From positions 62,001 through 126,000 of the forward strand of contig NZ_LT703004.1 of NCBI RefSeq assembly GCF_900149695.1: a DNA stretch of 64,000 bases, given 5' to 3'. Shown here in pieces: positions 1 through 64,000 of this stretch. Origin of the DNA: Anderseniella sp. Alg231-50 (lineage in GTDB: Bacteria > Pseudomonadota > Alphaproteobacteria > Rhizobiales > Aestuariivirgaceae). Numbering within the stretch: position 1 is the stretch's first letter; the number at the start of each line of letters is the position of its first letter. A program made the position numbers and the translations under genes. The notes under the pieces were generated by a model that did not search any database, had not been told where the DNA came from, and worked only from the letters and a program-made list of their open reading frames with translations.

Positions 1-308
1 CACCAAATTGACCAATACCATACCAATGCTATACCAATTTTGACAACCTACAAAATGAACCCAAGCGTCTTTTCGCACAAAATTCCTCATCCGGAGCAGT
101 CCTGACTTATCCAATCATGGAGTGAGAACAGTTGCCAAAGTTGCCTGTTCTGTGTGTACTCTATTGAGGTAACTTGACGAACCGCGATCGGAAATCGATT
201 CAAAAATGGGCGGCAACAAGCTGATATAAATGGTAATTTATCAACTCTGCTCCTATATAAGTCATTACAGGAGCGCCTGCTCGAGGGTATGATTGCAAGG
301 CAAAGGGA
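1..308. promoter_or_regulatory. Region upstream of GntR gene with ACCAAT iterons
   Basis: Non-coding leader of the GntR gene. The hexamer ACCAAT occurs at 11-16, 22-27 and 33-38, an exact 11-bp period (about one helical turn), with a related ACCAAA at 2-7. The 11-mer CTATACCAATT at 29-39 recurs identically at 1932-1942 in front of the nitrilase gene. Same-face iterons like these usually bind a regulator cooperatively; that role is inferred. The rest of the stretch up to 308 shows no coding sequence I can support. A CAAGG at 296-300 is a plausible ribosome-binding site for the ATG at 309. Confidence 0.5.
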
Positions 309-1010
309 ATGATTTCGATTGAACACAAGAGCGCCCGAGGAGCCCGGTCCATAACATCCGAGCTCCGCAAGGCCATCGAAACAGGCAGGTATCACGACGG
401 GGACCAATTGCCTCCGGAGCGGGACCTTTCCGAGACCTATGCAGCTTCCCGCAATACAATCAGGAAAGCGCTGGACAACCTTGAAGAGGACGGCCTGGTG
501 GTCCGGAAAGTCGGCAGCGGCACCTTTGTCAACTATGCCGGCCCGGCAGACCTTGAGACCGAAAACGTCGTCGAACAGATCAGCCCGCTGCAGCTGATCG
601 ATGCGCGTATCGGGTTCGAACGGCAGATGACCCGGCTGGCAGTGGTGCACGCGACCGGGCGGGATATCGAGAAAATGCAGGCCCTGCTGACCCAGCTCGA
701 GGCTTCCGAGCAGGACCGCAACACCTTTACAAAGCTGGATTCAGAGTTCCACCATCAGCTGGCCAAGGCATCCGGCAATCCGTTAATTGTAAAATTATAT
801 CATCAAATCAATGAAGTACGCACGCATTCTCAGTGGAGAAAAGCGCGTGAACTGGTTCTCAGCCCCGAGAAAATCCGCCAGTACAACAAATTCCACAGGG
901 GCATACTGGACGCACTGATAAACCGTGACACCAAGTCGGCCATCGATGCGTTGAATGCCCACATGGAGCTGGCCCACCTTGATCTTGTCGGCACAACCTC
1001 CGACGACTGA
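309..1010 (+). CDS. GntR family regulator, FadR/FCD subfamily
   Basis: A 233-residue transcription factor. The N-terminal winged helix (about residues 8-75) shows the GntR signature: 'GDQLPPERDLSE', then 'SRNTIRKALDNLEEDGLV' and the wing 'GSGTFV'. The C-terminal all-helical FCD ligand domain (about 90-220) contains the usual acidic/histidine metal-site segments, 'LDSEFHHQLAKASGN' and a later 'HRGILDAL'. Length is normal for the family. It is followed, convergently, by the nitrilase gene and lies one gene from the TMAO transport/oxidation operon, so it is the best local candidate for the regulator that reads the ACCAAT iterons. The ligand cannot be told from sequence. Confidence 0.9.
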   Translation: MISIEHKSARGARSITSELRKAIETGRYHDGDQLPPERDLSETYAASRNTIRKALDNLEEDGLVVRKVGSGTFVNYAGPADLETENVVEQISPLQLIDARIGFERQMTRLAVVHATGRDIEKMQALLTQLEASEQDRNTFTKLDSEFHHQLAKASGNPLIVKLYHQINEVRTHSQWRKARELVLSPEKIRQYNKFHRGILDALINRDTKSAIDALNAHMELAHLDLVGTTSDD

Positions 1011-1033
1011 TCAGCCCCCGCGCCACCCGGCAC

Positions 1034-1897
1034 TCACCCGGAGCCGGCAAGCTTCGGTTTTTGCCCCTGCCCCCCGGTGCTCATGTGAATTGGCCGGTCG
1101 TGCTGAAGTGCGGGAATCCTGGCTCTCGCGGCTGCGACCCTGGACATATCCAGATCAGCCACAATGTATCCCTCACCATCGCCGGCATCGGCCAAAACCT
1201 CACCCCACGGGTCAATGATCAGAGAATGCCCGTAGCACTCGCCGCCACCGGATATTTTGCCGTATTGGCAGGGAGCTATTACATAGCACCCGGTCTCAAT
1301 GGCCCTGGCACGCTGCAATACGTGCCAATGAGCCTGCCCTGTAACCTTGGTGAATGCGGCCGGAGATGCCAGCACCCCGGCGCCCTGCTTGGCGAGTTGC
1401 CGGTACAGTGCGGCGAACCGCAGGTCATAGCAGATCGACAGTCCCAGGGTTGCCCAGGGCGTGTCGGCCACGACGGCCTGGTCGCCCGGCGATATGGTCG
1501 CTGACTCACGATATGACCCACCGTCGAGATCCACGTCGAACATGTGGATCTTGTCATAGCGCGCTACCGTCTCGCCTTCGGCATTGATCAGGTACGAGCG
1601 GTTGGATATGCGTCCGTCATTGTTCTGCACGCCAATTGACCCGAGCAGGAACCAGACCCCGAGCCTGCAGGCCGCTTCGGCAAACGCCGGCAGCACCGGA
1701 TGCTCTGCTTCCGGGTACGCACCGGGAAGAAACAGACCGTCCCTGGTTTCCAGACCGGAAAAGTACTCCGGCGTTGCAATCAACTGAGCGCCGTCTGCGG
1801 CGGCCTCACCGGCCAATCGCAGGCTTGTCTCTATATTGTGCAGAACATCCGGTGTGGCGCAGTTCTGCAGGCAGGCCACCGAAAATTTGTCGGACAT
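1034..1897 (-). CDS. Nitrilase-superfamily amidohydrolase (Nit1/Nit2-like)
   Basis: A 287-residue carbon-nitrogen hydrolase. The Glu-Lys-Cys triad is visible: E44 in 'ATPEYFSG', K116 in 'YDKIHMFDVDL' and C156 in 'LSICYDLRF'. The 'KIHMFDVDL' stretch and the downstream 'ESATISPGD' resemble the omega-amidase/deaminated glutathione amidase branch rather than aliphatic nitrilases. The enzyme should be cytosolic and hydrolyse a small omega-amide; the substrate is not determined here. It is transcribed away from the tmoX operon, sharing a 377-bp divergent intergenic region that carries ACCAAT repeats, so it may be co-regulated with amine uptake. The ATG at 1897 fits the start of the conserved domain. 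Confidence 0.85.
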   Translation of the reverse strand: MSDKFSVACLQNCATPDVLHNIETSLRLAGEAAADGAQLIATPEYFSGLETRDGLFLPGAYPEAEHPVLPAFAEAACRLGVWFLLGSIGVQNNDGRISNRSYLINAEGETVARYDKIHMFDVDLDGGSYRESATISPGDQAVVADTPWATLGLSICYDLRFAALYRQLAKQGAGVLASPAAFTKVTGQAHWHVLQRARAIETGCYVIAPCQYGKISGGGECYGHSLIIDPWGEVLADAGDGEGYIVADLDMSRVAAARARIPALQHDRPIHMSTGGQGQKPKLAGSG

Positions 1898-2274
1898 CGC
1901 TTAATCCCATCGTGCTTGATGACAACCAATTCTATACCAATTCAACTTGCCTCAACATAATACGGCAAAGCAACTTGCAGACGTCAACCCGACAGTACGG
2001 GTCGCTTTGCGAAACAGGCAAAAAATTGGCATATTTCCCTGCACACCTGCTCGATCCGCACAATTCTCGGGCTCAGAGGCACCCCCCAACATGCTGCAAG
2101 TCAACCAATTTTACCAATTGGATCACAATCGGTTCTATTTTGGGTTGATTTGGTTCTGAAATCGGCCAATAGTGTGGGAGATGTCGCCGCTCAGAAAACG
2201 GAAAGAACATCCAATAAGCAAATTCAGCACTAGGTATGCCCAATGAGGGCTCATCAAATCCGGGAGGAATGACG
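1898..2274. promoter_or_regulatory. Divergent regulatory region nitrilase/tmoX with ACCAAT repeats
   Basis: This 377-bp AT-richer stretch holds no gene I can support. ACCAAT occurs at 1925-1930 and 1936-1941 (11 bp apart), close to the nitrilase start, and again at 2104-2109 and 2113-2118 (9 bp apart), nearer tmoX. The second copy of the latter pair is part of the palindrome CCAATTGG at 2114-2121. Weaker GGTT-type half-sites on the other strand follow at about 2130-2158. The same hexamer is iterated upstream of the GntR gene at 11-38. I read the region as paired operators for one regulator acting on both promoters. Confidence 0.5.
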
Positions 2275-3228
2275 ATGAAGATTACAAAACTGCTGGCCAC
2301 TTCGGCCATTGTTGCCGCCAGTCTGGCGTTTACTTTACCGGCATACGCAGAAGCAGAATCCGATGATCCGATCATCATGGTTCAAAACAACTGGACCAGC
2401 CAGCTGGTGCTGTCTTTTGTTGTCGGCAAGACGCTGGAAGGCATGGGATACACGGTCGAGTATGCGCCGTCGGATTCTCAGTTGCAGTTCAAGGCCATCG
2501 CCGATGGTGACATGCACTTCCAGGTGGAAGCCTGGGAAGGGTCCATGAAGACCGCCTTTGAAAAAGCCGTTGCCGAAGACGGCATGGTTGATGCCGGTGC
2601 GCACACAGCACTGACCCGCGAAGAATGGTGGATTCCTGACTACGTGCTGGAAAAGTGCCCGGAAGCCCAGAACTGGGAGGGCTTGAACGCCTGCGCGGAA
2701 ATTTTCGCAACAGCGGAAACCAAGCCAAAGGGCCGCTTCGTTGGCCCGCCTGCAGACTGGGGCAAGAATTACGCAGCCCGGATTGACGCCCTTGAAATGA
2801 ATTTCAAGGCAATCAATGTCGGACAGGCCGCGACCTTGTGGGCGGAGCTGCAGTCTGCCTATGACCGCAAAGAGCCGATTGTGCTGTTCAACTGGACCCC
2901 CAATTTCATCGAGTCGAAGTTCAAGGGCCGGTTTGTCGATTTCCCGAAGCCTGAAAAAGGTTGCATGGAAGACAAGGCCTGGGGACCAAATCCGAACGCG
3001 ACCGGCGATTGCGGCGCACCACATTCCGGCTGGCTCAAAAAGGCTGCCTGGAAAGGGCTTGCTGAAAAGTATCCGAAGGCCTGGGGCGTGATGCAGAAAA
3101 TTGACTTCAACAACGCACAGATCGCCGCTGCGGCACTAATGGTAGACGTGGACGGTTTGTCTCCGGAAGCTGCTGCCGACAAATGGATCGCCGATAACGC
3201 GGCGGTTGTCGAAGGCTGGAAGAAATAG
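2275..3228 (+). CDS. tmoX: TMAO/glycine-betaine-type ABC transporter substrate-binding protein
   Basis: Periplasmic quaternary-amine binding protein (OpuAC family). From the ATG at 2275 it has 317 residues and opens with a Sec signal peptide ending near 'TLPAYAEA'. That start sits 7 nt after GGAGG (2263-2267); the ATG at 2269 is too close to it and one at 2236 has no good site. Tryptophans near residues 40, 87, 118-119 and 207 could build the aromatic cage that holds trimethylammonium groups in this family. It is the first gene of a transporter operon that also encodes trimethylamine monooxygenase, matching the arrangement known for the TMAO transporter TmoXVW of marine bacteria. Betaine or choline specificity cannot be excluded without a pocket comparison. 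Confidence 0.82.
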   Translation: MKITKLLATSAIVAASLAFTLPAYAEAESDDPIIMVQNNWTSQLVLSFVVGKTLEGMGYTVEYAPSDSQLQFKAIADGDMHFQVEAWEGSMKTAFEKAVAEDGMVDAGAHTALTREEWWIPDYVLEKCPEAQNWEGLNACAEIFATAETKPKGRFVGPPADWGKNYAARIDALEMNFKAINVGQAATLWAELQSAYDRKEPIVLFNWTPNFIESKFKGRFVDFPKPEKGCMEDKAWGPNPNATGDCGAPHSGWLKKAAWKGLAEKYPKAWGVMQKIDFNNAQIAAAALMVDVDGLSPEAAADKWIADNAAVVEGWKK

Positions 3229-3256
3229 CCTCACACCTCATGTGAACAGCGTTTCG

Positions 3257-3291
3257 AGGCCGGGCTGAAGACATCTTTTGCCCGGCCTTTT
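3257..3291 (+). terminator. Intercistronic hairpin between tmoX and the ATPase gene
   Basis: A 9-bp perfect stem, AGGCCGGGC (3257-3265) with GCCCGGCCT (3280-3288), is followed by TTTT. It lies 29 nt after the tmoX stop and before the next start codon. Such hairpins behind binding-protein genes commonly cause partial termination or 3' protection, so that the binding protein is made in excess over the membrane subunits. Confidence 0.7.
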
Positions 3292-3346
3292 CATATGTGC
3301 AACGATAAGAAGACGATCCGGCAGGTTGTCTGCCGAAGGGGACAAA

Positions 3347-4387
3347 ATGGGCGTCGACGCGCAAATCAAATGCCGCAACATCTGGAAGATCTTCGGGGCT
3401 GATCCGGAAGGTTTCATGCAGCGCCACAATGGCAACCCGACCGCGGACGATCTCGCCGCCGAAGGCTATATCGGCGCGGTGCGCGATGTATCCTTTGATG
3501 TGCATCAGGGGGAAATCCTGATCATCATGGGGCTTTCGGGATCCGGCAAATCCACTATTATTCGCTGCATTACAAGGCTGAACGACCCGACTGCCGGAGA
3601 GGTGGAATATGAAGGCCGCGACCTGCTCAAGGCGACACCGCAGGAACTGATCGACATCCGCCGCCACAAGATGGGCATGGTGTTCCAGAGCTTCGGCCTG
3701 TTGCCGCATCGCACGGTTCTGTCAAACGTCGCCTTCCCGCTTGAAGTACAGAATCTCGATCAGCTGGAGCGCGAAAAACGCGCCATGGAGATGATCGAGC
3801 TGGTTGGCCTGGGCGGCAGGGAAAACTATTTTCCGCGCGAACTGTCCGGTGGCCAGCAGCAAAGGGTCGGCATCGCCCGCTCACTGGCGGTGGAGCCTGA
3901 CATCTGGTTTCTCGATGAACCGTTTTCCGCGCTCGATCCGCTTATCCGGGCGGAAATGCAGGACGAGTTCATCCGATTGCAGCAAATGCTGAAGAAAACC
4001 ATTGTGTTCATCACGCATGATTTTGAAGAGGCCACCAAGCTGGCTGATCGCATTGGCATCATGAAGGACGGCGAGATGGTGCAGCTGTGCACGCCGGAAG
4101 AAATGGTGCTCAACCCGGCCGACGACTATGTGGCGGAATTCGCCCGCAACGCGCCGCGCGACCGGATTGTCTCCGCCGCCGCGATCATGAAAAAATCCAC
4201 GGCAAAGGCATCCCGGAAAGTATCCGGTGCCTCCGTCTCTGCAACAGCCAAGATTGGCGAGATTGCAGAACAGGTCATCAACTCCGACAAACCTACACCG
4301 GTGGCCGACGCGAACGGGCACCTGCTGGGTCATGTGGACCGTGACCGTGTTACCAAAGCCCTGTTCGGCAAGGGCGAGATTGTATGA
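3347..4387 (+). CDS. tmoV: Betaine/TMAO ABC transporter ATP-binding protein
   Basis: A ProV/OpuAA-type ATPase. From the ATG at 3347 (behind GAAGGGG) it has 346 residues; a longer frame begins at 3278 but runs through the intercistronic hairpin and is unlikely. Walker A 'GLSGSGKST' lies near residues 62-70, the signature 'LSGGQQQR' near 166-173 and Walker B 'WFLDEP' near 187-192. A C-terminal extension (about 280-346) looks like a degenerate regulatory (CBS-like) tail, as in osmoprotectant transporters. Its stop overlaps the permease start as ATGA, implying translational coupling. The V label for the ATPase follows the ProV/ChoV convention and is inferred. Confidence 0.85.
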   Translation: MGVDAQIKCRNIWKIFGADPEGFMQRHNGNPTADDLAAEGYIGAVRDVSFDVHQGEILIIMGLSGSGKSTIIRCITRLNDPTAGEVEYEGRDLLKATPQELIDIRRHKMGMVFQSFGLLPHRTVLSNVAFPLEVQNLDQLEREKRAMEMIELVGLGGRENYFPRELSGGQQQRVGIARSLAVEPDIWFLDEPFSALDPLIRAEMQDEFIRLQQMLKKTIVFITHDFEEATKLADRIGIMKDGEMVQLCTPEEMVLNPADDYVAEFARNAPRDRIVSAAAIMKKSTAKASRKVSGASVSATAKIGEIAEQVINSDKPTPVADANGHLLGHVDRDRVTKALFGKGEIV

Positions 4388-6558
4388 ACAGCGCGATAAC
4401 AGATCTCGGCAAGTCACCTCAGTCCAGCGTTGCCGGGCTGAACTCGTTCTGGGTGCAGATGGCCATAATGGTCTGTTTCACGGTGTTGTTGAGCCTGGTG
4501 CTCGACTTCATGAAAATCTGGCCGCAGGAATGGATCGTGCCCATCAAGGAATGGGTCACCCGATTCTTTACCTGGCTCGACAAGGAAGCCGGCATCGGAC
4601 CGCTCAAGTTCAAGACCGTGACGCGCTCCATTTCCTGGCTGCTCGAGCAGCCGCTGGACTGGGCCGAGTACATATTGTACCGCGGCATCAAGACCAAGTT
4701 TGTCCCTGCAATCTTCTGGATGTTTGTGCCGGTCATCGGTCTGGCGCTGCTGCACAAACGCTTAGGCCTGCAGAAATGCCTGTTTGCCGTTTTGGCAATC
4801 TGGGCCGTTACGCTGGCCGACAATGTCCTGCTCCACACCGGCTTGTTCGAACTGCCGGCTACGATACTGGGTGCATTCGGCGTGAAGAAACTGGATGCGC
4901 TGCCCTGGATCGTCATCGTTGCCGGCGCCGGCATACTGGGACACTGGATCGGCGGCTGGAAACTGGCGCTGTTTTCGGCCGGCTGTATCGGCTACCTGGC
5001 CGTCATGGGGCTGTGGCGCGATTCCATGAAAACCTTCTCCATCGTGCTGGTGTCTGTGCCCTTCGCGGTCGTCCTTGGCCTTGCTCTGGGCATCTGGGTG
5101 ACCCGGTCAAAACGGGCTGCTGCAATTATCTCGCCCATGTTCGATATCATGCAGGCGACCCCGCACATGGCCTATCTGGTGCCGGTGGTCGTGCTGTTTG
5201 GCGCAGGCCAGGTGCCTGCAATGATCGCAACGGTCATCTTCGCCATGCCGCCAATGGCCCGGTGCACCATACTGGGCATTCAGACGGTCTCCAGTGATGT
5301 TGAGGAATCCGGCCGCATGTCGGGGTGCACGCCGCGACAGCTTTTGTGGAAAGTCACGCTGCCATCATCACAGCGCATCCTCATGCTGGGGGTCAACCAG
5401 GTCGTCATGCAGACGCTGGCAATGGTGGTGATCGCGTCCATGGTCGGCGCCCAGGGGCTGGGCCACAAGCTGCTCTTCTCGCTGCAGCAATTGCGCCTTG
5501 GCGCAGCCGTTGAACAGGGCCTCGCCATTGTCCTCATGGCTGTGGTGCTCGATCGCCTTACGCAAGCCTACGCCAACCGGGCCCCCGGTGAACTGGCCTC
5601 GCGGGAAACCGGATGGAAAGCGAAAAAGCACCTGTGGCTTTTCCTCGGTGTCATGGTTGCTGCCTACGTCCTGGCCCAGTTCATTCCGATAGTGGAAAAA
5701 TATCCAAGGGCATTTACCTTCACGCTTGGCCGGGACATTGATTTCGCGCTGCGCGCGTTTTCAAAACACGCCTATGACTACATCAATCCGATACGGGATT
5801 TCATCACGGTCTACATGCTGATCCCGTTTCGAGATTTCTTCCTTTGGCTGCCATGGAGCACGGTAATCGGTGTCGTCGGCCTGACCGCCTACTGGCTCGG
5901 CGGCATTCGCACCACCTTGCTGACCACCAGCCTGATCAGCGTCGTCATCCTCATCACCGGCAACTGGGAACAGGGCATGCTGACGCTTTATCTCGTCACA
6001 TCCGCCGTCATACTGTGCGTGCTTATCGGTGTGCCGATCGGTATCTGGGCCTCCCGCTCCGAGCGCGCCGCGCGTCCCATCATGGCGACATGCGATACAT
6101 TGCAGACATTCCCGTCATTCATCTACCTGATCCCGGTGATCATGCTGTTGAAGGTTGGCGACCTGTCGAATGTCATAGCCATCCTGGCTTACGCCACCGT
6201 ACCGGCGGTGCGCTACACATACCTCGGCATCAAGCGCATTCCCGAAGTCACCATCGAAGCTTCCATCGCCAATGGCACCACCCCGTTCCAGCGGCTGTGG
6301 AAAGTGGAACTGCCGATAGCCCTGCCTGAAATCATGCTGGGCATCAACCAGACCATCATGATGGCGCTGGCCATGACCGCCATCACCGCGCTGATCGGGT
6401 CATCTGACCTGGGTCAGGAAATTTACCGCGCCCTGCCAACCGCAGACTCCGGTCGCGGCATCATGGCAGGCCTTGGTATTGCCGTTATCGGCATTGTTGC
6501 CGACAGGCTCATTCAGGCCTGGGCAGCAGAACGCAAGAAACAATTGGGAATAACCTGA
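4384..6558 (+). CDS. tmoW: Tandem-domain betaine/TMAO ABC transporter permease
   Basis: A 724-residue inner-membrane protein with two complete binding-protein-dependent permease domains in one chain, about residues 218-400 and 535-715. Each has its own EAA loop: 'EESGRMSGCTPRQLLWKVTLP' in the first and 'IEASIANGTTPFQRLWKVELP' in the second. Usual ProW-type permeases are about half this size and act as homodimers, so this protein can supply both halves of the channel. About 210 residues with extra hydrophobic segments precede the first domain. It is coupled to the ATPase by a 4-bp overlap and followed after 14 nt by tmm. The W label is inferred from convention. Confidence 0.85.
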   Translation: MNSAITDLGKSPQSSVAGLNSFWVQMAIMVCFTVLLSLVLDFMKIWPQEWIVPIKEWVTRFFTWLDKEAGIGPLKFKTVTRSISWLLEQPLDWAEYILYRGIKTKFVPAIFWMFVPVIGLALLHKRLGLQKCLFAVLAIWAVTLADNVLLHTGLFELPATILGAFGVKKLDALPWIVIVAGAGILGHWIGGWKLALFSAGCIGYLAVMGLWRDSMKTFSIVLVSVPFAVVLGLALGIWVTRSKRAAAIISPMFDIMQATPHMAYLVPVVVLFGAGQVPAMIATVIFAMPPMARCTILGIQTVSSDVEESGRMSGCTPRQLLWKVTLPSSQRILMLGVNQVVMQTLAMVVIASMVGAQGLGHKLLFSLQQLRLGAAVEQGLAIVLMAVVLDRLTQAYANRAPGELASRETGWKAKKHLWLFLGVMVAAYVLAQFIPIVEKYPRAFTFTLGRDIDFALRAFSKHAYDYINPIRDFITVYMLIPFRDFFLWLPWSTVIGVVGLTAYWLGGIRTTLLTTSLISVVILITGNWEQGMLTLYLVTSAVILCVLIGVPIGIWASRSERAARPIMATCDTLQTFPSFIYLIPVIMLLKVGDLSNVIAILAYATVPAVRYTYLGIKRIPEVTIEASIANGTTPFQRLWKVELPIALPEIMLGINQTIMMALAMTAITALIGSSDLGQEIYRALPTADSGRGIMAGLGIAVIGIVADRLIQAWAAERKKQLGIT

Positions 6559-6572
6559 GGAGAACAAAATAG

Positions 6573-7913
6573 ATGTCAAAAAGAGTAGCTGTAATTGGAG
6601 CCGGCCCGTCCGGTCTGGCACAACTGCGCGCCTTCCAGTCTGCCGCAAAAGCAGGTGCAGATATTCCGGAAATCGTATGTTTTGAAAAGCAGGACAACTG
6701 GGGCGGGCTGTGGAACTATACCTGGCGCACCGGGCTGGATGAATATGGTGAACCGGTGCACTGCTCGATGTATCGCTACCTCTGGTCCAACGGCCCCAAG
6801 GAAGGCCTGGAATTTGCCGACTATTCGTTCGAAGAACATTTCGGCAAGCAGATCGCATCCTACCCGCCGCGCGCAGTTCTTTTCGACTATATTCAGGGCC
6901 GCGTGGAAAAGGCGGATGTGCGCAAGTGGATCAAGTTCCGCACGCCTGTGCGGCATGTTGAATGGGACGCGGGAACAAGCAAGTTCAACGTCACATCGCA
7001 TGACCTCATAAACGACAAGGTAACAACTGAAGCCTTCGACAATGTTGTGTGCTGCAGCGGCCATTTCTCGACACCCAACGTGCCACACTTCGACGGCCTG
7101 GACCGCTTCAATGGCAGGGTTCTGCACGCGCATGATTTCCGCGATGCCGTGGAGTTCAAGGACAAGGACCTGCTGATTATCGGCACCTCCTATTCAGCCG
7201 AAGATATCGGTTCGCAGTGCTGGAAGTACGGCGCGAAATCAATCACGGTCAGCCACCGCACCGCCGCCATGGGCTATGACTGGCCGGACAACTGGCAGGA
7301 GGTGCCGCTCCTGACCAAGGTCGACGGTAACACCTGCACATTCAAGGACGGCACTACCAAGAACGTCGATGCCATTATCCTGTGCACCGGCTACCAGCAT
7401 TATTTCCCGTTCATGGCCGAAGACCTGAAACTGCACACAGCCAACCGACTGGCCACGGCTGACCTCTACAAGGGCGTGGCCTACGTCGACAATCCGGCCC
7501 TGTTCTATATCGGCATGCAGGACCAGTGGTTCACGTTCAACATGTTTGATGCGCAAGCCTGGTGGGCGCGTGATGTTATCATGGGGCGTATTTCCATACC
7601 CGACAAAGCCGCCATGCAGGCAGACGTCGAAGACCGGATTACCCGTGAAGACGCCAACGAGGACGACTATGCCTGCATTCGCTACCAGGGTGACTATGTG
7701 AAGGAACTGATCGCGGAAACCGACTATCCAAGCTTTGACGTGGACGGCGCCAATGAAGCCTTCTTCCAGTGGAAGAAACACAAAAAACAGAACATCATGA
7801 CGTTCCGCAACAACAGCTACAAGTCGGTCATCACCGGCACCATGGCACCCGCTCATCATACTCCATGGAAAGACGCGCTCGACGACTCGCTTGAGTCATA
7901 CCTGGAGAACTGA
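6573..7913 (+). CDS. tmm: Trimethylamine monooxygenase (bacterial FMO)
   Basis: A 446-residue flavin-containing monooxygenase that oxidises trimethylamine to TMAO with NADPH and O2. The FAD loop 'GAGPSG' is at residues 9-14, the FMO fingerprint FxGxxxHxxxF is '[11 protein letters not shown]' at 179-189, and the NADPH loop 'GTSYSAED' is at 204-211. The N-terminus and the '[13 protein letters not shown]' segment match the bacterial Tmm clade described from Methylocella and marine roseobacters. It is preceded by AGGAG and lies 14 nt after the transporter genes. Together with the nearby demethylase it forms the TMA-to-TMAO-to-dimethylamine route. Related indole-oxygenating FMOs are the main alternative, made unlikely by the context. 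Confidence 0.92.
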
Positions 7914-7916
7914 GCA

Positions 7917-8705
7917 ATGACGAGGCTGGCATGGGCAAGACGCTGTGCCAGCCTGGTCTGCCTGTGGTTTTTGGCTGCGTCCGGTCTATCGGTTCCTGCT
8001 GCACAGGCGCAGCAGGTTGATCTGGAAATCGTGCTGGCGATGGACGGGTCGGGCAGCATCAGTTCCGACGAGTTCCTGTTGCAGGTCATCGGGACCGCGG
8101 CGGCCCTCAAGGATGCGAGCGTCCAGCATGCTATTCTTTCGGGCCCGACAGGACGTGTGGCAATCGCCGCCGTCATATGGTCCGATGCGGCGTTTCCGAA
8201 ATATCCCACTGAATGGCACCTGCTGAACTCTTCCCAGTCAATTGACGCGTTTGCCGAACGGCTGCTGAATTTCAACAATCCGGCAAATGCCAGCAAACGG
8301 CAGGGCAAAGGCGGCGGTGGAACCGGTATCGGAGACGGCATCGTCTACGCCCTGGAAATGATCCGAAGCAACCAGTTCAACGGCGCCCGCAAGGTCGTGG
8401 ATGTTTCAGGAGATGGCGTTGAAACAGACCCATGGTTCAAGAAGGCTTTCACCCTGCCCGATGCACGCGAACTGGCCAGGGCCCAAGGCGTGACAATCAA
8501 CGGCCTCGCCATTCTCACGGACAACTGGAAGCTGCATCAATATTATCGCGCCGAGGTTATCTCCGGGCCTGGCGCGTTCGTGGTCAAGGCAGTGAACTTC
8601 GATGCCTTTGCGGTCGCAATCCGCAACAAGCTGCTCAGGGAAATGTCCCCCGTGATCACCATGCATCCGCGGGACGATCAACTGCAGCTGGCTACAAGCA
8701 ACTGA
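7917..8705 (+). CDS. Secreted DUF1194 protein with von Willebrand A-like fold
   Basis: A 262-residue protein starting 3 nt after the tmm stop. It has an N-terminal signal peptide (about residues 1-31, ending 'AAQAQQ') and a vWA-like domain whose metal-ion-dependent adhesion motif DxSxS reads D43-G-S-G-S in 'AMDGSGSISS'. A Gly-rich 'GGGGTGIGDG' and 'DVSGDG' further on provide the other expected MIDAS loops. The family (DUF1194) is common in alphaproteobacteria and has no assigned function. Tight coupling to tmm is notable, since the family has no known role in amine oxidation. It ends 18 bp from the convergent tdm gene. Confidence 0.85.
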   Translation: MTRLAWARRCASLVCLWFLAASGLSVPAAQAQQVDLEIVLAMDGSGSISSDEFLLQVIGTAAALKDASVQHAILSGPTGRVAIAAVIWSDAAFPKYPTEWHLLNSSQSIDAFAERLLNFNNPANASKRQGKGGGGTGIGDGIVYALEMIRSNQFNGARKVVDVSGDGVETDPWFKKAFTLPDARELARAQGVTINGLAILTDNWKLHQYYRAEVISGPGAFVVKAVNFDAFAVAIRNKLLREMSPVITMHPRDDQLQLATSN

Positions 8706-8723
8706 AGCCGGTTCCTTATCGGC

Positions 8724-11093
8724 CTAAGACCGCGGCCGCGTTTTCTTGGGGTCGTAATGCGCAAATGGAACGATGGTGGCCGGCAGGCGTTTCTGCTGGC
8801 CGTCCAATTTACCGACTTCCACCTTGGTTCCAACTTCCGCGTGCGCGACATCGACACGCGCCAGCGCGATGTTCTTTTTGAGTATGGGCGATCGCATCGA
8901 GGACGTGATCTCACCGATCTGGGCCCGGCCGATACGCACGCAATCGCCGTGCCCGACATCCACGGAGCTGTCTATGTCCAGCCCGACCAGCTTGCGCGAC
9001 GGAGTTTCCTTGCGCCGGATAAGCGCATCGCGCCCGATGAAGTCATCGGTTTTGCTTTTCAACGGCACCGTGAAACCGATACCCGCTTCAAACGGATCGG
9101 TCTGATCAGAAAAATCATTGCCTGCGAATATCAGGCCGGCCTCGATGCGCACCATGTCCAGCGCCTCAAGCCCCATCGGTGTCAGGCCGTGCGGTTCACC
9201 GGCTGCCCAAAGTGCCTCGAAAACCGTCTCGGCATGTTTGGGGTGGCACCAGATTTCATAACCCAGTTCACCGGTATAACCTGTGCGCGACACCACAATC
9301 GGAACGCCCTGGTCGTCGCCCACCCGCCCGACGGTGAAGCGGAACCATTCCAACTCACCGAGCGCCGGCTGATGCGGCGGCGTCCAGACGAACTTCTTCA
9401 GTATGTCGCGGCTTTCAGGGCCTTGCACGGCAACGTTGTGCATCTGGTCGGTTGAGGATCGGATGTTGACCGTCAGGCCGAGTTTATCAGCCACTTCGCG
9501 CAACCAGACACCGCCGTAGTCATCGCCGCCGATCCAGCGGAAATTGTCCTTGCCCAGGCGCAAAAGCGTGCCGTCATCGATCATGCCGCCGTGTTCATAA
9601 CACATGGCCGAATAGACCACCTCGCCCACCGCCAGTTTTGCGATATTGCGGGTCAGCGTGTATTGCATCAGCGCTTCGCTGTCCGGCCCGGTAATCTCGA
9701 ACTTGCGCAGCGGTGACAGGTCCACCACAACCGCTTTTTCGCGGCAGGCCCAGTATTCGTCGATCGGGCCTGATTTTGAGAAACAGTTGGCAAGCCAGTA
9801 GCCCTTGTATTCTACAAAATTGCGGGTGTGCTTTTCGAAGCTGGAATGGAAGGCCGTTTGCTTGGTCATTTTCGGGTCCGAATCTGGTGTCGTACGCATG
9901 GCAATCGCGCGGGAGAACTTCTGCTCGCCCGAGTAGGTGCGCACGTGAATGTCTGTAGGGTTCCATCCGTTGGCAGCTGATGTGTCATCAGGACATGCGG
10001 ACGTTACACAAATCAAATCCGTCAGCGCCCGCAGCAGCACATAATCGCCGGGCCGTGACCAGGGTTCATCGCTGAACAGGACGCCGTGGTCGTCTATGCC
10101 GGTATTGAAGAAGAAGTTGATCGCCATCCAGCCGGCCCGGGCGGTTACGCCATGTTCGGCCAGCACGGAGTTGAAGTTGTCGGAACAATTGACATGGCCC
10201 GGATAGCCGATGTCGTCATAGTATTTCGCCGCGCAGGCCAGCGCGAACGCGTCATGCCTGCCGACCGTATCCTGAACCACTTCAACCAAAGGCAGCATGT
10301 CCTGGTCATAGTATTTGGCATGCAGACCGGGCATGGGATAGGCATGTCCCATCAGCGCGCGCGTCGTGGTGACGTCAAGCGCATGTTCAACTCCCTTATC
10401 CAGCTTGCGCGCCGCGAAGCACTGGAAGTCCGTGCACTGGCGCCCGTCCACATCAAGAATCTGGATGAAATCACCCGCCTTCACGAAATAGCTTTCAGCC
10501 GTTTCGGTGTGAACGCGAAGATCGAGTACGGGATCAGCCAACGGGTCCGGCAGTTCGAATTTCACACGGGGCTTAACAACTGCCCGGGTTACCATGACGG
10601 TGAGCGGGGTGGAGGTGTCCTGGGCTTCCATGTCCATGGCCCCGCCGGGGGCCGCGATGATCACCATGCCATCGCGCTGAACCAACAATTCGGTCTCCTC
10701 GCCATGGCGGGTCCGGTCATCGAAAAAAATCAACGCACCGGCGCCGGCAAGATCAATATTCCGGCTCTCAAGCCCCATGCGCAATCCGCGCAAGCTGGTG
10801 TCCGGTCCGGCCAGAAGCGCCTTCAGGCCACCGGCGTCCGAGTTTGCCTTCGCGCCGAGCACGCCTGCATCAATCTTGCCGTTGCTGTCTGCTGCAACGA
10901 TTTCGCAAACCTGGCCGCCTTCGTCGTTAGCGACGGTAAACCTGTCGCCCTGCTCTACCGGAATCAATATGGCACCGGCACCTTGAACCACATATCTTTC
11001 GGTGCCCGGCGGCATGGAGAAAACCCCAGGCTGAATGATATTGCTTGCAACGGGAGGCCCCGTTCTGACAACCGGATATTCTGTTTCCAGCAT
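8724..11093 (-). CDS. tdm: Trimethylamine N-oxide demethylase (DUF1989-GcvT fusion)
   Basis: A 789-residue cytosolic enzyme expected to split TMAO into dimethylamine and formaldehyde, with the C-terminal domain handing the one-carbon unit to tetrahydrofolate. Roughly residues 1-190 and 190-410 are DUF1989-like; the second copy contains Cys-rich 'DGRQCTDFQC' and 'HVNCSDNFNS', candidate ligands of the catalytic metal site. From about residue 430 it is a GcvT/DMGDH-type folate domain ('SPLRKFEITGPDS', 'RTGYTGELGYE', 'GLEALDMVRIEAG'). Size and order match Tdm of Methylocella and Ruegeria. It converges on the tmoX-tmm operon. GAGGA before the ATG at 11093 supports the start. Confidence 0.92.
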   Translation of the reverse strand: MLETEYPVVRTGPPVASNIIQPGVFSMPPGTERYVVQGAGAILIPVEQGDRFTVANDEGGQVCEIVAADSNGKIDAGVLGAKANSDAGGLKALLAGPDTSLRGLRMGLESRNIDLAGAGALIFFDDRTRHGEETELLVQRDGMVIIAAPGGAMDMEAQDTSTPLTVMVTRAVVKPRVKFELPDPLADPVLDLRVHTETAESYFVKAGDFIQILDVDGRQCTDFQCFAARKLDKGVEHALDVTTTRALMGHAYPMPGLHAKYYDQDMLPLVEVVQDTVGRHDAFALACAAKYYDDIGYPGHVNCSDNFNSVLAEHGVTARAGWMAINFFFNTGIDDHGVLFSDEPWSRPGDYVLLRALTDLICVTSACPDDTSAANGWNPTDIHVRTYSGEQKFSRAIAMRTTPDSDPKMTKQTAFHSSFEKHTRNFVEYKGYWLANCFSKSGPIDEYWACREKAVVVDLSPLRKFEITGPDSEALMQYTLTRNIAKLAVGEVVYSAMCYEHGGMIDDGTLLRLGKDNFRWIGGDDYGGVWLREVADKLGLTVNIRSSTDQMHNVAVQGPESRDILKKFVWTPPHQPALGELEWFRFTVGRVGDDQGVPIVVSRTGYTGELGYEIWCHPKHAETVFEALWAAGEPHGLTPMGLEALDMVRIEAGLIFAGNDFSDQTDPFEAGIGFTVPLKSKTDDFIGRDALIRRKETPSRKLVGLDIDSSVDVGHGDCVRIGRAQIGEITSSMRSPILKKNIALARVDVAHAEVGTKVEVGKLDGQQKRLPATIVPFAHYDPKKTRPRS

Positions 11094-11389
11094 GCCTTGT
11101 TTCCTCGAGCCACATTCAGATGCAATCCACTATCTGCTTTTGCATGTGTGGAATAAAAATTGATCGATAAGAATAACCGCCAGCCTCCCCCTTAACAAGC
11201 TGTTTCTGGTGTTTTCATGGGGGCGGTGAGGCATAACGAGCCCACCGCGCAAGATGTATTGCTGCCACCATTGTGTTTGCAAACCTCACCGGTTTTGCGG
11301 CAATCTGGCAGCTCGTGAATTCACATGAAACCGCACGATCGCTGGCTGAGCTCAGACCTCACTTGCGGCAAACAAAAGCAGGAGACCCG

Positions 11390-11752
11390 ATGCAAAAAAT
11401 TCAACCTGCCGACCGTCGCGTCGTCAATATCTACAAGGATAACTTCAAGCCGTTCGGCACACAGGCTACCCCGTCCTCCCATGAAAGCGCCTTGCAGATA
11501 AACTCCCATGAAAAACTGGGGGTCGGGTTTCACGTCTACCGGATGCAGCCCGGCACAACCACAACGCCACATGAGCATACACAGGACGAGGAGTTCCTGG
11601 TGCTTGAGGGAGAACTTACCGACAATGATGGCTACGTTTACAAGACAGGCGACCTGGTCTGGTTGAAAAAAGGCACGCAGCATTCTTCTCATTCGGAACA
11701 CGGCGCCCTGCTTGCTGTCTATATCGGCGCTGCCGAGAGGAATCTGGCCTAA
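11390..11752 (+). CDS. Single-domain cupin protein
   Basis: A 120-residue protein from the ATG at 11390, with GGAG at 11381-11384; an open frame extends upstream to 11273 but has no conserved content. Cupin motif 1 reads 'PHEHTQDEEFLVLEGE' and motif 2 'GDLVWLKKGTQHSSHS', giving the expected 2-His/1-Glu plus His metal ligands. It could be a small metal-dependent dioxygenase, isomerase or ligand binder; nothing specifies which. It is divergent from tdm across about 300 bp and may belong to the same methylated-amine locus. Confidence 0.8.
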   Translation: MQKIQPADRRVVNIYKDNFKPFGTQATPSSHESALQINSHEKLGVGFHVYRMQPGTTTTPHEHTQDEEFLVLEGELTDNDGYVYKTGDLVWLKKGTQHSSHSEHGALLAVYIGAAERNLA

Positions 11753-11901
11753 TTGTGCAGTCTGCCGACGGCTAGCCAGATTGGCCGGCATCGGCATTCT
11801 GGCGAGGGGCCTGGTAAAATCCACATGCCGAGCAGTGGTTGTTCAGCCCGCAATTGCGCTCCCAGCACTTGAGCATTCCTGCCTGTGCCAGCGCAGCGCG
11901 T

Positions 11902-12897
11902 TCACCGGTTGTTGGTGATTGACGCCAGCCGGTTTTGAGCCGCAACAGCCTCCTGCTCCATTTGTTTGACAATTTCGGCAATCGGGGCAACGGCGTGCAG
12001 GAAACCCAAAGCGTGACCGGCAGACAACAGGCCTTTGGATGTGTCGCCGGTTTCATAGGCCTGACGGCCGATCTTGCCGGATACATGAGGCAGCAGGTCT
12101 TCAATCCGGATATCGGGATTTTCAACCTCCATGCGCGTGACCAGGTCGGTTGTCTCATTACGCAAAGTCCGCACGGTGTTGCGCACACTCGCCATGGTGA
12201 GTGCGGTATCGCGCTCGGAAGCGTCAATCAGTGTCTGCTTGTAGCCCGCATGAGCCTTGATCTCTTCGGCAACCAGAAACCGGGTTCCAACCACAACGCC
12301 GTCCGCGCCCATTGCGAGGGCGGCGACAAGTTGCGAGCCGGTACCGATACCGCCGCCAATCAGGTACGGAATTGTCAGCCGCTGTTCTGCCAGGGCGGCA
12401 TTGACCATGGTACCGATCATTTCCATGCCGGGATGGCCTCCGCACTCAGCCCCTACAATCGACACCATGTCGACGCCCACACTCTGCGCCTTCACAGCAA
12501 ACCGGACACTTGGCACCTTGTGCAGAATGACGACACCGGCATCCTTGAGCATCGGCACATAGGCTTCGGGGTTGCGCCCCGAGGTCTCGACAAACCGAAC
12601 GCCTTCATCAACGATCAGCTGGAAAACCTCTTGCGTCTTTTCACCCTGCACCAGCTTCGGCAACATTGAAACGTTAACCCCGAACGATCGGCCTTCACAC
12701 AGATCACGGCACTTGTGAATTTCCGCCCGCAGGTCGTCAGGATCAGGGAAACTAGCGGCTGTTATGAACGATATGATACCGGCATGGGCAGCAGCAGCGA
12801 CGTAATCCGCATCTGCCAGCCACATCAGTCCGCCGGCAACGATCGGGACCCGAATGCCGAACGCCCGGCATACCTGCGTGTCAAACTGCGCCGGCAT
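11902..12897 (-). CDS. Nitronate monooxygenase / FMN-dependent 2-nitropropane dioxygenase family
   Basis: A 331-residue FMN TIM-barrel protein. The phosphate-binding loops 'GGGIGTG' and 'GADGVVVGTRFLVAEE' are clear, and the N-terminus 'VCRAFGIRVPIVAGGLMW' is the usual opening strand. The same fold includes FabK-type enoyl reductases and propionate-3-nitronate monooxygenases. It is the last gene of an operon with an enoyl-CoA hydratase (1-bp TGATG overlap) and two acyl-CoA dehydrogenases. The context suggests flavin chemistry on a CoA thioester or detoxification of a nitronate; sequence alone does not decide. Confidence 0.82.
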   Translation of the reverse strand: MPAQFDTQVCRAFGIRVPIVAGGLMWLADADYVAAAAHAGIISFITAASFPDPDDLRAEIHKCRDLCEGRSFGVNVSMLPKLVQGEKTQEVFQLIVDEGVRFVETSGRNPEAYVPMLKDAGVVILHKVPSVRFAVKAQSVGVDMVSIVGAECGGHPGMEMIGTMVNAALAEQRLTIPYLIGGGIGTGSQLVAALAMGADGVVVGTRFLVAEEIKAHAGYKQTLIDASERDTALTMASVRNTVRTLRNETTDLVTRMEVENPDIRIEDLLPHVSGKIGRQAYETGDTSKGLLSAGHALGFLHAVAPIAEIVKQMEQEAVAAQNRLASITNNR

Positions 12898-13697
12898 CAG
12901 CTGTCGCCAGGCTTGGAGAAATCGGGTTTACGCTTTTCAAAAAACGCGGTTATGCCTTCCACAGCGGGACCTTCCGTGACCGCCGCGGCCATGTGATCGC
13001 GCTCCAGGTCCATCTGTTCCTCGAAAGTGGAATGCTCCGCTGCGTTCATCAGTTCCTTGACGCGCGACAATGCGCTGGTGGGAGACACCGCCAGGCGATC
13101 CGCAATTGCAGAGGCATGTGACATGGCCTCACCCGGTTCACTTAACTGGTTCAGGGCACCCAGCTGATACAGGCGTTCAGCATCAACGGGTTCGGCCAGC
13201 AGGCAAAGCTCGCTGACCAATGGTCGCGGCAGCATCTTCATCAGGCGATGGGTTATGCCGCCATCGGGTGTCAGGCCGACCCTGACATAAGAAACCGTGA
13301 ACCTGGCCTCCCTGCTGGCCACGATAAAATCACAGGCATAGGCAAGCGAAACACCGGCGCCTGCCGCACCGCCTTCCACTGCTGCAATCACCGGTTTGGG
13401 GCAAGACCTGAACTTGCGAATGATGTCATGCAGTGCCTCGACAGCCAGCTTGCGTTGCTCAAGAGGTTCAAAGCGGCGGTTCCTGATCCGGTTGAGATCA
13501 CCACCGGCGCAGAAGAAGGATCCCGCACCAGTAAATATCACCGATCTTACCCTGTCTGTTTCTGCGGCCAGGGCCAGCGCTTTCGAAATGACGTCATATA
13601 GCTCCAGGGTGATTGCGTTGCGGTTGGCGACGTTGGCGTTGTAGATAACCAGGCGGTCCCCAAGGTCCTCGAAGTACGCGGTTTTTTCACTGGTCAT
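12897..13697 (-). CDS. Enoyl-CoA hydratase/isomerase family protein
   Basis: A 266-residue crotonase from the ATG at 13697 ('MTSEKTAYFEDLG'); the longer frame to 13808 would run into the dehydrogenase gene. The oxyanion-hole loops are 'CAGGDLNRIR' and 'EGGAAGAGVSLAYACDF', and the catalytic-acid region reads 'VGLTPDGG' (Asp where many hydratases have Glu, as in PaaB/PaaG-like members). The start lies 4 bp after the dehydrogenase stop and the stop overlaps the next start by 1 bp, so it is translationally coupled in a beta-oxidation-like operon. Confidence 0.87.
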   Translation of the reverse strand: MTSEKTAYFEDLGDRLVIYNANVANRNAITLELYDVISKALALAAETDRVRSVIFTGAGSFFCAGGDLNRIRNRRFEPLEQRKLAVEALHDIIRKFRSCPKPVIAAVEGGAAGAGVSLAYACDFIVASREARFTVSYVRVGLTPDGGITHRLMKMLPRPLVSELCLLAEPVDAERLYQLGALNQLSEPGEAMSHASAIADRLAVSPTSALSRVKELMNAAEHSTFEEQMDLERDHMAAAVTEGPAVEGITAFFEKRKPDFSKPGDS

Positions 13698-13701
13698 GGT
13701 C

Positions 13702-14859
13702 TCAGCCCCGAGTTTGAGAAAGCGCAATGAAGCGCTCCAGATGATGGTCGGTGTCTCCAAATTCATGATCCACCATGACCAGCCGGCGGGCATAGTGGGC
13801 CAGGGCATATTCCTGCGTCATACCGATGCCGCCGTGCATCTGGATGCACTCTTCCGCCACCAGCCGCCCTACCCGTCCGATGAGGTTTTTGGTAGCACTG
13901 GCATTGCGTTCGCGCTCATCACGATCCTTGTCCAATGCAGCAGCCAGGTTGAGCACCGCAGATCGTGCCTGTTCAATCTCGATCAGCAGATTCGCCATGC
14001 GGTGCTGCAGGACCTGAAATTTGCCGATGGGGCGTCCGAACTGGGTCCGGGTCTGCAGATAGGCTATGGTGAGTTCCTTGGCCGTCTCCATCGCACCCAG
14101 CGCATCTGCCGAAACAGCTGCAATCGCCGTGCATATGCGCGCCTCGATTGCCGGGAATGCGCCGCCGGGCGGGCCGAGCAGAGCCTGGGCCGGCAGCTTC
14201 AGGTCATGCAAGTCAATCTCACCTGCATAACCGCCATCGATCCTCGGATAACCGCGCACTGAAATGCCCGGTGCATCAGCAGGCACCAGGAAAAGTGAAA
14301 TGCCGTCTTCAGCATCATCTGCACCGGCGACCCGCGCACTGACTACCAGTGTGCGCGCACCGTCCCCGTTCGAGACGACGGATTTGCGACCGTTCAGCAC
14401 AACCCCCTGCCCGTCCGGCATGGCAGTGACCGTGACCCTGGACAGGTCATAGCGGCTGCCCGGCTCGGCATGCGCGAAGGCAAGCTGGTGTTCGCCTGAC
14501 ATCACTGTGTCCAGAAGCGCATGCTGATCAGCCGTTCCAAGATCGGCAATCAACCCGCCGGCAAGAACCGCATTTTCAAGCAGCGGTTCAACCACACCTG
14601 CACGCCCGATCTCCTCAAACACTGCGACAATGTCATAGCCCTGCCCGCCCAGTCCGCCGACATGGTCGCCGAACAAGGCGTGCAGAACACCCAGTTCGGC
14701 CAGCTGCGACCAGATCTCGGGCGATATGCCATGCTCTGTTGCGAGCGATGCTGAACGTTGTTCATGGGTATACACATCTGACAGGAACCGCCGCAGCGTA
14801 TCGCGCAACATGGTGCGCTCTTCGGTTTCCCCGAAATTGGCTTGGTTTTGGGTGCTCAC
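13702..14859 (-). CDS. Acyl-CoA dehydrogenase (second of a pair)
   Basis: A 385-residue FAD-dependent acyl-CoA dehydrogenase. The C-terminal helical bundle is recognisable from 'YLQTRTQFGRPIGKFQVLQHRMA' (read in two halves) and 'ECIQMHGGIGMTQEYALAHYARR'. The middle domain is weaker than in its partner: the usual 'TEPxAGSD' appears as 'AEPGSRYDLSR'. It overlaps the upstream dehydrogenase gene by 4 bp. Adjacent divergent pairs of this type often form alpha2-beta2 heterotetramers with one active subunit, as in steroid side-chain degradation; that assembly is inferred here. The acyl substrate is unknown. Confidence 0.87.
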   Translation of the reverse strand: MSTQNQANFGETEERTMLRDTLRRFLSDVYTHEQRSASLATEHGISPEIWSQLAELGVLHALFGDHVGGLGGQGYDIVAVFEEIGRAGVVEPLLENAVLAGGLIADLGTADQHALLDTVMSGEHQLAFAHAEPGSRYDLSRVTVTAMPDGQGVVLNGRKSVVSNGDGARTLVVSARVAGADDAEDGISLFLVPADAPGISVRGYPRIDGGYAGEIDLHDLKLPAQALLGPPGGAFPAIEARICTAIAAVSADALGAMETAKELTIAYLQTRTQFGRPIGKFQVLQHRMANLLIEIEQARSAVLNLAAALDKDRDERERNASATKNLIGRVGRLVAEECIQMHGGIGMTQEYALAHYARRLVMVDHEFGDTDHHLERFIALSQTRG

Positions 14860-16046
14860 AGGTCCAGAACCTGCTTTGCTATGATGGTCCGCTGCACTTC
14901 ATTGGACCCGCCATAAATCGTCAGCTTGCGATTGTTGAAATACTGTGCCGCCACAGGCGCAGCGTAGTCCGGCCCGATGGCCTCAGCGTTGGATCCCTCG
15001 TCAAGCGCCTCAGATACAAACGGGATCGCATACGGTCCCACGGCCCGCCTGGTCAGGTCGTTGATCTGCTGGCGCAACTCGGTTCCCTTGATCTTCAGCA
15101 TGGAACTTTCAACACCGGGCGCCTGTCCGGCAGCCACTTGCGCGATGACGCGGAGATTGGTGGTCTCCATGGCCATCAGGTCAATTTCAATCTGCGCCAG
15201 ACGCGCCGCAAAATGCGGATTTACCGAAAGTGGCTTCCCACCCGACATTTCCTGGTTGGCAATTCGCTTGACCGCATCAAGTCCGGCTTTGGCAAAACCG
15301 GTACCGGCTATATTGGTGCGCTCATGAGTCAAAAGATATTTGGCGTAAGTCCAGCCCTGATTTTCCTCACCGACCAGATTGCCGACCGGCACCCGCACAT
15401 CGTCGAAGAAGACCTCGTTGACCTCCGCCTCGCCGTCCAGAAGCCGGATCGGGCGTATCTCAACGCCGGGACTGGCCATGTCAATCAGCAGGAACGAGAT
15501 ACCGGCTTGCGGCTTGACGTCCGTGTCGGTGCGCACCAGGCAGAAAATCCAGTTGGCGTGCTGACCCAGCGTAGTCCAGGTTTTCTGGCCGTTGACCACA
15601 TAGTGATCGCCGTTTCGAACCGCCCGGGTCTTCAATGACGCCAGGTCTGAACCGGCACCTGGCTCGGAATAGCCCTGGCACCACCAGTCATCACCTTTCA
15701 GAATTCGCGGCAGGAAATAGTCGCGTTGCGCCTGCGAGCCGAATTTCTGCAATACCGGACCCAGCATCATCAGACCAAACGGAACAATTCTGGGCGCATG
15801 TGCAGCACACATCTCGTCTTCAAAAATGAACCGCTGATGGGCTGTCCATCCGGTGCCGCCAAACTCCACCGGCCAATTGACGGCAAGCCAACCCTTTTCA
15901 TTCAGGATCGCATGCCACTCTTCATAGTCGGCCTTGGTCATGCGCAGGCCCGAACGCACCTTATTGCTTATTCGGCCGGGAAGGTTTTCATTCAGGAACC
16001 GACGAACTTCATCGCGAAACTCGTCGAGATCAACTTGTGCTGGCAT
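14856..16046 (-). CDS. Acyl-CoA dehydrogenase (first of a pair)
   Basis: A 396-residue acyl-CoA dehydrogenase from the ATG at 16046. It shows the typical motif 'CQGYSEPGAGSDLASLKT' and the C-terminal 'YGGSNEVQRTIIAKQVL'. The start codon shares one base with the TAA of a Fur/Zur-type remnant (TAATG), so its translation may have been coupled to that gene. The frame continues upstream to 16085, but only through the remnant's own coding sequence. It heads the operon dehydrogenase-dehydrogenase-hydratase-nitronate monooxygenase, which should oxidise an acyl-CoA to a 3-hydroxyacyl-CoA. Confidence 0.9.
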   Translation of the reverse strand: MPAQVDLDEFRDEVRRFLNENLPGRISNKVRSGLRMTKADYEEWHAILNEKGWLAVNWPVEFGGTGWTAHQRFIFEDEMCAAHAPRIVPFGLMMLGPVLQKFGSQAQRDYFLPRILKGDDWWCQGYSEPGAGSDLASLKTRAVRNGDHYVVNGQKTWTTLGQHANWIFCLVRTDTDVKPQAGISFLLIDMASPGVEIRPIRLLDGEAEVNEVFFDDVRVPVGNLVGEENQGWTYAKYLLTHERTNIAGTGFAKAGLDAVKRIANQEMSGGKPLSVNPHFAARLAQIEIDLMAMETTNLRVIAQVAAGQAPGVESSMLKIKGTELRQQINDLTRRAVGPYAIPFVSEALDEGSNAEAIGPDYAAPVAAQYFNNRKLTIYGGSNEVQRTIIAKQVLDL

Positions 16047-16291
16047 TACATGACCTTTCGCGAAGTGTTCCGGCAGGTCTGGCACACACCGCGCAGTTCG
16101 ACAGTAGATTTCTTCAATGCGAACCCCGTTTCCGCTGCGAGTGACTGCAGCCTTGCAGCTACAGTGTCATCACTGATTTCAGATACCTGACCACACTCGT
16201 CGCAAAATGTGAATGCTATGGCTTCGTATTCATCGCAACCGGGATGGTGGCATGCAACAAGTGCATTGAGGCTTTCCAGCCTGTGAACCCT
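16046..16291 (-). pseudogene. C-terminal remnant of a Fur/Zur family repressor
   Basis: Reading leftward from an in-frame TAG at 16292-16294 to a TAA at 16046-16048, the frame encodes about 81 residues that match the dimerisation/zinc domain of Fur-family repressors. It begins 'VHRLESLNALVAC', the junction after the DNA-binding wing, then shows 'HHPGC', 'FCDECGQV', 'AAETGFALKKSTVELRGVC' and 'CRNTS'. The metal-binding Cys pairs are intact. No start codon or winged-helix domain precedes it, and the upstream DNA belongs to the neighbouring Lrp gene. I call it a truncated, probably non-functional zur-like gene left by a rearrangement; a separate N-terminal half elsewhere is possible. Confidence 0.7.
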
Positions 16292-16351
16292 CTACGGGCG
16301 TTTCGGGGACGCCTGTCGAAGCCCGAGTACCGATTACCGCCCAACCCGGCC

Positions 16352-16855
16352 CTATCGCGACGCGTCTTCGGGCGGCAGTACAACACCCAGCGCCACGCTG
16401 TCCCTGGTCAGGATGGACTTGATCACGATGTAGCTGAAGTATTTGTCGACACCGATATTTCGCTCCAGAATGTTCTCGATGATCTCCTGGTAGTGCGCCA
16501 CGCTCCTGGCTACAAATTTCACCAGATAGTCGTAACCTCCGCTGACCAGATGGCATTCCTGCACGGAGTCGTAGCGCCGGATTTCCGCTTCGAATTTTAT
16601 GAAGTCCTCGCGCCGGTGATCATTGAGCGTGATTTCGGTGAACACGGTGATGTAGTCACCCAGCTTGGCCAGGTTGATCTGCGCCTTGTAGCTGGTGATG
16701 TAGCCGGATTTTTCCAGGCGCTTCACGCGCTGCAGGCATGGGCTGGGAGACAATCCGACAGCATCCGCCAGATTGACGTTGGTCAGTTTCCCGTTCTGCT
16801 GAAGCTGAGCCAGAATGTTTACGTCAATCCGGTCAAGCTTTACGGCACCTGCCAT
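16352..16855 (-). CDS. Lrp/AsnC family transcriptional regulator
   Basis: A 167-residue feast/famine regulator. An N-terminal helix-turn-helix (about residues 7-60, 'LDRIDVNILAQLQQNGKL', 'LADAVGLSPSPCLQRVKRLEKSGYI') is followed by the RAM/AsnC ligand domain (about 70-150, 'VQECHLVSGGYDYLVKFVA'). It lies 39 bp downstream of the HAD dehalogenase gene on the same strand. The stretch after its stop (16291-16351) contains an imperfect ACGGGCGT/ACGCCTGT hairpin that may end its transcript. Target genes are unknown; the acyl-CoA dehydrogenase operon just downstream is one candidate. Confidence 0.9.
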   Translation of the reverse strand: MAGAVKLDRIDVNILAQLQQNGKLTNVNLADAVGLSPSPCLQRVKRLEKSGYITSYKAQINLAKLGDYITVFTEITLNDHRREDFIKFEAEIRRYDSVQECHLVSGGYDYLVKFVARSVAHYQEIIENILERNIGVDKYFSYIVIKSILTRDSVALGVVLPPEDASR

Positions 16856-16894
16856 CCGGTTTCACCCTGCAAATTTCCGTTTCCCGTCATCCGC

Positions 16895-17617
16895 TCATGA
16901 CCGCAATGCGTCCTGGTGAGCTTTCACCAGGTCTGCCATGCTGTCGAAGCGAAAATCGTATTTCGGCATCTCACCCGGATTCATGGTCGCACCAAAACCC
17001 TGCTGGTCAAAGCGGCGATAAATCCAGCACGAGGTGAGCCCGTGCCGGTTGGCCGGACCGTGATCGTGGAACATGCTCTCTGCCGTATGCAGGATGTCGC
17101 CCTTTTCCACGCCAAGTGTTTTCAGCTTTTCGAGCATGTAATCAAAATTGCGGTCAGACGGTTTATAGGAGCCGACATCCTCGGCGGTATAGATTGCATC
17201 AAATTCAACATCCAGGCGGGCATTGCTGCCGGCAAAGCTTTCATTGTCGACATTCGACAGGATGACCAGTTTGTAGTGCTTTTTCAGATACTTCAACGCC
17301 CCGACTGAATCGGAAAAAGCAGGCCAGTTTTTCACCGACCTGCCATAGACGGCGCACTCTTCGGATGTAGCCGCCACGCCCCACTCTTCCGCCAGGCGCT
17401 TGTAGACAATCGGCAACAGCTCGCGATACCGCATTGACGGTGTCCAGGACTGCTGTGAGGATTCATGCCGGGCGTGGGCCTCGAGAATGTCGTCGCGCGA
17501 CAGGTCACGATCAACCCGTGAGGTGAGCGGCTTAAGTCCTTCGACCATGCCTGTTTCCCAGTCGATCAGCGTTCCATAGCAATCAAATGTCAGTGCCTTG
17601 AAGTCGGTGAGTTTCAT
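16895..17617 (-). CDS. HAD hydrolase, haloacid dehalogenase type II
   Basis: A 240-residue HAD-superfamily hydrolase from the ATG at 17617, chosen because AAGGACC lies 5 nt upstream; an ATG at 17659 in the same frame has a poorer site. Motif I is 'FDCYGTLIDWE' (nucleophile Asp and general Asp replaced as in L-2-haloacid dehalogenases), motif II 'LSNVDNESF', and motif III/IV 'SYKPSDRNFDYML'. Members either hydrolyse L-2-haloacids or act on other small organic acids or phosphates; the substrate is undetermined. It precedes an Lrp gene by 39 bp. Confidence 0.83.
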   Translation of the reverse strand: MKLTDFKALTFDCYGTLIDWETGMVEGLKPLTSRVDRDLSRDDILEAHARHESSQQSWTPSMRYRELLPIVYKRLAEEWGVAATSEECAVYGRSVKNWPAFSDSVGALKYLKKHYKLVILSNVDNESFAGSNARLDVEFDAIYTAEDVGSYKPSDRNFDYMLEKLKTLGVEKGDILHTAESMFHDHGPANRHGLTSCWIYRRFDQQGFGATMNPGEMPKYDFRFDSMADLVKAHQDALRS

Positions 17618-17719
17618 TGCCGGGTCCTTGATATCAAAATCGGCTGACGCCTTGGTCATCGGTACGTGTCAGCCTCATCTTGCAGAATTTTATAGCGTGT
17701 GAACCTTGAATATGCCGAT

Positions 17720-17770
17720 CCGGTCAGCCTGATATATCAAACTGACCGGTTTGACAGCATAAAATGCTGT
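17720..17770 (-). terminator. Double hairpin downstream of the fused acyltransferase gene
   Basis: Two perfect stems lie in the 160-bp gap after the large gene: ACAGCAT (17754-17760) with ATGCTGT (17764-17770), and CCGGTCAG (17720-17727) with CTGACCGG (17742-17749). Neither is followed by a clear T-run on the minus strand, so termination is likely but not certain. Confidence 0.4.
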
Positions 17771-17779
17771 GACCGCCCA

Positions 17780-20700
17780 TCAACCGCCTGCTGCGACGAG
17801 AGCACCTACACCGACATAATCGGTCTTGCCGGTGCCCAGTACCGGGACCGATTTCACGCTCATGATGGTTTTTGGCACCATCAGTTCGCCCAGCCCCTGC
17901 TTCTTGCAATGACTCTGCAACGCGTCGCGCTTGGCCTTGGCATTGTCGGTCACCAGCACAAGCTGCTCGCCCTTGCGGGCATCGGGTATCGAGATCACCG
18001 CATGCATGTTGTCCGGCCACAAGCTGCTGGCCTGGGCTTCAACAGCCGTCAGGCTGACCATTTCACCGGCGATCTTGGCAAACCGCTTGGCACGACCGAG
18101 AATGGAAATGAAACCGTGTTCATCAACATCAACTATGTCGCCGGTGTCGTAGGTCGAGTCTTCCGTAGGTTCCAGTACGCCGGGGTTTTCCGCGCGCAGA
18201 TAGCCCAGCATGACATTGGGACCCTTGACCACAAGCCTGCCGCCCTCATCGATGCCGGGCACAGGCTGCAGTTCATACGAGATGCCCGGCAGGAAGCGGC
18301 CCACGGAACCAGCCTTGAAGTGCTGTGCGGTATTGGTTGAAATACCGGGCGATGTTTCAGTTGCACCATAACCTTCGAAAATGCGGATGCCGAATTTCTC
18401 GCTCCACACCTTCCGGGTCTCGTCCTTGACCTTTTCCGCTCCGGCAAATGCATAGCGCACCGAATAGAAATCATACGGATCGGAAGAGCGCGCATAACCC
18501 GCCAGGAAAGTGTCGGTCCCGAACATGATGGTGGAATTGGTGTCATAAACCAGCGCCGGCACGATACGGTAATGCAGCGGCGACGGGTACAGGAACGTCC
18601 TGACCCCGGCGAGCACCGGAAGCAGGGTACCGCCGGTCAAACCGAAGGAGTGAAACACCGGCAGCGCATTGAACACGATATCGCGTGGATTGAAGTCCAC
18701 CCGCGCACCAAGCTGGTAGCAGTTTGCCAACAGGTTGGAGTGGCTCAGGACAACGCCTTTCGGAGTGCCCTCCGAACCGGAAGTGAACAATACGACGGCC
18801 GGGTCATCGGGCGAGATCGCAAGCCTGGAATGTGCGGCCCCGGCGAAAGGCGCCGTCAGCAGCGCCCGCGCCTTGTCCCAGCCACCTATGGAAGCCTTGA
18901 TGTCTTCCAGATAGACCACCTTCACGGTTTTCTCGAATGCGGCGACCGTGTCTTCCATCTTGGCAACCTCGATGAATTTTCGCGAGGTTATGACCGTCCT
19001 GATGTCTGCTGCTGTGATGGCCGCCTGCATGTTTGCCAGGCCGGTGGAAAAATTCAGCATGGCCGGTACACGGCCTTGTGACTGCAGCGCAAAGAAGGTC
19101 ACGACAGCGCCGACGGAGTTCGGCACCATCAGGCCCACTCGCTCCCCCTGGCTGCAAAACCGGGTCAGCTTGCGGCCCATGATGCGCGACCCCAGAACCA
19201 GTTTTCCATATCCGAGCGCCTGGCGCTCCAGGTCTTCCAGTATCGCATGCTTGCCGCCATGCACGACTTTGGCCTCCAGCAAGGCGTCAAACAACGACCG
19301 GCGGCGGTTGCAGGTTTCAAAAATCATGTCGCTCATGACATCATATAGCTGCTGGCCGGCATGACGGCGGCGGCTTTTGCCAACCAGGCCGTCCGGCACT
19401 TCCAGTTTGCGCGGCGGCATGACGGTCAGGGTTATCTTGGGGAACCAGCGGGCGCGCAGGGTTCCTTTCAACCGAGAGAAAAATGTGTACTGGGCACCAT
19501 CGATGCGCACCGGCACCAGTTCCGCATCAGCCTGGTCCGCAATCATTGCCGGGCCTTCGAACACCTTCATCAGGGCGCCCGTGACGGTAATGCGTCCTTC
19601 AGGGAATATGACACAGTGCTTGTCCTGCCTGACTTCGCGCACCAGGGCCTTGGCGGCCATCGGGTTGGTCGGGTCCATCGGAAAGGCATCCACCAGCCTC
19701 AGGAACGGTTTCACCCACCAGGCATTTGCAATGTGTGTGTTGACGGCAAACAGGGGTTTGACCGGCAGGAACGCAGCCAGCAGGACCGGGTCCAGGAATG
19801 ACACGTGGTTGACCACGATGACAGCACGCTTGCCGGCCTTTTCGTAATTTTCCAGGCCCTTCACCTCGACCCGGTAAAACAGCTTGAGGACGGCGATCAG
19901 AACCGTCTTGATCAACTGGTCCGGCAGCAGCACGCAGACATAGATCGCGACAATGAAATTGATCGCGGCGATACCGAGCAGCACTACAGGAATGCTCACC
20001 CCTGCCCCGATCAGCGCGGCAACTGCTCCGGCTCCCGCCGTCATGAAGAACGCGTTGACGATATTGTTGGCGGCTATGGTGCGCGACCGGTCTTCATCAT
20101 CAGACCGCGCCTGCAGGATGGCATACAGGGGCACGATGAAAATGCCGCCACACAACGCCACGCCAATCAGGTCCAGCATCATGCGCAGATTGGTCCAGTC
20201 AGACAGGAAGGTCAGCCCGCCCATCAGTTCGCCGCCCGCAGGAGGTTGGTAGTTCATCAGCGCGAACGAGAAATCAGCGATAAACAGGGTTATGCCGAGC
20301 GCCCCGAACGGTGCGTGAATTGCCGTCACCTGACCTCTCAGCAGACGGTTGCACAGCATGGATCCGATGGCGATACCGACCGTGAACAGAACCAGGAACA
20401 GTGTGACAACGGTTTCGTCACCCTTGAGCAGGTCGCTGGCGATAGCCGGGAACAATGACAGCAAAGTTGCACCGACCAGCCAGAACCAGGAGATTCCCAG
20501 TATGGTCAGGCGCGAAAACCTCACCGATGCCGCTTTCGACACCATGCGCCAGCTTTCGGCAACCACATTCCAGTTGAGCTTTAAATCAGGGGCTGCGGCC
20601 GGCGCGTCCGGTATGAACCGGCTTGCCGCATAGCCGAGGCCGGCCAGCGTCAGAACCAGGCCGGAGACAACGGCAATGCCATAGCCCGTCAAAATCAGCA

Positions 20701-21199
20701 ATCCACCGGCAATGGTGCCTGCCAGAATCGCAAGGAACGTACCAGCCTCGATCAGCGAGTTGGCACCGATGAGCTGACTTTCCTTCAGGTGTACCGGCAG
20801 AATTGAGTATTTCAGCGGGCCGAAGAATGCCGATTGCGTGCCCATGAGGAACAATACACCGAACAAAAACCATACATCGCCGGAAAACAACGCCAGCGCG
20901 CCCAGTGCCATGATGACGATCTCAGCAAGCTTGATCAGCCGGATAAGGCCCGCCTTGTCGAATTTGTCGGCAACCTGCCCGGCGGTGGCAGAAAACAGGA
21001 AAAACGGCAGGATAAAAACGCCACCGGCAGCAGTTGCCATGACGGCCGCGTTCAGGCCGGCTTCCGCGGCAATACGGTAAACCAGCAGAATGGCGAGTGC
21101 GTTCTTGAACACATTGTCGTTCAATGCGCCCAGTGCCTGGGTCACAAACAGGGGCAGAAAGCGTTTCGACCTCAGCAAGGCAAACTGCGAATTATCCAT
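17780..21199 (-). CDS. aas: Fused MFS transporter / PlsC acyltransferase / acyl-ACP synthetase
   Basis: A 1139-residue protein joining three modules. Residues about 1-420 form a 12-helix MFS transporter like the lysophospholipid flippase LplT. A PlsC acyltransferase follows, with the HX4D box in 'VNHVSFLD' near residue 461 and 'FPEGRITVTG' beyond it. The C-terminal part from about 650 is an AMP-forming acyl ligase with the P-loop 'TSGSEGTPKG' near 803 and 'GYGATETSPG'. The set matches lysophospholipid import and re-acylation (LplT plus Aas) in one chain. It overlaps the upstream lipase by 8 bp, suggesting that lipase, flippase and acyltransferase act in one membrane-lipid repair or recycling pathway. 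SD AGGAGA supports the ATG at 21199. Confidence 0.88.
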   Translation of the reverse strand: MDNSQFALLRSKRFLPLFVTQALGALNDNVFKNALAILLVYRIAAEAGLNAAVMATAAGGVFILPFFLFSATAGQVADKFDKAGLIRLIKLAEIVIMALGALALFSGDVWFLFGVLFLMGTQSAFFGPLKYSILPVHLKESQLIGANSLIEAGTFLAILAGTIAGGLLILTGYGIAVVSGLVLTLAGLGYAASRFIPDAPAAAPDLKLNWNVVAESWRMVSKAASVRFSRLTILGISWFWLVGATLLSLFPAIASDLLKGDETVVTLFLVLFTVGIAIGSMLCNRLLRGQVTAIHAPFGALGITLFIADFSFALMNYQPPAGGELMGGLTFLSDWTNLRMMLDLIGVALCGGIFIVPLYAILQARSDDEDRSRTIAANNIVNAFFMTAGAGAVAALIGAGVSIPVVLLGIAAINFIVAIYVCVLLPDQLIKTVLIAVLKLFYRVEVKGLENYEKAGKRAVIVVNHVSFLDPVLLAAFLPVKPLFAVNTHIANAWWVKPFLRLVDAFPMDPTNPMAAKALVREVRQDKHCVIFPEGRITVTGALMKVFEGPAMIADQADAELVPVRIDGAQYTFFSRLKGTLRARWFPKITLTVMPPRKLEVPDGLVGKSRRRHAGQQLYDVMSDMIFETCNRRRSLFDALLEAKVVHGGKHAILEDLERQALGYGKLVLGSRIMGRKLTRFCSQGERVGLMVPNSVGAVVTFFALQSQGRVPAMLNFSTGLANMQAAITAADIRTVITSRKFIEVAKMEDTVAAFEKTVKVVYLEDIKASIGGWDKARALLTAPFAGAAHSRLAISPDDPAVVLFTSGSEGTPKGVVLSHSNLLANCYQLGARVDFNPRDIVFNALPVFHSFGLTGGTLLPVLAGVRTFLYPSPLHYRIVPALVYDTNSTIMFGTDTFLAGYARSSDPYDFYSVRYAFAGAEKVKDETRKVWSEKFGIRIFEGYGATETSPGISTNTAQHFKAGSVGRFLPGISYELQPVPGIDEGGRLVVKGPNVMLGYLRAENPGVLEPTEDSTYDTGDIVDVDEHGFISILGRAKRFAKIAGEMVSLTAVEAQASSLWPDNMHAVISIPDARKGEQLVLVTDNAKAKRDALQSHCKKQGLGELMVPKTIMSVKSVPVLGTGKTDYVGVGALVAAGG

Positions 21200-22184
21200 T
21201 GGGATGTCTCCTAACCTGTTTGAAACGGCCCGTCGTCAGGAAATTCAGGACCGACTGTTCAACCCCGTGGGACCTTGCAATAAATCCGTGAAGACCAGGT
21301 AAAACCATGAAATCCTGTGCACCTTCCAGACGGGTTTCCGCAACCGCCACCGTGCCGTCGTCATCACCCGGCACAAGCGGGTTATAGCCTTCGGGCGTTC
21401 CCAGACCACCGGCAATGATGCCGAAGGGAATGTCTGGAACGGAAAAGCCCGCGGCCTGTGCCGGCGTCAATTGCTGGCCGGCAGTGCCGTAAAGCAGTTT
21501 GTAAGGCCATGCGGGTTGCAGCGCCTGGGCAATGAGCGAGCCCTGGTTTGGCGGGGCAATCATAACCAGCCGCCCCGATACCAACGTTGATTTCCAGGCG
21601 CCGTTGCGAGCCAACAACCGACGCACAACTATGCCGCCCATGGAATGGGTTACGAAGGATACTTCATCCACATTCTGCACTCGCTGCAGCAGTCTTTCCA
21701 GTTGTGCGGCATGATCGTCAATCGATCCTCGTGTGCTGGGGTAGCTGATAGCGCGAGCCTCGAAGCCCGACTTGCGTAGCTTGCCCGGCAGGTCCCCGAA
21801 TGTTGCCGGACCGCGTGCAATACCGTGCACAAGCAGTACGAGGTGCCGGGCTTGCGGTGCTGCAGATGTGTGGTCGTTCAACCTGATCAGGCAATCCGCA
21901 TAGCTGCCCCAGGCGCGGCGAACGTCTTGTTCATCCAGCAGTCGATAGTGGCCGCTCCAGGCATGGCGCTGGATCCTCCAACCGCCTCGCAAGTGTTCGT
22001 CCGCCCATAATTGCGTCCCCCCTAACGTCGGCAGGGCAAAATTAGGGTTTTCAGCGCGCGCCTGCCCGGACAGCCCTCCCGTGAAGACGAGGCCTAGCAA
22101 CACAAGCACACACACACACGTACCATATGTGAGTCCCGACAGGGATTTCACTTCATTCATTTGCCTTGGGCGACAGCTCAACAT
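21192..22184 (-). CDS. Exported alpha/beta-hydrolase (lipase-like)
   Basis: A 330-residue secreted hydrolase. An N-terminal hydrophobic signal segment ends near 'GGLSGQARAEN'. The nucleophile elbow is 'FVTHSMGGIVV' and the oxyanion strand 'LVLLVHGIARGPATF', typical of lipases and PGAP1-like esterases. Starts at 22184 (AAGGAGA upstream) or 22160 are both possible; the first is chosen. The stop codon lies inside the fused acyltransferase gene, so the two are translated as a unit. Three palindromic operators lie between this gene and the divergent TetR gene, so a fatty-acid or lysolipid signal is plausible. Confidence 0.82.
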   Translation of the reverse strand: MLSCRPRQMNEVKSLSGLTYGTCVCVLVLLGLVFTGGLSGQARAENPNFALPTLGGTQLWADEHLRGGWRIQRHAWSGHYRLLDEQDVRRAWGSYADCLIRLNDHTSAAPQARHLVLLVHGIARGPATFGDLPGKLRKSGFEARAISYPSTRGSIDDHAAQLERLLQRVQNVDEVSFVTHSMGGIVVRRLLARNGAWKSTLVSGRLVMIAPPNQGSLIAQALQPAWPYKLLYGTAGQQLTPAQAAGFSVPDIPFGIIAGGLGTPEGYNPLVPGDDDGTVAVAETRLEGAQDFMVLPGLHGFIARSHGVEQSVLNFLTTGRFKQVRRHPNG

Positions 22185-22243
22185 TTTAGGGGTCTCCTTC
22201 CGAACGATTACGAACCAGCTTGCAACATTCCAGAAATCAATTT

Positions 22244-22312
22244 ATGAACGCTGTTCATGAACACATAACCCAAACATGAACAGTGTTCAAGAATTATTTT
22301 GAACGATGTTCA
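22244..22312. promoter_or_regulatory. Triple TGAAC-N3-GTTCA operator
   Basis: Three perfect inverted repeats of TGAAC-N3-GTTCA occur at 22245-22257 (spacer GCT), 22277-22289 (AGT) and 22300-22312 (GAT), with centres 32 and 23 bp apart. An additional perfect 12-mer, TGTTCATGAACA, spans 22252-22263. The third site covers the alternative TetR start at 22306. They are almost certainly binding sites for the adjacent TetR protein, controlling both itself and the lipase/acyltransferase operon. Confidence 0.75.
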
Positions 22313-22326
22313 TAAATGAGATAAAA

Positions 22327-22947
22327 ATGGCTACCGGAAACAAAACCACTGAACGCCGGCATAAATTGCGCATTGAGCTGATCAATGCAGGCGAAGCAAT
22401 CCTGAGCGAACAGGGCCTGAGCGCGCTGACGGCACGTGCCGCGGCATCAGCAGTCGGCTGCTCTGTCGGTGCCATTTACAATGTGTTTGAAGACATTGAC
22501 GGCCTGATTATCGCGGTCAACTCAAGAACCCTTGCAAAGCTGGATCAGAAAATCAGCCGTTTTGTCCCCGGGGATGCCAGCGGGCTGGAGCCGGAAGACT
22601 GCCTGAGTGGACTGGCTGTCGCCTACTGCCAGTTTGCCATTGAACATACCAATGCCTGGTCTGCCCTGTTCGAACACGGCGAACGCATCAGCCGCAGCAT
22701 TCCCGACTGGCACATGGACGAGCACGTGCACCTGATCGGCCATATCGTCAAGTCGCTCAGGCAATTACAGCCTGGCATTTCCGACGAGGACGGCAGGCAG
22801 CTTGCGGGGCTGTTGTTTTCCGCCGTGCACGGTGTGGTGTCGCTTGGTCTACAGGGATTTTTCTTCGCGGTGCCGCAGCGCGAACTGGAAACCCAGGTCA
22901 GCCTGCTGGTGCGGGCAACCCTGGCAGGGTTGAAAAAATCCGCCTAG
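22327..22947 (+). CDS. TetR/AcrR family regulator
   Basis: A 206-residue one-component regulator from the ATG at 22327; an in-frame ATG at 22306 lies inside an operator palindrome and is less likely. The N-terminal helix-turn-helix (about residues 10-55) reads 'LINAGEAILSEQGLSALTARAAASAVGCSVGAIYNVFEDIDGL' (given here as the span, key residues in the 'GAIYNVF' recognition helix). A WHG-type C-terminal domain follows. It is divergent from the lipase/fused acyltransferase operon, with three palindromes between. Its stop overlaps the convergent exporter gene by 4 bp. Confidence 0.9.
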   Translation: MATGNKTTERRHKLRIELINAGEAILSEQGLSALTARAAASAVGCSVGAIYNVFEDIDGLIIAVNSRTLAKLDQKISRFVPGDASGLEPEDCLSGLAVAYCQFAIEHTNAWSALFEHGERISRSIPDWHMDEHVHLIGHIVKSLRQLQPGISDEDGRQLAGLLFSAVHGVVSLGLQGFFFAVPQRELETQVSLLVRATLAGLKKSA

Positions 22948-23846
22948 GCCGACTGCTCGGTATTGCCGTAGATGTCGATGAGCACTGCGACCACAATTAC
23001 CAGGCCTCCCACCACCGACAGAGTTGTCATCGAGGTTCCGATCAAGGCCCAGGCGCTGATCGTCGCGACCACGATCTCTGTCATGGTCAGCAATGCAGCC
23101 CGGGTTGCCGGCACCAGCCGTGCACCCCACAACTGCCCTATCATCGACGGCCAGAAAACAAGGATGCCGAACGCTAAAACACCAACGGCAAGTGTCGGTG
23201 TAAAAACGCCTGCAGAAAATTTGACGCTGCCGATCAGCACTGCGGCCAGGGCTGCAAACAGGGTTCCAAAGAAAACCGCCGAGGCCACATTCCAGTACGG
23301 ATCGACCTCGGCCCGGCCGCGCACCATGGACAATGTGAAACCCCAGAAGAAACCTGCCACCAGACCTGCCCAGTCACCCGCATTGCGCGGCACCGGCAAT
23401 CCGCCATCGCCACCAAGCAACAGCCACAAACCGGCGAAAGCCAGAAGAATTGCGAAAGCGCGCCAAGGGTTGAGCCGAACACCAAATACCACCCGGTCAA
23501 TCAGGGTGGCCCAGATCGGCAGCATGTAGAACAGGAAGATTGCCCTGATGACGTCGGTGGACACGACGGCATAAAAGTAACACACCTCGGAGATGCCGAT
23601 CCCGCCGCCCACCAGCGCCATCCAGCGCACATGATCCGACCGCCATTTGCCCCATCTCGACGCTGCCAGCAGCGCGACAGGCAGGCCCGCGCCCATGGCC
23701 ATCGCGGCCGACCAGAACGGCCCGAAGCCGGCTTCAGACAGGTAGCGCAGCGGGATCCAGAACAGGCCCCACAGACCCGCGCCAACCCCGATAGCCAGCG
23801 CACCGCGAAGCTGCGGGGTGAAAAATGAATGTGTCATCGCTGACAC
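22944..23846 (-). CDS. EamA/DMT family transporter
   Basis: A 300-residue inner-membrane protein with about ten hydrophobic segments in two repeats, the mark of the drug/metabolite transporter superfamily. Repeat one includes 'GGGIGISEVCYFYAVVSTDVIRAIFLFYMLPIW' (span only) and repeat two 'ATRAALLTMTEIVVATI'. The family exports amino acids, nucleosides and other metabolites; the cargo cannot be read here. It converges on the TetR gene with a 4-bp overlap, and starts 49 bp from the crotonase gene. Confidence 0.83.
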   Translation of the reverse strand: MSAMTHSFFTPQLRGALAIGVGAGLWGLFWIPLRYLSEAGFGPFWSAAMAMGAGLPVALLAASRWGKWRSDHVRWMALVGGGIGISEVCYFYAVVSTDVIRAIFLFYMLPIWATLIDRVVFGVRLNPWRAFAILLAFAGLWLLLGGDGGLPVPRNAGDWAGLVAGFFWGFTLSMVRGRAEVDPYWNVASAVFFGTLFAALAAVLIGSVKFSAGVFTPTLAVGVLAFGILVFWPSMIGQLWGARLVPATRAALLTMTEIVVATISAWALIGTSMTTLSVVGGLVIVVAVLIDIYGNTEQSA

Positions 23847-23894
23847 TTATCTGCGCCGGTCGTTACAGGCAAGCGGCACAATGATAATTTCTAT

Positions 23895-24695
23895 CTAGCT
23901 GATCTTGTCAAAGTCGCCATGGCGGCCCTTGCCGGCGCTGAAACGACCGGCGCCCTGCAAGCCTCCGGCAACCAGTTCCGGGCGCCCGTTGTGCCATTCG
24001 CGACGCAATGCATCACGCACGCCGAGACCGTGCTGGGCAACAACCGAGCGCCGGTCGGCACGCACGCAACTCTGCGGGAACCTTGCAATATCATGAGCCA
24101 GTTGTTCGGCCTTGTCTCGTGCACCGCCATCGTCCACCACATATTCACACAGCCCAATGCGTTCACACTCTTCGGCCGTTACCTTGCGGCCGGTCAGCAC
24201 GATGTCCATGGCCCGCCCCTCGCCTACCAGGCGCGGCAGGCGCACGGTTCCGCCGTCAATCAGCGGTATGCCCCAGCGCCGGCAGTAAACCCCCATGTAA
24301 GCGGACCGCTCCATCACCCGCATATCAGCCCACATGGCCAGTTCCATGCCGCCGGCAACAGCCGGACCGGCAACAGCGGCGATCACCGGCTTGTCGAGCT
24401 CTAGGCGCGATGGCCCCATGGGACCGCGCGGATCGTTCTCCGGCATGCCCGCGAATTCCAGCTCCACCAGCGGGTCATCGCTCTCAAGGGCGGCTGCAAA
24501 TTTCAAATCCCAGCCCGCACAAAACGCCCCGCCCTCGCCCCAGAACACGGCAACCGAAGCAGTGTCGTCACGGTCAAATTCAACAAATGCCTCCTGCAGG
24601 GCATCCGCGCTTTCCGGGTCCATGGCATTGCGCGCCTGTGGCCTTGAATGAATGACAGTCCACACTGCACCTGACTTTTCAACCCGCACCGTCAA
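23895..24695 (-). CDS. Enoyl-CoA hydratase/isomerase family protein, TTG start
   Basis: A 266-residue crotonase. I place the start at a TTG (24693-24695, 'LTVRVEKSGAVWTVI') because GAGGTGA lies just upstream and the conserved domain begins there; the open frame extends back to 24872 through aguB coding sequence and contains no suitable ATG. The oxyanion motifs are 'CAGWDLKFAA' and 'AGPAVAGGMELAMWADM', and the catalytic region is 'RWGIPLIDGG', lacking the usual Glu. It follows aguB by 64 bp on the same strand. The acyl-CoA substrate is unknown. Confidence 0.8.
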   Translation of the reverse strand: MTVRVEKSGAVWTVIHSRPQARNAMDPESADALQEAFVEFDRDDTASVAVFWGEGGAFCAGWDLKFAAALESDDPLVELEFAGMPENDPRGPMGPSRLELDKPVIAAVAGPAVAGGMELAMWADMRVMERSAYMGVYCRRWGIPLIDGGTVRLPRLVGEGRAMDIVLTGRKVTAEECERIGLCEYVVDDGGARDKAEQLAHDIARFPQSCVRADRRSVVAQHGLGVRDALRREWHNGRPELVAGGLQGAGRFSAGKGRHGDFDKIS

Positions 24696-24759
24696 GGCAT
24701 CACCTCTCACTATATGCAGGACTCGCGAGGCCCTGTGCGAACCGGCAGCTTTCCGGCCA

Positions 24760-25650
24760 TCAGTCAACACCAAACACGGAAGCACGGCCATCCAGGGAAA
24801 TGACCGGATCGTACAACTCGGGACGACGGTCCCGGAAGATGCCCCAATATGCACGTTTCTCAGCCAGGTCATCCAGGTCGAATGTATGGGTCAATACCGT
24901 CTCGTCGGTGCGATTGGCTTCAGCGACCTTCTCGCCGGTGAAGTCGGCAATGAACGACGAGCCGTAGAATGTCATCTCGGTGCCGCTGCGGCCGGGTTCG
25001 GTACCGATCCGGTTGGAGGCTACCAGCGGCATCAGGTTGGCACCGGCGTGTCCCTGCTGGACCCGTTGCCAGTGCGCGGCGGAATCCCATGACGGATCCA
25101 GCAACTCAGACCCGATCGCGGTCGGGAAGAACAGCATCTCCGCGCCCATCACCGCCATGGACCTCGCTGTTTCAGGAAACCACTGGTCCCAGCAAATGCC
25201 GACACCAAGCCGGCCGAACAATGTCTCCCAGACCTTGAACCCGGTATCACCCGGAGAGAAATAGTACTTTTCCTGATAGCCCGACCCATGCGGTATATGG
25301 CTCTTGCGATAAACGCCTAAATCGGTTCCGTCGGCATCGATGATCGCTATCGAATTGAACCGTGCATTTCCCGCCTCCTCATAAAACGATATCGGCAGCA
25401 CGACACCAAGCTCCCTGGCAACGCCCCTGAAATGTTCAATCGTGGGATGACCTTCGGCCGGTAACGCACGGGCATAGAATTCCGGCAGTTCGTCCTGGCA
25501 GAAATAGTACCCTTCAAACAGCTCCTGCAGCAGGACGACGTTGGCCCCCTGCCCCGCCGCATCGCGAACCAGCTTTTCGGCGCGTTCGACGTTCTCCGAT
25601 ACAACGTCCGTGCAAGCCATCTGCGTGGCCGCAATTGTTACATTACGCAT
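24760..25650 (-). CDS. aguB: N-carbamoylputrescine amidase
   Basis: A 296-residue nitrilase-superfamily enzyme that hydrolyses N-carbamoylputrescine to putrescine, CO2 and ammonia. The triad is E43 ('LLQELFEGYYF'), K116 ('YRKSHIPHG') and C153 ('GVGICWDQWFPE'). The 'FEGYYFCQ' and 'CWDQWFPE' stretches are typical of AguB rather than other carbamoylases. It starts 6 bp after the aguA stop on the same strand, forming the two-step agmatine-to-putrescine pathway. Confidence 0.95.
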   Translation of the reverse strand: MRNVTIAATQMACTDVVSENVERAEKLVRDAAGQGANVVLLQELFEGYYFCQDELPEFYARALPAEGHPTIEHFRGVARELGVVLPISFYEEAGNARFNSIAIIDADGTDLGVYRKSHIPHGSGYQEKYYFSPGDTGFKVWETLFGRLGVGICWDQWFPETARSMAVMGAEMLFFPTAIGSELLDPSWDSAAHWQRVQQGHAGANLMPLVASNRIGTEPGRSGTEMTFYGSSFIADFTGEKVAEANRTDETVLTHTFDLDDLAEKRAYWGIFRDRRPELYDPVISLDGRASVFGVD

Positions 25651-25656
25651 ATGACA

Positions 25657-26688
25657 TCATCCTCCATTGGTCGCACACAGCGGTTCCTGCTGGGTGATGC
25701 AGTGCACACCGCCCCCGCCCTTGAAAATATCCACCGCCGGCACGGACGCAACCTCCCGGTCATTGAACAGCCGCCGGAAAACACCAGCCACCACCTCGTC
25801 CTGCGGGTCGTCGAACTCGCACAGAACGACCCCGCCATTCACAAACGAGAAGTTGACATAGGAACACGACAAGGGCTCGCCATGTTCATACCGTTCCTTT
25901 GGCGCCTCAAGCACAATCACTTCCAGTGCCCGGCCGTTGGCATCGGTTTCAGCCCGCATGATGGCTTCGATTTCCCGGGTGGTCTCATGATCAGGATGGT
26001 CCGGGTCCGGCTGGCCGTGCACCAGCACCACGCCAGGCTTGACGAAACAGGCCAGCGTATCGATGTGGCCGTCGGTTCCGGAGTCCGAGGTGTCGGCCGC
26101 CAGTCCGCACGGTACCCAGATGGCCTTGCGGGTGCCGAGCTTGCCATGCATCTCAGCTTCGATTTCCTCACGTGTCCAGTTTGGGTTGCGGTTCCGGTTC
26201 AACTGAACGCTTTCTGTAAGCAGCAAGGTGCCATCACCATCAACGTGAATGCCGCCGCCTTCGTTCACCAATGCGGACGGCAGTCTTTCAGCGCCCGCCT
26301 TGTCGGCCACGAACCTGGCAACAAGGGCGTCCGCCGAGCCCTCGGGAAAAGTGCGCCCTCCCCAGCCGTTGAATGTCCAGTCGACAGCGCCGAGCACACC
26401 CTGCTCGTTGACCACGAAGGTCGGGCCGCAATCACGCATCCAGCTGTCACCGAGTTCTCGTTCAACTATCGCGACACCGGCATCCAGGAATTTTCTGGCC
26501 GCTTTCTCTTCACCAGGACTGCAGACCATGGTGACCGGTTCGAACCGGGCGATTGTATTGGCTGCACCTGCCCATGCCTTGAAAGCTGCATCGGCGGAGC
26601 CGACCAACTCCAGCACAAACGGACTACAGGGCCAGGCCATCCAGGTGCGCTTGTGCGGGGTCCATTCGGGCGGCATCTTCCAGGTCAT
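25657..26688 (-). CDS. aguA: Agmatine deiminase
   Basis: A 343-residue porphyromonas-type peptidyl-arginine deiminase family enzyme converting agmatine to N-carbamoylputrescine. Active-site segments are 'DSWMRDCGPTFVV', 'TDGHIDTLACF' and the nucleophile in 'GGGGVHCITQQ' at about residue 330. The ATG at 26688 is chosen (AAGGA 10 nt upstream); a GTG at 26712 extends the frame without conserved residues. It is followed directly by aguB. The IclR gene upstream is transcribed in the same direction and may regulate the pair. Confidence 0.95.
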   Translation of the reverse strand: MTWKMPPEWTPHKRTWMAWPCSPFVLELVGSADAAFKAWAGAANTIARFEPVTMVCSPGEEKAARKFLDAGVAIVERELGDSWMRDCGPTFVVNEQGVLGAVDWTFNGWGGRTFPEGSADALVARFVADKAGAERLPSALVNEGGGIHVDGDGTLLLTESVQLNRNRNPNWTREEIEAEMHGKLGTRKAIWVPCGLAADTSDSGTDGHIDTLACFVKPGVVLVHGQPDPDHPDHETTREIEAIMRAETDANGRALEVIVLEAPKERYEHGEPLSCSYVNFSFVNGGVVLCEFDDPQDEVVAGVFRRLFNDREVASVPAVDIFKGGGGVHCITQQEPLCATNGG

Positions 26689-26756
26689 AAACGGAAATCC
26701 TTGCCTGATCACATTGAGCCGATAGGTGGCTCATACTGTGCCACCTAACCGGCAGC

Positions 26757-27545
26757 TCAATCAAACAGAACATTCAACAGTTTTGAAACCCCGTCTTTCA
26801 ACACCGGCAAGTGCTGTTCAGCGGTTTCGCGGCTCACGCGCACTGTTGGAGCATGATAGGCCAAGGCACCGAAATACCGGTCACCCTGCAGGTAAATCGG
26901 CACGGCAACCGCAACCATCCCATCCATGAACTCTTCGTTGTCCACCGAATGGCCCTGTCTTGCCACCTTGTCCAGTTCCGCCAGCAGGCCACTTACGCTG
27001 GTGTGGGTATTGCCGGTGTGTGCTTCAAGCTTGAGCATTTCCACAAACTGCGTGCGGCGTTGCGGCGGCAGGCTGGCCAGGTAGGTCTTGCCACTGGCAG
27101 TACAATGAAACGGCACATTGGTACCAACCGGCAGCTGGATGCGGAACGGCCATTCCGTCTCCACCCTGTCGAGATAGCGCATGCCAGCATCTTCGGGCAC
27201 GACAAGGTTGACGGTCTCATTGACCTTGCGCGCCACGTCCTGCAGGGCCTGGTGACGGGCAATCGACGTGTCGCTGGTGGACAGAAGCCCGGCCGCCATG
27301 CGCCGCAACCTGCGCGCCGGCCGCAAGCGACGCGGATCAGAGTCACGCGTCAGGTAGCCTTCGGCCAGCAAGGTCTGGCAAAGCCGGTGGATGGATGGTT
27401 TCGGCAGGCCCAGTTGCCGGTTGATCTCACTTGGTGTCATCGGCTTGCCGGCGTCGGCGACAATCTCGGCAATCATCAACAGGCGCAGATTTGTCGGCAC
27501 CCTGTCGGTGTCCGCCGCCGTCTTTGAAGCTGCTTCAACAATCAT
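26757..27545 (-). CDS. IclR family transcriptional regulator
   Basis: A 262-residue regulator from the ATG at 27545, which has GAGAGGA 5 nt upstream; a second ATG at 27560 and a long open frame to 27671 are possible but less supported. The winged helix (about residues 20-80) contains 'TPSEINRQLGLPKPSIHRLCQTLLAEGYL' (span), and the IclR effector domain follows with 'CTASGKTYLASL' and 'GMVAVAVPIYLQGDRYFGAL'. It is divergent from the GMC oxidoreductase gene across 151 AT-rich bp. Confidence 0.9.
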   Translation of the reverse strand: MIVEAASKTAADTDRVPTNLRLLMIAEIVADAGKPMTPSEINRQLGLPKPSIHRLCQTLLAEGYLTRDSDPRRLRPARRLRRMAAGLLSTSDTSIARHQALQDVARKVNETVNLVVPEDAGMRYLDRVETEWPFRIQLPVGTNVPFHCTASGKTYLASLPPQRRTQFVEMLKLEAHTGNTHTSVSGLLAELDKVARQGHSVDNEEFMDGMVAVAVPIYLQGDRYFGALAYHAPTVRVSRETAEQHLPVLKDGVSKLLNVLFD

Positions 27546-27592
27546 GTGGTCCTCTCCCATGTTCGCTATGCCCGTTTGCTCGGGAAAAATTT

Positions 27593-27604
27593 GATTAACT
27601 AATC
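27593..27604. promoter_or_regulatory. Candidate IclR operator palindrome
   Basis: The inverted repeat GATTA-AC-TAATC sits in the AT-rich divergent region between the IclR and GMC oxidoreductase genes. It is the most symmetrical element in the gap. Assignment to the IclR protein is inferred from position only. Confidence 0.35.
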
Positions 27605-27696
27605 GTAATTTTTGCTTGCGATGAGGCCAGTTTAATGATCTTATCACAAAAAACAATAATAAAAGTCTCATTTTTTGAATTTTCGGGGAGTGTGCG

Positions 27697-29298
27697 TTGG
27701 AATTCGACTATGTGATCGTCGGCGCCGGTTCGGCGGGCTGTGCAATTGCTGCGCGCCTGTCTGAGAACCCGTCTGTCAGCGTGGCCCTTGTCGAGGCCGG
27801 CGGGCGCGACAGCTCACCGTGGATTCATATTCCGGTCGGATATTTCAAGACGATCCAGAACCCTGCCCTCAACTGGATGTACCGGACCGCATCTGACCCT
27901 GGCCTCAACGGACGCAAGCTGAACTGGCCGAGAGGCAAGACACTCGGCGGTTCAAGCTCAATCAACGGCCTGCTCTATGTGCGCGGTCAGGCCCAGGACT
28001 ATGATCACTGGCGCCAGCTGGGCAATGCCGGCTGGGCGTGGAAAGACGTACTGCCACTGTTCAAGCGCGCCGAAAACTGGGAAGACGGAGAGAACGAACT
28101 GCGCGGTGGCGATGGCCCGCTTTCGGTCACTCACTCCCGAAAGTCCTGGAAAATCGTCGATGCGTGGGTGAAAGCAGCCCAGAACGCAGGCTTTCCCTAC
28201 AACGCCGACTACAATGGCGCTGATCAGTATGGCGTCGGATATTTCCAGCTGACCGCCCATGGCGGACTGCGCTGCTCGTCAGCCAAGGCCTATCTCAAAC
28301 CCATCCGTGATCGCAAGAACCTGGAAATCATCACCAATGTGATGACGGAGAAGGTGATTTTTGACGGCAAGCGGGCCATCGGCATCCAGGGTACACGTGG
28401 CGGGCAACCGATTGTCATAAAGGCGCGCAATGAGGTCGTCCTGTCGGCAGGCGCCATCGGCTCTCCGCAAATCCTGATGCTGTCCGGCATCGGGCCTTCA
28501 GAGCAATTGACCGGACACGGCATCGAGGTGCTTCACACAAGTGCCGGCATCGGCAAGAACCTGCAGGATCACCTGCAGGCGCGCCCGGTGTACAAATGCT
28601 CGGTTCCAACCATCAACACGCGTACCCGGGGCTTGTGGAACCAGGCCAAGATCGGTCTGGAGTACGCAACGAAACGCACCGGCCCGATGACCATGGCAGC
28701 CAGCCTCGGCACCGGCTATCTGAAAACCAGGCCTGAACTTGAAACACCGGACATCCAGTTTCATATCCAGCCGTTCAGCGCCGACAATCCGACCGAGGGC
28801 ACCCACCGTTTCGACGCCTTCACGGCATCGGTACTGCAGATGCGTCCGGAAAGCGCTGGTGAGCTGGTACTCAAGTCCAGCAACCCGAACGACCATCCTG
28901 TCATTCACCCGAACTATCTGGCGACCCAGCTTGACCAGGATACCATCGTCGAGGGCATCCGGATTGCGCGGCATATTTGCAGGCAGCGACCGGTGGCCGA
29001 CGTGATCACCGAAGAACACGCGCCGGGCAAGGCAATTGCCGACGATGACTATGATGCACTGCTCAACTGGGCCCGCGACACAGCCACCACGATCTACCAT
29101 CCGACCGGCACCTGCAAGATGGGCCCTGACAGTGACAAGATGGCGGTTGTGGATGAGCGGTTGCGCGTCAAGGGCGTCTCAAACCTGCGCGTTGCAGACT
29201 GCTCCATCATGCCGCAAATCGTCTCCGGCAACACCAATGCGCCCGCCATCATGATCGGTGAGCGAGTGAGTGACATAATTCGTGAGGACGCTCGCTAA
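27697..29298 (+). CDS. GMC family oxidoreductase (choline dehydrogenase-like)
   Basis: A 533-residue FAD-dependent alcohol dehydrogenase. It starts at a TTG with GGGGAG 6 nt upstream, immediately before 'EFDYVIVGAGSAGC'. GMC signature 1 is 'GKTLGGSSSINGLLYVRG', signature 2 'SAGAIGSPQILMLSGIGP', and the catalytic His lies in 'YHPTGTCKMG' near residue 467 with the C-terminal 'SGNTNAPAIMIGE'. Relatives oxidise choline, polyethylene glycol or other primary alcohols; the substrate is not fixed. It overlaps the TerC gene by 1 bp (TAATG) and is divergent from an IclR gene. Confidence 0.88.
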   Translation: MEFDYVIVGAGSAGCAIAARLSENPSVSVALVEAGGRDSSPWIHIPVGYFKTIQNPALNWMYRTASDPGLNGRKLNWPRGKTLGGSSSINGLLYVRGQAQDYDHWRQLGNAGWAWKDVLPLFKRAENWEDGENELRGGDGPLSVTHSRKSWKIVDAWVKAAQNAGFPYNADYNGADQYGVGYFQLTAHGGLRCSSAKAYLKPIRDRKNLEIITNVMTEKVIFDGKRAIGIQGTRGGQPIVIKARNEVVLSAGAIGSPQILMLSGIGPSEQLTGHGIEVLHTSAGIGKNLQDHLQARPVYKCSVPTINTRTRGLWNQAKIGLEYATKRTGPMTMAASLGTGYLKTRPELETPDIQFHIQPFSADNPTEGTHRFDAFTASVLQMRPESAGELVLKSSNPNDHPVIHPNYLATQLDQDTIVEGIRIARHICRQRPVADVITEEHAPGKAIADDDYDALLNWARDTATTIYHPTGTCKMGPDSDKMAVVDERLRVKGVSNLRVADCSIMPQIVSGNTNAPAIMIGERVSDIIREDAR

Positions 29299-29948
29299 TG
29301 TGGGAAAATGTAATTGACTTCGGCCAGATCGTTATCGCTGACATTATCCTGTCAGGCGACAATGCGCTGATCATCGGTATGGCTGCTGCCGGACTGGCGC
29401 CGGAACTTCGCAAGAAGGCGATAATGTTCGGCATGGTGATTGCGGCAGTGCTGCGCATCGTGTTTGCGATCGTGGCCACCAAGCTCCTCGGCATCCCAGG
29501 CATCCTGTTTGTTGGTGCGTGCCTGCTGTTCTGGGTATGCTGGCGGCTGTACAGCGACTTGCGCGAAGGAGTTGGGGAACATCAACTGCAACCTGCTGAC
29601 GCAATGCAGATAGCGGAAGATGAAAGCCAGGGCTATACCGGCCCGCCGCGGCGTACCATGATGGCTGCGTTGATCTCCATCACCATCGCCGATGTTTCCA
29701 TGTCGCTCGACAATGTACTGGCAGTTGCTGCAATCGCCGACGGAGACACTACTAAGCTGGTGTTTGGTCTGGGCCTTGCTATCCTGCTTATGGCATTTGC
29801 CGCCACAATGATCATGAAGCTACTGACCAAATACCCCTGGATTTCATGGCTTGGCCTCGTTGTCCTGCTGTATGTCGCAGGTGAGATGATGTATCGCGGC
29901 CTGCTGGATCCGTCATATGGAGTTCTTAAACTGATGGGAATGGCATGA
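29298..29948 (+). CDS. TerC family integral membrane protein (YjbE type)
   Basis: A 216-residue membrane protein with about seven hydrophobic segments. Two repeats each carry an acidic metal-binding motif: 'LSGDNALIIGMAA' near residue 20 and 'MSLDNVLAVAAIA' near residue 135. TerC/YjbE relatives are linked to manganese or other metal export. It is translationally coupled to the GMC oxidoreductase by a TAATG overlap, an uncommon pairing; whether metal supply to a neighbouring enzyme is involved is unknown. Confidence 0.87.
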   Translation: MWENVIDFGQIVIADIILSGDNALIIGMAAAGLAPELRKKAIMFGMVIAAVLRIVFAIVATKLLGIPGILFVGACLLFWVCWRLYSDLREGVGEHQLQPADAMQIAEDESQGYTGPPRRTMMAALISITIADVSMSLDNVLAVAAIADGDTTKLVFGLGLAILLMAFAATMIMKLLTKYPWISWLGLVVLLYVAGEMMYRGLLDPSYGVLKLMGMA

Positions 29949-30085
29949 CGTAAGAGAATTACAGGCTGCAGTCCCTGTGGCAGTTACAAACTGCCTGAAG
30001 TCCCTGCAAGCAGAATGCTGGCCGAACTGGTTTCGGTCGGTGAAAAGTTGGAGTAGTTCCGAGAACGACAAAAGGGAGGAAAACC

Positions 30086-31204
30086 ATGTCGATTTTCAAG
30101 AAGATGGTACAGGCAACCGCCGGTATCGCCCTCATGGCTACAGTTGCGGCAGCACCGCAAATTGCTGAAGCCAAAACCACTATCCGCGTACAGTCGGTGA
30201 TCTCAGCCAAGGCTGACGAAGTGGTAATGCTGAAGAACTTTGCCCAGGACGTATCTGACCTGACAAGCGGTGAAGTCGTCATCGAAGTGCTTCCTGCCGG
30301 CGCCGTAGTCGGTGTCAAGGAAACCCTCGATGCTGTTGACAAGGGCCTGGTTGAAGGCGGCTTTGCATGGACACACTACTGGTCAGGCAAGCACCCGGCA
30401 GCCATGCTGTTCGGCTCACCTGTTGCGGGCGCCGGTGTCGGCATCGACAACATCGCCTTCATCTCGTGGTTCCAGTTCGGTGGCGGCAAAGAGCTCTATG
30501 AAGAGCTTTGGAAAGAAATGGGCATGAATGTTAAAGGCTTCATGCTGCAGCCTGTTGGCCCCGAAGCCCTTGGCTGGTTCAAAGAGCCGATCAACTCCAT
30601 GGCCGACTTCCGCAAGTACCGTTTCCGCACACCTCCAGGCATCCCTGGCCAGACCTACAAGGACATCGGCGTAGCGTCGGTTGCCATGGGCGGCGGCGAC
30701 ATCCTGCCAGCACTTGAAAAGGGCACGATCGATGCCGCTGAGTGGTGCTGCCCGAAGCCTGACTCCGTGTTCGGTTTCCAGAAAGTGCTGAAGCACTACT
30801 ACCTGCAGGGTCTTCACCAGGTTGTGGTGAACGCTGACCTGTACATCAATGGCGATGTATACAACAGCCTCACCGATCTGCAGAAGAAAGCGCTGGAAGT
30901 TGCAGCAAATGCTTCGCTGTCAAAAGCCATGTCTTACCGCATCTATGAAAACGGCAAGGCACTGAAAAAGCTGGTGGAAGAAGACGGCGTCATCCTGCAT
31001 GACACACCTGCCGACTACTTCCCTGCCTACATGGGCGCTGCCAAAGCCGCGCTTGAGAAGAACGCCGCTGAAAACCCGTTCTTCGCCAAGGTCTGGCAGT
31101 CCCAGAAAGACTTCGCTGCAATCGCAGTGCCTTACTGGGCCGGTTCACAGGCCTCCAACGCGGCTCTCGGCAAGGCCTTTGCCGACAGCATCAAGAAGAA
31201 GTAA
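30086..31204 (+). CDS. TRAP transporter solute-binding protein (DctP)
   Basis: A 372-residue periplasmic binding protein with a Sec signal peptide ending near 'APQIAEAKT'. The DctP family is recognised from the N-terminal strand 'TIRVQSVISAKADEVVMLKNFAQDV' (span) and the region 'RKYRFRTPPGIPGQTYKDIGVASVAMGGGDILPALEKGTIDAAEW' in which the conserved Arg of 'RFRTPPG' should bind a substrate carboxylate. It resembles the 2-oxoacid/lactate-binding TakP branch. It heads a transporter operon and is separated from the permease by a hairpin at 31219-31244. SD AGGGAGG precedes the ATG. Confidence 0.9.
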   Translation: MSIFKKMVQATAGIALMATVAAAPQIAEAKTTIRVQSVISAKADEVVMLKNFAQDVSDLTSGEVVIEVLPAGAVVGVKETLDAVDKGLVEGGFAWTHYWSGKHPAAMLFGSPVAGAGVGIDNIAFISWFQFGGGKELYEELWKEMGMNVKGFMLQPVGPEALGWFKEPINSMADFRKYRFRTPPGIPGQTYKDIGVASVAMGGGDILPALEKGTIDAAEWCCPKPDSVFGFQKVLKHYYLQGLHQVVVNADLYINGDVYNSLTDLQKKALEVAANASLSKAMSYRIYENGKALKKLVEEDGVILHDTPADYFPAYMGAAKAALEKNAAENPFFAKVWQSQKDFAAIAVPYWAGSQASNAALGKAFADSIKKK

Positions 31205-31218
31205 TCCTTTGACGGATC

Positions 31219-31244
31219 GGCGGGCATCCAGTGTGATGCCCGCC
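31219..31244 (+). terminator. Intercistronic hairpin after the TRAP binding-protein gene
   Basis: A perfect 10-bp stem, GGCGGGCATC (31219-31228) with GATGCCCGCC (31235-31244), lies 14 nt after the DctP stop and is followed by the T-rich AATCTTCTTCT. It most likely causes partial termination, giving excess binding protein over permease. Confidence 0.7.
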
Positions 31245-31331
31245 AATCTTCTTCTGCTTTCAAGCCGGGCACAGAAACCGGCTATTTCATAAAAACCATT
31301 GAACACTTGGACCCTCTGGGAGGAGCGGCAG

Positions 31332-33695
31332 ATGGCTGAGGAAATTGGCGAACTCGATATCACAGACGAGTTGATCGCGGAGCGACGCGCGGAAGAACCC
31401 GGACAGACGCCGGAAGACATGACGCCGTGGCAGAGGCCTATAACGGCGTTTATCGATGTCCTGAACCTGTGGGCAGGGCGGATCACCTGCTTTCTGTTGA
31501 TCCCTCTCATCATCGCGATGGTGTTCGAGGTTGTATCGCGCAAGCTGTTCGCCGTGTTCACCGATTACGGCTACAACGAACTGGCCATTTCAATCGGGCT
31601 TGGCCCGACCCTCTGGGTCTATGATACCAGCCGAATGCTGGGCGGCGTGCTGTTTATGGCCGCTGCCGGTTACGCGCTGATGCGCGGTGTGCATATCCGG
31701 GCGGATTTCCTGTACCGGAACTGGACACCGAAGACCCAGGCCACCGTCGATGCAGCGCTTTATCTGCTGCTGTATTTCCCGGCCATGCTGTTCTTCTTCT
31801 GGAGTGCGCTCGATTTCACCATGGATGCCTTCGGCTGGAAAGGCTGGGGCCAACCTTTAGGAATTTGGGAACGCGCCAGTGATTCAACCTGGGCGCCGGT
31901 GCTGGGTCCTGCCCGAGCCGCCATGCCGATAGGTGCGTTGCTGTTGTTCCTGCAAGGATTTCCCGAACTGTTCCGGGCATTCCACCAGATGGGCAAGGAA
32001 CGCGAAGCCAAGTTCGTCAAAATCCTGCCGGTCTACTTCATCGTACTGGCCGTCATCTTCGTCAGCGTCTTCTATCCCAACGCAACGCCAATCGACGACT
32101 GGTGGGCTTCGCTCACGTCATCTGCAGGCATATTCGACTTCTCCAAGCCGACCATCGGGTTGTTCATGCTCGCGGCCATGCTGTTTTCGATCTTCGTGGG
32201 CTTTCCGATTTCGTTCACGCTGATCTTCCTGGCCTTCACGTTCGGATCGTGGGGCGCCGGCAGTGCGCTGACCTTCTACCTGATGACGCTGCAGACCAAC
32301 TCGGTCATGCTGGACGATCAGCTCGTAGCGGTTCCGCTGTTCATCTTCATGGGCATCATGATGGAACAGGCAGGCCTGATGGAAAGGCTGTTCAATGCCG
32401 TTCAGCTGATGATGTCCCGCACACGCGGTGCGCTTTATATCGCCGTGCTGTTCGTTTCCATGATCTTTGCAGCCGCCACCGGTATTGTTGGTGCGTCGGT
32501 GACGATCCTGGGCATCATGGCGGCAAAGACCATGAACAAGTCAGGCTATGATGTAAGGCTGGCCGCGGGCACGATTACGGCCGGTGGTACGCTGGGCATC
32601 CTGATACCGCCGTCGATCATGCTGATTGTCATGGGGCCGGTACTGGAGGTGCCGGTGACCGACCTGTTCCGAGCTGCAATCGTACCGGGCATCCTGCTTG
32701 CCGTGCTGTACATGGTGTATGCCATCGGCCGCTGCATGATCAATCCGAACCTGGGGCCCATACTGCCCGAAGACGAGCAGCCTGAAACCTCGCCTTACTA
32801 TCTGCTTGAAGTAATCGGTGTCATGGCCTCGATTGTCGTTCTCACCTACCTGCTGGGTGCAGGTGCGGCCGGTACTCTCGCCTTCATTCCGCTTGGCGGA
32901 TTGATCCTGCCGATCCTGTGGCTGGGCTTCATGTTCTTTGTCTACAGTTGGACACGCAAGAACAAGCCGGGCGGATTCTACTTCTCAGACCTCTGGTATG
33001 AGTTCTTCATGGGTCTGGTGCCGCCAACAGTGCTGATCGCCTTCGCGCTCGGCTCCATCCTGGCCGGCTGGGCAACGCCTGCCGAAGCGGCCGCATGTGG
33101 TGCCTTTGGTGCGATCGTGCTGTCATTTGCCTACCGGAAACTGACGGCACTCGGGTTCTACGATGCCATGATCAAGACACTGGAGATTTCGGTGCTGATC
33201 ATGTTCCTGGTGGCAGCATCAAACTTCTTCGGTGCCGTGTTCTCCAACCTGGGTACACCGAAGTTCCTCACCGAACTGCTGCTGTCGATGGACCTGTCCA
33301 CTGCTGCCATGCTGATCTTCGTCATGGCACTGGTGTTCCTGCTCGGCTGGCCGCTCGAATGGGTGCCGATCGTGCTGATCATCGTGCCGATCCTGGTGCC
33401 GCTGCTGGTATCGCTGAACGTGAACCTGACATGGTTTGCAATTCTGGTCGCGGTGAACCTGCAAACTGCCTGGCTGTCACCGCCGGTGGCGCTGTCCGCC
33501 TACTTCCTGAAGGGCGTTGTGCCTGAATGGGACCTGAAGGACATCTACTTCGGCATGATGCAGTTCATGGTCATCCAGGTGATCGGTCTGGCACTGATCT
33601 TCATGCTGCCCGGCTTTGCGCTGTGGCTGCCGGAGTGGCTGTCACCGGCCGGTGCGCAACCGTTCCTCAGTTATGTCGGATACGGCAGCAACTAG
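31332..33695 (+). CDS. Fused TRAP transporter permease (DctQ-DctM)
   Basis: A 787-residue inner-membrane protein from the ATG at 31332, which has GGGAGGA 7 nt upstream; an ATG at 31299 is in frame but has no comparable site. About residues 45-240 form the four-helix DctQ small subunit, and about 275-775 the large DctM permease with 'AAATGIVGASVTILG' and 'TITAGGTLGILIPPS' motifs. Fusions of Q and M are known in this family, though the extra helices in the linker make it long. It pairs with the upstream binding protein for sodium-driven uptake of an organic acid. A strong terminator follows. Confidence 0.9.
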   Translation: MAEEIGELDITDELIAERRAEEPGQTPEDMTPWQRPITAFIDVLNLWAGRITCFLLIPLIIAMVFEVVSRKLFAVFTDYGYNELAISIGLGPTLWVYDTSRMLGGVLFMAAAGYALMRGVHIRADFLYRNWTPKTQATVDAALYLLLYFPAMLFFFWSALDFTMDAFGWKGWGQPLGIWERASDSTWAPVLGPARAAMPIGALLLFLQGFPELFRAFHQMGKEREAKFVKILPVYFIVLAVIFVSVFYPNATPIDDWWASLTSSAGIFDFSKPTIGLFMLAAMLFSIFVGFPISFTLIFLAFTFGSWGAGSALTFYLMTLQTNSVMLDDQLVAVPLFIFMGIMMEQAGLMERLFNAVQLMMSRTRGALYIAVLFVSMIFAAATGIVGASVTILGIMAAKTMNKSGYDVRLAAGTITAGGTLGILIPPSIMLIVMGPVLEVPVTDLFRAAIVPGILLAVLYMVYAIGRCMINPNLGPILPEDEQPETSPYYLLEVIGVMASIVVLTYLLGAGAAGTLAFIPLGGLILPILWLGFMFFVYSWTRKNKPGGFYFSDLWYEFFMGLVPPTVLIAFALGSILAGWATPAEAAACGAFGAIVLSFAYRKLTALGFYDAMIKTLEISVLIMFLVAASNFFGAVFSNLGTPKFLTELLLSMDLSTAAMLIFVMALVFLLGWPLEWVPIVLIIVPILVPLLVSLNVNLTWFAILVAVNLQTAWLSPPVALSAYFLKGVVPEWDLKDIYFGMMQFMVIQVIGLALIFMLPGFALWLPEWLSPAGAQPFLSYVGYGSN

Positions 33696-33722
33696 GACGG
33701 CACCAACGTGCAACAAAATCAG

Positions 33723-33750
33723 GGCCCGCTCTCAATCGAGAGCGGGCCTT
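33723..33750 (+). terminator. Intrinsic terminator after the TRAP operon
   Basis: An 11-bp perfect stem, GGCCCGCTCTC (33723-33733) with GAGAGCGGGCC (33738-33748) and a 4-nt loop, is followed by TT. It lies between the TRAP permease and the convergent alcohol dehydrogenase gene and may serve both directions. Confidence 0.8.
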
Positions 33751-33799
33751 ACTGCATTGTCAAAAGCAAAACCGCTTCCCCCAAGGGAAATGTGCCAGA

Positions 33800-34786
33800 T
33801 CAGGCAGGCTGCAGAATGATCTTCGGCGCTGCGCACTGGCCTGTCGAGATGTCATCAAACGCCTGCGCTCCGCTTTTCAGGGGCCGTTTTTCGATCCAGC
33901 TAAGCTTTCCAAGCTTGCCGGTGAAAATGGCTTCCGCAGTCGCTTCGAAGTCGTTCATTGTATAGGTGTAGGTGCCGATAAAGGTAACCTCCTGCAGCGT
34001 CATGCGGCGGATGTCCAGCCCGCCTTCAGCGGCGCCCAGGCCGATGTGCATGATCAACCCGCCCGGCTGCACCAGTTTGCTCGCCGATGCGCGGGTCGCC
34101 GCTATACCCACCGCGTCGATAACCAGGTCCGGCATCTCATGCTCATCTGCCTGTTTGAGGCACTTGATATCCTCCGTCTCGATGATCCGGTTGCGCCGTG
34201 ACGAATTGGGCTCCACGATCGTCACCTGCCTGCCGCCCTGAGCCCTGAAAGCCAATGCTGCTCCCAGCCCTATGGCACCACCGCCCAGAACCAGGCAGCG
34301 CACCTGGGCCAGATCGCCGCCCAACGCGGTCCTGGCCAGCCTGACCGCATGCCATCCACAGGCCAGCGGCTCACACAGGGCCGCGCTTTCCAGCGCTACA
34401 CTATCGGGAACATTGACAAGATTGCCTTCGGGCATGGCCAAAAGCTCTGCAAATGCGCCTTCGCGCGGTGGCATGGATATGATCTGGCGGCTGGAACACA
34501 GATTGTCCCTGCCGGCGATGCAGGCTTCACATTTGCCGCACGTTACCAGGGGGTTGACTGTCACCCGACGCACGGCACCGCCAAAACCGACAATCTCTCC
34601 GGCTGCCTCATGCCCCAGGACCAGTGGTGCGGGCCGGCGTTCATCGTGTCCTGCCCAAGCATGCATGTCCGAACCGCAAATGCCGGACGCCCTCACCCTG
34701 ATCAACGCCTCACCCGCTGCCGGTGCCGGGTCGTCGACAGTCTTGAATTCCATCGTCTTGCTGCCAGTGTAAACCAGTGCCTTCAT
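33800..34786 (-). CDS. Zinc-dependent alcohol/polyol dehydrogenase (MDR family)
   Basis: A 328-residue medium-chain dehydrogenase. Catalytic zinc ligands lie in 'GICGSDMHAWAG' and 'GHEAAGE', the structural zinc lobe in 'CGKCEACIAGRDNLC', and the Rossmann loop is 'LGGGAIGLG' with an acidic 'VEPN' at the end of the second strand, favouring NAD. It is closest in style to threonine/sorbitol/idonate dehydrogenases. The substrate is undetermined. It converges on the TRAP operon. Confidence 0.87.
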   Translation of the reverse strand: MKALVYTGSKTMEFKTVDDPAPAAGEALIRVRASGICGSDMHAWAGHDERRPAPLVLGHEAAGEIVGFGGAVRRVTVNPLVTCGKCEACIAGRDNLCSSRQIISMPPREGAFAELLAMPEGNLVNVPDSVALESAALCEPLACGWHAVRLARTALGGDLAQVRCLVLGGGAIGLGAALAFRAQGGRQVTIVEPNSSRRNRIIETEDIKCLKQADEHEMPDLVIDAVGIAATRASASKLVQPGGLIMHIGLGAAEGGLDIRRMTLQEVTFIGTYTYTMNDFEATAEAIFTGKLGKLSWIEKRPLKSGAQAFDDISTGQCAAPKIILQPA

Positions 34787-34997
34787 TTCGCTATGAAACC
34801 TCCATCGGTAGCGTGCTCCCTACCAATGACATAACAAACTGCTTCATGACAGCGAAACACTGCCGGCACGATCAATTCCGTGGCAGAATTCAGCGGTGTT
34901 TCCCAGCCCAACTGTCCAGCAGGCCCCCGACACCCCCAATTTCACGAACTTGCAGTAAATCCTGATTGACCGCAGCAATGTCCACACTTGGCCGCAA

Positions 34998-35025
34998 TTG
35001 AGGTCTAACTCATTGTAGATATAGA
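34998..35025 (+). promoter_or_regulatory. Candidate sigma-70 promoter
   Basis: TTGAGG (34998-35003) and TATAGA (35020-35025) are separated by 16 bp, and would place a start site about 20 nt before the ATG at 35055. The rest of the gap 34787-34997 shows nothing I can support. Confidence 0.3.
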
Positions 35026-35054
35026 CAACTTATACCGATGAAGGGTTCACACTC

Positions 35055-35504
35055 ATGATCCGCAAGTTCTGTTTATCACTGGCGCTTATGTGTGCCGTGT
35101 CTGTACCGGCCGTTTTTGCAACACTTGCCTCCGCCAATGCCGGGAGCAATGCCATCATCGAAATGACAATCGGCAAAATCGGCTTTCTGGTTGGCGTTTC
35201 GCGAGGCGACGGCAAGCTGTTCTACAACGGCAGACAGGCTGAACTTGACATCAACGGCCTGCGGGTCGGCCTGACCATCGGGGCGTCTTTTGCCAATATG
35301 CGCGGAGAAGTCTACAACCTTACCAGGATTGAAGACATTGCCGGTACCTACGTCAGCGCTCAGGCCTCGGCAGTGGCCATCAGCGGTGGTGGCCAGAACC
35401 TTGTGCTGATCAACGAACACAATGTGCGCCTTGTGTTGTGGGGCGAACAGCGTGGCCTTGATGCATCTCTGGATGCCGGCGGGATGCTGATTACGCTGAG
35501 GTAA
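35055..35504 (+). CDS. Small exported protein, SYLF/DUF1134-like
   Basis: A 149-residue protein with a clear signal peptide (about residues 1-28, ending 'ASANAGS'). The mature part is a short glycine-rich beta-rich domain ('FLVGVSRGDGKLFYNGRQ', 'GLRVGLTIGASFANMRGE', 'DIAGTYVSAQAS', 'LINEHNVRLVLWGEQRGL'). The pattern recalls YSC84/SYLF and DUF1134 (EipA) envelope proteins of alphaproteobacteria, but I cannot confirm the family. It stands alone with its own probable promoter. A short CCGCC-TTT-GGCGG hairpin follows at 35525-35537. Confidence 0.6.
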   Translation: MIRKFCLSLALMCAVSVPAVFATLASANAGSNAIIEMTIGKIGFLVGVSRGDGKLFYNGRQAELDINGLRVGLTIGASFANMRGEVYNLTRIEDIAGTYVSAQASAVAISGGGQNLVLINEHNVRLVLWGEQRGLDASLDAGGMLITLR

Positions 35505-35611
35505 TTCGTAAGTTTTTGGCTTTTCCGCCTTTGGCGGGCTATTCTCCACGCCTGAACAAATCCCTGATCGCGTCCCGGCCAAATAGCGTCAGGCGAGCGG
35601 GAATGCCAGTT

Positions 35612-36319
35612 TCAGATCAGGCCCATTTTCTTCAATGAGCCCAGGTCCAGGGACAGTTCACGGCGTTGAAACTGACCAAATACTTCCGACAGAAAAGATC
35701 TCAGGCGCAACCGCAAGGACGGCGGCAGGCTGCCATAGACGCCCTCCTGAAATTCGATGAATGAAAACGGCGCTTCTTCCGCGGCCGCCATTGCCTCGCG
35801 GTCGAGCAATGGCAGACTGAACACGGTGTCCGGCTCGATTTCCTCATAAACCTCGCGCGCCTGACGCGTGACCAGCGGGTTGCCGTTCCATGCATTGCGG
35901 ATCAGGTAAAACGTTTCGGTCGCATAGGCACCTCGCAGGTCCCTCGCGGTCATGACAGACGTCGCGGTCTGGTCCAGTACGTAGGCAATGACCATTTCAA
36001 TGCGTGCATCATGAGCTGCGTTGATAAAATCAAGATCATCGACAACCGTAAAAAATGCTTCCAGTTCGTGCGACGGCAGATCAATGATGTAATCGCGATC
36101 CGGTTCAGCGAGAATCTTGTCGAACATCCTGATCTGGCCGCTGGTTTTTTCAACTCCAATGAGAGTTGAACGATCGGGATAGAAACGATTTATGCGACCG
36201 CGCGGTTCTTCGCAGTCAAACACGTGAGGATCATGCCCCGTCATCAGCAGGTGATCCATCAACAGGCGTGCGGTCAAAGTCTTGCCGTTGCGTGCCTCAT
36301 CGGAACACACGACAATCAT
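35612..36319 (-). CDS. ParA/MipZ-like P-loop protein with degenerate Walker A
   Basis: A 235-residue protein from the ATG at 36319 (open frame to 36409). It is a clear paralogue of the neighbouring P-loop ATPase: both share 'FD-x-E-x-PRG' followed by 'RFYP', and a 'D(L)' strand about 75 residues later. Its nucleotide loop reads 'SDEARNGKTLTA', where the partner has the deviant Walker A 'KGGVGKTT'; the signature lysine is Glu and one Gly is Arg, while the P-loop GKT is kept. It may bind but not hydrolyse ATP, or act as a regulatory partner. Function unknown. Confidence 0.65.
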   Translation of the reverse strand: MIVVCSDEARNGKTLTARLLMDHLLMTGHDPHVFDCEEPRGRINRFYPDRSTLIGVEKTSGQIRMFDKILAEPDRDYIIDLPSHELEAFFTVVDDLDFINAAHDARIEMVIAYVLDQTATSVMTARDLRGAYATETFYLIRNAWNGNPLVTRQAREVYEEIEPDTVFSLPLLDREAMAAAEEAPFSFIEFQEGVYGSLPPSLRLRLRSFLSEVFGQFQRRELSLDLGSLKKMGLI

Positions 36320-36586
36320 CCGACTTCCCGCACGTTCGCTCACATAAATCGTCCTGTTGATACCCCGGAATGACTGAACGGTCGAACACGCGACGCGAAT
36401 CAAACGCAACCCCTGTCAGTCACACACCCAGTTTAACACGGTTGCGCCGCTGACCCGGCCAAATCGGACGGGAATTTGCAATGTACGTCCGGTTGGCTAA
36501 GCCTGCCGCCCGGCGGCAGACGAGCGACCGGGCAAGCAGAACCATTCGTAACATGCAGCGCCGAAAATCTACCGGCCTAAAGATAA

Positions 36587-37342
36587 TCAGCTCTTGGCTT
36601 TTCCGGCTTCACCGGAACCACCCGACGTGAGCATCTGGATCAGGCGCAGCTGGTCAAATTCGTCATCGATTTCAGAGCACCACTTCTTCACATAGCCACG
36701 CAGCACGAACGAGAAGTCTGCAGACTTGCCCTGGCTGTCCTTGTTGTCGGTGAAGTTCTTGTATGTCACGTCGGCAAGATCAACCTGCTCCGCAGCCATT
36801 TCGTTGAGTTTCGGAATAACAATTTCGCGGGCTTCGTTTACGTTCGAGAAATACCGCTTGTAGGTTTTCTCGTCCCATTCAAAGAAGTTTGTTTCATTGA
36901 TGAAGTTGCGGGCAACGGTGTAGTCAAGCCCCTCCACAAATGGCGTAACCTCCTGGAGCTCATCCAGTGAAGCGATCGCCGGTCCAACGACATGGATCAG
37001 GCCCATTTCAAACTGCCCGTCGCGAGCTGCTTGCAAAACACCAATCTTCTCGAATGTTTCAAGAGCGTAGGACAGGTTCCCCGCCTTGAGATCCACAACG
37101 GTTACCGGCACCTTGGCGGTTTCCAGAGTGTCGAGCACCTTCATCTGGTCTGCCACATTGTGCAGATCAATGATCTCGGTAATGGTCGGGTAGAACCGAT
37201 GCAGCGTTCCGCGAGGGTTTTCCGTATCAAATGCACGGGCCAGAACATTGTTGCGGTGGAAGTAGTCCAGCAACGCACGTGAAATTGTTGTCTTGCCAAC
37301 GCCGCCCTTGTCGGCCCCAACCATGATGACTACTGGTTTCAT
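36587..37342 (-). CDS. ParA-like P-loop ATPase
   Basis: A 251-residue SIMIBI-class ATPase. The deviant Walker A 'GADKGGVGKTTIS' lies at residues 8-20, including the signature Lys; 'FDTENPRGTLHRFYP' follows near 39 and the Walker B-like strand 'VTVVDLKAG' near 80. There is no DNA-binding domain and no parB or parS nearby, so it is probably not a plasmid partition protein. Relatives include MipZ and mobilisation or polar-localisation ATPases. It lies 267 bp upstream of its degenerate paralogue and 69 bp from the divergent ung gene. Confidence 0.75.
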   Translation of the reverse strand: MKPVVIMVGADKGGVGKTTISRALLDYFHRNNVLARAFDTENPRGTLHRFYPTITEIIDLHNVADQMKVLDTLETAKVPVTVVDLKAGNLSYALETFEKIGVLQAARDGQFEMGLIHVVGPAIASLDELQEVTPFVEGLDYTVARNFINETNFFEWDEKTYKRYFSNVNEAREIVIPKLNEMAAEQVDLADVTYKNFTDNKDSQGKSADFSFVLRGYVKKWCSEIDDEFDQLRLIQMLTSGGSGEAGKAKS

Positions 37343-37411
37343 CTATCTTTTTCCCTCTATACCTCTAGAACACGCCCCCTGGGTCGGGCCTCAAAAACCG
37401 AATACCATGTC

Positions 37412-38191
37412 TTGCACGCCGATGCCACTGCTAGTAACGCACCAAGAGAACAGTCCTTGACGCAGTCCGTTGAAAAATCTGGCCTTGCGCCGATCACCTA
37501 CAGTGGCGCCGTTGACGCCATTGCAACCGGCGGATGGGCAAATCTCGACTTCTTCCGGTCCGGTGCAGGCCGCGAAACGGCGGCGCGGTTGGATGCGCGG
37601 GTGGCTGCTGGCGTCCAGGTACTGCCGCCCCCTGCAGACGTTTTCAAAGCCCTCGAACTGACCCAGCCGGATCAGGTAAGGGCCGTGATCCTGGGACAAG
37701 ACCCGTATCCGACACCAGGCGATGCACATGGCCTGGCATTCTCAGTTGCGGATCCGGAGCAGCGCATACCGGCATCCCTTCGAACGATTTTCACCAGTCT
37801 CGAGACCGACCTGGGCATCAGCCCGCCCGCCCATGGCAACCTCACCCGCTGGGCTCGTTCGGGCATCTTGCTGCTCAATGTGACGTTGAGCGTCGAGGCG
37901 GGCAAGGCAAACAGCCACAAGACCTTCGGATGGTCGGCGCTGGCAGGCGATATCATGGAACACCTGAACGAGCGCCCGGCACCAACCGTCTTCATGCTGT
38001 GGGGCAAGTTCGCCCAGCAGGCCGGTGCCGGCATTGATGCATCACGGCATTGCGTAATTGAAACCGCACACCCCTCACCGCTCGCACGTGGTCCAGGCCC
38101 GCAACACAGGTTTGTGACCTCGCAGCCGTTTACACAGGCTCAACAGTGGCTTTTATTGCGTGGCCTTCCACCAATCGACTGGCGACTGTAG
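37412..38191 (+). CDS. ung: Uracil-DNA glycosylase, family 1
   Basis: Excises uracil from DNA in base-excision repair. With the TTG start at 37412 it has 259 residues; a second TTG at 37457 ('LTQSVEKSG') is an equally plausible start and would give 244. The catalytic motif 'GQDPYPTPGDAHGLAFS' places the activating Asp at residue 97, and the minor-groove loop 'HPSPLARG' starts at His220. 'LLLNVTLSVEAGKANSH' is the usual uracil-binding strand. It stands apart functionally from its neighbours and is divergent from the P-loop ATPase. Confidence 0.93.
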   Translation: MHADATASNAPREQSLTQSVEKSGLAPITYSGAVDAIATGGWANLDFFRSGAGRETAARLDARVAAGVQVLPPPADVFKALELTQPDQVRAVILGQDPYPTPGDAHGLAFSVADPEQRIPASLRTIFTSLETDLGISPPAHGNLTRWARSGILLLNVTLSVEAGKANSHKTFGWSALAGDIMEHLNERPAPTVFMLWGKFAQQAGAGIDASRHCVIETAHPSPLARGPGPQHRFVTSQPFTQAQQWLLLRGLPPIDWRL

Positions 38192-38283
38192 AGTGCATGC
38201 AGGTCAGGACCGGGTGACGGTGATGGCATGAGTGATGGCGACGCATAAAGAAGTGGTACAGCAGATAAAGGCACACCTATCCC

Positions 38284-39471
38284 ATGGCTCTTGCCGAAGA
38301 ACACAAATACGCTCCTACCTTCAATGGCCCTGAAGGTCAGGAAGACATGCCCTGGCTCCTCACCATGGGACCGGTGACGACGTCGCGTGACGTCAAGCTC
38401 GCCATGCTGGCTGACTGGGGCATGCGGGATACCGAATTTGTTTCGCTTGCCCTGGGCGTTACCGAGCAATTGCTGGAACTTGTTGACGGGACCAGTGAGT
38501 ATGATTGCATTCCGCTGCATTTGTCGGGCGACGCGATGCTGGAGAGCGTGTTGGGCGCACTGGCACCAACCGGGCGCAAACGCAAGACACTGATTGCAGC
38601 GCACGGGCCCCATGCCGAACAGGCAGCGAGTATACTGACCCACATCAAACGCCCGGTCGAGAACATCGCCGGCTCGGCTTTGAAGCCGGTCACCACCAAT
38701 CGGCTGGCGAAACTGCTGGAGGCCGATCCGGACATCCACACCGTGTACCTGGCTGAGGTAGACGTTTTCACGGGATTGGCCAATCCGGTTGCCAAACTGG
38801 CAGCGGTTGCTCATGAGGCCGGACGCAAGGTTGTCCTTGATGCGCGGGCAAGCATTGGCGCCATGCCGCTCAATCTCGCCGACGGCACTGTGGATGCTGC
38901 GGTGGGTGTGCCGTGGGCATGTATCGAGAGCGTTCCCGGATTTTCATTTGTAATGGTGCGCCGAAGCCTGCTGGCAGACAGCCTGTTCCAGTCTCCATCT
39001 TCATCGTTAGACCTGGTTGAATTATGGAAGGGCATCCATCGCACCGGCTGGTTTCCCGGGACGCCACCTGCCCACTCCATTGTCGCATGTGGCGTTGCGC
39101 TGCGGCGGCTGTATCTTGAAGGCGGGCCGGAAATGCGACGCAAACGCTATCAGGAGCAGCATCTGAAATTGCTGTCAGGCATGGCGCAGCTGGGGTTCAC
39201 CCCTGCTCTGGCGGATGGCACTGCAACATGCGGATACCTGACATTGTTCAGGGCTCCTGCAGACAGGCGATATTCACCAGCCATATTCATTCAGCGACTG
39301 CGCCAGATGGGCTTTGTCATCATGGACGGAAACGGCTGTCCCGGCGCTGAAGGCGGGTTCAGGGTTGCTACCGTCGGCGCCATCGATGAAACCGTCACGG
39401 ACCAGTTTGTGCGGGCGGTTGAGAAAATCATGCGCGATCTCGGCATGAGATCGGGCGTACCGGCAAGATAG
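38284..39471 (+). CDS. PhnW-like fold-type I aminotransferase homologue lacking the PLP lysine
   Basis: A 395-residue protein aligning along its length with 2-aminoethylphosphonate-pyruvate transaminases and serine/alanine-glyoxylate aminotransferases: 'LLTMGPVTTSRDVKLAML', 'VDGTSEYDCIPLHLSG', 'VVLDARASIGAMPL' (D186, which would contact the PLP ring nitrogen), 'VPGFSFVM' and 'FRVATVG'. At the Schiff-base position, where PhnW has 'SSNKC(I/L)xGVPGF', this protein has 'VPWACIESVPGF', so Lys is Ala212 (codon GCA, 38917-38919). The phosphate-loop residues are also altered. The frame is open and intact, so it is a candidate pseudoenzyme or has new chemistry. It converges on the taurine-type transporter. 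Confidence 0.78.
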   Translation: MALAEEHKYAPTFNGPEGQEDMPWLLTMGPVTTSRDVKLAMLADWGMRDTEFVSLALGVTEQLLELVDGTSEYDCIPLHLSGDAMLESVLGALAPTGRKRKTLIAAHGPHAEQAASILTHIKRPVENIAGSALKPVTTNRLAKLLEADPDIHTVYLAEVDVFTGLANPVAKLAAVAHEAGRKVVLDARASIGAMPLNLADGTVDAAVGVPWACIESVPGFSFVMVRRSLLADSLFQSPSSSLDLVELWKGIHRTGWFPGTPPAHSIVACGVALRRLYLEGGPEMRRKRYQEQHLKLLSGMAQLGFTPALADGTATCGYLTLFRAPADRRYSPAIFIQRLRQMGFVIMDGNGCPGAEGGFRVATVGAIDETVTDQFVRAVEKIMRDLGMRSGVPAR

Positions 39472-39486
39472 CGCCACAACGAAAAA

Positions 39487-39506
39487 CGGGAGCCCGAAGA
39501 CTCCCG
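39487..39506 (-). terminator. Terminator of the taurine-type transporter operon
   Basis: On the minus strand the sequence reads CGGGAG, a TTCG-centred loop, CTCCCG, then TTTTTC. Stem arms are 39501-39506 and 39487-39492. It lies between two convergent genes and should end the leftward transport operon. Confidence 0.75.
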
Positions 39507-39539
39507 AAATTCATCTCGTCAGTGATAATCGGCAGGCAT

Positions 39540-40811
39540 CTAACCCCTGCCCTTCCAGGGCACCAGATAACGTTCGGACATACGCATCAGAATGTCGATG
39601 CCATATCCGATGATGCCGATCAGGATGATCCCCATGATCACGATGTCGGTGTTCTGGAACTTCGACGCCGCGATGATCATCTTGCCGGCTCCTTTTTCTG
39701 CCGCCACAAGTTCAGCAGCAACAACCGTGCCCCAGCAGACGCCCATGGCCACACGTGCGCCGGTGAAAATTTCCGGCAGTGAATTCGGCACGATCACCTT
39801 CCACAAAAGTTGGCTTTTTGAAGCACCAAGCGAATATGCCGCGTGAACCTTGGAAATGCTCACACCGGACACGCCTGCGCGTGCGGCAATGACCATGATC
39901 CACAAGGCAGCCAGGAACAACAGCGAGATCTTGCCGGTTTCCCAGATACCGAACCAGATGATGATCAACGGGATAAGGGCCAATGGCGGGACCGGGCGCA
40001 TGAATTCGACGATCGGATCAAACCACCCGCGGAACCAGCCGTTCAGACCCATCGCATAACCCAATGGAATACCGACAATGCTGCCAAGAGCAAAGCCGAT
40101 GATAACCCTGTAGATCGACCAACCGAGGTTCTCCCACAGGGTAACGTTCTGGTAGCCTTCACTCGAAATTTCGATCAGACGGCTCACAACGGCTTCCGGC
40201 GCCGGCAGCCAGATCGACTCCATCTGCCAGCCCTTTGTCGGTTCAAATGCCAGGCTGCCCTTGGCTGTCATGCGGACTTCCCCGGTATCGATCTGAACCG
40301 ATCCGTTTGGCGCAATGGCCTTGCCATCGACCGACACAATCTCCTGTTCCTTGGGATTTTCCAGCAGGTCACTCCTGGACACCAGAGTTGAACGGTAGGT
40401 TATGACTTTTTCAGCGGCATCTTTTGCAAAACCGGTATTCGCTGCCTCGTCCAAAGTCGGTTTTTCTGCCGGTTCAGACACCGGGTGGACCACAGTCTTG
40501 ATCGTGCCTGTGTCGGTGGCGCCGGATGCATCCCTGGCTTCATAGGTAAAGCTGGTTTCGCCAACATACGGCCCTGAAACGTGCAGGAAAGACGGCACGA
40601 TCTTTGAGCCTGTGAACGACCCCCAGATCAGGAAGATTGCAACAATCGAGATTATCGATGCCGCGCGGTTTGATATGACGGCGCTCTCGTCACCGAAGGT
40701 CACCGTCTTGAGGCTGGTGAAATCATCTTTTTTGGTCAGAAAGCCACTGATCATCTTGTAGCCGATCATGGCTGCAATGAATATCGCGATATAGATGAGA
40801 AGGATGATCAT
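39540..40811 (-). CDS. Taurine/sulfonate-type ABC permease with N-terminal periplasmic insert
   Basis: A 423-residue inner-membrane protein. The C-terminal half (about residues 215-415) is a normal TauC/SsuC permease domain with the EAA loop 'AYSLGASKSQLLWKVIVPNSLP'. The family is usually near 270 residues; here about 150 extra N-terminal residues include one or two transmembrane segments and a hydrophilic loop (about 75-205) with alternating beta-like strands, probably facing the periplasm. It overlaps the ATPase gene by 4 bp (ATGA). The loop may contact the binding protein. Substrate inferred only from family. Confidence 0.82.
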   Translation of the reverse strand: MIILLIYIAIFIAAMIGYKMISGFLTKKDDFTSLKTVTFGDESAVISNRAASIISIVAIFLIWGSFTGSKIVPSFLHVSGPYVGETSFTYEARDASGATDTGTIKTVVHPVSEPAEKPTLDEAANTGFAKDAAEKVITYRSTLVSRSDLLENPKEQEIVSVDGKAIAPNGSVQIDTGEVRMTAKGSLAFEPTKGWQMESIWLPAPEAVVSRLIEISSEGYQNVTLWENLGWSIYRVIIGFALGSIVGIPLGYAMGLNGWFRGWFDPIVEFMRPVPPLALIPLIIIWFGIWETGKISLLFLAALWIMVIAARAGVSGVSISKVHAAYSLGASKSQLLWKVIVPNSLPEIFTGARVAMGVCWGTVVAAELVAAEKGAGKMIIAASKFQNTDIVIMGIILIGIIGYGIDILMRMSERYLVPWKGRG

Positions 40812-41614
40812 GCCACTTCCTCCTGGCGGCCCATAATCTCTTCTTCCATATCCCAGATCATGGTCAGGATTTCCTCACGGACCTCGCCAAATTTCTTTTC
40901 TTTCTTGACCAGCCGGAGATCCTTGCCAACGCCCATTTCCGCGAACGGCAGGTTGTATTCCTTGTGGATACGTCCCGGCCGAGGCGCCATCACCACAAGG
41001 CGTTCGCCGAGCAACAGGGCTTCTTCCACCGAGTGGGTAATGAGGATGATGGTCTTGCCGGTTTCCTTCCAGAGCTTGAGCACCAGGCCTTGCATCTTTT
41101 CCCGCGTCAGCGCGTCAAGCGCACCAAGCGGTTCGTCCATCAAGATCACATCCGGATCGTTGGCCAGGCATCGCGCCAGCGCCACGCGCTGCTGCATGCC
41201 GCCCGACAGTTCGTAAATCATCTTGTCAGCAAAGTCCTTCAGGCCGACAATCTGCAAGAGGCTTTCAACCTTTTCCTGGGTCTCACCGGAAGGCTTGCCT
41301 GCCATGTCCGGACCAAATGCGATGTTCTTGCGCACATTCATCCATTCAAACAACGCGCCCTGCTGAAACACCATGCCGCGCTCCGCGGCAGGACCGGTTA
41401 CAACATGATCGTTCAAAATGACCTTGCCTTCGGTTGGCGCCAGGAAACCTGCCACAATGTTCAAAAGCGTTGTCTTGCCACACCCTGACGGGCCGAGCAC
41501 AGACATCAGCTCTCCCTTTTTCAGGTTGAGGGAAACATTCTGCAATGCCTGGACCGCGCCGCCGTTCGGCAGCTCAAATCGCATTGATATATCGTCGATA
41601 TTGAGGCTAGACAT
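40808..41614 (-). CDS. Taurine/sulfonate-type ABC transporter ATP-binding protein
   Basis: A 268-residue ATPase from the ATG at 41614 (GGGAGGGG upstream); the frame back to 41686 runs through the intercistronic hairpin. Walker A 'GPSGCGKTT', the signature 'LSGGMQQRVALARCLA' and Walker B 'VILMDEPLGALD' are all standard for the TauB/SsuB branch. It is coupled to the permease by a 4-bp overlap and separated from the binding-protein gene by 119 bp. Confidence 0.88.
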   Translation of the reverse strand: MSSLNIDDISMRFELPNGGAVQALQNVSLNLKKGELMSVLGPSGCGKTTLLNIVAGFLAPTEGKVILNDHVVTGPAAERGMVFQQGALFEWMNVRKNIAFGPDMAGKPSGETQEKVESLLQIVGLKDFADKMIYELSGGMQQRVALARCLANDPDVILMDEPLGALDALTREKMQGLVLKLWKETGKTIILITHSVEEALLLGERLVVMAPRPGRIHKEYNLPFAEMGVGKDLRLVKKEKKFGEVREEILTMIWDMEEEIMGRQEEVA

Positions 41615-41694
41615 GTACCCCTCCCTAGAGCCCTTACATGTTAGTTTCGCGGATGAGACCTTGACCGGTCTTCTTCCTGGCCGCAAACAAAAAA

Positions 41695-41722
41695 CAGGCC
41701 ACCCGAACCAACGGATGGCCTG
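41695..41722 (-). terminator. Intercistronic hairpin after the taurine-type binding-protein gene
   Basis: CAGGCCA (41695-41701) pairs with TGGCCTG (41716-41722), with extra inner CCG/CGG pairs. On the minus strand it is followed by TTTTTTG. It lies 12 nt after the binding-protein stop and precedes the ATPase gene, so it should act as a partial terminator. Confidence 0.75.
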
Positions 41723-41733
41723 CGCATCAGTTG

Positions 41734-42732
41734 TTACATGCCTGCTGCAGCTTTGAGGTAGCTGGAGTTAACAGCACCTTCGTAGGACGGCAGCGCCTTG
41801 ACGGTGCCGCCTTCAGCCAGCTTGGCACCGGCTGCATTGAAATTCTCCACCAGGAAACCGCCCATCCAGCCATCGCTGAGTGCCTGTTTGGACGTGATGA
41901 ACTTCATGCCTGTGGTCATGATAGCCTTTGCAGTGGCTTCATCCTGGCCGGCCATCTTGGCGATCTCACCAATCATTTCGCCTTCACCGCCGCCGTTGAA
42001 CTTGTCGTTCATGTCGTTGGTGACTTTCAGGAACTTGGAGACAAGGTCAGCATTTTCCTTGGCCCAGGAACCGGTGGTGGAGATCACGTCGTAGACCTTG
42101 CCTACAACCTTTTCCTTTTCTGCGCCTTCAATGAGAACGTTGCCGAACTCCTTCATGCGACGCAGAGGACCACCCCAACCGCAAACCATGTCCATGTTGC
42201 CGTTTGCAAATGCTGCAGCGGAATCAACCGGAGCCATGTCCACGATCTTCATCTTGGATGTGTCAACACCGAAGTGTGCCATCTGGGCCAGGAAGCCCGT
42301 GTGAGCAGCCGTGCTGAGCGGAACACCAACGGTCTTGCCTTCGAGTTCCTTGGCATTGTCCTTGGTAATTTCAAGGTTCTTGCGAACCACGCAGTTGTCG
42401 TTGTCCGAATAGGTCAGGGCAACGTCAATAGCCTGCAGGTCCTGACCGGCAGAAACGGCGGTCAGGAACGGTGTCACACCTTGAGAAACGGCAATGTGAA
42501 CATCACCGGAAGCCATGGCGGCAGACATCGCGGTGCCGGCATCGAAAGACACCCACTTAACCGTGACACCCAGTTCCTTGTCATAAATCTTTTTGGCTTG
42601 CGCATACTGGAACGGCATCGGCCATTCCGGGAAAAAGGCAACAACCAGTTCCTTTGTCTGCGCCTGAGCCGCAGTAAAGCTGACCGAAGCCAGGGCTGCT
42701 GCTGCAAGAGTTGCTGTCAGTAATTTCTTCAT
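41734..42732 (-). CDS. Taurine/sulfonate-type ABC substrate-binding protein
   Basis: A 332-residue periplasmic binding protein from the ATG at 42732, preceded by GGAGGGAG; the open frame to 42906 is not conserved. The signal peptide ends near 'FTAAQAQT'. The domain is NMT1/TauA-like: 'LVVAFFPEWPMPFQYAQAKKI', 'KWVSFDAGTAMSAAMASGDVHIAVSQGV', 'NAKELEGKTVGVPLSTAAHTGFLAQM' (spans). The serine/threonine-rich 'PLSTAAH' pocket suits an anionic or zwitterionic sulfonate, but the ligand is inferred. It follows two oxidoreductase genes and a methyltransferase gene on the same strand. Confidence 0.85.
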   Translation of the reverse strand: MKKLLTATLAAAALASVSFTAAQAQTKELVVAFFPEWPMPFQYAQAKKIYDKELGVTVKWVSFDAGTAMSAAMASGDVHIAVSQGVTPFLTAVSAGQDLQAIDVALTYSDNDNCVVRKNLEITKDNAKELEGKTVGVPLSTAAHTGFLAQMAHFGVDTSKMKIVDMAPVDSAAAFANGNMDMVCGWGGPLRRMKEFGNVLIEGAEKEKVVGKVYDVISTTGSWAKENADLVSKFLKVTNDMNDKFNGGGEGEMIGEIAKMAGQDEATAKAIMTTGMKFITSKQALSDGWMGGFLVENFNAAGAKLAEGGTVKALPSYEGAVNSSYLKAAAGM

Positions 42733-42896
42733 AGAGTACTCCCTCCGCTGATAAGCGTCCGAAAACGTGAATAGGTTGAAAAGCGTGCTTTCGGTGCTGT
42801 GATTATGAAACGTCAAAGGCATGTGGCGCAATGGCGCAAACCGTGTTGGTCCTACAAATCTAGCGCGTTGGTTCCATGCCAAAACAATGGGCAAAA

Positions 42897-44012
42897 TCAA
42901 AGGCAAGAAGCCAAATTCATGACATATCGTCCAATCGCGAGACTGGACGTCAACCCCGGGCTTTCGATGCCGAACAGGTTGACCAGGCCGGGCACTCCGT
43001 GCGCTTTCGGACCGTCAATCCGGAAGTCCTGGATTTGATTGCCCGGCGGCACGATCTTGGGCCTCACCCCGGCATAGGACGGCTGCAGGGCGCCATCCGG
43101 CAATGCCGGCCAGTACCGCCTGACCAGCGCATAAAATTCATCGGCCCGCGCCGGGTCCACCTCGTAATTCGGCTCATCGACCCACTCCACATCCGGGCCG
43201 AACCGGGCCTGGCCACCAACATCGATTGTAAGATGCACGCCGAGCCCGCCGACGACCGGGCATGGATAGATCAGCCGCGTGAACGGCACCCTGCCGGCCA
43301 TCGAGAAGTAACTGCCCTTGCCGTAATAGGCTTTTGGCACGTGAGCAGCAGCAAGACCCTGGAGATTTGCGGCAACCTGCGGCGCGTTGAGGCTTGCAGC
43401 GTTGACGAACAGGTTGCAACCGATGGTCATCGGTTCGGCACCGCCGATATCAACCTCGTTTTGCCTGCCGCCCACACGGCCACCGACAACCGGTGACCTG
43501 ATCGCCAGCGTGGCGCCGGCGTTTTCCGCTTCGCCCAACAAGGCAAGCATGACGCCGGCAGAATCCATCATACCGGTCGATGGCGACAGTACAGCCGCTA
43601 CACACTTCAGTTCAGGCTCCAGAACCCTGGCCTGTCGCTCATCAAGCAACTGCAGGTCATCAACGCCATTGGCAGCGCCCCTGGTGGTGATGGCTTCAAG
43701 CGTTGCAACTTCGTCCTGATCGCACGCCACAATAAGCTTGCCGCACTTGCTATGGGCGACATTGTGCTTGTCCATGAAGTCGTAGAGCAGCCATTTGCCC
43801 TCGACGCACAATTGCGCACGCAGGGAGCCCGGCGTGTAATACATGCCGGCATGAACGACTTCGCTTGACCTTGATGACACACCGCGGCCGAACGCCTCGT
43901 CAGCCTCGACGATCAGGACGTCACGGCCTGACTGGGCAAGCTCCCGGGCGACTGCCAGGCCGATTGCACCGGCGCCTGCCACAACACAGTCAATCTCGTA
44001 ATCAACAGCCAT
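42897..44012 (-). CDS. FAD-dependent oxidoreductase, L-2-hydroxyglutarate oxidase-like
   Basis: A 371-residue DAO-family flavoprotein. The FAD loop 'GAGAIGLAVARELA' starts near residue 13, and 'SSRSSEVVHAGMYYTPGS' is characteristic of the L-2-hydroxyglutarate dehydrogenase/LhgO branch, as is 'AKGSYFSM'-type 'YGKGSYFSM' and the C-terminal 'GIESPGLTSSLAIG'. It should oxidise a 2-hydroxyacid. It lies 37 bp after the Ldh_2 dehydrogenase gene and 164 bp before the binding-protein gene, all on one strand. Confidence 0.85.
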   Translation of the reverse strand: MAVDYEIDCVVAGAGAIGLAVARELAQSGRDVLIVEADEAFGRGVSSRSSEVVHAGMYYTPGSLRAQLCVEGKWLLYDFMDKHNVAHSKCGKLIVACDQDEVATLEAITTRGAANGVDDLQLLDERQARVLEPELKCVAAVLSPSTGMMDSAGVMLALLGEAENAGATLAIRSPVVGGRVGGRQNEVDIGGAEPMTIGCNLFVNAASLNAPQVAANLQGLAAAHVPKAYYGKGSYFSMAGRVPFTRLIYPCPVVGGLGVHLTIDVGGQARFGPDVEWVDEPNYEVDPARADEFYALVRRYWPALPDGALQPSYAGVRPKIVPPGNQIQDFRIDGPKAHGVPGLVNLFGIESPGLTSSLAIGRYVMNLASCL

Positions 44013-44049
44013 TCGACCAAATGTCTTTTCAGAGCAATTCAGGATACTA

Positions 44050-45060
44050 TCAACGTGTACAATCCCGCACCCGCTTCAACAGTTCACGATCCACCTCGAT
44101 TGTTCCGCGGGCAAGACTTTCTTCCCGCGTTGCCAACCGGCTCAGGCCCGGCAGCCGGGTGCCCTCCTGCGCCGTGATCGAACCGGCAAGACCGGCAAAG
44201 CGATCAGCAAACAGCCCGGCCGAAAATCCTTCCGGATCTATTGCCAGGAAGAACTGCCCTGAATTGCAGGGCCCGCCGGCATCGGTGGCGAACGGAGACA
44301 TGGCGCTGCCCAGTTGCGCGCCGCTCATCAGTGATGACATGGTTTCAACCATAAGCCCCTGCCCGAACCCCTTATAGCCGCCCGATGGAGCCATGGTGAC
44401 CGCCTGCGCGGGGTCCGTGGTCGGGTTGCCGCCGGCATCGAGTGCCCAGCCTAAAGGTATCTCCTCGCCGCGCGCGGCATGACGCATAACCTCCGACTTC
44501 GCCACCACCGATGATGACTGATCTATCACGTAGCCCACTCCGCCCTTGCCATCAGGCGCAGCCATGGAAACCGGGTTGGTGCCGATAACCGCCTTGATGC
44601 CGCCCGGGGGCGCTATCGAGGCCGGCGCATTGGTGAACCCCATTGCCAGAAGGCCTTCGCGGGCCAGACGCTCGGTGTGTCCGCCCAGCCTGCCGCAATT
44701 GTAGGAATTGGTGACGGACAGCCCGGCGATGCCATATTTTTTCGCTGCCGAAATAATTTTCGCAAAGCCCTTTTCGATTGCCGGATGGGCGAAACCGGAA
44801 CCGGCATCGGCGCGATAGGCCACCGGAGACAATCGGGTAATGACCGGCTTGGTCACGCCGTCAACCTTGCCGCACCTGAGATGCGAGCAGTAGACCGGCA
44901 GCCAGAAAAATCCGTGACTTGGCATGCCGACAAGTTCGCTATCAATGACTGCATCGGCAAGATATCGCACATTGGCACGCGCAGCGCCTGACTTGGTCAG
45001 TGCCCGAAGAGCAAGTCTGCGGGCTTTTTCAATTTCCAGAGTGGTTGTGGTCTTTTTCAC
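44050..45060 (-). CDS. Malate/lactate/sulfolactate dehydrogenase family (Ldh_2) oxidoreductase
   Basis: A 336-residue NAD(P)-dependent dehydrogenase of the Ldh_2 family, which is distinct from classical Rossmann lactate dehydrogenases. The hallmark 'SELVGMPSHGFFWLPVY' lies near residue 45; 'SYNCGRLGGHTERLA' and 'GTNPVSMAAP' are the cofactor and substrate loops. The family includes ureidoglycolate, malate and (R)-sulfolactate (ComC) dehydrogenases. It starts with GTG 4 bp after the methyltransferase stop (AAGGAAG upstream). A sulfolactate-like substrate would fit the taurine-type transporter but is speculation. Confidence 0.85.
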   Translation of the reverse strand: MKKTTTTLEIEKARRLALRALTKSGAARANVRYLADAVIDSELVGMPSHGFFWLPVYCSHLRCGKVDGVTKPVITRLSPVAYRADAGSGFAHPAIEKGFAKIISAAKKYGIAGLSVTNSYNCGRLGGHTERLAREGLLAMGFTNAPASIAPPGGIKAVIGTNPVSMAAPDGKGGVGYVIDQSSSVVAKSEVMRHAARGEEIPLGWALDAGGNPTTDPAQAVTMAPSGGYKGFGQGLMVETMSSLMSGAQLGSAMSPFATDAGGPCNSGQFFLAIDPEGFSAGLFADRFAGLAGSITAQEGTRLPGLSRLATREESLARGTIEVDRELLKRVRDCTR

Positions 45061-45063
45061 GTT

Positions 45064-46176
45064 TTAAACTTCCTTGCTGCAAATCAGATAGGCGTGCACA
45101 TAGTCCATCGCATGGCCTTCAGGCGCGGCGGCAACACTGGCCTGATAGCGTCCGTAAAATTCGTCCATGATGGCCTGCCTTTCGGCTTCACCGCGACCCG
45201 CATCAAGCCCGCCCAGGAACGTGGCTTCCGACCATGACCTCAGCGTTGGCAGATACTCCGTCGCAAACCGGGCCGCATCCTTGTGGTTTTCAGTAAAATC
45301 CTGTTCGAACGGGCAGCGCACCACCCGGGTTTCAACATGCTCCAGCCGCAGGCCTGCCTGGTACACCGGACTGTTCTTATCATTCAGCGGCGCCGTGAAC
45401 TCTTCAACCGTGCGGTAGTGCTGCGGGAAATTGGTATTCAGATATTCATCCCGCGAGATGACGCCGTCATCGGCCAGTTGGCTCCAGAACCTGTTGAAGG
45501 TGTCGAACATGCTGACACCGCCGGTATCGCCAAGATAGCGGCCCTCCTCGTCAATACCGAAGTTGAACAGGCACAGCCGGCCACCGTGCTTCAACTCGCG
45601 GGTACGCTGCAGCAGCATGGTCTCCCAGTCGGTCGCGCCCTGCCTGGTGAACGCATCGCGTTCAGCACCGCTTGCACCGACCATATGCACATGGTCGGTG
45701 ATGTTGCAGGGTGTCGAAGAAATGTAGTGAGACGCGGTTGCCGAAAACCCGAGATCCAGAGTCTGTGCCGGAAAGATGTTCTGGTGAAACGATGTGCCGG
45801 AGGCAAACACGTACAGGTCCTCGATTTCCGGGTAATAGCTTTGCGTGTCGGTTTGCCCGTGGATCATGCGGAAGACCTGGGCGAAGTCGTTGCGCGGCAG
45901 GTCGGTGTAGGTCATTTCAATGGGACGCGACGGCACACGGGCGCGCACATCGGCAAAAACCCGCCGCCAGAGATCGACAGATGTTCCGCCGTCAGCGGCT
46001 CCCATGTCGGTGGCGCGAAAGATGCTGCCATCGTCGACCGGGTCCATGCGCGCAACAGCTTCCAGTACCAGATTGGCCGCTTTGTCCATGACATGCTTGG
46101 CGCCAATGGTGGCTTTCGAGTAGTAGCCGTCGCCTTTCATGGCCATGAAGCCGGCGGTTCCCGGTGCCTTGTTCAT
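45064..46176 (-). CDS. SABATH-family SAM-dependent carboxyl methyltransferase
   Basis: A 370-residue methyltransferase resembling the plant-type SABATH family (Methyltransf_7), which transfers methyl groups from S-adenosylmethionine to carboxylates or ring nitrogens. Diagnostic blocks: 'MKGDGYYSKAT' near residue 13, SAM loop 'DMGAADGGTSV' near 57, 'TDLPRNDFAQVFR' near 90, and 'SATASHYISSTP' where plant enzymes have the 'SLHWLS' strand. SD AGGGAG precedes the ATG at 46176. It opens an operon with two 2-hydroxyacid oxidoreductases and a transporter. The acceptor is unknown; Trp of the plant signature being replaced by Tyr suggests a different acid. Confidence 0.82.
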   Translation of the reverse strand: MNKAPGTAGFMAMKGDGYYSKATIGAKHVMDKAANLVLEAVARMDPVDDGSIFRATDMGAADGGTSVDLWRRVFADVRARVPSRPIEMTYTDLPRNDFAQVFRMIHGQTDTQSYYPEIEDLYVFASGTSFHQNIFPAQTLDLGFSATASHYISSTPCNITDHVHMVGASGAERDAFTRQGATDWETMLLQRTRELKHGGRLCLFNFGIDEEGRYLGDTGGVSMFDTFNRFWSQLADDGVISRDEYLNTNFPQHYRTVEEFTAPLNDKNSPVYQAGLRLEHVETRVVRCPFEQDFTENHKDAARFATEYLPTLRSWSEATFLGGLDAGRGEAERQAIMDEFYGRYQASVAAAPEGHAMDYVHAYLICSKEV

Positions 46177-46261
46177 GCTTGACTCCCTGATTTGTTTTTA
46201 TGTCGGCATTACAGACTAGACGGAACTGACCCCGGAGCAAGCTTGCGGTGAACAACATCGA

Positions 46262-46294
46262 CAAAAATACGCCCTCCCGACAGATCGGGAGGGC
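46262..46294 (-). terminator. Intrinsic terminator after the family 5 binding-protein gene
   Basis: A perfect 10-bp stem, GCCCTCCCGA (46271-46280) with TCGGGAGGGC (46285-46294) and loop CAGA, is followed on the minus strand by GTATTTTTGT. It ends the leftward transcript of the binding-protein gene before the methyltransferase operon. Confidence 0.85.
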
Positions 46295-46323
46295 GCACTA
46301 TTTCAATGATGCAATCGAAACGA

Positions 46324-47991
46324 TCAGGCTTCGACGGCATACTCTTCACAGAAGAAGTAACGGGTCGGGTGGATGGCAAAGCCTTTCACCCGCTTGTCCA
46401 TCGGAATGAACAGCTTGCGCCACAATGGCTGCGCAATCGGTCCGTCCTCCTGCATGATCGCTTCCAGCTTGCCGAGCAACTCGGTGCGCGCGGCAATATC
46501 GAGCGTACCTTCCGCCTGGGTCAAGATCTTGTCAAACTCCGCATTGGAATAATGGGTTTCATTCCACGGAACGCCTGACCGATAGGCAAGGCCAAGCACC
46601 ATAAATCCGAGCGGCCTGTGCGCCCACGAGGTAAAGCCGAACGGTACCTTGTCCCAGACATCCCAGAACTTGGCCGATGGCAATACATTCATCTTGACGT
46701 TGATACCGGCTTCCTTCCACTGCTCAACACATGCCTCGACCACGGCCAGTTCCCAGGCGGGATCAGGTTTGCAGGTGATTTCCGCTTCGATGCCATCAGC
46801 ATGACCTGCATCTGCGAGCAGTTTCTTGGCAGCTTCCACATCACGGGCCATTACCGGCAGTTTCTTATAGTCGGGATGGATCGGGCAGACATGGTGGTGT
46901 TCAGCAGTTGTGCCAAGATCGCCAACCGCGATTTCAGTGGTCTTGTCCACATCACATGCCAGACGCATTGCCTTGCGGACTTTCGGATCGTCAAACGGCT
47001 TTTTGTCAATCTGCATGCGCACGACACCGGTAGACGCGGTGGTCGTGTCAAACATATCGACATGATCCATGGCCTTGAACAGGTCAAACTGCTCAACATT
47101 GCCCTCATAGACACCATGCACCTGCTTGGACTGAACTGCAGCCGCAGACGCCGCGGTATTGTCACCAAGGTCAACGAACTCCACCATGTCCAGGTGGGCC
47201 TTTGAATTCGGGCGCTTCTTGAGAACCGCCTTGCGGCCTACTTCGAACTCCACCAGTTCAAAGTCACCGTGGCCGTTGGAGCCGAGGCCGAACTTGCCTT
47301 CTTCGGCCGGATCAAGGATGGCCAGCGGATAGTGGAACAAATGCTCCGGCACTGCGACCTGGGCTTCCTTGAGATTCAGGACAAGCGTCTTGTCGTCCTT
47401 GACTTGAATGGCGTTGGCATCCCACAGCTCGGTGGTCATGACCGTTTCGCCCTTGTCGTCCTTCTTGCCGGAGTCAATCTCGTTGAGCATGTAGCCCTTC
47501 ATCAGGCCCACGACAGACGACCCGGTTGCCGGATCAAGGCAATGCCTGATGTTCCAGGCGAGCTGTTCCGCCGTCATCTTGCCGCCCTTGAACCACTCAA
47601 TGTCGTCACTGACGGTGAAGGTCCAGGTTTTCAGGTCATCGGAAGCAGACCATGAGGCCAGGTCCGGGCGGGTTACGTTATCAACGCCGGTGCGAGTTAT
47701 GTAACGCACCATCTGACGGGTGATGTTGGAGTCGTAAATCCATGAGAATGTGTGCGGGCTGCTGATCTTCGGCACACGCATGCCGATTTTCAATGTGCCG
47801 CCTTTGGGCATGTCGGCAGCGCGCGCAGGCGATGCGATCGGCTGACCGGTGATCTTGCCGGCCCACATATAGGCTGCACCGGCAGACATGCCGAGCAGTG
47901 TCGAGTAACGAATGAATTCACGGCGATCAATAAGCTTGTCAGCAAGCTGCTGTTTGAGTTTTGGAATCCAGATATTTTCTCTGTCAGACAT
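46324..47991 (-). CDS. ABC substrate-binding protein, family 5, Tat-exported
   Basis: A 555-residue peptide/nickel/opine-type binding protein from the ATG at 47991 (GGAGGAG upstream). The N-terminal region has a twin-arginine motif, 'DRREFIRYSTLLGMSAGAAY', near residue 23, so export is probably through Tat. The mature domain shows the SBP_bac_5 pattern ('GGTLKIGMRVPKI', 'LTWTFTVSDDIEWF'-like 'TWTFTVSDDIEWFKGG'). No permease or ATPase of this class is near, so it is an orphan, framed by its own terminator. It lies downstream of the MttB homologue on the same strand, so its ligand could be a methylated amine; this is inference. Confidence 0.87.
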   Translation of the reverse strand: MSDRENIWIPKLKQQLADKLIDRREFIRYSTLLGMSAGAAYMWAGKITGQPIASPARAADMPKGGTLKIGMRVPKISSPHTFSWIYDSNITRQMVRYITRTGVDNVTRPDLASWSASDDLKTWTFTVSDDIEWFKGGKMTAEQLAWNIRHCLDPATGSSVVGLMKGYMLNEIDSGKKDDKGETVMTTELWDANAIQVKDDKTLVLNLKEAQVAVPEHLFHYPLAILDPAEEGKFGLGSNGHGDFELVEFEVGRKAVLKKRPNSKAHLDMVEFVDLGDNTAASAAAVQSKQVHGVYEGNVEQFDLFKAMDHVDMFDTTTASTGVVRMQIDKKPFDDPKVRKAMRLACDVDKTTEIAVGDLGTTAEHHHVCPIHPDYKKLPVMARDVEAAKKLLADAGHADGIEAEITCKPDPAWELAVVEACVEQWKEAGINVKMNVLPSAKFWDVWDKVPFGFTSWAHRPLGFMVLGLAYRSGVPWNETHYSNAEFDKILTQAEGTLDIAARTELLGKLEAIMQEDGPIAQPLWRKLFIPMDKRVKGFAIHPTRYFFCEEYAVEA

Positions 47992-48111
47992 AATTAGGCT
48001 ACTCCTCCCGAGGTTACACATCGCAGATGCATGCCGCCACGACGCCATGTCATCGCACTACATGACAGCCTATCACCCGGACCTCCGGACGCAAGACCGC
48101 AAACCGGAATT

Positions 48112-48132
48112 ACCTGCCATCCTGTGGCAGGT
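48112..48132 (-). terminator. Possible hairpin terminator after the MttB-like gene
   Basis: ACCTGCCA (48112-48119) pairs perfectly with TGGCAGGT (48125-48132) in the 278-bp gap between the MttB-like gene and the binding-protein gene. No T-run follows on the minus strand, so this is tentative. Nothing else is evident in the gap. Confidence 0.35.
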
Positions 48133-48269
48133 GTTTCCAGCGCAAATCATGGCAGGTCGGTACAACGTGTCGCACCACCCGTAAGCGACACTTGCATGTC
48201 GAATAAAGACACAATGGGCAGTTTGCATGTCTCGTGCGGGACGGTACGGCAATCTTCAGGCTACAGCCG

Positions 48270-49841
48270 CTATGAGACACTGTCGGGCAGAACCGACTTG
48301 CGCTGTTCCATAAACGTGCCGAGTTGCTCGTCTATCGCCTGATCAAGATCGGGCGCGACATAGTCGTTGAGCTGTCTCGTCCAGATTGCATTGGCGCGCT
48401 GGGCTGCGTCCATCGAGCCATCCGCCAGCCATTGCTCGAACGAATTGTTGTCGGCAATGCCGGAACGCCAGAACGCATCTTCAAAATTGCGCTGGGTGTG
48501 CTGGCAACCGAGATAGTGGCTGCCCGGCCCGACTTCTTCGATGGCGTCCATCGCCTGGCCGTTTTCGCTCAGGTCAACACCACCGGCAAAGCGCTGCATC
48601 ATCGACAACTGGTCACAATCGATGATGAACTTCTCGTAGCTGGATACCAGCCCGCCTTCCAGCCAGCCGGCCGCGTGCAGCATGAAATTGACGCCTGCAA
48701 GCACGCCGGGGAAAACCGTGTTGGAGCTCTCATGGGCAGCCTGGGCATCGGGAAGTTTCGAGGCGCACAACGAGCCGCCGGAACGGAACGGAACACCCAG
48801 CCTGCGCGCCAGCTGGGCAGCGCCGAACAGCACGTGTGCGGGCTCCGGCGTGCCGAACGTCGGAGCACCCGACTGCATGGACATCGAGGAGGCAAACGTG
48901 CCGAACACGACCGGCGCTCCGGGACGGCACAGCTGCGAGAACGCAAGTCCCACGGACGCTTCGGCCAGAACCTGGGTCAGGGTTCCGATCACTGTCACCG
49001 GCGACATGGCCCCTGCCAGGATAAACGGCGACACGACGCTTGCCTGCCCGGCACGTGCATATACTTTCAAGGCGCCAACCATGGTGTCGTCAAACACCAT
49101 GGGTGAGTTGGCGTTGATCAGGTTTATCAGCACGCAGTTGTTGTCGACGAAATCGTCGCCAAAAACCATTTTGGCCATGGCGACACTGTCTTCGGCGCGC
49201 TCCGGCGCGGTGACCGAACCCATGAAAGGTTTGTCGGAATAGCGAATATGGCTGTACACCATGTCGAGGTGGCGTTTGGCGACGGGAATGTCGACCGGTT
49301 CGCAAACCGTGCCACCGGAATGATGCATGGCCGGTGCCGTGTACGCCAGTTTCACAAAATTCCGGAAATCCTCGATGGTCGCGTAGCGGCGCCCGCCGTT
49401 CAGGTCATGCACGAATGGTGGGCCGTATACAGGTGCAAATACGGTATTCTTGCCGCCAATCTCTACACTGCGGGCCGGATTGCGGGCATGCTGGGTAAAC
49501 TGTGACGGCGCCGTCTTGATCAGTGATCGCACAAGACCCTTGGGAAACCTGACACGCTCGCCTTTGACATCGGCTCCAGCGGCCTTCCACATCTCCAGCG
49601 CTTCGGCGTCGTCGCGGAAATCGATGCCGATTTCCTGCAATACCTTTTCACAGTTGGCCTCGATCAGAGACAGGCCTTCCTCGCCGAGTACTTCGTAAAG
49701 CGGAATTTGGCGCTTGATGTAGCTGAATGCCTGGATGCCACCACCAAGTCGCGCCGCGCGGCGGCCTTCCGCCCCGCCACCGCCCCTGCGGCTGCGGCGT
49801 GCAGGAGTGGCGTCAGACGGTGCTTCAGTTTCTGTAGACAT
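48270..49841 (-). CDS. MttB-family (non-pyrrolysine) corrinoid methyltransferase
   Basis: A 523-residue trimethylamine-methyltransferase-family protein. The frame is continuous with no in-frame TAG, so it lacks pyrrolysine and belongs with MtgB-like betaine methyltransferases. TIM-barrel blocks include 'SVEIGGKNTVFAPVYGPPFVHD' (span), 'SGGTVCEPVD', 'INANSPMVFDD', 'SGAPTFGTPE' and 'GWLEGGLVSSYEKFI'. The N-terminus (about residues 14-36) is Arg/Gly-rich ('ARRSRRGGGG', 'EGRRAARLGGG'). The ATG at 49841 is preferred to the GTG before it. The methyl donor (betaine, other quaternary amine or sulfonium) is unknown. Partner methyltransferase and activator genes lie 2-5 kb away on the other strand. Confidence 0.88.
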   Translation of the reverse strand: MSTETEAPSDATPARRSRRGGGGAEGRRAARLGGGIQAFSYIKRQIPLYEVLGEEGLSLIEANCEKVLQEIGIDFRDDAEALEMWKAAGADVKGERVRFPKGLVRSLIKTAPSQFTQHARNPARSVEIGGKNTVFAPVYGPPFVHDLNGGRRYATIEDFRNFVKLAYTAPAMHHSGGTVCEPVDIPVAKRHLDMVYSHIRYSDKPFMGSVTAPERAEDSVAMAKMVFGDDFVDNNCVLINLINANSPMVFDDTMVGALKVYARAGQASVVSPFILAGAMSPVTVIGTLTQVLAEASVGLAFSQLCRPGAPVVFGTFASSMSMQSGAPTFGTPEPAHVLFGAAQLARRLGVPFRSGGSLCASKLPDAQAAHESSNTVFPGVLAGVNFMLHAAGWLEGGLVSSYEKFIIDCDQLSMMQRFAGGVDLSENGQAMDAIEEVGPGSHYLGCQHTQRNFEDAFWRSGIADNNSFEQWLADGSMDAAQRANAIWTRQLNDYVAPDLDQAIDEQLGTFMEQRKSVLPDSVS

Positions 49842-49961
49842 CACGAATTTTCCACCTGTTGAGTAAAGCTAACCATGTTGTTAGGCCCATTACCAGCAGG
49901 CTTCTTCCGGTGATGCGTCCAGAAATGGTCATTTAGCGACCATGATCATCCGGTGTGCCCA

Positions 49962-49975
49962 ATGATCTGGATCAA
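49962..49975 (+). promoter_or_regulatory. Candidate FNR/FixK box upstream of usp
   Basis: ATGAT-CTGG-ATCAA differs by one base from the FNR-type consensus TTGAT-N4-ATCAA. Its centre is about 84 bp before the usp start; a CATAGA hexamer at 50002-50007 could be the -10 element, which would place the box near the class II activator position. Universal stress genes are common FnrL/FixK targets in alphaproteobacteria. Confidence 0.5.
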
Positions 49976-50052
49976 CCCACTTGTCCCGCAATCATGGCAT
50001 CCATAGACTTGAGTACTCGCCATATTGGCCATGAACAGGAAGGGCATTTGCA

Positions 50053-50463
50053 ATGTTCAAGAAAATACTTGTACCGGTAGACCTCACTCACAACGAGCTT
50101 GGAGTGCAGATGATCAATCTGGCGAAAGAAATTGGCGGCGATTCCGCGGAAATAATCCTTACCCATGTGGTACACGACATACCTTCATATGCTGCGGTCG
50201 AAATTTCCGGCGAATTGCTGGACAAGACCCACAAATGGGCCAAGGCAGAGCTGGAAAAACTGGCGAAGGACAATAATGTATCCGGCCCCGCAGACCTGCG
50301 GCACGGCTCTGCCGGCTCGGCAATCCTGGAAGCTGCCACACAGCACGGCGCGGACCTTGTTATCATCGGCTCTCACAAACCCGGCGTTGCCGACTATTTC
50401 CTTGGCTCAACGGCCGGGCGCGTTGTGCGCCATGCCCAGTGCCCGGTCCTTGTCATGCGCTAA
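50053..50463 (+). CDS. Universal stress protein, ATP-binding UspA type
   Basis: A 136-residue single-domain Usp. It begins 'KKILVPVDLTHNELG' and ends with the ATP-binding motif G-2x-G-9x-G-S/T in 'IIGSHKPGVADYFLGSTAGRVV' (span), followed by 'CPVLVMR'. A probable FNR-type box lies 84 bp upstream, suggesting induction at low oxygen. It sits between the MttB-like gene (divergent, 211 bp away) and metF. Confidence 0.92.
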   Translation: MFKKILVPVDLTHNELGVQMINLAKEIGGDSAEIILTHVVHDIPSYAAVEISGELLDKTHKWAKAELEKLAKDNNVSGPADLRHGSAGSAILEAATQHGADLVIIGSHKPGVADYFLGSTAGRVVRHAQCPVLVMR

Positions 50464-50565
50464 AGCGTGACGGGGTCCACGAACCCCAAGACCGTGTCCT
50501 GACAATCTGGAAGCGATCAGGTTCTGATTGCAGCAATCAATATGCTGATCAAAGCCAGAACCTGC

Positions 50566-50609
50566 TTGACCTCCATGCCTTCTTTTAATATATAAAGATA
50601 TCTTTATAT
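50566..50609 (+). promoter_or_regulatory. metF promoter with 20-bp palindromic operator
   Basis: A near-consensus promoter, TTGACC (50566-50571), 17 bp, TATATA (50589-50594). A perfect 20-bp palindrome, ATATAAAGATATCTTTATAT (50590-50609), covers the -10 box and the predicted start site and abuts the Shine-Dalgarno sequence. Occupancy would block transcription. Methionine-cycle genes in proteobacteria are controlled by ArsR-type sensors of S-adenosylhomocysteine or S-adenosylmethionine that bind AT-rich palindromes of this form; the regulator here is inferred. Confidence 0.65.
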
Positions 50610-50620
50610 GGAGGGTGTGG

Positions 50621-51529
50621 ATGTCGATAATTTCCCATGTGTCTGGCGGTTTTGCCCCTGGCGGCAACCCTCGTGTGTCGTTTGAAGTGTTCCCGGCCCG
50701 CTCAACCATGCAAAGCGACGGCATGGCAGAACTTGCCCGGGTCATGCGCAAGTACGATCCGGTTTTTGCATCTGTGACCTATGGCGCAGGCGGAACCAGT
50801 CATCAGGCGTCGTTCGGTACTGTTGGCCAACTGCTGGGCGTGGACGGCCTCGATGTGGTCGGACACCTGACATGTGCCGGTCAATCGCGAGCGCAAACCG
50901 ATGCCGTGATTGAAAGGTATGCCGCACAGGGCGTGAAAGGCATTCTGGCCCTGCGCGGCGACATGCCGGGCATATCAGGGCCCTATCAACCGCACCCGGA
51001 CGGGTATGAAAACGGCGCCGATCTGGCCACCGCTGTGATCAATCGCGGCAGCCTCGACACCTATGTCGCGGCCTATCCGGAAGTTCATCCGGCGTCCGGG
51101 TCCGGTCATGCCTGCATCGCCAATCTGAAAACCAAGCTGGCGACCGGCGCCAAAGCCGCCATCACCCAGTTCTTTTTCGACAATCGGGACTATTTTCATT
51201 TCATGGAGCAGGTTCGCGCAGCGGGTATCTACCAGCCTGTCGTTCCGGGCATCCTGCTGATCCACGACTTCGCCAAGGTGGCGAGTTTTGCCGGCAAATG
51301 CAAGGCGCGCATTCCGGACCATCTGCATGCCGCCTTTGACGGTCTGGCGCCCCACTCCACCCGGCACAAGGCGCTGGCGTGTGAACTGGCGGCCCAACAG
51401 ATCATGCAACTGGGCGCGCAGGGTGTGGATCACGTTCACATCTACTCCATGAATCGTCCCGATCTGGTGGACCAGACCTGCGGGCTGGCCGGAATTGCCC
51501 AAATAACCGAGATGGCCGGTGCAATGTAG
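50621..51529 (+). CDS. metF: Methylenetetrahydrofolate reductase
   Basis: A 302-residue FAD enzyme interconverting methylene-THF and methyl-THF. The start is the ATG at 50621, 5 nt after GGAGGG; a GTG at 50615 overlaps that site. Recognisable strands are 'VSFEVFPARS' (with the catalytic Glu), 'FASVTYGAGGT', 'VVGHLTCAG', 'ILALRGDMPG' and 'ITQFFFDN'. It begins a rightward cluster with a methyl-THF:corrinoid methyltransferase and its activator, so it may run in the oxidative direction to process methyl groups from MttB substrates as well as serve methionine synthesis. Confidence 0.93.
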   Translation: MSIISHVSGGFAPGGNPRVSFEVFPARSTMQSDGMAELARVMRKYDPVFASVTYGAGGTSHQASFGTVGQLLGVDGLDVVGHLTCAGQSRAQTDAVIERYAAQGVKGILALRGDMPGISGPYQPHPDGYENGADLATAVINRGSLDTYVAAYPEVHPASGSGHACIANLKTKLATGAKAAITQFFFDNRDYFHFMEQVRAAGIYQPVVPGILLIHDFAKVASFAGKCKARIPDHLHAAFDGLAPHSTRHKALACELAAQQIMQLGAQGVDHVHIYSMNRPDLVDQTCGLAGIAQITEMAGAM

Positions 51530-51542
51530 GCTTGTTGCAGTC

Positions 51543-51571
51543 GGTTTTGCGCGTGTGCTGGTCGCAAAACC
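51543..51571 (+). terminator. Hairpin after metF
   Basis: GGTTTTGCG (51543-51551) pairs perfectly with CGCAAAACC (51563-51571). There is no T-run, so it may be an attenuator or RNA-stability element rather than a full terminator. Confidence 0.35.
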
Positions 51572-51644
51572 TGCAGTGTTGTGGTGCGCCCGCGCCTATA
51601 TCTGAGCCAGTACCAAACCCTGACCTGAAAAGCTGATTTCTTCG

Positions 51645-51944
51645 ATGGCCAAATTATTCATCACCTACTGGCGCGACATCCCTTCACAGGTGACCGCCAA
51701 AGCCGGACGCAACAAGGCAGAAAAGAAAATGCTGTCAGACCGGTTTCAGGAGGCCATCGACATGGCCGCCATGCGCTCCAAGGCAGCAGACTCCGACGAC
51801 TATCTGGACGAATGGCGCCGCGGTGATCCGGTTGACTGCGGCGACGATCTCATGGCCGCCGTCACCCAAACCGCCGAGCAACTTGAAACCGACTATGACC
51901 AGGATCGGATCAAGGCGCTTATTGCATCCGGTGGTACCGCCTGA
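51645..51944 (+). CDS. Small Virulence_fact-family protein
   Basis: A 99-residue soluble protein, rich in charged residues: 'LFITYWRDIPSQVTAKAGR', 'LSDRFQEAIDMAAMRSKA', 'DDYLDEWRRGD'. The pattern fits the small family labelled 'Virulence factor' in Pfam, which has no biochemical function. Its position between metF and the methyl-THF:corrinoid methyltransferase, all on one strand, suggests a role in corrinoid methyl transfer rather than virulence. No cysteine cluster or membrane segment is visible. Confidence 0.72.
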   Translation: MAKLFITYWRDIPSQVTAKAGRNKAEKKMLSDRFQEAIDMAAMRSKAADSDDYLDEWRRGDPVDCGDDLMAAVTQTAEQLETDYDQDRIKALIASGGTA

Positions 51945-52013
51945 CGCAGGCTTGACCGACCAATGACTGTTCTGCTCCCCTCGTGTTCCGTGCTCTAAAA
52001 GGACGCCTCGCAA

Positions 52014-53075
52014 ATGACCCGCACACTCGTCGCCTCAGCCACCAAGGAAGTCATCATCGGCTTTGACCAGCCGTTTTGCGTGATCGGTGAACGCATCAAT
52101 CCGACGGGACGGAAAAAGCTGGCTGCGGAACTGCAGGCAGGGGATTTCTCGACCGTGGAGAAAGACGCGCTTGCACAGGTTGCCTGTGGCGCCACGGTCC
52201 TCGATGTCAATGCCGGTGTGGTTTACAACTCAAACCCGAACCCGAACGAGACCGAACCGCCCCTGATGCGGAAGATGATTGAGCTCGTTCAAGGGCTTGT
52301 CGACGTTCCGTTGTGCATTGACTCCAGTGTTCCCGCCGCTTTGACCGCCGGCCTTGAAACCTGCCAGGGCCGCCCGCTGCTGAATTCCGTAACGGGCGAG
52401 GAAGAGCGCCTCGAATCCATCCTGCCGCTGGTCAAGAAATACAATGTGCCGGTGGTGGCCATCTCCAATGACGACACCGGCATTTCGGAAGACCCCGATG
52501 TTCGCTTCGCCGTAGCCAAGAAGATTGTCGAGCGGGCCGCAGATTTCGGCATTCCGGCGCATGATATCGTGGTCGACCCGCTGGTCATGCCGGTCGGCGC
52601 AATGGGCACGGCAGGCCTTCAGGTGTTTGCCCTGGTGCGGCGCCTGCGTGAAGAACTTGGCGTCAATACAACCTGTGGCGCGTCCAATATATCATTTGGC
52701 CTGCCGAACAGGCACGGCATCAACAACGCCTTCCTGCCGATGGCGGCAGCGGCCGGCATGACGTCGGCCATCATGAATCCGGTACAGGCGGCCGCAACGC
52801 CAAAGAAAATCGAAGACCGCGTTGCAGAACTCGCCGCCATGGGAATCGTGATACCAGAAGGTATTGATATGGATGCGCTGGCTCCGCTTATAGGACTGGG
52901 ATCCACCAAGGCGACACCGTCCAAGGAAATTGAGGCCATCAAGGCCGCCGACTTCCTGATGGACAATGATGCATCAGGTGGCAACTGGATCAGGTTCAAC
53001 AAGCCGCCCGCCAGTGCCAACGCACCACAAGGCGCGCGTGGTGATCGTGAAGGACGCCGGCGGCGCAGAGGTTAG
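52014..53075 (+). CDS. Methyltetrahydrofolate:corrinoid methyltransferase (MtgA/AcsE-like)
   Basis: A 353-residue pterin-binding TIM barrel that moves methyl groups between a corrinoid protein and tetrahydrofolate. Blocks: 'VIGERINPTGRKKLA', 'GATVLDVNAG' (folate-contacting Asp/Asn), 'DVPLCIDSS', 'RPLLNSVTGEE' and 'CGASNISFGLPNR'. The enzyme domain ends near residue 320; the C-terminus is an Arg-rich tail ending 'EGRRRRRG' preceded by 'GARGD'. It lies 18 bp before the activator gene (from its first ATG) and completes, with MttB, the demethylation branch. Confidence 0.9.
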   Translation: MTRTLVASATKEVIIGFDQPFCVIGERINPTGRKKLAAELQAGDFSTVEKDALAQVACGATVLDVNAGVVYNSNPNPNETEPPLMRKMIELVQGLVDVPLCIDSSVPAALTAGLETCQGRPLLNSVTGEEERLESILPLVKKYNVPVVAISNDDTGISEDPDVRFAVAKKIVERAADFGIPAHDIVVDPLVMPVGAMGTAGLQVFALVRRLREELGVNTTCGASNISFGLPNRHGINNAFLPMAAAAGMTSAIMNPVQAAATPKKIEDRVAELAAMGIVIPEGIDMDALAPLIGLGSTKATPSKEIEAIKAADFLMDNDASGGNWIRFNKPPASANAPQGARGDREGRRRRRG

Positions 53076-53123
53076 GATCGTTATCCGGGGATCATGACCC
53101 TGGATACTGGAACGGGGAGAGGT

Positions 53124-55169
53124 ATGGCAGACGGCGGACGCAGCGACGCACTTATCGTTTTCACGCCTTCAGGCAAGCGCGGGCGCTTTCCGATAGGCAC
53201 GCCGGTGCTGCAGGCTGCCCGTGCTCTCGGCGTTGACATTGACAGTGTGTGTGGCGGCCGCGCCATTTGCGGACGCTGCCAGGTCACCCCCTCCATCGGT
53301 GATTTCGCCAAGCATGGCATTACCTCGAAACCGGAAAACCTTGGCCCGGTCACCAGCGTCGAGATCCGATACAACGAAAAGCGCGGGCTGAAAGCCGATC
53401 GCAGGCTATCGTGCCAGACACTGATGCTAGGCGACTGCGTGGTGGATGTTCCGCCCGAAAGCCAGGTTCACAAACAGGTTGTGCGCAAGCGCGCCGAAGT
53501 GCGTGACATCAAGCTCGATCCGGTCACCAAGCTCTATTACATCGTCGTCGATGAACCGGACATGCATCACCCCTCCTCCGATCTGGAGCGCGTCTACAAT
53601 GCGCTGAGGGCGCAGTGGGGCATCGATCAGGTTACCTGCGACCTGGCCATCATGCAGGCGCTGCAATCGGCCCTGCGCAAAGGCGAATGGCGCATTACGC
53701 TTGCTGTTCACAGCCGCATGGCCAGCAAGACCGCCCGGATCACGGCTATCTGGCCCGGGTTTCATGATCGTGCTTACGGCATGGCTGTCGATGTGGGCTC
53801 CACCACGATCGCAGCCCATCTGTGTGACCTGTCCACCGGCGAGATCAAATCTTCAGCCGGTCTGATGAACCCGCAGATCCGCTTCGGTGAAGACCTGATG
53901 AGCCGCGTTTCGTATGTGATGATGAACCCCGGCGGCGACAAGGAAATGACCGCTGTCGTGCGCGAGGCCCTGAACGAGCTGGCCCGCGAGGTTGCCGGTG
54001 AAGCCGACGTCGATCTGTCCGACATTCTCGAGGTTGTGCTGGTTGGCAATCCGGTCATGCATCATCTCATGCTGGGCATCGATCCGACCGAACTGGGCGG
54101 CGCTCCGTTTGCGCTGGCCACCGGGCTGCCGGTCACCCGCCCGGCGCGTGAATTCGATCTTGAACTCAACAATGGCGCCTATGTCTATGTGCTGCCCTGC
54201 ATTGCCGGCCATGTCGGCGCAGATACCGCCGGTGTCGTGTTGTCGGAAAGCCCGCATCTGTCGGAACGGATGATGCTGGTCGTCGATGTCGGGACCAATG
54301 CGGAAATCGTGCTGGGCAACAAGGACCGGGTGCTGGCGTGTTCGTCTCCTACCGGACCGGCTTTCGAAGGCGCGCAGATTTCATGCGGCCAGCGCGCTGC
54401 CCCAGGTGCCATCGAGCGGCTGCGCATTGACCCCGATACGCTGGAACCGCGCTTCAAGGTCATCGGCTGCGACCTGTGGTCGGATGAGCCGGGCTTTGAG
54501 GACGAGATCGCCTCTACCGGCGTTACAGGTGTGTGCGGGTCTGCCATCATCGAGGCCGTGGCTGAGCTTTATCTGTCCGGGGTGATAAACCAGGACGGGC
54601 TGTTTGACGGCGCCATGGCCGCAAAATCACCCCGAGTGATACAGACCGGCCGCACCTTCGCCTACGTCATCCGCGAAGGCGAACCACTTATCTCCATCAC
54701 CCAGAACGATGTGCGCGCCATCCAGCTTGCCAAGGCAGCGCTTTATGCCGGCGTTCAATTGCTGATGGACAAGCTGGAACTGGAAAAGGTCGATACCATC
54801 CGTCTGGCAGGCGCCTTTGGCAGCCACATTGATGTCAAGTACGCCATGATTTTGGGGCTGATCCCCGATTGTGACCTTGCCCATGTACATTCTGCCGGCA
54901 ACGCTGCCGGCACCGGCGCGCGTATTGCTCTGCTCAACACCGAAGGCCGCGACGAGATCGAGGACGTGGTCACGCGCATCGAGAAGATCGAAACAGCCGT
55001 GGAGCCAATGTTCCAGCAACACTTTATCGAGGCCATGGCCATGCCGCACAAAACCGCGCCATTCCCCAACCTGGCATCTGTTGTGAATCTGCCGCAAATC
55101 AAGGAAATAACGCCGGTTGGAGCTGATGGAAGCGAGGGCCGCGAGCGGCGCCGGAAACGTCGCGGGTAA
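53124..55169 (+). CDS. RACo/RamA-type reductive activator of corrinoid protein (2Fe-2S, ASKHA)
   Basis: A 681-residue protein from the ATG at 53124 (GGGGAGAGG just upstream; an ATG at 53094 is possible). It returns inactive Co(II) corrinoid to Co(I) using ATP. The N-terminal ferredoxin domain has the C-x5-C-x2-C pattern in 'VCGGRAICGRCQ' with a fourth Cys in 'LSCQTL'. The ASKHA ATPase (DUF4445) follows, with 'AVDVGSTTIAAHLCDL', 'VVDVGTNAEIVLG' and 'LAGAFGSHID'. It ends in an Arg-rich tail 'EGRERRRKRRG'. Repairing an O2-sensitive cofactor is consistent with an aerobic or microaerobic host. Confidence 0.9.
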   Translation: MADGGRSDALIVFTPSGKRGRFPIGTPVLQAARALGVDIDSVCGGRAICGRCQVTPSIGDFAKHGITSKPENLGPVTSVEIRYNEKRGLKADRRLSCQTLMLGDCVVDVPPESQVHKQVVRKRAEVRDIKLDPVTKLYYIVVDEPDMHHPSSDLERVYNALRAQWGIDQVTCDLAIMQALQSALRKGEWRITLAVHSRMASKTARITAIWPGFHDRAYGMAVDVGSTTIAAHLCDLSTGEIKSSAGLMNPQIRFGEDLMSRVSYVMMNPGGDKEMTAVVREALNELAREVAGEADVDLSDILEVVLVGNPVMHHLMLGIDPTELGGAPFALATGLPVTRPAREFDLELNNGAYVYVLPCIAGHVGADTAGVVLSESPHLSERMMLVVDVGTNAEIVLGNKDRVLACSSPTGPAFEGAQISCGQRAAPGAIERLRIDPDTLEPRFKVIGCDLWSDEPGFEDEIASTGVTGVCGSAIIEAVAELYLSGVINQDGLFDGAMAAKSPRVIQTGRTFAYVIREGEPLISITQNDVRAIQLAKAALYAGVQLLMDKLELEKVDTIRLAGAFGSHIDVKYAMILGLIPDCDLAHVHSAGNAAGTGARIALLNTEGRDEIEDVVTRIEKIETAVEPMFQQHFIEAMAMPHKTAPFPNLASVVNLPQIKEITPVGADGSEGRERRRKRRG

Positions 55170-55277
55170 TCCTTGGCGCAAACAATGTCTGCTGACACTT
55201 AACCCCTTGCACACGGCACAATTCCTGTCAGAGTCAGTACAGGGACGGCTTACGAACACGGCACGGGAGATCACGGC

Positions 55278-56126
55278 ATGCCATTGACAAAGCAGAAGGC
55301 GGAGCACTTCGAGCAGCTGCATAGTCGCGAAGACAAGATACTGATTTTGCCCAATGCCTGGGACAAGGGTTCGGCGCGCATGATGCAGGCCATGGGCTTT
55401 GAGGCGATTGCCACGACCAGTGCCGGTTACGCCTTCAGCGTAGGCAAGCGGGACTGGCCCGGTGAGGTCAGCCGCAAGGAGGCACTGGAACATTGCGCCA
55501 TGATGGTGAAAGCGACCTCCCTGCCCGTATCGGCAGATCTGGAAAACGGCTTTGGCGCCAGGCCCGACACGGTAGCCGAGACCATCCGCCAGGCAGCCGC
55601 CACCGGGCTTGCCGGGTGCACGATAGAAGACACCACCGGCAAATCCAATGAGCCGATTTTCGATTTCACCCACGCGGTGGAGCGCATTACCGCCGCCGTT
55701 GAAGCACGCCGTGCGCTGAAGCGGCCGTTCATGCTGACGGCGCGTGCGGAAAACTTCCTGCATGGCCGGCCCGACCTAGACGACACGATCTCCCGCCTGA
55801 TTGCTTTCGAGGCTGCCGGAGCAGACGTGCTCTATGCGCCGGGCCTGGCATCCATTGAAGACATAGAGCGGGTTTGCAGCGCGGTTACAAAGCCGGTCAA
55901 TGTGGTGATCGGTACCGCTGCTTCGCATTTCACCGTAACGGACCTGCTGGAGTGCGGTGTGCGCCGCGTCTCCACCGGGTCTTCGTTTGCCCGTGCGGCG
56001 ATCGGCGGATTTTTGCAGGCAGCGCGCGAACTGCGCTACAAGGGCTCATTTGAATATGCCCAGTACGCGGCCAGCTTTTCCGAAATTGACGACCTGCTGG
56101 AAACAGCCAAGCAGGCACAAAATTAA
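55278..56126 (+). CDS. PEP mutase / isocitrate lyase superfamily enzyme
   Basis: A 282-residue TIM-barrel lyase. Metal and substrate segments are 'PVSADLENGFG', 'GCTIEDTTG' and 'LTARAENFLHG'; the ICL 'KKCGH' loop is absent. The family cleaves or rearranges C-C or P-C bonds of 2-oxoacids (oxaloacetate decarboxylase, 2-methylisocitrate lyase, phosphonomutase). The present member belongs to the broad phosphonomutase-like group whose substrates are mostly unassigned. It follows the activator gene by 108 bp on the same strand; a functional link is not shown. Confidence 0.85.
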   Translation: MPLTKQKAEHFEQLHSREDKILILPNAWDKGSARMMQAMGFEAIATTSAGYAFSVGKRDWPGEVSRKEALEHCAMMVKATSLPVSADLENGFGARPDTVAETIRQAAATGLAGCTIEDTTGKSNEPIFDFTHAVERITAAVEARRALKRPFMLTARAENFLHGRPDLDDTISRLIAFEAAGADVLYAPGLASIEDIERVCSAVTKPVNVVIGTAASHFTVTDLLECGVRRVSTGSSFARAAIGGFLQAARELRYKGSFEYAQYAASFSEIDDLLETAKQAQN

Positions 56127-56305
56127 CTGGATAGATCAGTGTGATTTTTGCTTGAAACAATCAAAACCATAATATTGATCGTTTTTGAAATATTAGGGTC
56201 AGGCCCCATCAAATCATAACATCTGCAATGGCAGCTTGGAGCCCATTTTACCACTTTCTGCATCACCGCAAATCTCAATTCTCAAGTTGCTCAGTGAATC
56301 CGAAC

Positions 56306-57487
56306 CTAGCTGTTCACAAGCGACGCGTAGATTGCAGGATCGGTTGCTCCTTCTGATCCTATCAACAATACCCGGGATTTTGTTGTCAGTCCGAGAGCAT
56401 CGCGCAAGGAAGATTGTTGTGTCCCTGCAATCAATGCTGCGAGGCCTGCTATAGCAGACTCTCCTGCGACAATTTTTGGATCATCGCCAAGTGGCTGGGC
56501 CAACAAACGCATGGCGGGTGCAATCAGGCTTTCTGGAATTGTCACATAATCACTAGCTTCTGCTGACAGAATTTGCCACGCGATGCCAGAGGGCTCCCCA
56601 ACTGAAAGGCCCGCCATTAACGTTTCCTCATGAACCTCAACATCCGTTTTTTCACCGGCTTTTGCTGACTCAAACAGGCAGGGTGCTAGTTCGGGTTCCA
56701 CAATTACAACCCTAGGCGCAGCATCTCCCCAGAGTTGTCGAAAGCTTGCGGAGACACCCGCGGCAAGCCCACCGCACCCACATTGAATGAACACATGGGT
56801 TGGTGCTACGCGCATCTGCTCAAAGGTTTCGCGGGTCATTACTCCATACCCTGCCATCACATCGATCGGAGGCTGCGTGTAACCTTCCCAAGAAGTGTCC
56901 GAAACGACGAACCAGCCATTCTCATTGGCATCGTTGCGCGCTTCTTCGACCGACGCATCATAATCACCATCCACGCGAGTGACCGTTGCCCCAAAATCAC
57001 GCATTGCCTGTGCACGGATTTCGCTCACCTCACGGTGTATATATATGCGGCAGGGCGCTCCAAATCTTTGTGCACCCCAAGACAAAGATTTGCCATGGTT
57101 GCCGTCTGTCGCTGAAACAAGTGTGATTTCGGCAACATCATCTGCATAAGTCCCTTTGCGGATATCGTGAGCACTGATGTCTTTGCCAAGCTGTTTTCTC
57201 AGCTCGCGTTGGATGACACGCAATCCGGCGTAGGAACCACCAAGGGCTTTGAAGCTACCCAGTCCAAATCGTGGTGCTTCGTCTTTGTAGAAAACGCCAC
57301 CGATGCCCAGCGTATTGGACAAATCTCGCAGCGTATGCAGAGGCGTTTCTGTATATCCATTCCAAGATTTTATCTCAGCGACGGCATCTGCGTAGTTATC
57401 TCTGGTCACTACCAATTCGCTGGCTTGGCCCGACACCGGGACGACAGCTATATGTTTCAAGTTTGCGGCAGAAAAAATATCAAGCAT
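56306..57487 (-). CDS. dpaL: Diaminopropionate ammonia-lyase-like PLP enzyme
   Basis: A 393-residue fold-type II PLP enzyme that should deaminate 2,3-diaminopropionate to pyruvate and ammonia. The Schiff-base Lys is in 'FGLGSFKALGGSYA' near residue 80; 'SATDGNHGKSLSWGA' is the cofactor-ring loop and 'QCGCGGLAAGV' the phosphate cup. Coding sequence is AT-richer than its surroundings (many AAT, TTT, GAA codons). It is divergent from an Lrp gene across 101 bp with a palindrome, the usual layout of an amino-acid-inducible catabolic gene. Other fold-type II lyases are a minor alternative. Confidence 0.85.
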   Translation of the reverse strand: MLDIFSAANLKHIAVVPVSGQASELVVTRDNYADAVAEIKSWNGYTETPLHTLRDLSNTLGIGGVFYKDEAPRFGLGSFKALGGSYAGLRVIQRELRKQLGKDISAHDIRKGTYADDVAEITLVSATDGNHGKSLSWGAQRFGAPCRIYIHREVSEIRAQAMRDFGATVTRVDGDYDASVEEARNDANENGWFVVSDTSWEGYTQPPIDVMAGYGVMTRETFEQMRVAPTHVFIQCGCGGLAAGVSASFRQLWGDAAPRVVIVEPELAPCLFESAKAGEKTDVEVHEETLMAGLSVGEPSGIAWQILSAEASDYVTIPESLIAPAMRLLAQPLGDDPKIVAGESAIAGLAALIAGTQQSSLRDALGLTTKSRVLLIGSEGATDPAIYASLVNS

Positions 57488-57519
57488 CGTCGTTTTCCTT
57501 TACTAGTTGGTGCAAAGGT

Positions 57520-57538
57520 AACTCGCGAAACGAGAGTT
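57520..57538. promoter_or_regulatory. Candidate Lrp operator in dpaL-lrp divergent region
   Basis: The 19-mer AACTCGCGAAACGAGAGTT is a near-perfect inverted repeat around a short AT centre, midway between the divergent dpaL and lrp genes. Binding by the adjacent Lrp protein is inferred. Confidence 0.4.
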
Positions 57539-57588
57539 GAATGCTCTAATTTTCATCTACTTGTGAAACAAAATTGCAGTCCAGGCCC

Positions 57589-58068
57589 ATGAAAAAAATT
57601 CATTCTTCATCCACTCTGGATTCCTTCGATTTAGCGATTCTCAGAATTTTACAACAAGACAGCACTGTGCCGCAGCGCCTGATAGGTGAGAAAGTGAACC
57701 TCTCAACACCTTCAGTGCAGCGGCGGATCAAGAGAATGGAGAACGACGGTATAATCGCAGCTCAGGTTGCCCGTTTAGATCCAGCTAGTGTCGGCTTGCC
57801 ACTTACAATTGTTGTGGAAGTCGAACTGAAGACTGAAACTGGGGGGAAAATTGACGACATAAAAAGACAGTTTCTAAATGCCCCAGAAATTCAGCAATGT
57901 TACTATGTAACCGGAGAAATTGATTTCGTTCTGATCGTTATCGTTGGTAGCATGGTCGAGTATGAAGAGCTCACTCAAAGGCTATTTTTTGGCAACGAAG
58001 ACATTAGGAAATTCAAGACTTTCGTCACTATGGATCGAACCAAAGCGAATATGAGCCTAAATATCTGA
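57589..58068 (+). CDS. Lrp/AsnC family regulator, probable dpaL activator
   Basis: A 159-residue regulator from the ATG at 57589 (a TTG at 57574 extends it by 5 residues). An N-terminal helix-turn-helix ('LDSFDLAILRILQQDSTVP', 'NLSTPSVQRRIKRMENDGII') precedes the AsnC ligand domain ('QQCYYVTGEIDFVLIVIVG'-like 'QCYYVTGEIDFVLIV'). Like dpaL it is AT-richer than the flanking genes. Divergence from dpaL and the palindrome between them suggest local, substrate-dependent control. Confidence 0.88.
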   Translation: MKKIHSSSTLDSFDLAILRILQQDSTVPQRLIGEKVNLSTPSVQRRIKRMENDGIIAAQVARLDPASVGLPLTIVVEVELKTETGGKIDDIKRQFLNAPEIQQCYYVTGEIDFVLIVIVGSMVEYEELTQRLFFGNEDIRKFKTFVTMDRTKANMSLNI

Positions 58069-58215
58069 CTGGCACACGAAGCGCTGTCTCTTTGTGGCGA
58101 ACCGGAAGTTGGTATATCAAACATCAATGACCGCAAAGCCCGCACAGCAGCCGTTCGCTGTTTTTCGAATTGTTGCATCCTAGCCCTGTAGCAACATGGG
58201 TTCAATTGAGCCCAG

Positions 58216-58824
58216 TTACTCCAGCGCCCGCTCCAGATAGTCCAGACGGTCCTGGCCGTAGAACATTTCCTCGTCCACGAAATATGTCGGTGCACCGATA
58301 ACGCCGCGGATGATGGCCTCGGTGCAGTTGCGCATGAGTTCGGCCTGTGTGGCGTCAGACATGGCTTCCGCAATCAGTGCATCGGCATTCTTGAAACCAG
58401 ATGCCTTGACCAGCTCTGCTACCACCGCTTCATCGGCGATATCGCGGTCATGCAGCCAGAGCGCTTCCAGAACTGCAACGCTCAAGCTGTCCACATCCCC
58501 CGCCTCACCGCGCAACACGGCGTTCTGCCCGGCAATGACGATACCCGACGGCAGTTCAACCGGTCCCATGTGATGCACCGGCTCACGCAATAACGGTATG
58601 CCCAGGTGCGCAGCCGTGCGCAGCGCATCGTGCATGGCGTAATTGCGCAGGATGGCCGGCCGCTTGTGGAAGGGTGTGGATTTCAGTGGTTTCATTGTCT
58701 CCGACAGCAGGATCGGACGATGCAATACGCGGCGCTTGTACTTTGCTGCCAGCGCATTCAGCCTGCCCGCGCCGAGCAGAGTAAAATTTGATCGGGTGGA
58801 ATAGTAATAGTCGATGGTTTTCAT
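58216..58824 (-). CDS. 2-hydroxychromene-2-carboxylate isomerase-like (DsbA family)
   Basis: A 202-residue thioredoxin-fold protein of the HCCA isomerase/GST-kappa group. The first strand 'IDYYYSTRSNFTLLGAGRL' carries the serine cluster that replaces the CxxC of DsbA, and the cis-proline loop is 'VIGAPTYFVDEEMFYGQDRL'. The family isomerises glutathione-bound intermediates of aromatic degradation, but no aromatic pathway genes are near, so function is open. The gap to the Lrp gene (58069-58215) shows nothing identifiable. Confidence 0.83.
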   Translation of the reverse strand: MKTIDYYYSTRSNFTLLGAGRLNALAAKYKRRVLHRPILLSETMKPLKSTPFHKRPAILRNYAMHDALRTAAHLGIPLLREPVHHMGPVELPSGIVIAGQNAVLRGEAGDVDSLSVAVLEALWLHDRDIADEAVVAELVKASGFKNADALIAEAMSDATQAELMRNCTEAIIRGVIGAPTYFVDEEMFYGQDRLDYLERALE

Positions 58825-59114
58825 GAAGTCGCTTGGTCCTGAAAGAGAGTTGGTACTCGGAACAATATCGTGTCACGGCCTGCAGCATCCATCAATGATC
58901 AACATGCGGGACACGGGACCGTGCACTGGAGATCACCCCGCCTCCCGGCCAAGTGATGCGGCTTGATTTCCCAATCTGAGCATCGAAAGCGTAACGTCTG
59001 GTCAATAGAGCTGGCGAGACCCTCCCTGTTTTCCGGCCAGGCTTTGATCATACCTGACAGGAACACAGCGGCCCTCTCTCCGGTTTATCCAAAACCAAAA
59101 AGGAGCAAACGCTC

Positions 59115-59483
59115 ATGTTTAAATTATCAAACTCGACTTCCGTAACCGGACTTGCAATGGCGGGCGCACTCGCCTTCGCAGCCTTTGTGTCGACGCCTGC
59201 ATCTGCAGCACCTGTGCCAGGTGCCGCCTTCGCCCCGGCAGGTCTTGAAACCACGACCGGCAAGGTAACCAAGGCGCACTTACGCAAACGCGGTTTCCGC
59301 TCGCGCCGGTTCCGCAACCGCAGATTCCGCTCGCGGAGCTTCCGCAGCCGCGGCTTCGGCTTTGGCCGTTACGGCTATTATGCGTCGCCCTATTACTATC
59401 GCGGCCACGGCTTCCGCAGAAGCTTCGGACATCGCGGGTTCGGCCGCGGCTTCGGCAGAGGCAAGGTCAGCGGCGGCAGGTAA
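59115..59483 (+). CDS. Secreted Arg/Phe/Gly-rich small protein
   Basis: A 122-residue protein with a signal peptide (about residues 1-31, ending 'TPASAAP') and AAGGAG before the ATG. The mature C-terminal half is a low-complexity run of short basic-aromatic repeats ('GFRSRRFRNRRF', 'RSRSFRSRGFGFGRYGYY', 'GHRGFGRGFGRG'), giving a very basic chain with evenly spaced aromatic residues. I do not recognise a family. Binding to anionic polymers, nucleic acid or the outer surface is possible. It is a single gene followed by a strong terminator. The 290-bp stretch upstream (58825-59114) shows nothing else. Confidence 0.65.
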   Translation: MFKLSNSTSVTGLAMAGALAFAAFVSTPASAAPVPGAAFAPAGLETTTGKVTKAHLRKRGFRSRRFRNRRFRSRSFRSRGFGFGRYGYYASPYYYRGHGFRRSFGHRGFGRGFGRGKVSGGR

Positions 59484-59553
59484 GCCGTCGTTTTCTGCTC
59501 ACTCATCTGATGCACGGCCTCATCAGGCAACCTGATTGAGGACCGGATCGGGG

Positions 59554-59587
59554 GAATGACGCGGTGCGTAGTCACCGCGTCATTCTT
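59554..59587 (+). terminator. Strong terminator after the Arg/Phe-rich protein gene
   Basis: A 13-bp perfect stem, GAATGACGCGGTG (59554-59566) with CACCGCGTCATTC (59573-59585), follows the gene by about 70 bp and is followed by TT. A shorter ATCAGG-CAA-CCTGAT hairpin lies just before it. Confidence 0.75.
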
Positions 59588-59698
59588 GCGAGTTGGCGTC
59601 TGCCTGCAGCAAGAAGGCAAAACGGCCCCAAGTTGCCTTGGAGCCGCGTCGGTTTCACCAGATCAGGTGAGGCAATCTGACTTGAATTCAGAACCACA

Positions 59699-60559
59699 TT
59701 ACTGGTCATCCGCCATTTGCAGCATACGTGAGTTCAGGAAACCCTGCGAAGCGCCCGAACGATCAAACGACATCAGCGTGTCTTGGCCAAAATGGATTCT
59801 GAGGCCGCCCATCACGGTGTGATTGGTGTGCTCATAACCATCTTCGTCTTCGCTGTATCCTTCATAAGCGGCAAACCAGCTTACCCGGGTGTCTTCAGGT
59901 TTATACTCCGCTTCAGCACGCCAAAACGGCATATCGACCGGGGTGTCGCCGTACTCGTCGCCGTTGAGAAAGCCACCGGATGCTTCGAGTTTCAAATTCG
60001 AAGTCGCGAAATAACGCACTCCACCCTGGACAAAATAAGTATCCTCAAACGACTCTCCTTCGGCACGATTGAACGTGTCCATGAAGCCCGCCTGTGCGAA
60101 TACCGTAATCATGTCCAGATAGACGGCGGCTTCGCCACCCGCTACCCATTGATTTGAGTCATCGCTGTCGGCCCCGGCGTATCCGTAGCTTATCAGACCA
60201 CCAAAAGCACCAATGTAGCCGCGCTCCGGGTCGCGCCACCCCGAATGCACAACCATCTCTATGGCGTGTTCGGTGTCATTATCCGGGTCATTTCTGAAAA
60301 AATTCAGATTGCCGTCAATCTGCACCGTGAAGCTGTCGCTCAGCCAGAAATTGACACTGCCGCCACCGCCGCCGCCAGTGTAATTATCATTGGCCCCGGA
60401 TGAATTGTCCTCAATCGCGTCAGAGTGTGAGCCGAAAATTTCAACAAAACCGCTGGTGTCCATCGGCCCGAACGTGTCGGCTGAAGCCGCACTGGTAGAA
60501 CCGATCATGCCGGCAGCCAAACCTGCTGCCAAAACCAAAGAATTGTACTTGAAAATCAT
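59699..60559 (-). CDS. Outer-membrane beta-barrel protein, unknown function
   Basis: A 286-residue exported protein. The signal peptide ends near 'STSAASAD'. The mature chain alternates hydrophobic and polar residues with many Gly, Asp and aromatic positions ('VNFWLSDSFTVQIDGNLNFF', 'AYEGYSEDEDGYEHTNHTV', 'VQGGVRYFATSNLKLEASGG'), the pattern of an eight- to twelve-strand barrel; it is strongly acidic. No specific porin family is recognised. It lies alone, convergent with the Arg/Phe-rich protein gene. Confidence 0.7.
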   Translation of the reverse strand: MIFKYNSLVLAAGLAAGMIGSTSAASADTFGPMDTSGFVEIFGSHSDAIEDNSSGANDNYTGGGGGGSVNFWLSDSFTVQIDGNLNFFRNDPDNDTEHAIEMVVHSGWRDPERGYIGAFGGLISYGYAGADSDDSNQWVAGGEAAVYLDMITVFAQAGFMDTFNRAEGESFEDTYFVQGGVRYFATSNLKLEASGGFLNGDEYGDTPVDMPFWRAEAEYKPEDTRVSWFAAYEGYSEDEDGYEHTNHTVMGGLRIHFGQDTLMSFDRSGASQGFLNSRMLQMADDQ

Positions 60560-60711
60560 GTGCCACCCCTGACCGAAATATTGCCCTGTGTAGATCTTTT
60601 CCCAAGATAACTGCCAAAAGTTGCTGTCATCTTTTTTTGCTCAACTAAAAGTTTAATCTACTGCGTGATGTATTTGCTGCACCATCGGTTTGGCCGGGCA
60701 CCAACTCAATC

Positions 60712-61134
60712 TCACATTCCGGCTCCAAGCCACAACAACACCGCGTAGCGCGATGTCTTGGCGACTGCCACGATGACCGCGAAAATCAGGAACGGCGTGC
60801 GCAGCAGGCCGGCTATCACGGTCAGCGGGTCGCCCACGAACGGCACCCAGCTGAGCAGCAATGACCAGACGCCCCAGCGGGCATACCAGCGCTCAGCACG
60901 CTGCAACTGCCTGGAACTTGCCGGAAACCATGACCGGTCTCGCAGCCCGGTGGCAAACCGGCCCATCCCCCAGTTCACGCAGGCGCCGAGCGTGTTGCCG
61001 AGGCTGGCGACAGCCAGCAAAACCATGCCGGACGCGACACCATTTGCCTGCATGAGTAACAAAACAGCTTCCGACTGGGCCGGAAAAATTGTTGCCGCCA
61101 GAAACGCCGATCCAAACAGTATCAGGAGATCCAA
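60712..61134 (-). CDS. YqaA family membrane protein (DedA/VTT superfamily)
   Basis: A 140-residue inner-membrane protein with three or four hydrophobic segments. The motifs 'ASLGNTLGACVNWGMGR' and 'LLSWVPFVGDPLTVIAGLLR' are typical of YqaA within the SNARE-associated/DedA superfamily, thought to be lipid scramblase-related. It follows the signal-less binding protein by 5 bp and may be co-transcribed with it and the second MttB homologue. Confidence 0.85.
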   Translation of the reverse strand: MDLLILFGSAFLAATIFPAQSEAVLLLMQANGVASGMVLLAVASLGNTLGACVNWGMGRFATGLRDRSWFPASSRQLQRAERWYARWGVWSLLLSWVPFVGDPLTVIAGLLRTPFLIFAVIVAVAKTSRYAVLLWLGAGM

Positions 61135-61139
61135 GACAG

Positions 61140-61862
61140 TTATTCCGGTTGCCGGTTGGCAACGAGATCGATTTCGGCATCACTGAACCCGAAACCGGCC
61201 ATCATCCGGCGATGCTCGGGCGAGCCCAGGTAATCTGCCAGCATCGCATCCACCTTGTGGCGCAAGTCATCATCCTTGCTGCTGAACGCAAACGAACCGA
61301 AGGCCGGTTGCTTTTCGCCGGCCGGCACCACGACCACTTCCAAATCAAGCTCAGCATGCTGCTCCAGAAAACCGGTATGCGCGCGCGCCACGCTGGCATA
61401 GGCGTCCGCCTTGCCGTCACGCACCGCATGACAGGCCTCGGTGTAGGTTTCGAAAATCATGATGCGGTCTTCCTGCACGCCGAATTCCACCGCCGAGCGA
61501 TGTTGAAACTGGTCCCTGATCACAGCCAGCCTGCAGGTTCCGGACGCTGCCACTGACTTATATCCTGACAGCGCCAGCGGATTGCCGGCGGTGACCAGCA
61601 AACCATCCGGCAGCGCCCACACAGGTCTGCTGAATGAGGCAAGCTGGCGGCGTTCTTCGGTTGCAAACAGGCCCGTCGTCATGCGCCAGCGTCCTTCGGC
61701 GACGCCCGGCAGCAGTTCGGCAAACTCCGCTTCGACCGGTTCAAACGGCCCTGCTCCGATGGCGTCAAAAACCAGCCTGGCAAGTTCGACATCACATCCG
61801 GTTACCGTCCCGTCTTCTCGTTCATAGTTGAACGGCGGTTCGATCAGATAGGCAAATTTCAT
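61140..61862 (-). CDS. Family 3 substrate-binding-domain protein without signal peptide
   Basis: A 240-residue protein with the extracellular solute-binding family 3 fold: 'FAYLIEPPFNYEREDGTVTGCDVELARLVF' (span) is the standard first lobe, and 'ACHAVRDGKADAYASV' the hinge region. The chain begins directly at the first strand of the mature domain, and only 64 bp separate its ATG from the stop of the upstream MttB gene, leaving no room for a signal peptide. It may therefore act in the cytoplasm as a ligand sink or partner, unless it is exported by an unusual route. No transporter subunits are near. Confidence 0.8.
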   Translation of the reverse strand: MKFAYLIEPPFNYEREDGTVTGCDVELARLVFDAIGAGPFEPVEAEFAELLPGVAEGRWRMTTGLFATEERRQLASFSRPVWALPDGLLVTAGNPLALSGYKSVAASGTCRLAVIRDQFQHRSAVEFGVQEDRIMIFETYTEACHAVRDGKADAYASVARAHTGFLEQHAELDLEVVVVPAGEKQPAFGSFAFSSKDDDLRHKVDAMLADYLGSPEHRRMMAGFGFSDAEIDLVANRQPE

Positions 61863-61926
61863 GGGTGAATCCGGCCTGGAATTTCAGTACCGGACCACAA
61901 TGCGCGATGGCACGCCACAAGGTCAA

Positions 61927-63495
61927 TCAGAAGTCGGTCGGTGCGCCGCCTTCTTCGGTGCGCCTGGCTACAAATGCCTCCAGCTCTTCCTCAACAGCTG
62001 GGTCAATCGCGGGTTTCCGGTAAGTTTCCAGTACCTGCTTCAGCACCGCGCTGGCCTTGTCGCCGGCACGCGGTGAACCCGCCGATTGCCATTGCTCGAA
62101 ATTGCGCCAGTCTGAAATCAGCGGTGCGTAAAATGCGTTCTGGTAGCGTGCCATGGTGTGGGCGCAACCGAAGAAATGCCCACCGGGCCCAACCTCGTCC
62201 ATGGCATCGAGCCCGAGCGCGTCACGCGTCAGATCCAGAGGCTGCAGAAACGATTTGACCATCTGTATCAGGTCGCAGTCGAGTACGAACTTTTCCAGTG
62301 ACGCGACCAGCCCGCCTTCCATCCATCCGGCACCATGCATGACCAGATTGCCGCCGCCCATGGCGACACCCCACAGGGAAAACACACTTTCGTAAGCGGC
62401 CTGGGCATCCAGCGCATTGGCAGCACAGGTATTCGAGGTGCGATACGGAATGGCGTAGCGGCGGGCCAATTGACCACCAACCATCGCCGCCTTCATGTAT
62501 TCCGGCGTGCCGAATGCAGGCGCGCCCGACTTCATGTCGACATTGGAGGTGAAGCCACCGTAAATTGCCGGTGCGCCGGGGCGCACAAGCTGGGTGAGAG
62601 CAATGCCGGCAAGGGCTTCGGCGTTCTGCTGCACCAAAGCGCCGGCAACCGTCACCGGGGCCATGGCGCCTGACAGCGTGAACGGCGTGACGCAGACGAT
62701 CTGGTTGCGGCGCGCCATTTCAATGACGCCCTGCAGCATCGGCACATCCATTTTCAGGGGCGAGTTGGTGTTGATGATGGTGAACAGCGACGGCTCGGCC
62801 TCAAGCTGTTCATGGCCTACACCACGGGCGATGCGGGCGATCTCGATGCCGTCACGGATCCGCTCCAGGCCCAGCGAATAGGCATGGAACGGCTTTTCGG
62901 TCATCAACGCCATGTCCTTCAATGCGACCAGGTGGCGAACCGAGGCATGGACATCGATCGGCTCGACCGGATATCCCGATATGAAATCGATGCAGTTGAA
63001 ACTCTGGGCGAGTTTCAGGAAACGCCGGTAATCTTCAAGGTTGCCCGGGCGGCGGCCATGCTCAAGGCCGGAAGAGTTCGGCGCCGAGCCAACAGTGCCG
63101 AATGCCAGCCAGCCATCGCCAATCTGAATTGTCTTGTCCGGGTTACGGGCGTGGAAAGTGAACTGCGACGGCACGGTTGCGATTGCATTCATGATTACAT
63201 CGCCGGGAATGCACACCCGCTCGCCGTCAATTCGGGCCCCTGCCCGCGCAAAATAATCACGTGCCTCCGGCAGCATCACGTCAATGCCGATGGTTTCCAG
63301 CACCTCCAGAGATGCCAGATGCAGGCTTTCCAGCTGGTCATCAGACACAACTCTGGCCGCCTCAAACATGAGCCTTGCCTGACCTGCAGGCTGCTGCGCC
63401 AGTGTCGCCTGGCCTGCATCACCAGCCGCGGCGGCGCGGCGGGCATTTCCACGTCTGCGCGACTTGCGCGGTCCTGTATCCGTCACGTCGCTCAT
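61927..63495 (-). CDS. Second MttB-family (non-pyrrolysine) methyltransferase
   Basis: A 522-residue MttB homologue, paralogous to the one at 48270-49841. Shared blocks are 'SQFTFHARNPDKTIQIG', 'NTNSPLKMD', 'TLSGAMAPVTVAGAL', 'SGAPAFGTPE', 'GWMEGGLVASLEKFVLDCD' (span) and 'VGPGGHFFGCAHT'. There is no in-frame TAG, so no pyrrolysine. Its N-terminus also has a basic leader ('PRKSRRRGNARRA'). It overlaps the LysR gene by 4 bp (ATGA), so expression is probably under that regulator. The methylated substrate is unknown and may differ from that of the first copy. Confidence 0.88.
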   Translation of the reverse strand: MSDVTDTGPRKSRRRGNARRAAAAGDAGQATLAQQPAGQARLMFEAARVVSDDQLESLHLASLEVLETIGIDVMLPEARDYFARAGARIDGERVCIPGDVIMNAIATVPSQFTFHARNPDKTIQIGDGWLAFGTVGSAPNSSGLEHGRRPGNLEDYRRFLKLAQSFNCIDFISGYPVEPIDVHASVRHLVALKDMALMTEKPFHAYSLGLERIRDGIEIARIARGVGHEQLEAEPSLFTIINTNSPLKMDVPMLQGVIEMARRNQIVCVTPFTLSGAMAPVTVAGALVQQNAEALAGIALTQLVRPGAPAIYGGFTSNVDMKSGAPAFGTPEYMKAAMVGGQLARRYAIPYRTSNTCAANALDAQAAYESVFSLWGVAMGGGNLVMHGAGWMEGGLVASLEKFVLDCDLIQMVKSFLQPLDLTRDALGLDAMDEVGPGGHFFGCAHTMARYQNAFYAPLISDWRNFEQWQSAGSPRAGDKASAVLKQVLETYRKPAIDPAVEEELEAFVARRTEEGGAPTDF

Positions 63496-64000
63496 GCGTC
63501 ACTCATCTCCCTGGTCGCTGCCGGAATGTCTTCATCACCGGCAACCTGTTCAACCAACCAGTCTTCAAACAGTTTTACCTTCGGCAACAGCCGATCTGTT
63601 GCGCGGCAGGCGAATGTCCACCAGTGCTGGTGCGGCACCTCAAGATCAACCGGCTGCACCAGTCTGCCCGACGCAAGTTCGTCACGCGCATAAGGGCCAA
63701 TGGTCATGGCAATGCCCTGGCCTGCTACCGCAGCCTCCTGCGCCAGCAGGTAACTGTCGAAGGCGAGCGTGGCGGACAGCTTGGTTTCGCCGAGACCGGC
63801 CGCCTTCAGCCACAGCCGCCAGTCTTCTTCTGCGGAATAGACATAAAGAAGCTTGTGCCGCAGCAGATCCTGCGGCGTCTCTATCTTGCCGACGCGGGCC
63901 AGATAGTCCGGCGAGCAAACCGGTTTCAGGCGGGACCGGAACAGGTTCCGATAGTGATGTCCCTCGGTGCGCTGGCGCGCCAGGATGATCGCGACATCAG
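63492..64000 (-). CDS. LysR family regulator (partial, 5' end beyond window)
   Basis: The frame is open from the window edge to a TGA at 63492-63494. The visible 169 residues form the C-terminal part of a LysR substrate-binding domain: 'FRSRLKPVCSPDYLARVG', 'LLYVYSAEEDWRLWLKAAG', 'LAFDSYLLAQEAAVAGQGIAM' (span) and a final 'LFEDWLVEQV'. The DNA-binding domain lies beyond position 64000. It is translationally coupled to the MttB homologue, and GcvA-like regulators in such positions often respond to the catabolised compound. Confidence 0.88.
   Translation of the reverse strand, partial: DVAIILARQRTEGHHYRNLFRSRLKPVCSPDYLARVGKIETPQDLLRHKLLYVYSAEEDWRLWLKAAGLGETKLSATLAFDSYLLAQEAAVAGQGIAMTIGPYARDELASGRLVQPVDLEVPHQHWWTFACRATDRLLPKVKLFEDWLVEQVAGDEDIPAATREMSDA

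Follow-up and report, generated by a model that had tools for sequence, protein, structure and literature searches.

Conserved arginine-rich terminal tails on alphaproteobacterial corrinoid methyl-transfer proteins: a possible shared docking tag for MtgC

Introduction

The closest described counterpart of the genes considered here is the MtgBCDE/RamA system of Ruegeria pomeroyi and Phaeobacter inhibens, a split methionine synthase and glycine-betaine demethylase (PMC12478193, PMC5764234). PMC12478193 reports such systems as a major route by which N-osmolytes are demethylated in the ocean and as the methionine synthase of the roseobacters it studied. In the same paper, mtgC and mtgD of R. pomeroyi are essential for both methionine synthesis and betaine use, and the MtgC of that study is called phylogenetically distinct from the MtgC of anaerobes. 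For P. inhibens, the part of PMC5764234 on DUF1638 reports that this protein is needed for the same pathway. The words "tail" and "arginine" are absent from the main text of PMC12478193, as are "tail" and "arginine-rich" from that of PMC5764234, and the Arg-rich tag and acidic MtgC leader described below are an addition to the published accounts of MtgBCDE/RamA. The original prediction had called such a tag undescribed, in agreement with the matches listed in the open-licence literature, among which no description of one was present.

Results

The window, that is the whole 64,000-nucleotide stretch of Anderseniella sp. Alg231-50 DNA that was analysed, and the region just past its end encode proteins which appear to fit the published system, the names being assigned from domains, gene neighbourhood and the papers cited above. 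MtgB, MtgC, MtgD and MtgE are separate genes with the expected Pfam domains, and a RamA-like activase with Pfam RACo domains and a DUF1638 (PF07796) protein are found in the same genome. The protein kinds are those of R. pomeroyi and P. inhibens: PF06253 MtgB, B12-binding MtgC, pterin-binding MtgD, homocysteine-binding MtgE, RamA-like DUF4445 activase, DUF1638 and MetF2, where DUF4445 is what we take to be the RACo C-terminal family. MtgE and MtgD score above the cut-offs of NCBIfam NF005718 and NF005719 respectively. MtgC scores below those of the NCBIfam MtgC families NF047996 (211 vs 370 bits) and NF047995 (176 vs 310 bits), the activase below RamA TIGR04270 (121 vs 500 bits) and AcsV NF040756 (390 vs 800 bits), and both MttB homologues below the equivalog cut-off of the pyrrolysine trimethylamine methyltransferase MttB, TIGR02369 (264 and 316 vs 525 bits).

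Four Arg-rich peptides had been predicted on two MttB proteins, MtgD and the activase, and translation returned all of them as written. The first MttB/MtgB homologue (PF06253; 48270..49844, minus strand; Pfam MTTB E 2e-229) has an Arg/Gly N-terminal leader whose Arg block, RRSRRGGGGAEGRRAARL, lies at 49746..49799 (minus), and the second (61927..63495, minus; MTTB E 2e-194) has its block, RKSRRRGNARRA, at 63433..63468 (minus). This second gene lies beyond 48270-55169, the part that the original prediction covered, and still within the window. Arg/Gly leaders are present on 10/10 MttB/MtgB paralogues of the genome. The MtgD-type methyl-THF:corrinoid methyltransferase (52014..53075, plus strand; Pfam Pterin_bind, NF005719 and a 29-row alignment) carries the C-terminal tail RGDREGRRRRRG (53037..53072, plus) and ends in EGRRRRRG, its last residue at 53072(+). 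In an AlphaFold2 model, MtgD residues 343-353 have a pLDDT under 50 and no secondary structure, so that the tail is predicted to be disordered. The RamA/RACo-type activase (53094..55169, plus; Pfam Fer2, RACo linker, middle and C-terminal domains) carries SEGRERRRKRRG (55131..55166, plus) and ends in EGRERRRKRRG, its last residue at 55166(+). The fourth tailed family is MtgE, encoded about 10-11 kb past the window end and bearing an Arg C-terminal tail. The mtgC gene, about 6-7 kb past the window end, encodes an acidic leader. With tails included, the whole enzymes have net charges of -13 (MttB), -18 (RACo) and -6 (MtgD); they are thus acidic even with the tails, and the Arg block contributes charge of the sign opposite to MtgC.

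No tail is found in the same neighbourhood on the MetF2-type methylene-THF reductase (50615..51529, plus; Pfam MTHFR and sequence), an internal negative of the cluster, on the 98-residue Virulence_fact protein (PF13769; 51648..51944, plus) between metF2 and mtgD, on the USP protein, or on DUF1638, which is encoded about 0.6 kb from mtgC (L017:4810-5451 and 6079-6777) and has a net charge of -9.

The background frequency of such ends was estimated from 1584 called genes in 1.664 Mb, or 36% of the Anderseniella genome. At least 5 Arg in the last 14 residues are found in 9/1584 genes, three of which are MtgD, RACo and MtgE, contrary to the possibility that tails are equally common in unrelated proteins. 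A looser test of at least 5 Arg in any 16 residues, a threshold chosen after inspection of the data, is passed in the last 40 residues by 60/1584 and in the first 45 by 61/1584 genes, tailed proteins included. A whole-genome search for the DNA pattern Arg-Arg-Arg-(Gly/Ala)-stop was uninformative, with 58 and 50 matches per strand against 57 and 64 in the reversed control.

Conservation was then counted per genome in a class sample, neighbouring loci overlapping such that row counts would double some genes. Tails are present in alphaproteobacterial RACo of 28/30 genomes, MtgB of 30/30 (the best-scoring MtgB only, one per genome), MtgD of 30/30 and MtgE of 26/29. These figures cover the best 30 of 37 places for MtgD, 30 of 39 for RACo, 30 of 31 for MtgE (L122, which runs off its contig, being dropped) and, for MtgB, the best place in 30 of 40 genomes, with the window's own MtgB for G000; the MtgC sequences are the best 30 of 36 places at at least 74% identity, and of the remaining places only some stretches were read. 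For MtgB leaders, the score covers the 45 open-frame residues that precede the core, irrespective of start codon; in L340, L348 and L352 the leader from the nearest start is too short and the Arg block lies upstream. Below threshold are RACo and MtgE of G084 and MtgE of G061 and G088, while the RACo of G015 has a long extension after its Arg run. The expectation that the tails would be kept and co-occur in orthologues is borne out, all four partner tails being found in 20/22 alphaproteobacterial genomes in which each of the five proteins was read.

A second sample consisted of 80 named loci around mtgC, among them two other Ruegeria species whose MtgC is 84% identical to that of Anderseniella. 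Counting only the genes that lie inside these loci, RACo is tailed in 36/36, MtgB in 38/39, MtgE in 41/42 and MtgD in 30/39, and the remaining 9 MtgD retain 4 Arg, in the form RRGGRAAR or RRGGRAGR. The strict C-tail test is passed there by 23/1146 genes outside these families and by 0/66 MtgC. A phylum draw of 398 genomes gave RACo in 43; of the further loci read, 24/24 are tailed, and one tailed phylum-draw locus (L355, G263) belongs to the only genome outside the class among the matches listed. The tails are therefore confirmed: they exist, greatly exceed background and are conserved.

Although the letters of the tails vary, their charge block is retained. Between pairs of families, 5- to 7-mers are shared more often than in shuffles, except for MtgB-RACo at 7. 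The pattern RRGGR-AR occurs, among distinct tails, in 31/84 MtgD, 2/71 MtgB, 0/68 MtgE and 0/87 RACo. Given this uneven distribution, what the families share is a block of charge and not one strict common motif. An origin of the tails in GC content was likewise rejected: the loci of G062 have only 32-34% GC, and Lys outnumbers Arg in its long frames, yet there are 7 Arg in its MtgD tail, 6 in that of RACo and 7 in that of MttB, against 0, 1 and 2 Lys respectively.

The acidic leader of MtgC has a net charge of -5 to -11 in 30/30 class-sample genomes and of -5 to -10 in 80/80 named loci. Its acidity correlates with the mean Arg of the partner tails (rho 0.68, p 6e-5, n=28), also with independent contrasts (r 0.61), and the partial correlation is 0.53 once GC, core charges and the Arg content of the RACo core are controlled for. 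When the exceptional genomes G084, G015 and G061 are left out of this first sample, significance is lost for RACo (rho 0.34, p 0.10) and MtgE (0.28, p 0.22) and kept for MtgD and MtgB. In the named loci all rho values are positive, with MtgE significant (0.49) and RACo (0.11), MtgD (0.23) and MtgB (0.04) not significant. Leader acidity also follows the general acidity of MtgC and RACo. The correlation is to be taken as exploratory.

Among other corrinoid systems, 0/5 RACo-like activases are tailed. No pterin-binding control is tailed at threshold, two of the three having 4 Arg in 16. Of only 3 MttB-like proteins, one clearly has no leader, and in the other two an upstream start could bring in Arg-rich residues.

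Discussion

These comparisons give strong support to a tag common to different families of protein. The original proposal of an assembly or localisation tag on unrelated folds is supported in part, through the conservation of the tag and its concentration in the partners of MtgC; as to the target, RNA, a membrane or a shared scaffold had been suggested, and the evidence points to the more specific acidic MtgC. The same tag is found on the partners of one carrier and is rare on other genes, and the untailed genes (MetF2, USP, Virulence_fact and DUF1638) are not expected to pass methyl groups to MtgC, which points to MtgC as the target. DUF1638, as a member of the same pathway without a tail, also tells against docking. 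The tails may thus be a shared, disordered and interchangeable electrostatic docking tag for MtgC, a reading to which a probability of about 0.5 is given. MtgB paralogues, tagged at the N terminus, and MtgD, MtgE and the activase, tagged at the C terminus, would each present their active site to MtgC, the Arg block on its flexible linker catching MtgC by its acidic leader and first helix. A single MtgC carrier could then be shared and swapped among separate enzymes that in MetH are joined in one chain. We infer both the binding of tail to leader and its help to methyl transfer or reactivation. Bmt (MtgE) of P. inhibens is active alone in vitro according to the part of PMC12366255 concerned, and hence the tail is dispensable for some activity.

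Several other explanations of the tails were weighed. They might draw the enzymes into a cluster or condensate by binding a diffuse polyanion such as RNA or polyphosphate, without specific MtgC contact. Arg tails bind many polyanions, the Arg/Gly composition is like that of nucleic-acid-binding tails, as is generally known, and a kept charge block with varying letters would suit such binding. However, MetF2, the next enzyme of the pathway, and other neighbours are untailed, as is MtgC, which such a cluster would need, and this explanation is considered unlikely. A receptor other than MtgC is quite unlikely, even if DUF1638 could be put forward as an acidic, untailed protein encoded next to mtgC which, in the passages of PMC5764234 devoted to it, follows the RamA-like protein in alphaproteobacteria and has no assigned role; the conserved MtgC leader and its correlation with tail Arg would then be left unexplained.

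It is also conceivable that the tails are alike by convergence and act inside each enzyme, helping an acidic protein to pack as an oligomer, stay soluble or remain stable. The overall acidity of the enzymes is consistent with this, as is the methanogen MttB hexamer, which is stabilised by N-terminal segments according to the relevant part of PMC9842639. Four families of one pathway are tailed, however, when most other genes are not, and RACo, MtgB and pterin-binding homologues elsewhere are untailed as far as tested, so that this explanation has only a small chance of being right. Neutral Arg-rich extension of GC-rich coding DNA, in which CGN codons are generally common, would accommodate the few untailed exceptions, but it is close to refuted by the Arg-rich ends of low-GC G062 and the near-universal retention of tails among the genomes read.

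Docking on MtgC bears on the mechanism by which corrinoid enzymes encoded by separate genes alternate on a single carrier, and a shared tag makes this question testable through the loss of a dozen residues. If true, the tag would mark the methyl donors that feed MtgC, including many uncharacterised MttB paralogues, and clients would become predictable from sequence, for example the 10 MttB paralogues here; in engineered one-carbon pathways, the tag could serve to bring enzymes onto a carrier. In a wider picture, put forward tentatively and with the odds slightly against it, the alphaproteobacterial methionine synthase would consist of detached parts that a universal Arg-block plug connects, the plug sitting at either end of different folds and docking clients on the acidic MtgC leader.

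In modular synthases and carrier systems, docking domains are short terminal elements through which modules from separate genes reach the carrier they share. These domains are paired, mostly folded and sequence-specific, whereas here one charge block is reused at the N or C termini of different families. Known MtgB, MttBC and RACo systems are hosted by anaerobes and methanogens, and share with the present one their protein families and type of chemistry, with methyltransferase, corrinoid protein and ASKHA activase. They differ in that their solved chains, which may be trimmed constructs, leave no room for leaders or an activase tail, with unaligned end residues numbering 8 in 3ZYY (RACo), 15 in 2QNE, 2 in 9YCE (MtgB) and 5 in 1Y80 (corrinoid protein); 4YYC, the closest MttB-type chain, has a leader. 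A likeness is found in MtaC, a corrinoid protein that docks on its methyltransferase through an N-terminal extension, this extra domain appearing to stabilise the MtaC-MtaB complex in the part of PMC9842639 that describes it. In MtaC, an additional domain serves one partner, whereas the short acidic leader of MtgC would receive partners of four kinds, all bearing a complementary tag.

Gene content and identity of the system

On its minus strand, the window encodes two homologues of the PF06253 methyltransferase MtgB/MttB, at 48270-49844 and 61927-63495. It also holds genes for a universal stress protein (USP, 50053-50463), a MetF2-type reductase (50615-51529), a pterin-binding methyltransferase of the MtgD type (52014-53075) and, at 53094-55169, an activase of the RamA/RACo type (RACo), with a 98-residue Virulence_fact protein (PF13769, 51648-51944, plus strand) lying between metF2 and mtgD. 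Three more genes of the system follow 5 to 11 kb beyond the window end: DUF1638 (L017:4810-5451), mtgC, which encodes the corrinoid protein (L017:6079-6777), and mtgE, whose homocysteine-binding product (L017:10040-11068) has the C terminus RRGREGRGRRRG; a second MtgE-like copy ending in KARRRRD is found at 662 kb of the genome's contig C1. A SAM-dependent carboxyl methyltransferase (PF03492, 45064-46176, minus strand), of a family known mainly from plants, is also present in this bacterial genome.

According to the matches, this gene set fits the MtgBCDE system reported for Ruegeria pomeroyi in PMC12478193, which includes a RamA-like activase, DUF1638 and MetF2; an earlier account, in PMC5764234, describes a methionine synthase of Phaeobacter inhibens made up of three parts. 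Protein names were assigned from domains, neighbourhood and these two papers, the corrinoid protein and the activase falling below the NCBIfam cut-offs for MtgC and RamA respectively.

Conservation of the arginine-rich tails

The four peptides quoted in the original prediction, which proposed a tag shared by corrinoid methyl-transfer proteins, are all present in the window exactly as given. By reading, an Arg/Gly-rich leader was recognized on all ten PF06253 proteins of the genome, the weakest being that at C1:2271388. Among 190 alphaproteobacterial genomes, matches were obtained in 35 for MtgD, 36 for RACo, 40 for MtgB and 30 for MtgE, with MtgC-type corrinoid proteins (at least 74% identity) at 36 places, and up to 30 loci were read per search. 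When these orthologues were checked for absence of the tails, tails were found on MtgD in 30/30 genomes, on MtgB in 30/30 (one MtgB per genome), on RACo in 28/30 and on MtgE in 26/29, and all four occurred together in 20 of the 22 genomes having all five proteins read. The exceptions were RACo and MtgE of genome G084, MtgE of G061 and G088 (four Arg in the latter), and RACo of G015, in which an Arg run is followed by a long extension. Ahead of its first long helix, MtgC is acidic in 30/30 genomes read, with net charges between -5 and -11. In G084 (untailed RACo L154 and MtgE L118), the MtgC leader (L088), at net -5, belongs to the two with the weakest acidity among the 30.

In the 80 named loci of GTDB species that surround mtgC, tails were present on RACo (36/36), MtgB (38/39), MtgE (41/42) and MtgD (30/39, the remaining nine retaining RRGGRAAR or RRGGRAGR), and the acidic MtgC leader in 80/80. 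In a phylum draw of 398 genomes, 43 held RACo; the 24 further loci read were all tailed, among them L355, the one match outside the class among those listed. Apart from its tail, the window MtgD has an insertion of about 44 residues after the barrel and before the final helices, shared with loci L036 and L037 and missing from the other 26 of 29 rows of alignment A1.

The original prediction knew of no description of such a tag, and none was found among the matches listed in the open-licence literature. The main text of PMC12478193 lacks 'arginine', 'tail' and 'disordered', and that of PMC5764234 lacks 'arginine-rich' and 'tail'.

Specificity and composition of the tails

The possibility that the tails are equally frequent in unrelated proteins was checked on 1584 called genes from the window and 80 stretches (10 picked around MttB or corrinoid genes, 70 arbitrary), together 1.664 Mb or 36% of the genome. 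At least five Arg in the last 14 residues were found in 9/1584 genes. Three of these encode MtgD, RACo and MtgE; among the remaining six, several resemble basic secreted proteins or spurious frames. A looser test (at least five Arg in any 16 residues) retained 60/1584 genes at the C end and 61/1584 at the N end, system proteins counted in; since the simple purpose-made gene caller yields spurious frames, the background figure is inflated. In the named loci, the strict test retained MtgE (37/38), RACo (35/35) and MtgD (19/32), against 23/1146 other genes, 0/66 MtgC and 0/37 MtgB C termini, these totals differing from those of the looser test because they come from separate gene calling. MetF2, the USP protein, the Virulence_fact protein and DUF1638 are all without tails.

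As alphaproteobacterial controls, eight loci of corrinoid paralogues (41-51% identity) were used, three of which belong to genomes G079 and G087, where MtgC is present too. None of three RACo-like partners was tailed, none of three pterin-binding partners had at least five Arg in 16 (two have four), and of three MttB-like partners one was clearly without leader and two had ambiguous start codons. The five measurable paralogue leaders, with starts as the script chose, had net charges of -1 to -3. A tail is likewise missing from two other RACo-like genes in the genome under study, one of them 56% identical to the window RACo. In solved chains, 8 residues lie beyond the alignment end of RACo 3ZYY, and 15, 2 and 5 ahead of the alignment in MtgB 2QNE, MtgB 9YCE and corrinoid protein 1Y80, which leaves no room for extensions in these possibly trimmed chains; in 4YYC the leader is present.

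Tail sequences vary around a constant Arg block on a Gly/Ser/Ala/acidic linker, and 5- to 7-mers common to different families exceed those of shuffled tails, bar MtgB with RACo at 7. An origin of the tails in base composition was rejected, since genome G062, with loci at 32-34% GC and Lys commoner than Arg in its long frames, retains Arg rather than Lys in the tails of MtgD (7 Arg, 0 Lys), RACo (6, 1) and MttB (7, 2). In the low-GC set, tails were found on RACo (4/4), MtgB (3/3) and MtgD (3/3).

Possible docking on the acidic MtgC leader

In the model published in PMC12478193, MtgC receives methyl groups from MtgB and exchanges them with two partners, MtgD for tetrahydrofolate and MtgE for homocysteine; a RamA-like protein re-reduces the cobalt. 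Since all four act on MtgC in this model, the four tailed families are the expected MtgC contacts. AlphaFold2 predicts no secondary structure for MtgD residues 343-353 (pLDDT <50), and in MtgC a loose start (residues 1-4, pLDDT <50) followed by an Asp/Glu-rich helix (14-26). Over 28 genomes, a more acidic MtgC leader accompanied a higher mean Arg count of the partner tails (Spearman 0.68, p 6e-5). Independent contrasts gave r 0.61 for the mean, and 0.35, 0.59, 0.49 and 0.54 for RACo, MtgD, MtgE and MtgB taken singly. Once G084, G015 and G061 were dropped, the plain correlations lost significance for RACo and MtgE and kept it for MtgD and MtgB; in the named loci the correlation was positive in all four families and significant for MtgE only. 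GC does not explain this trend; the general acidity of MtgC and RACo explains it in part (partial correlation 0.53).

Elsewhere in the genome (L016:9748-11136 and 11155-11991, plus strand, C1 at about 690 kb), a protein of the uroporphyrinogen-decarboxylase type that bears the Lys/Arg tail KKKRKRRPKPTAAA adjoins a different corrinoid protein whose leader is strongly acidic, and this pair is possibly an independent instance of the same charge pairing.

The Arg tails of the partner enzymes would dock on the acidic MtgC leader, which we consider their most likely function, at roughly even odds, in view of the predicted disorder, the correlations between acidity and Arg content and the precedent of MtaC, another corrinoid protein, whose N-terminal extension, according to PMC9842639, seems to make its complex with the methyltransferase more stable.
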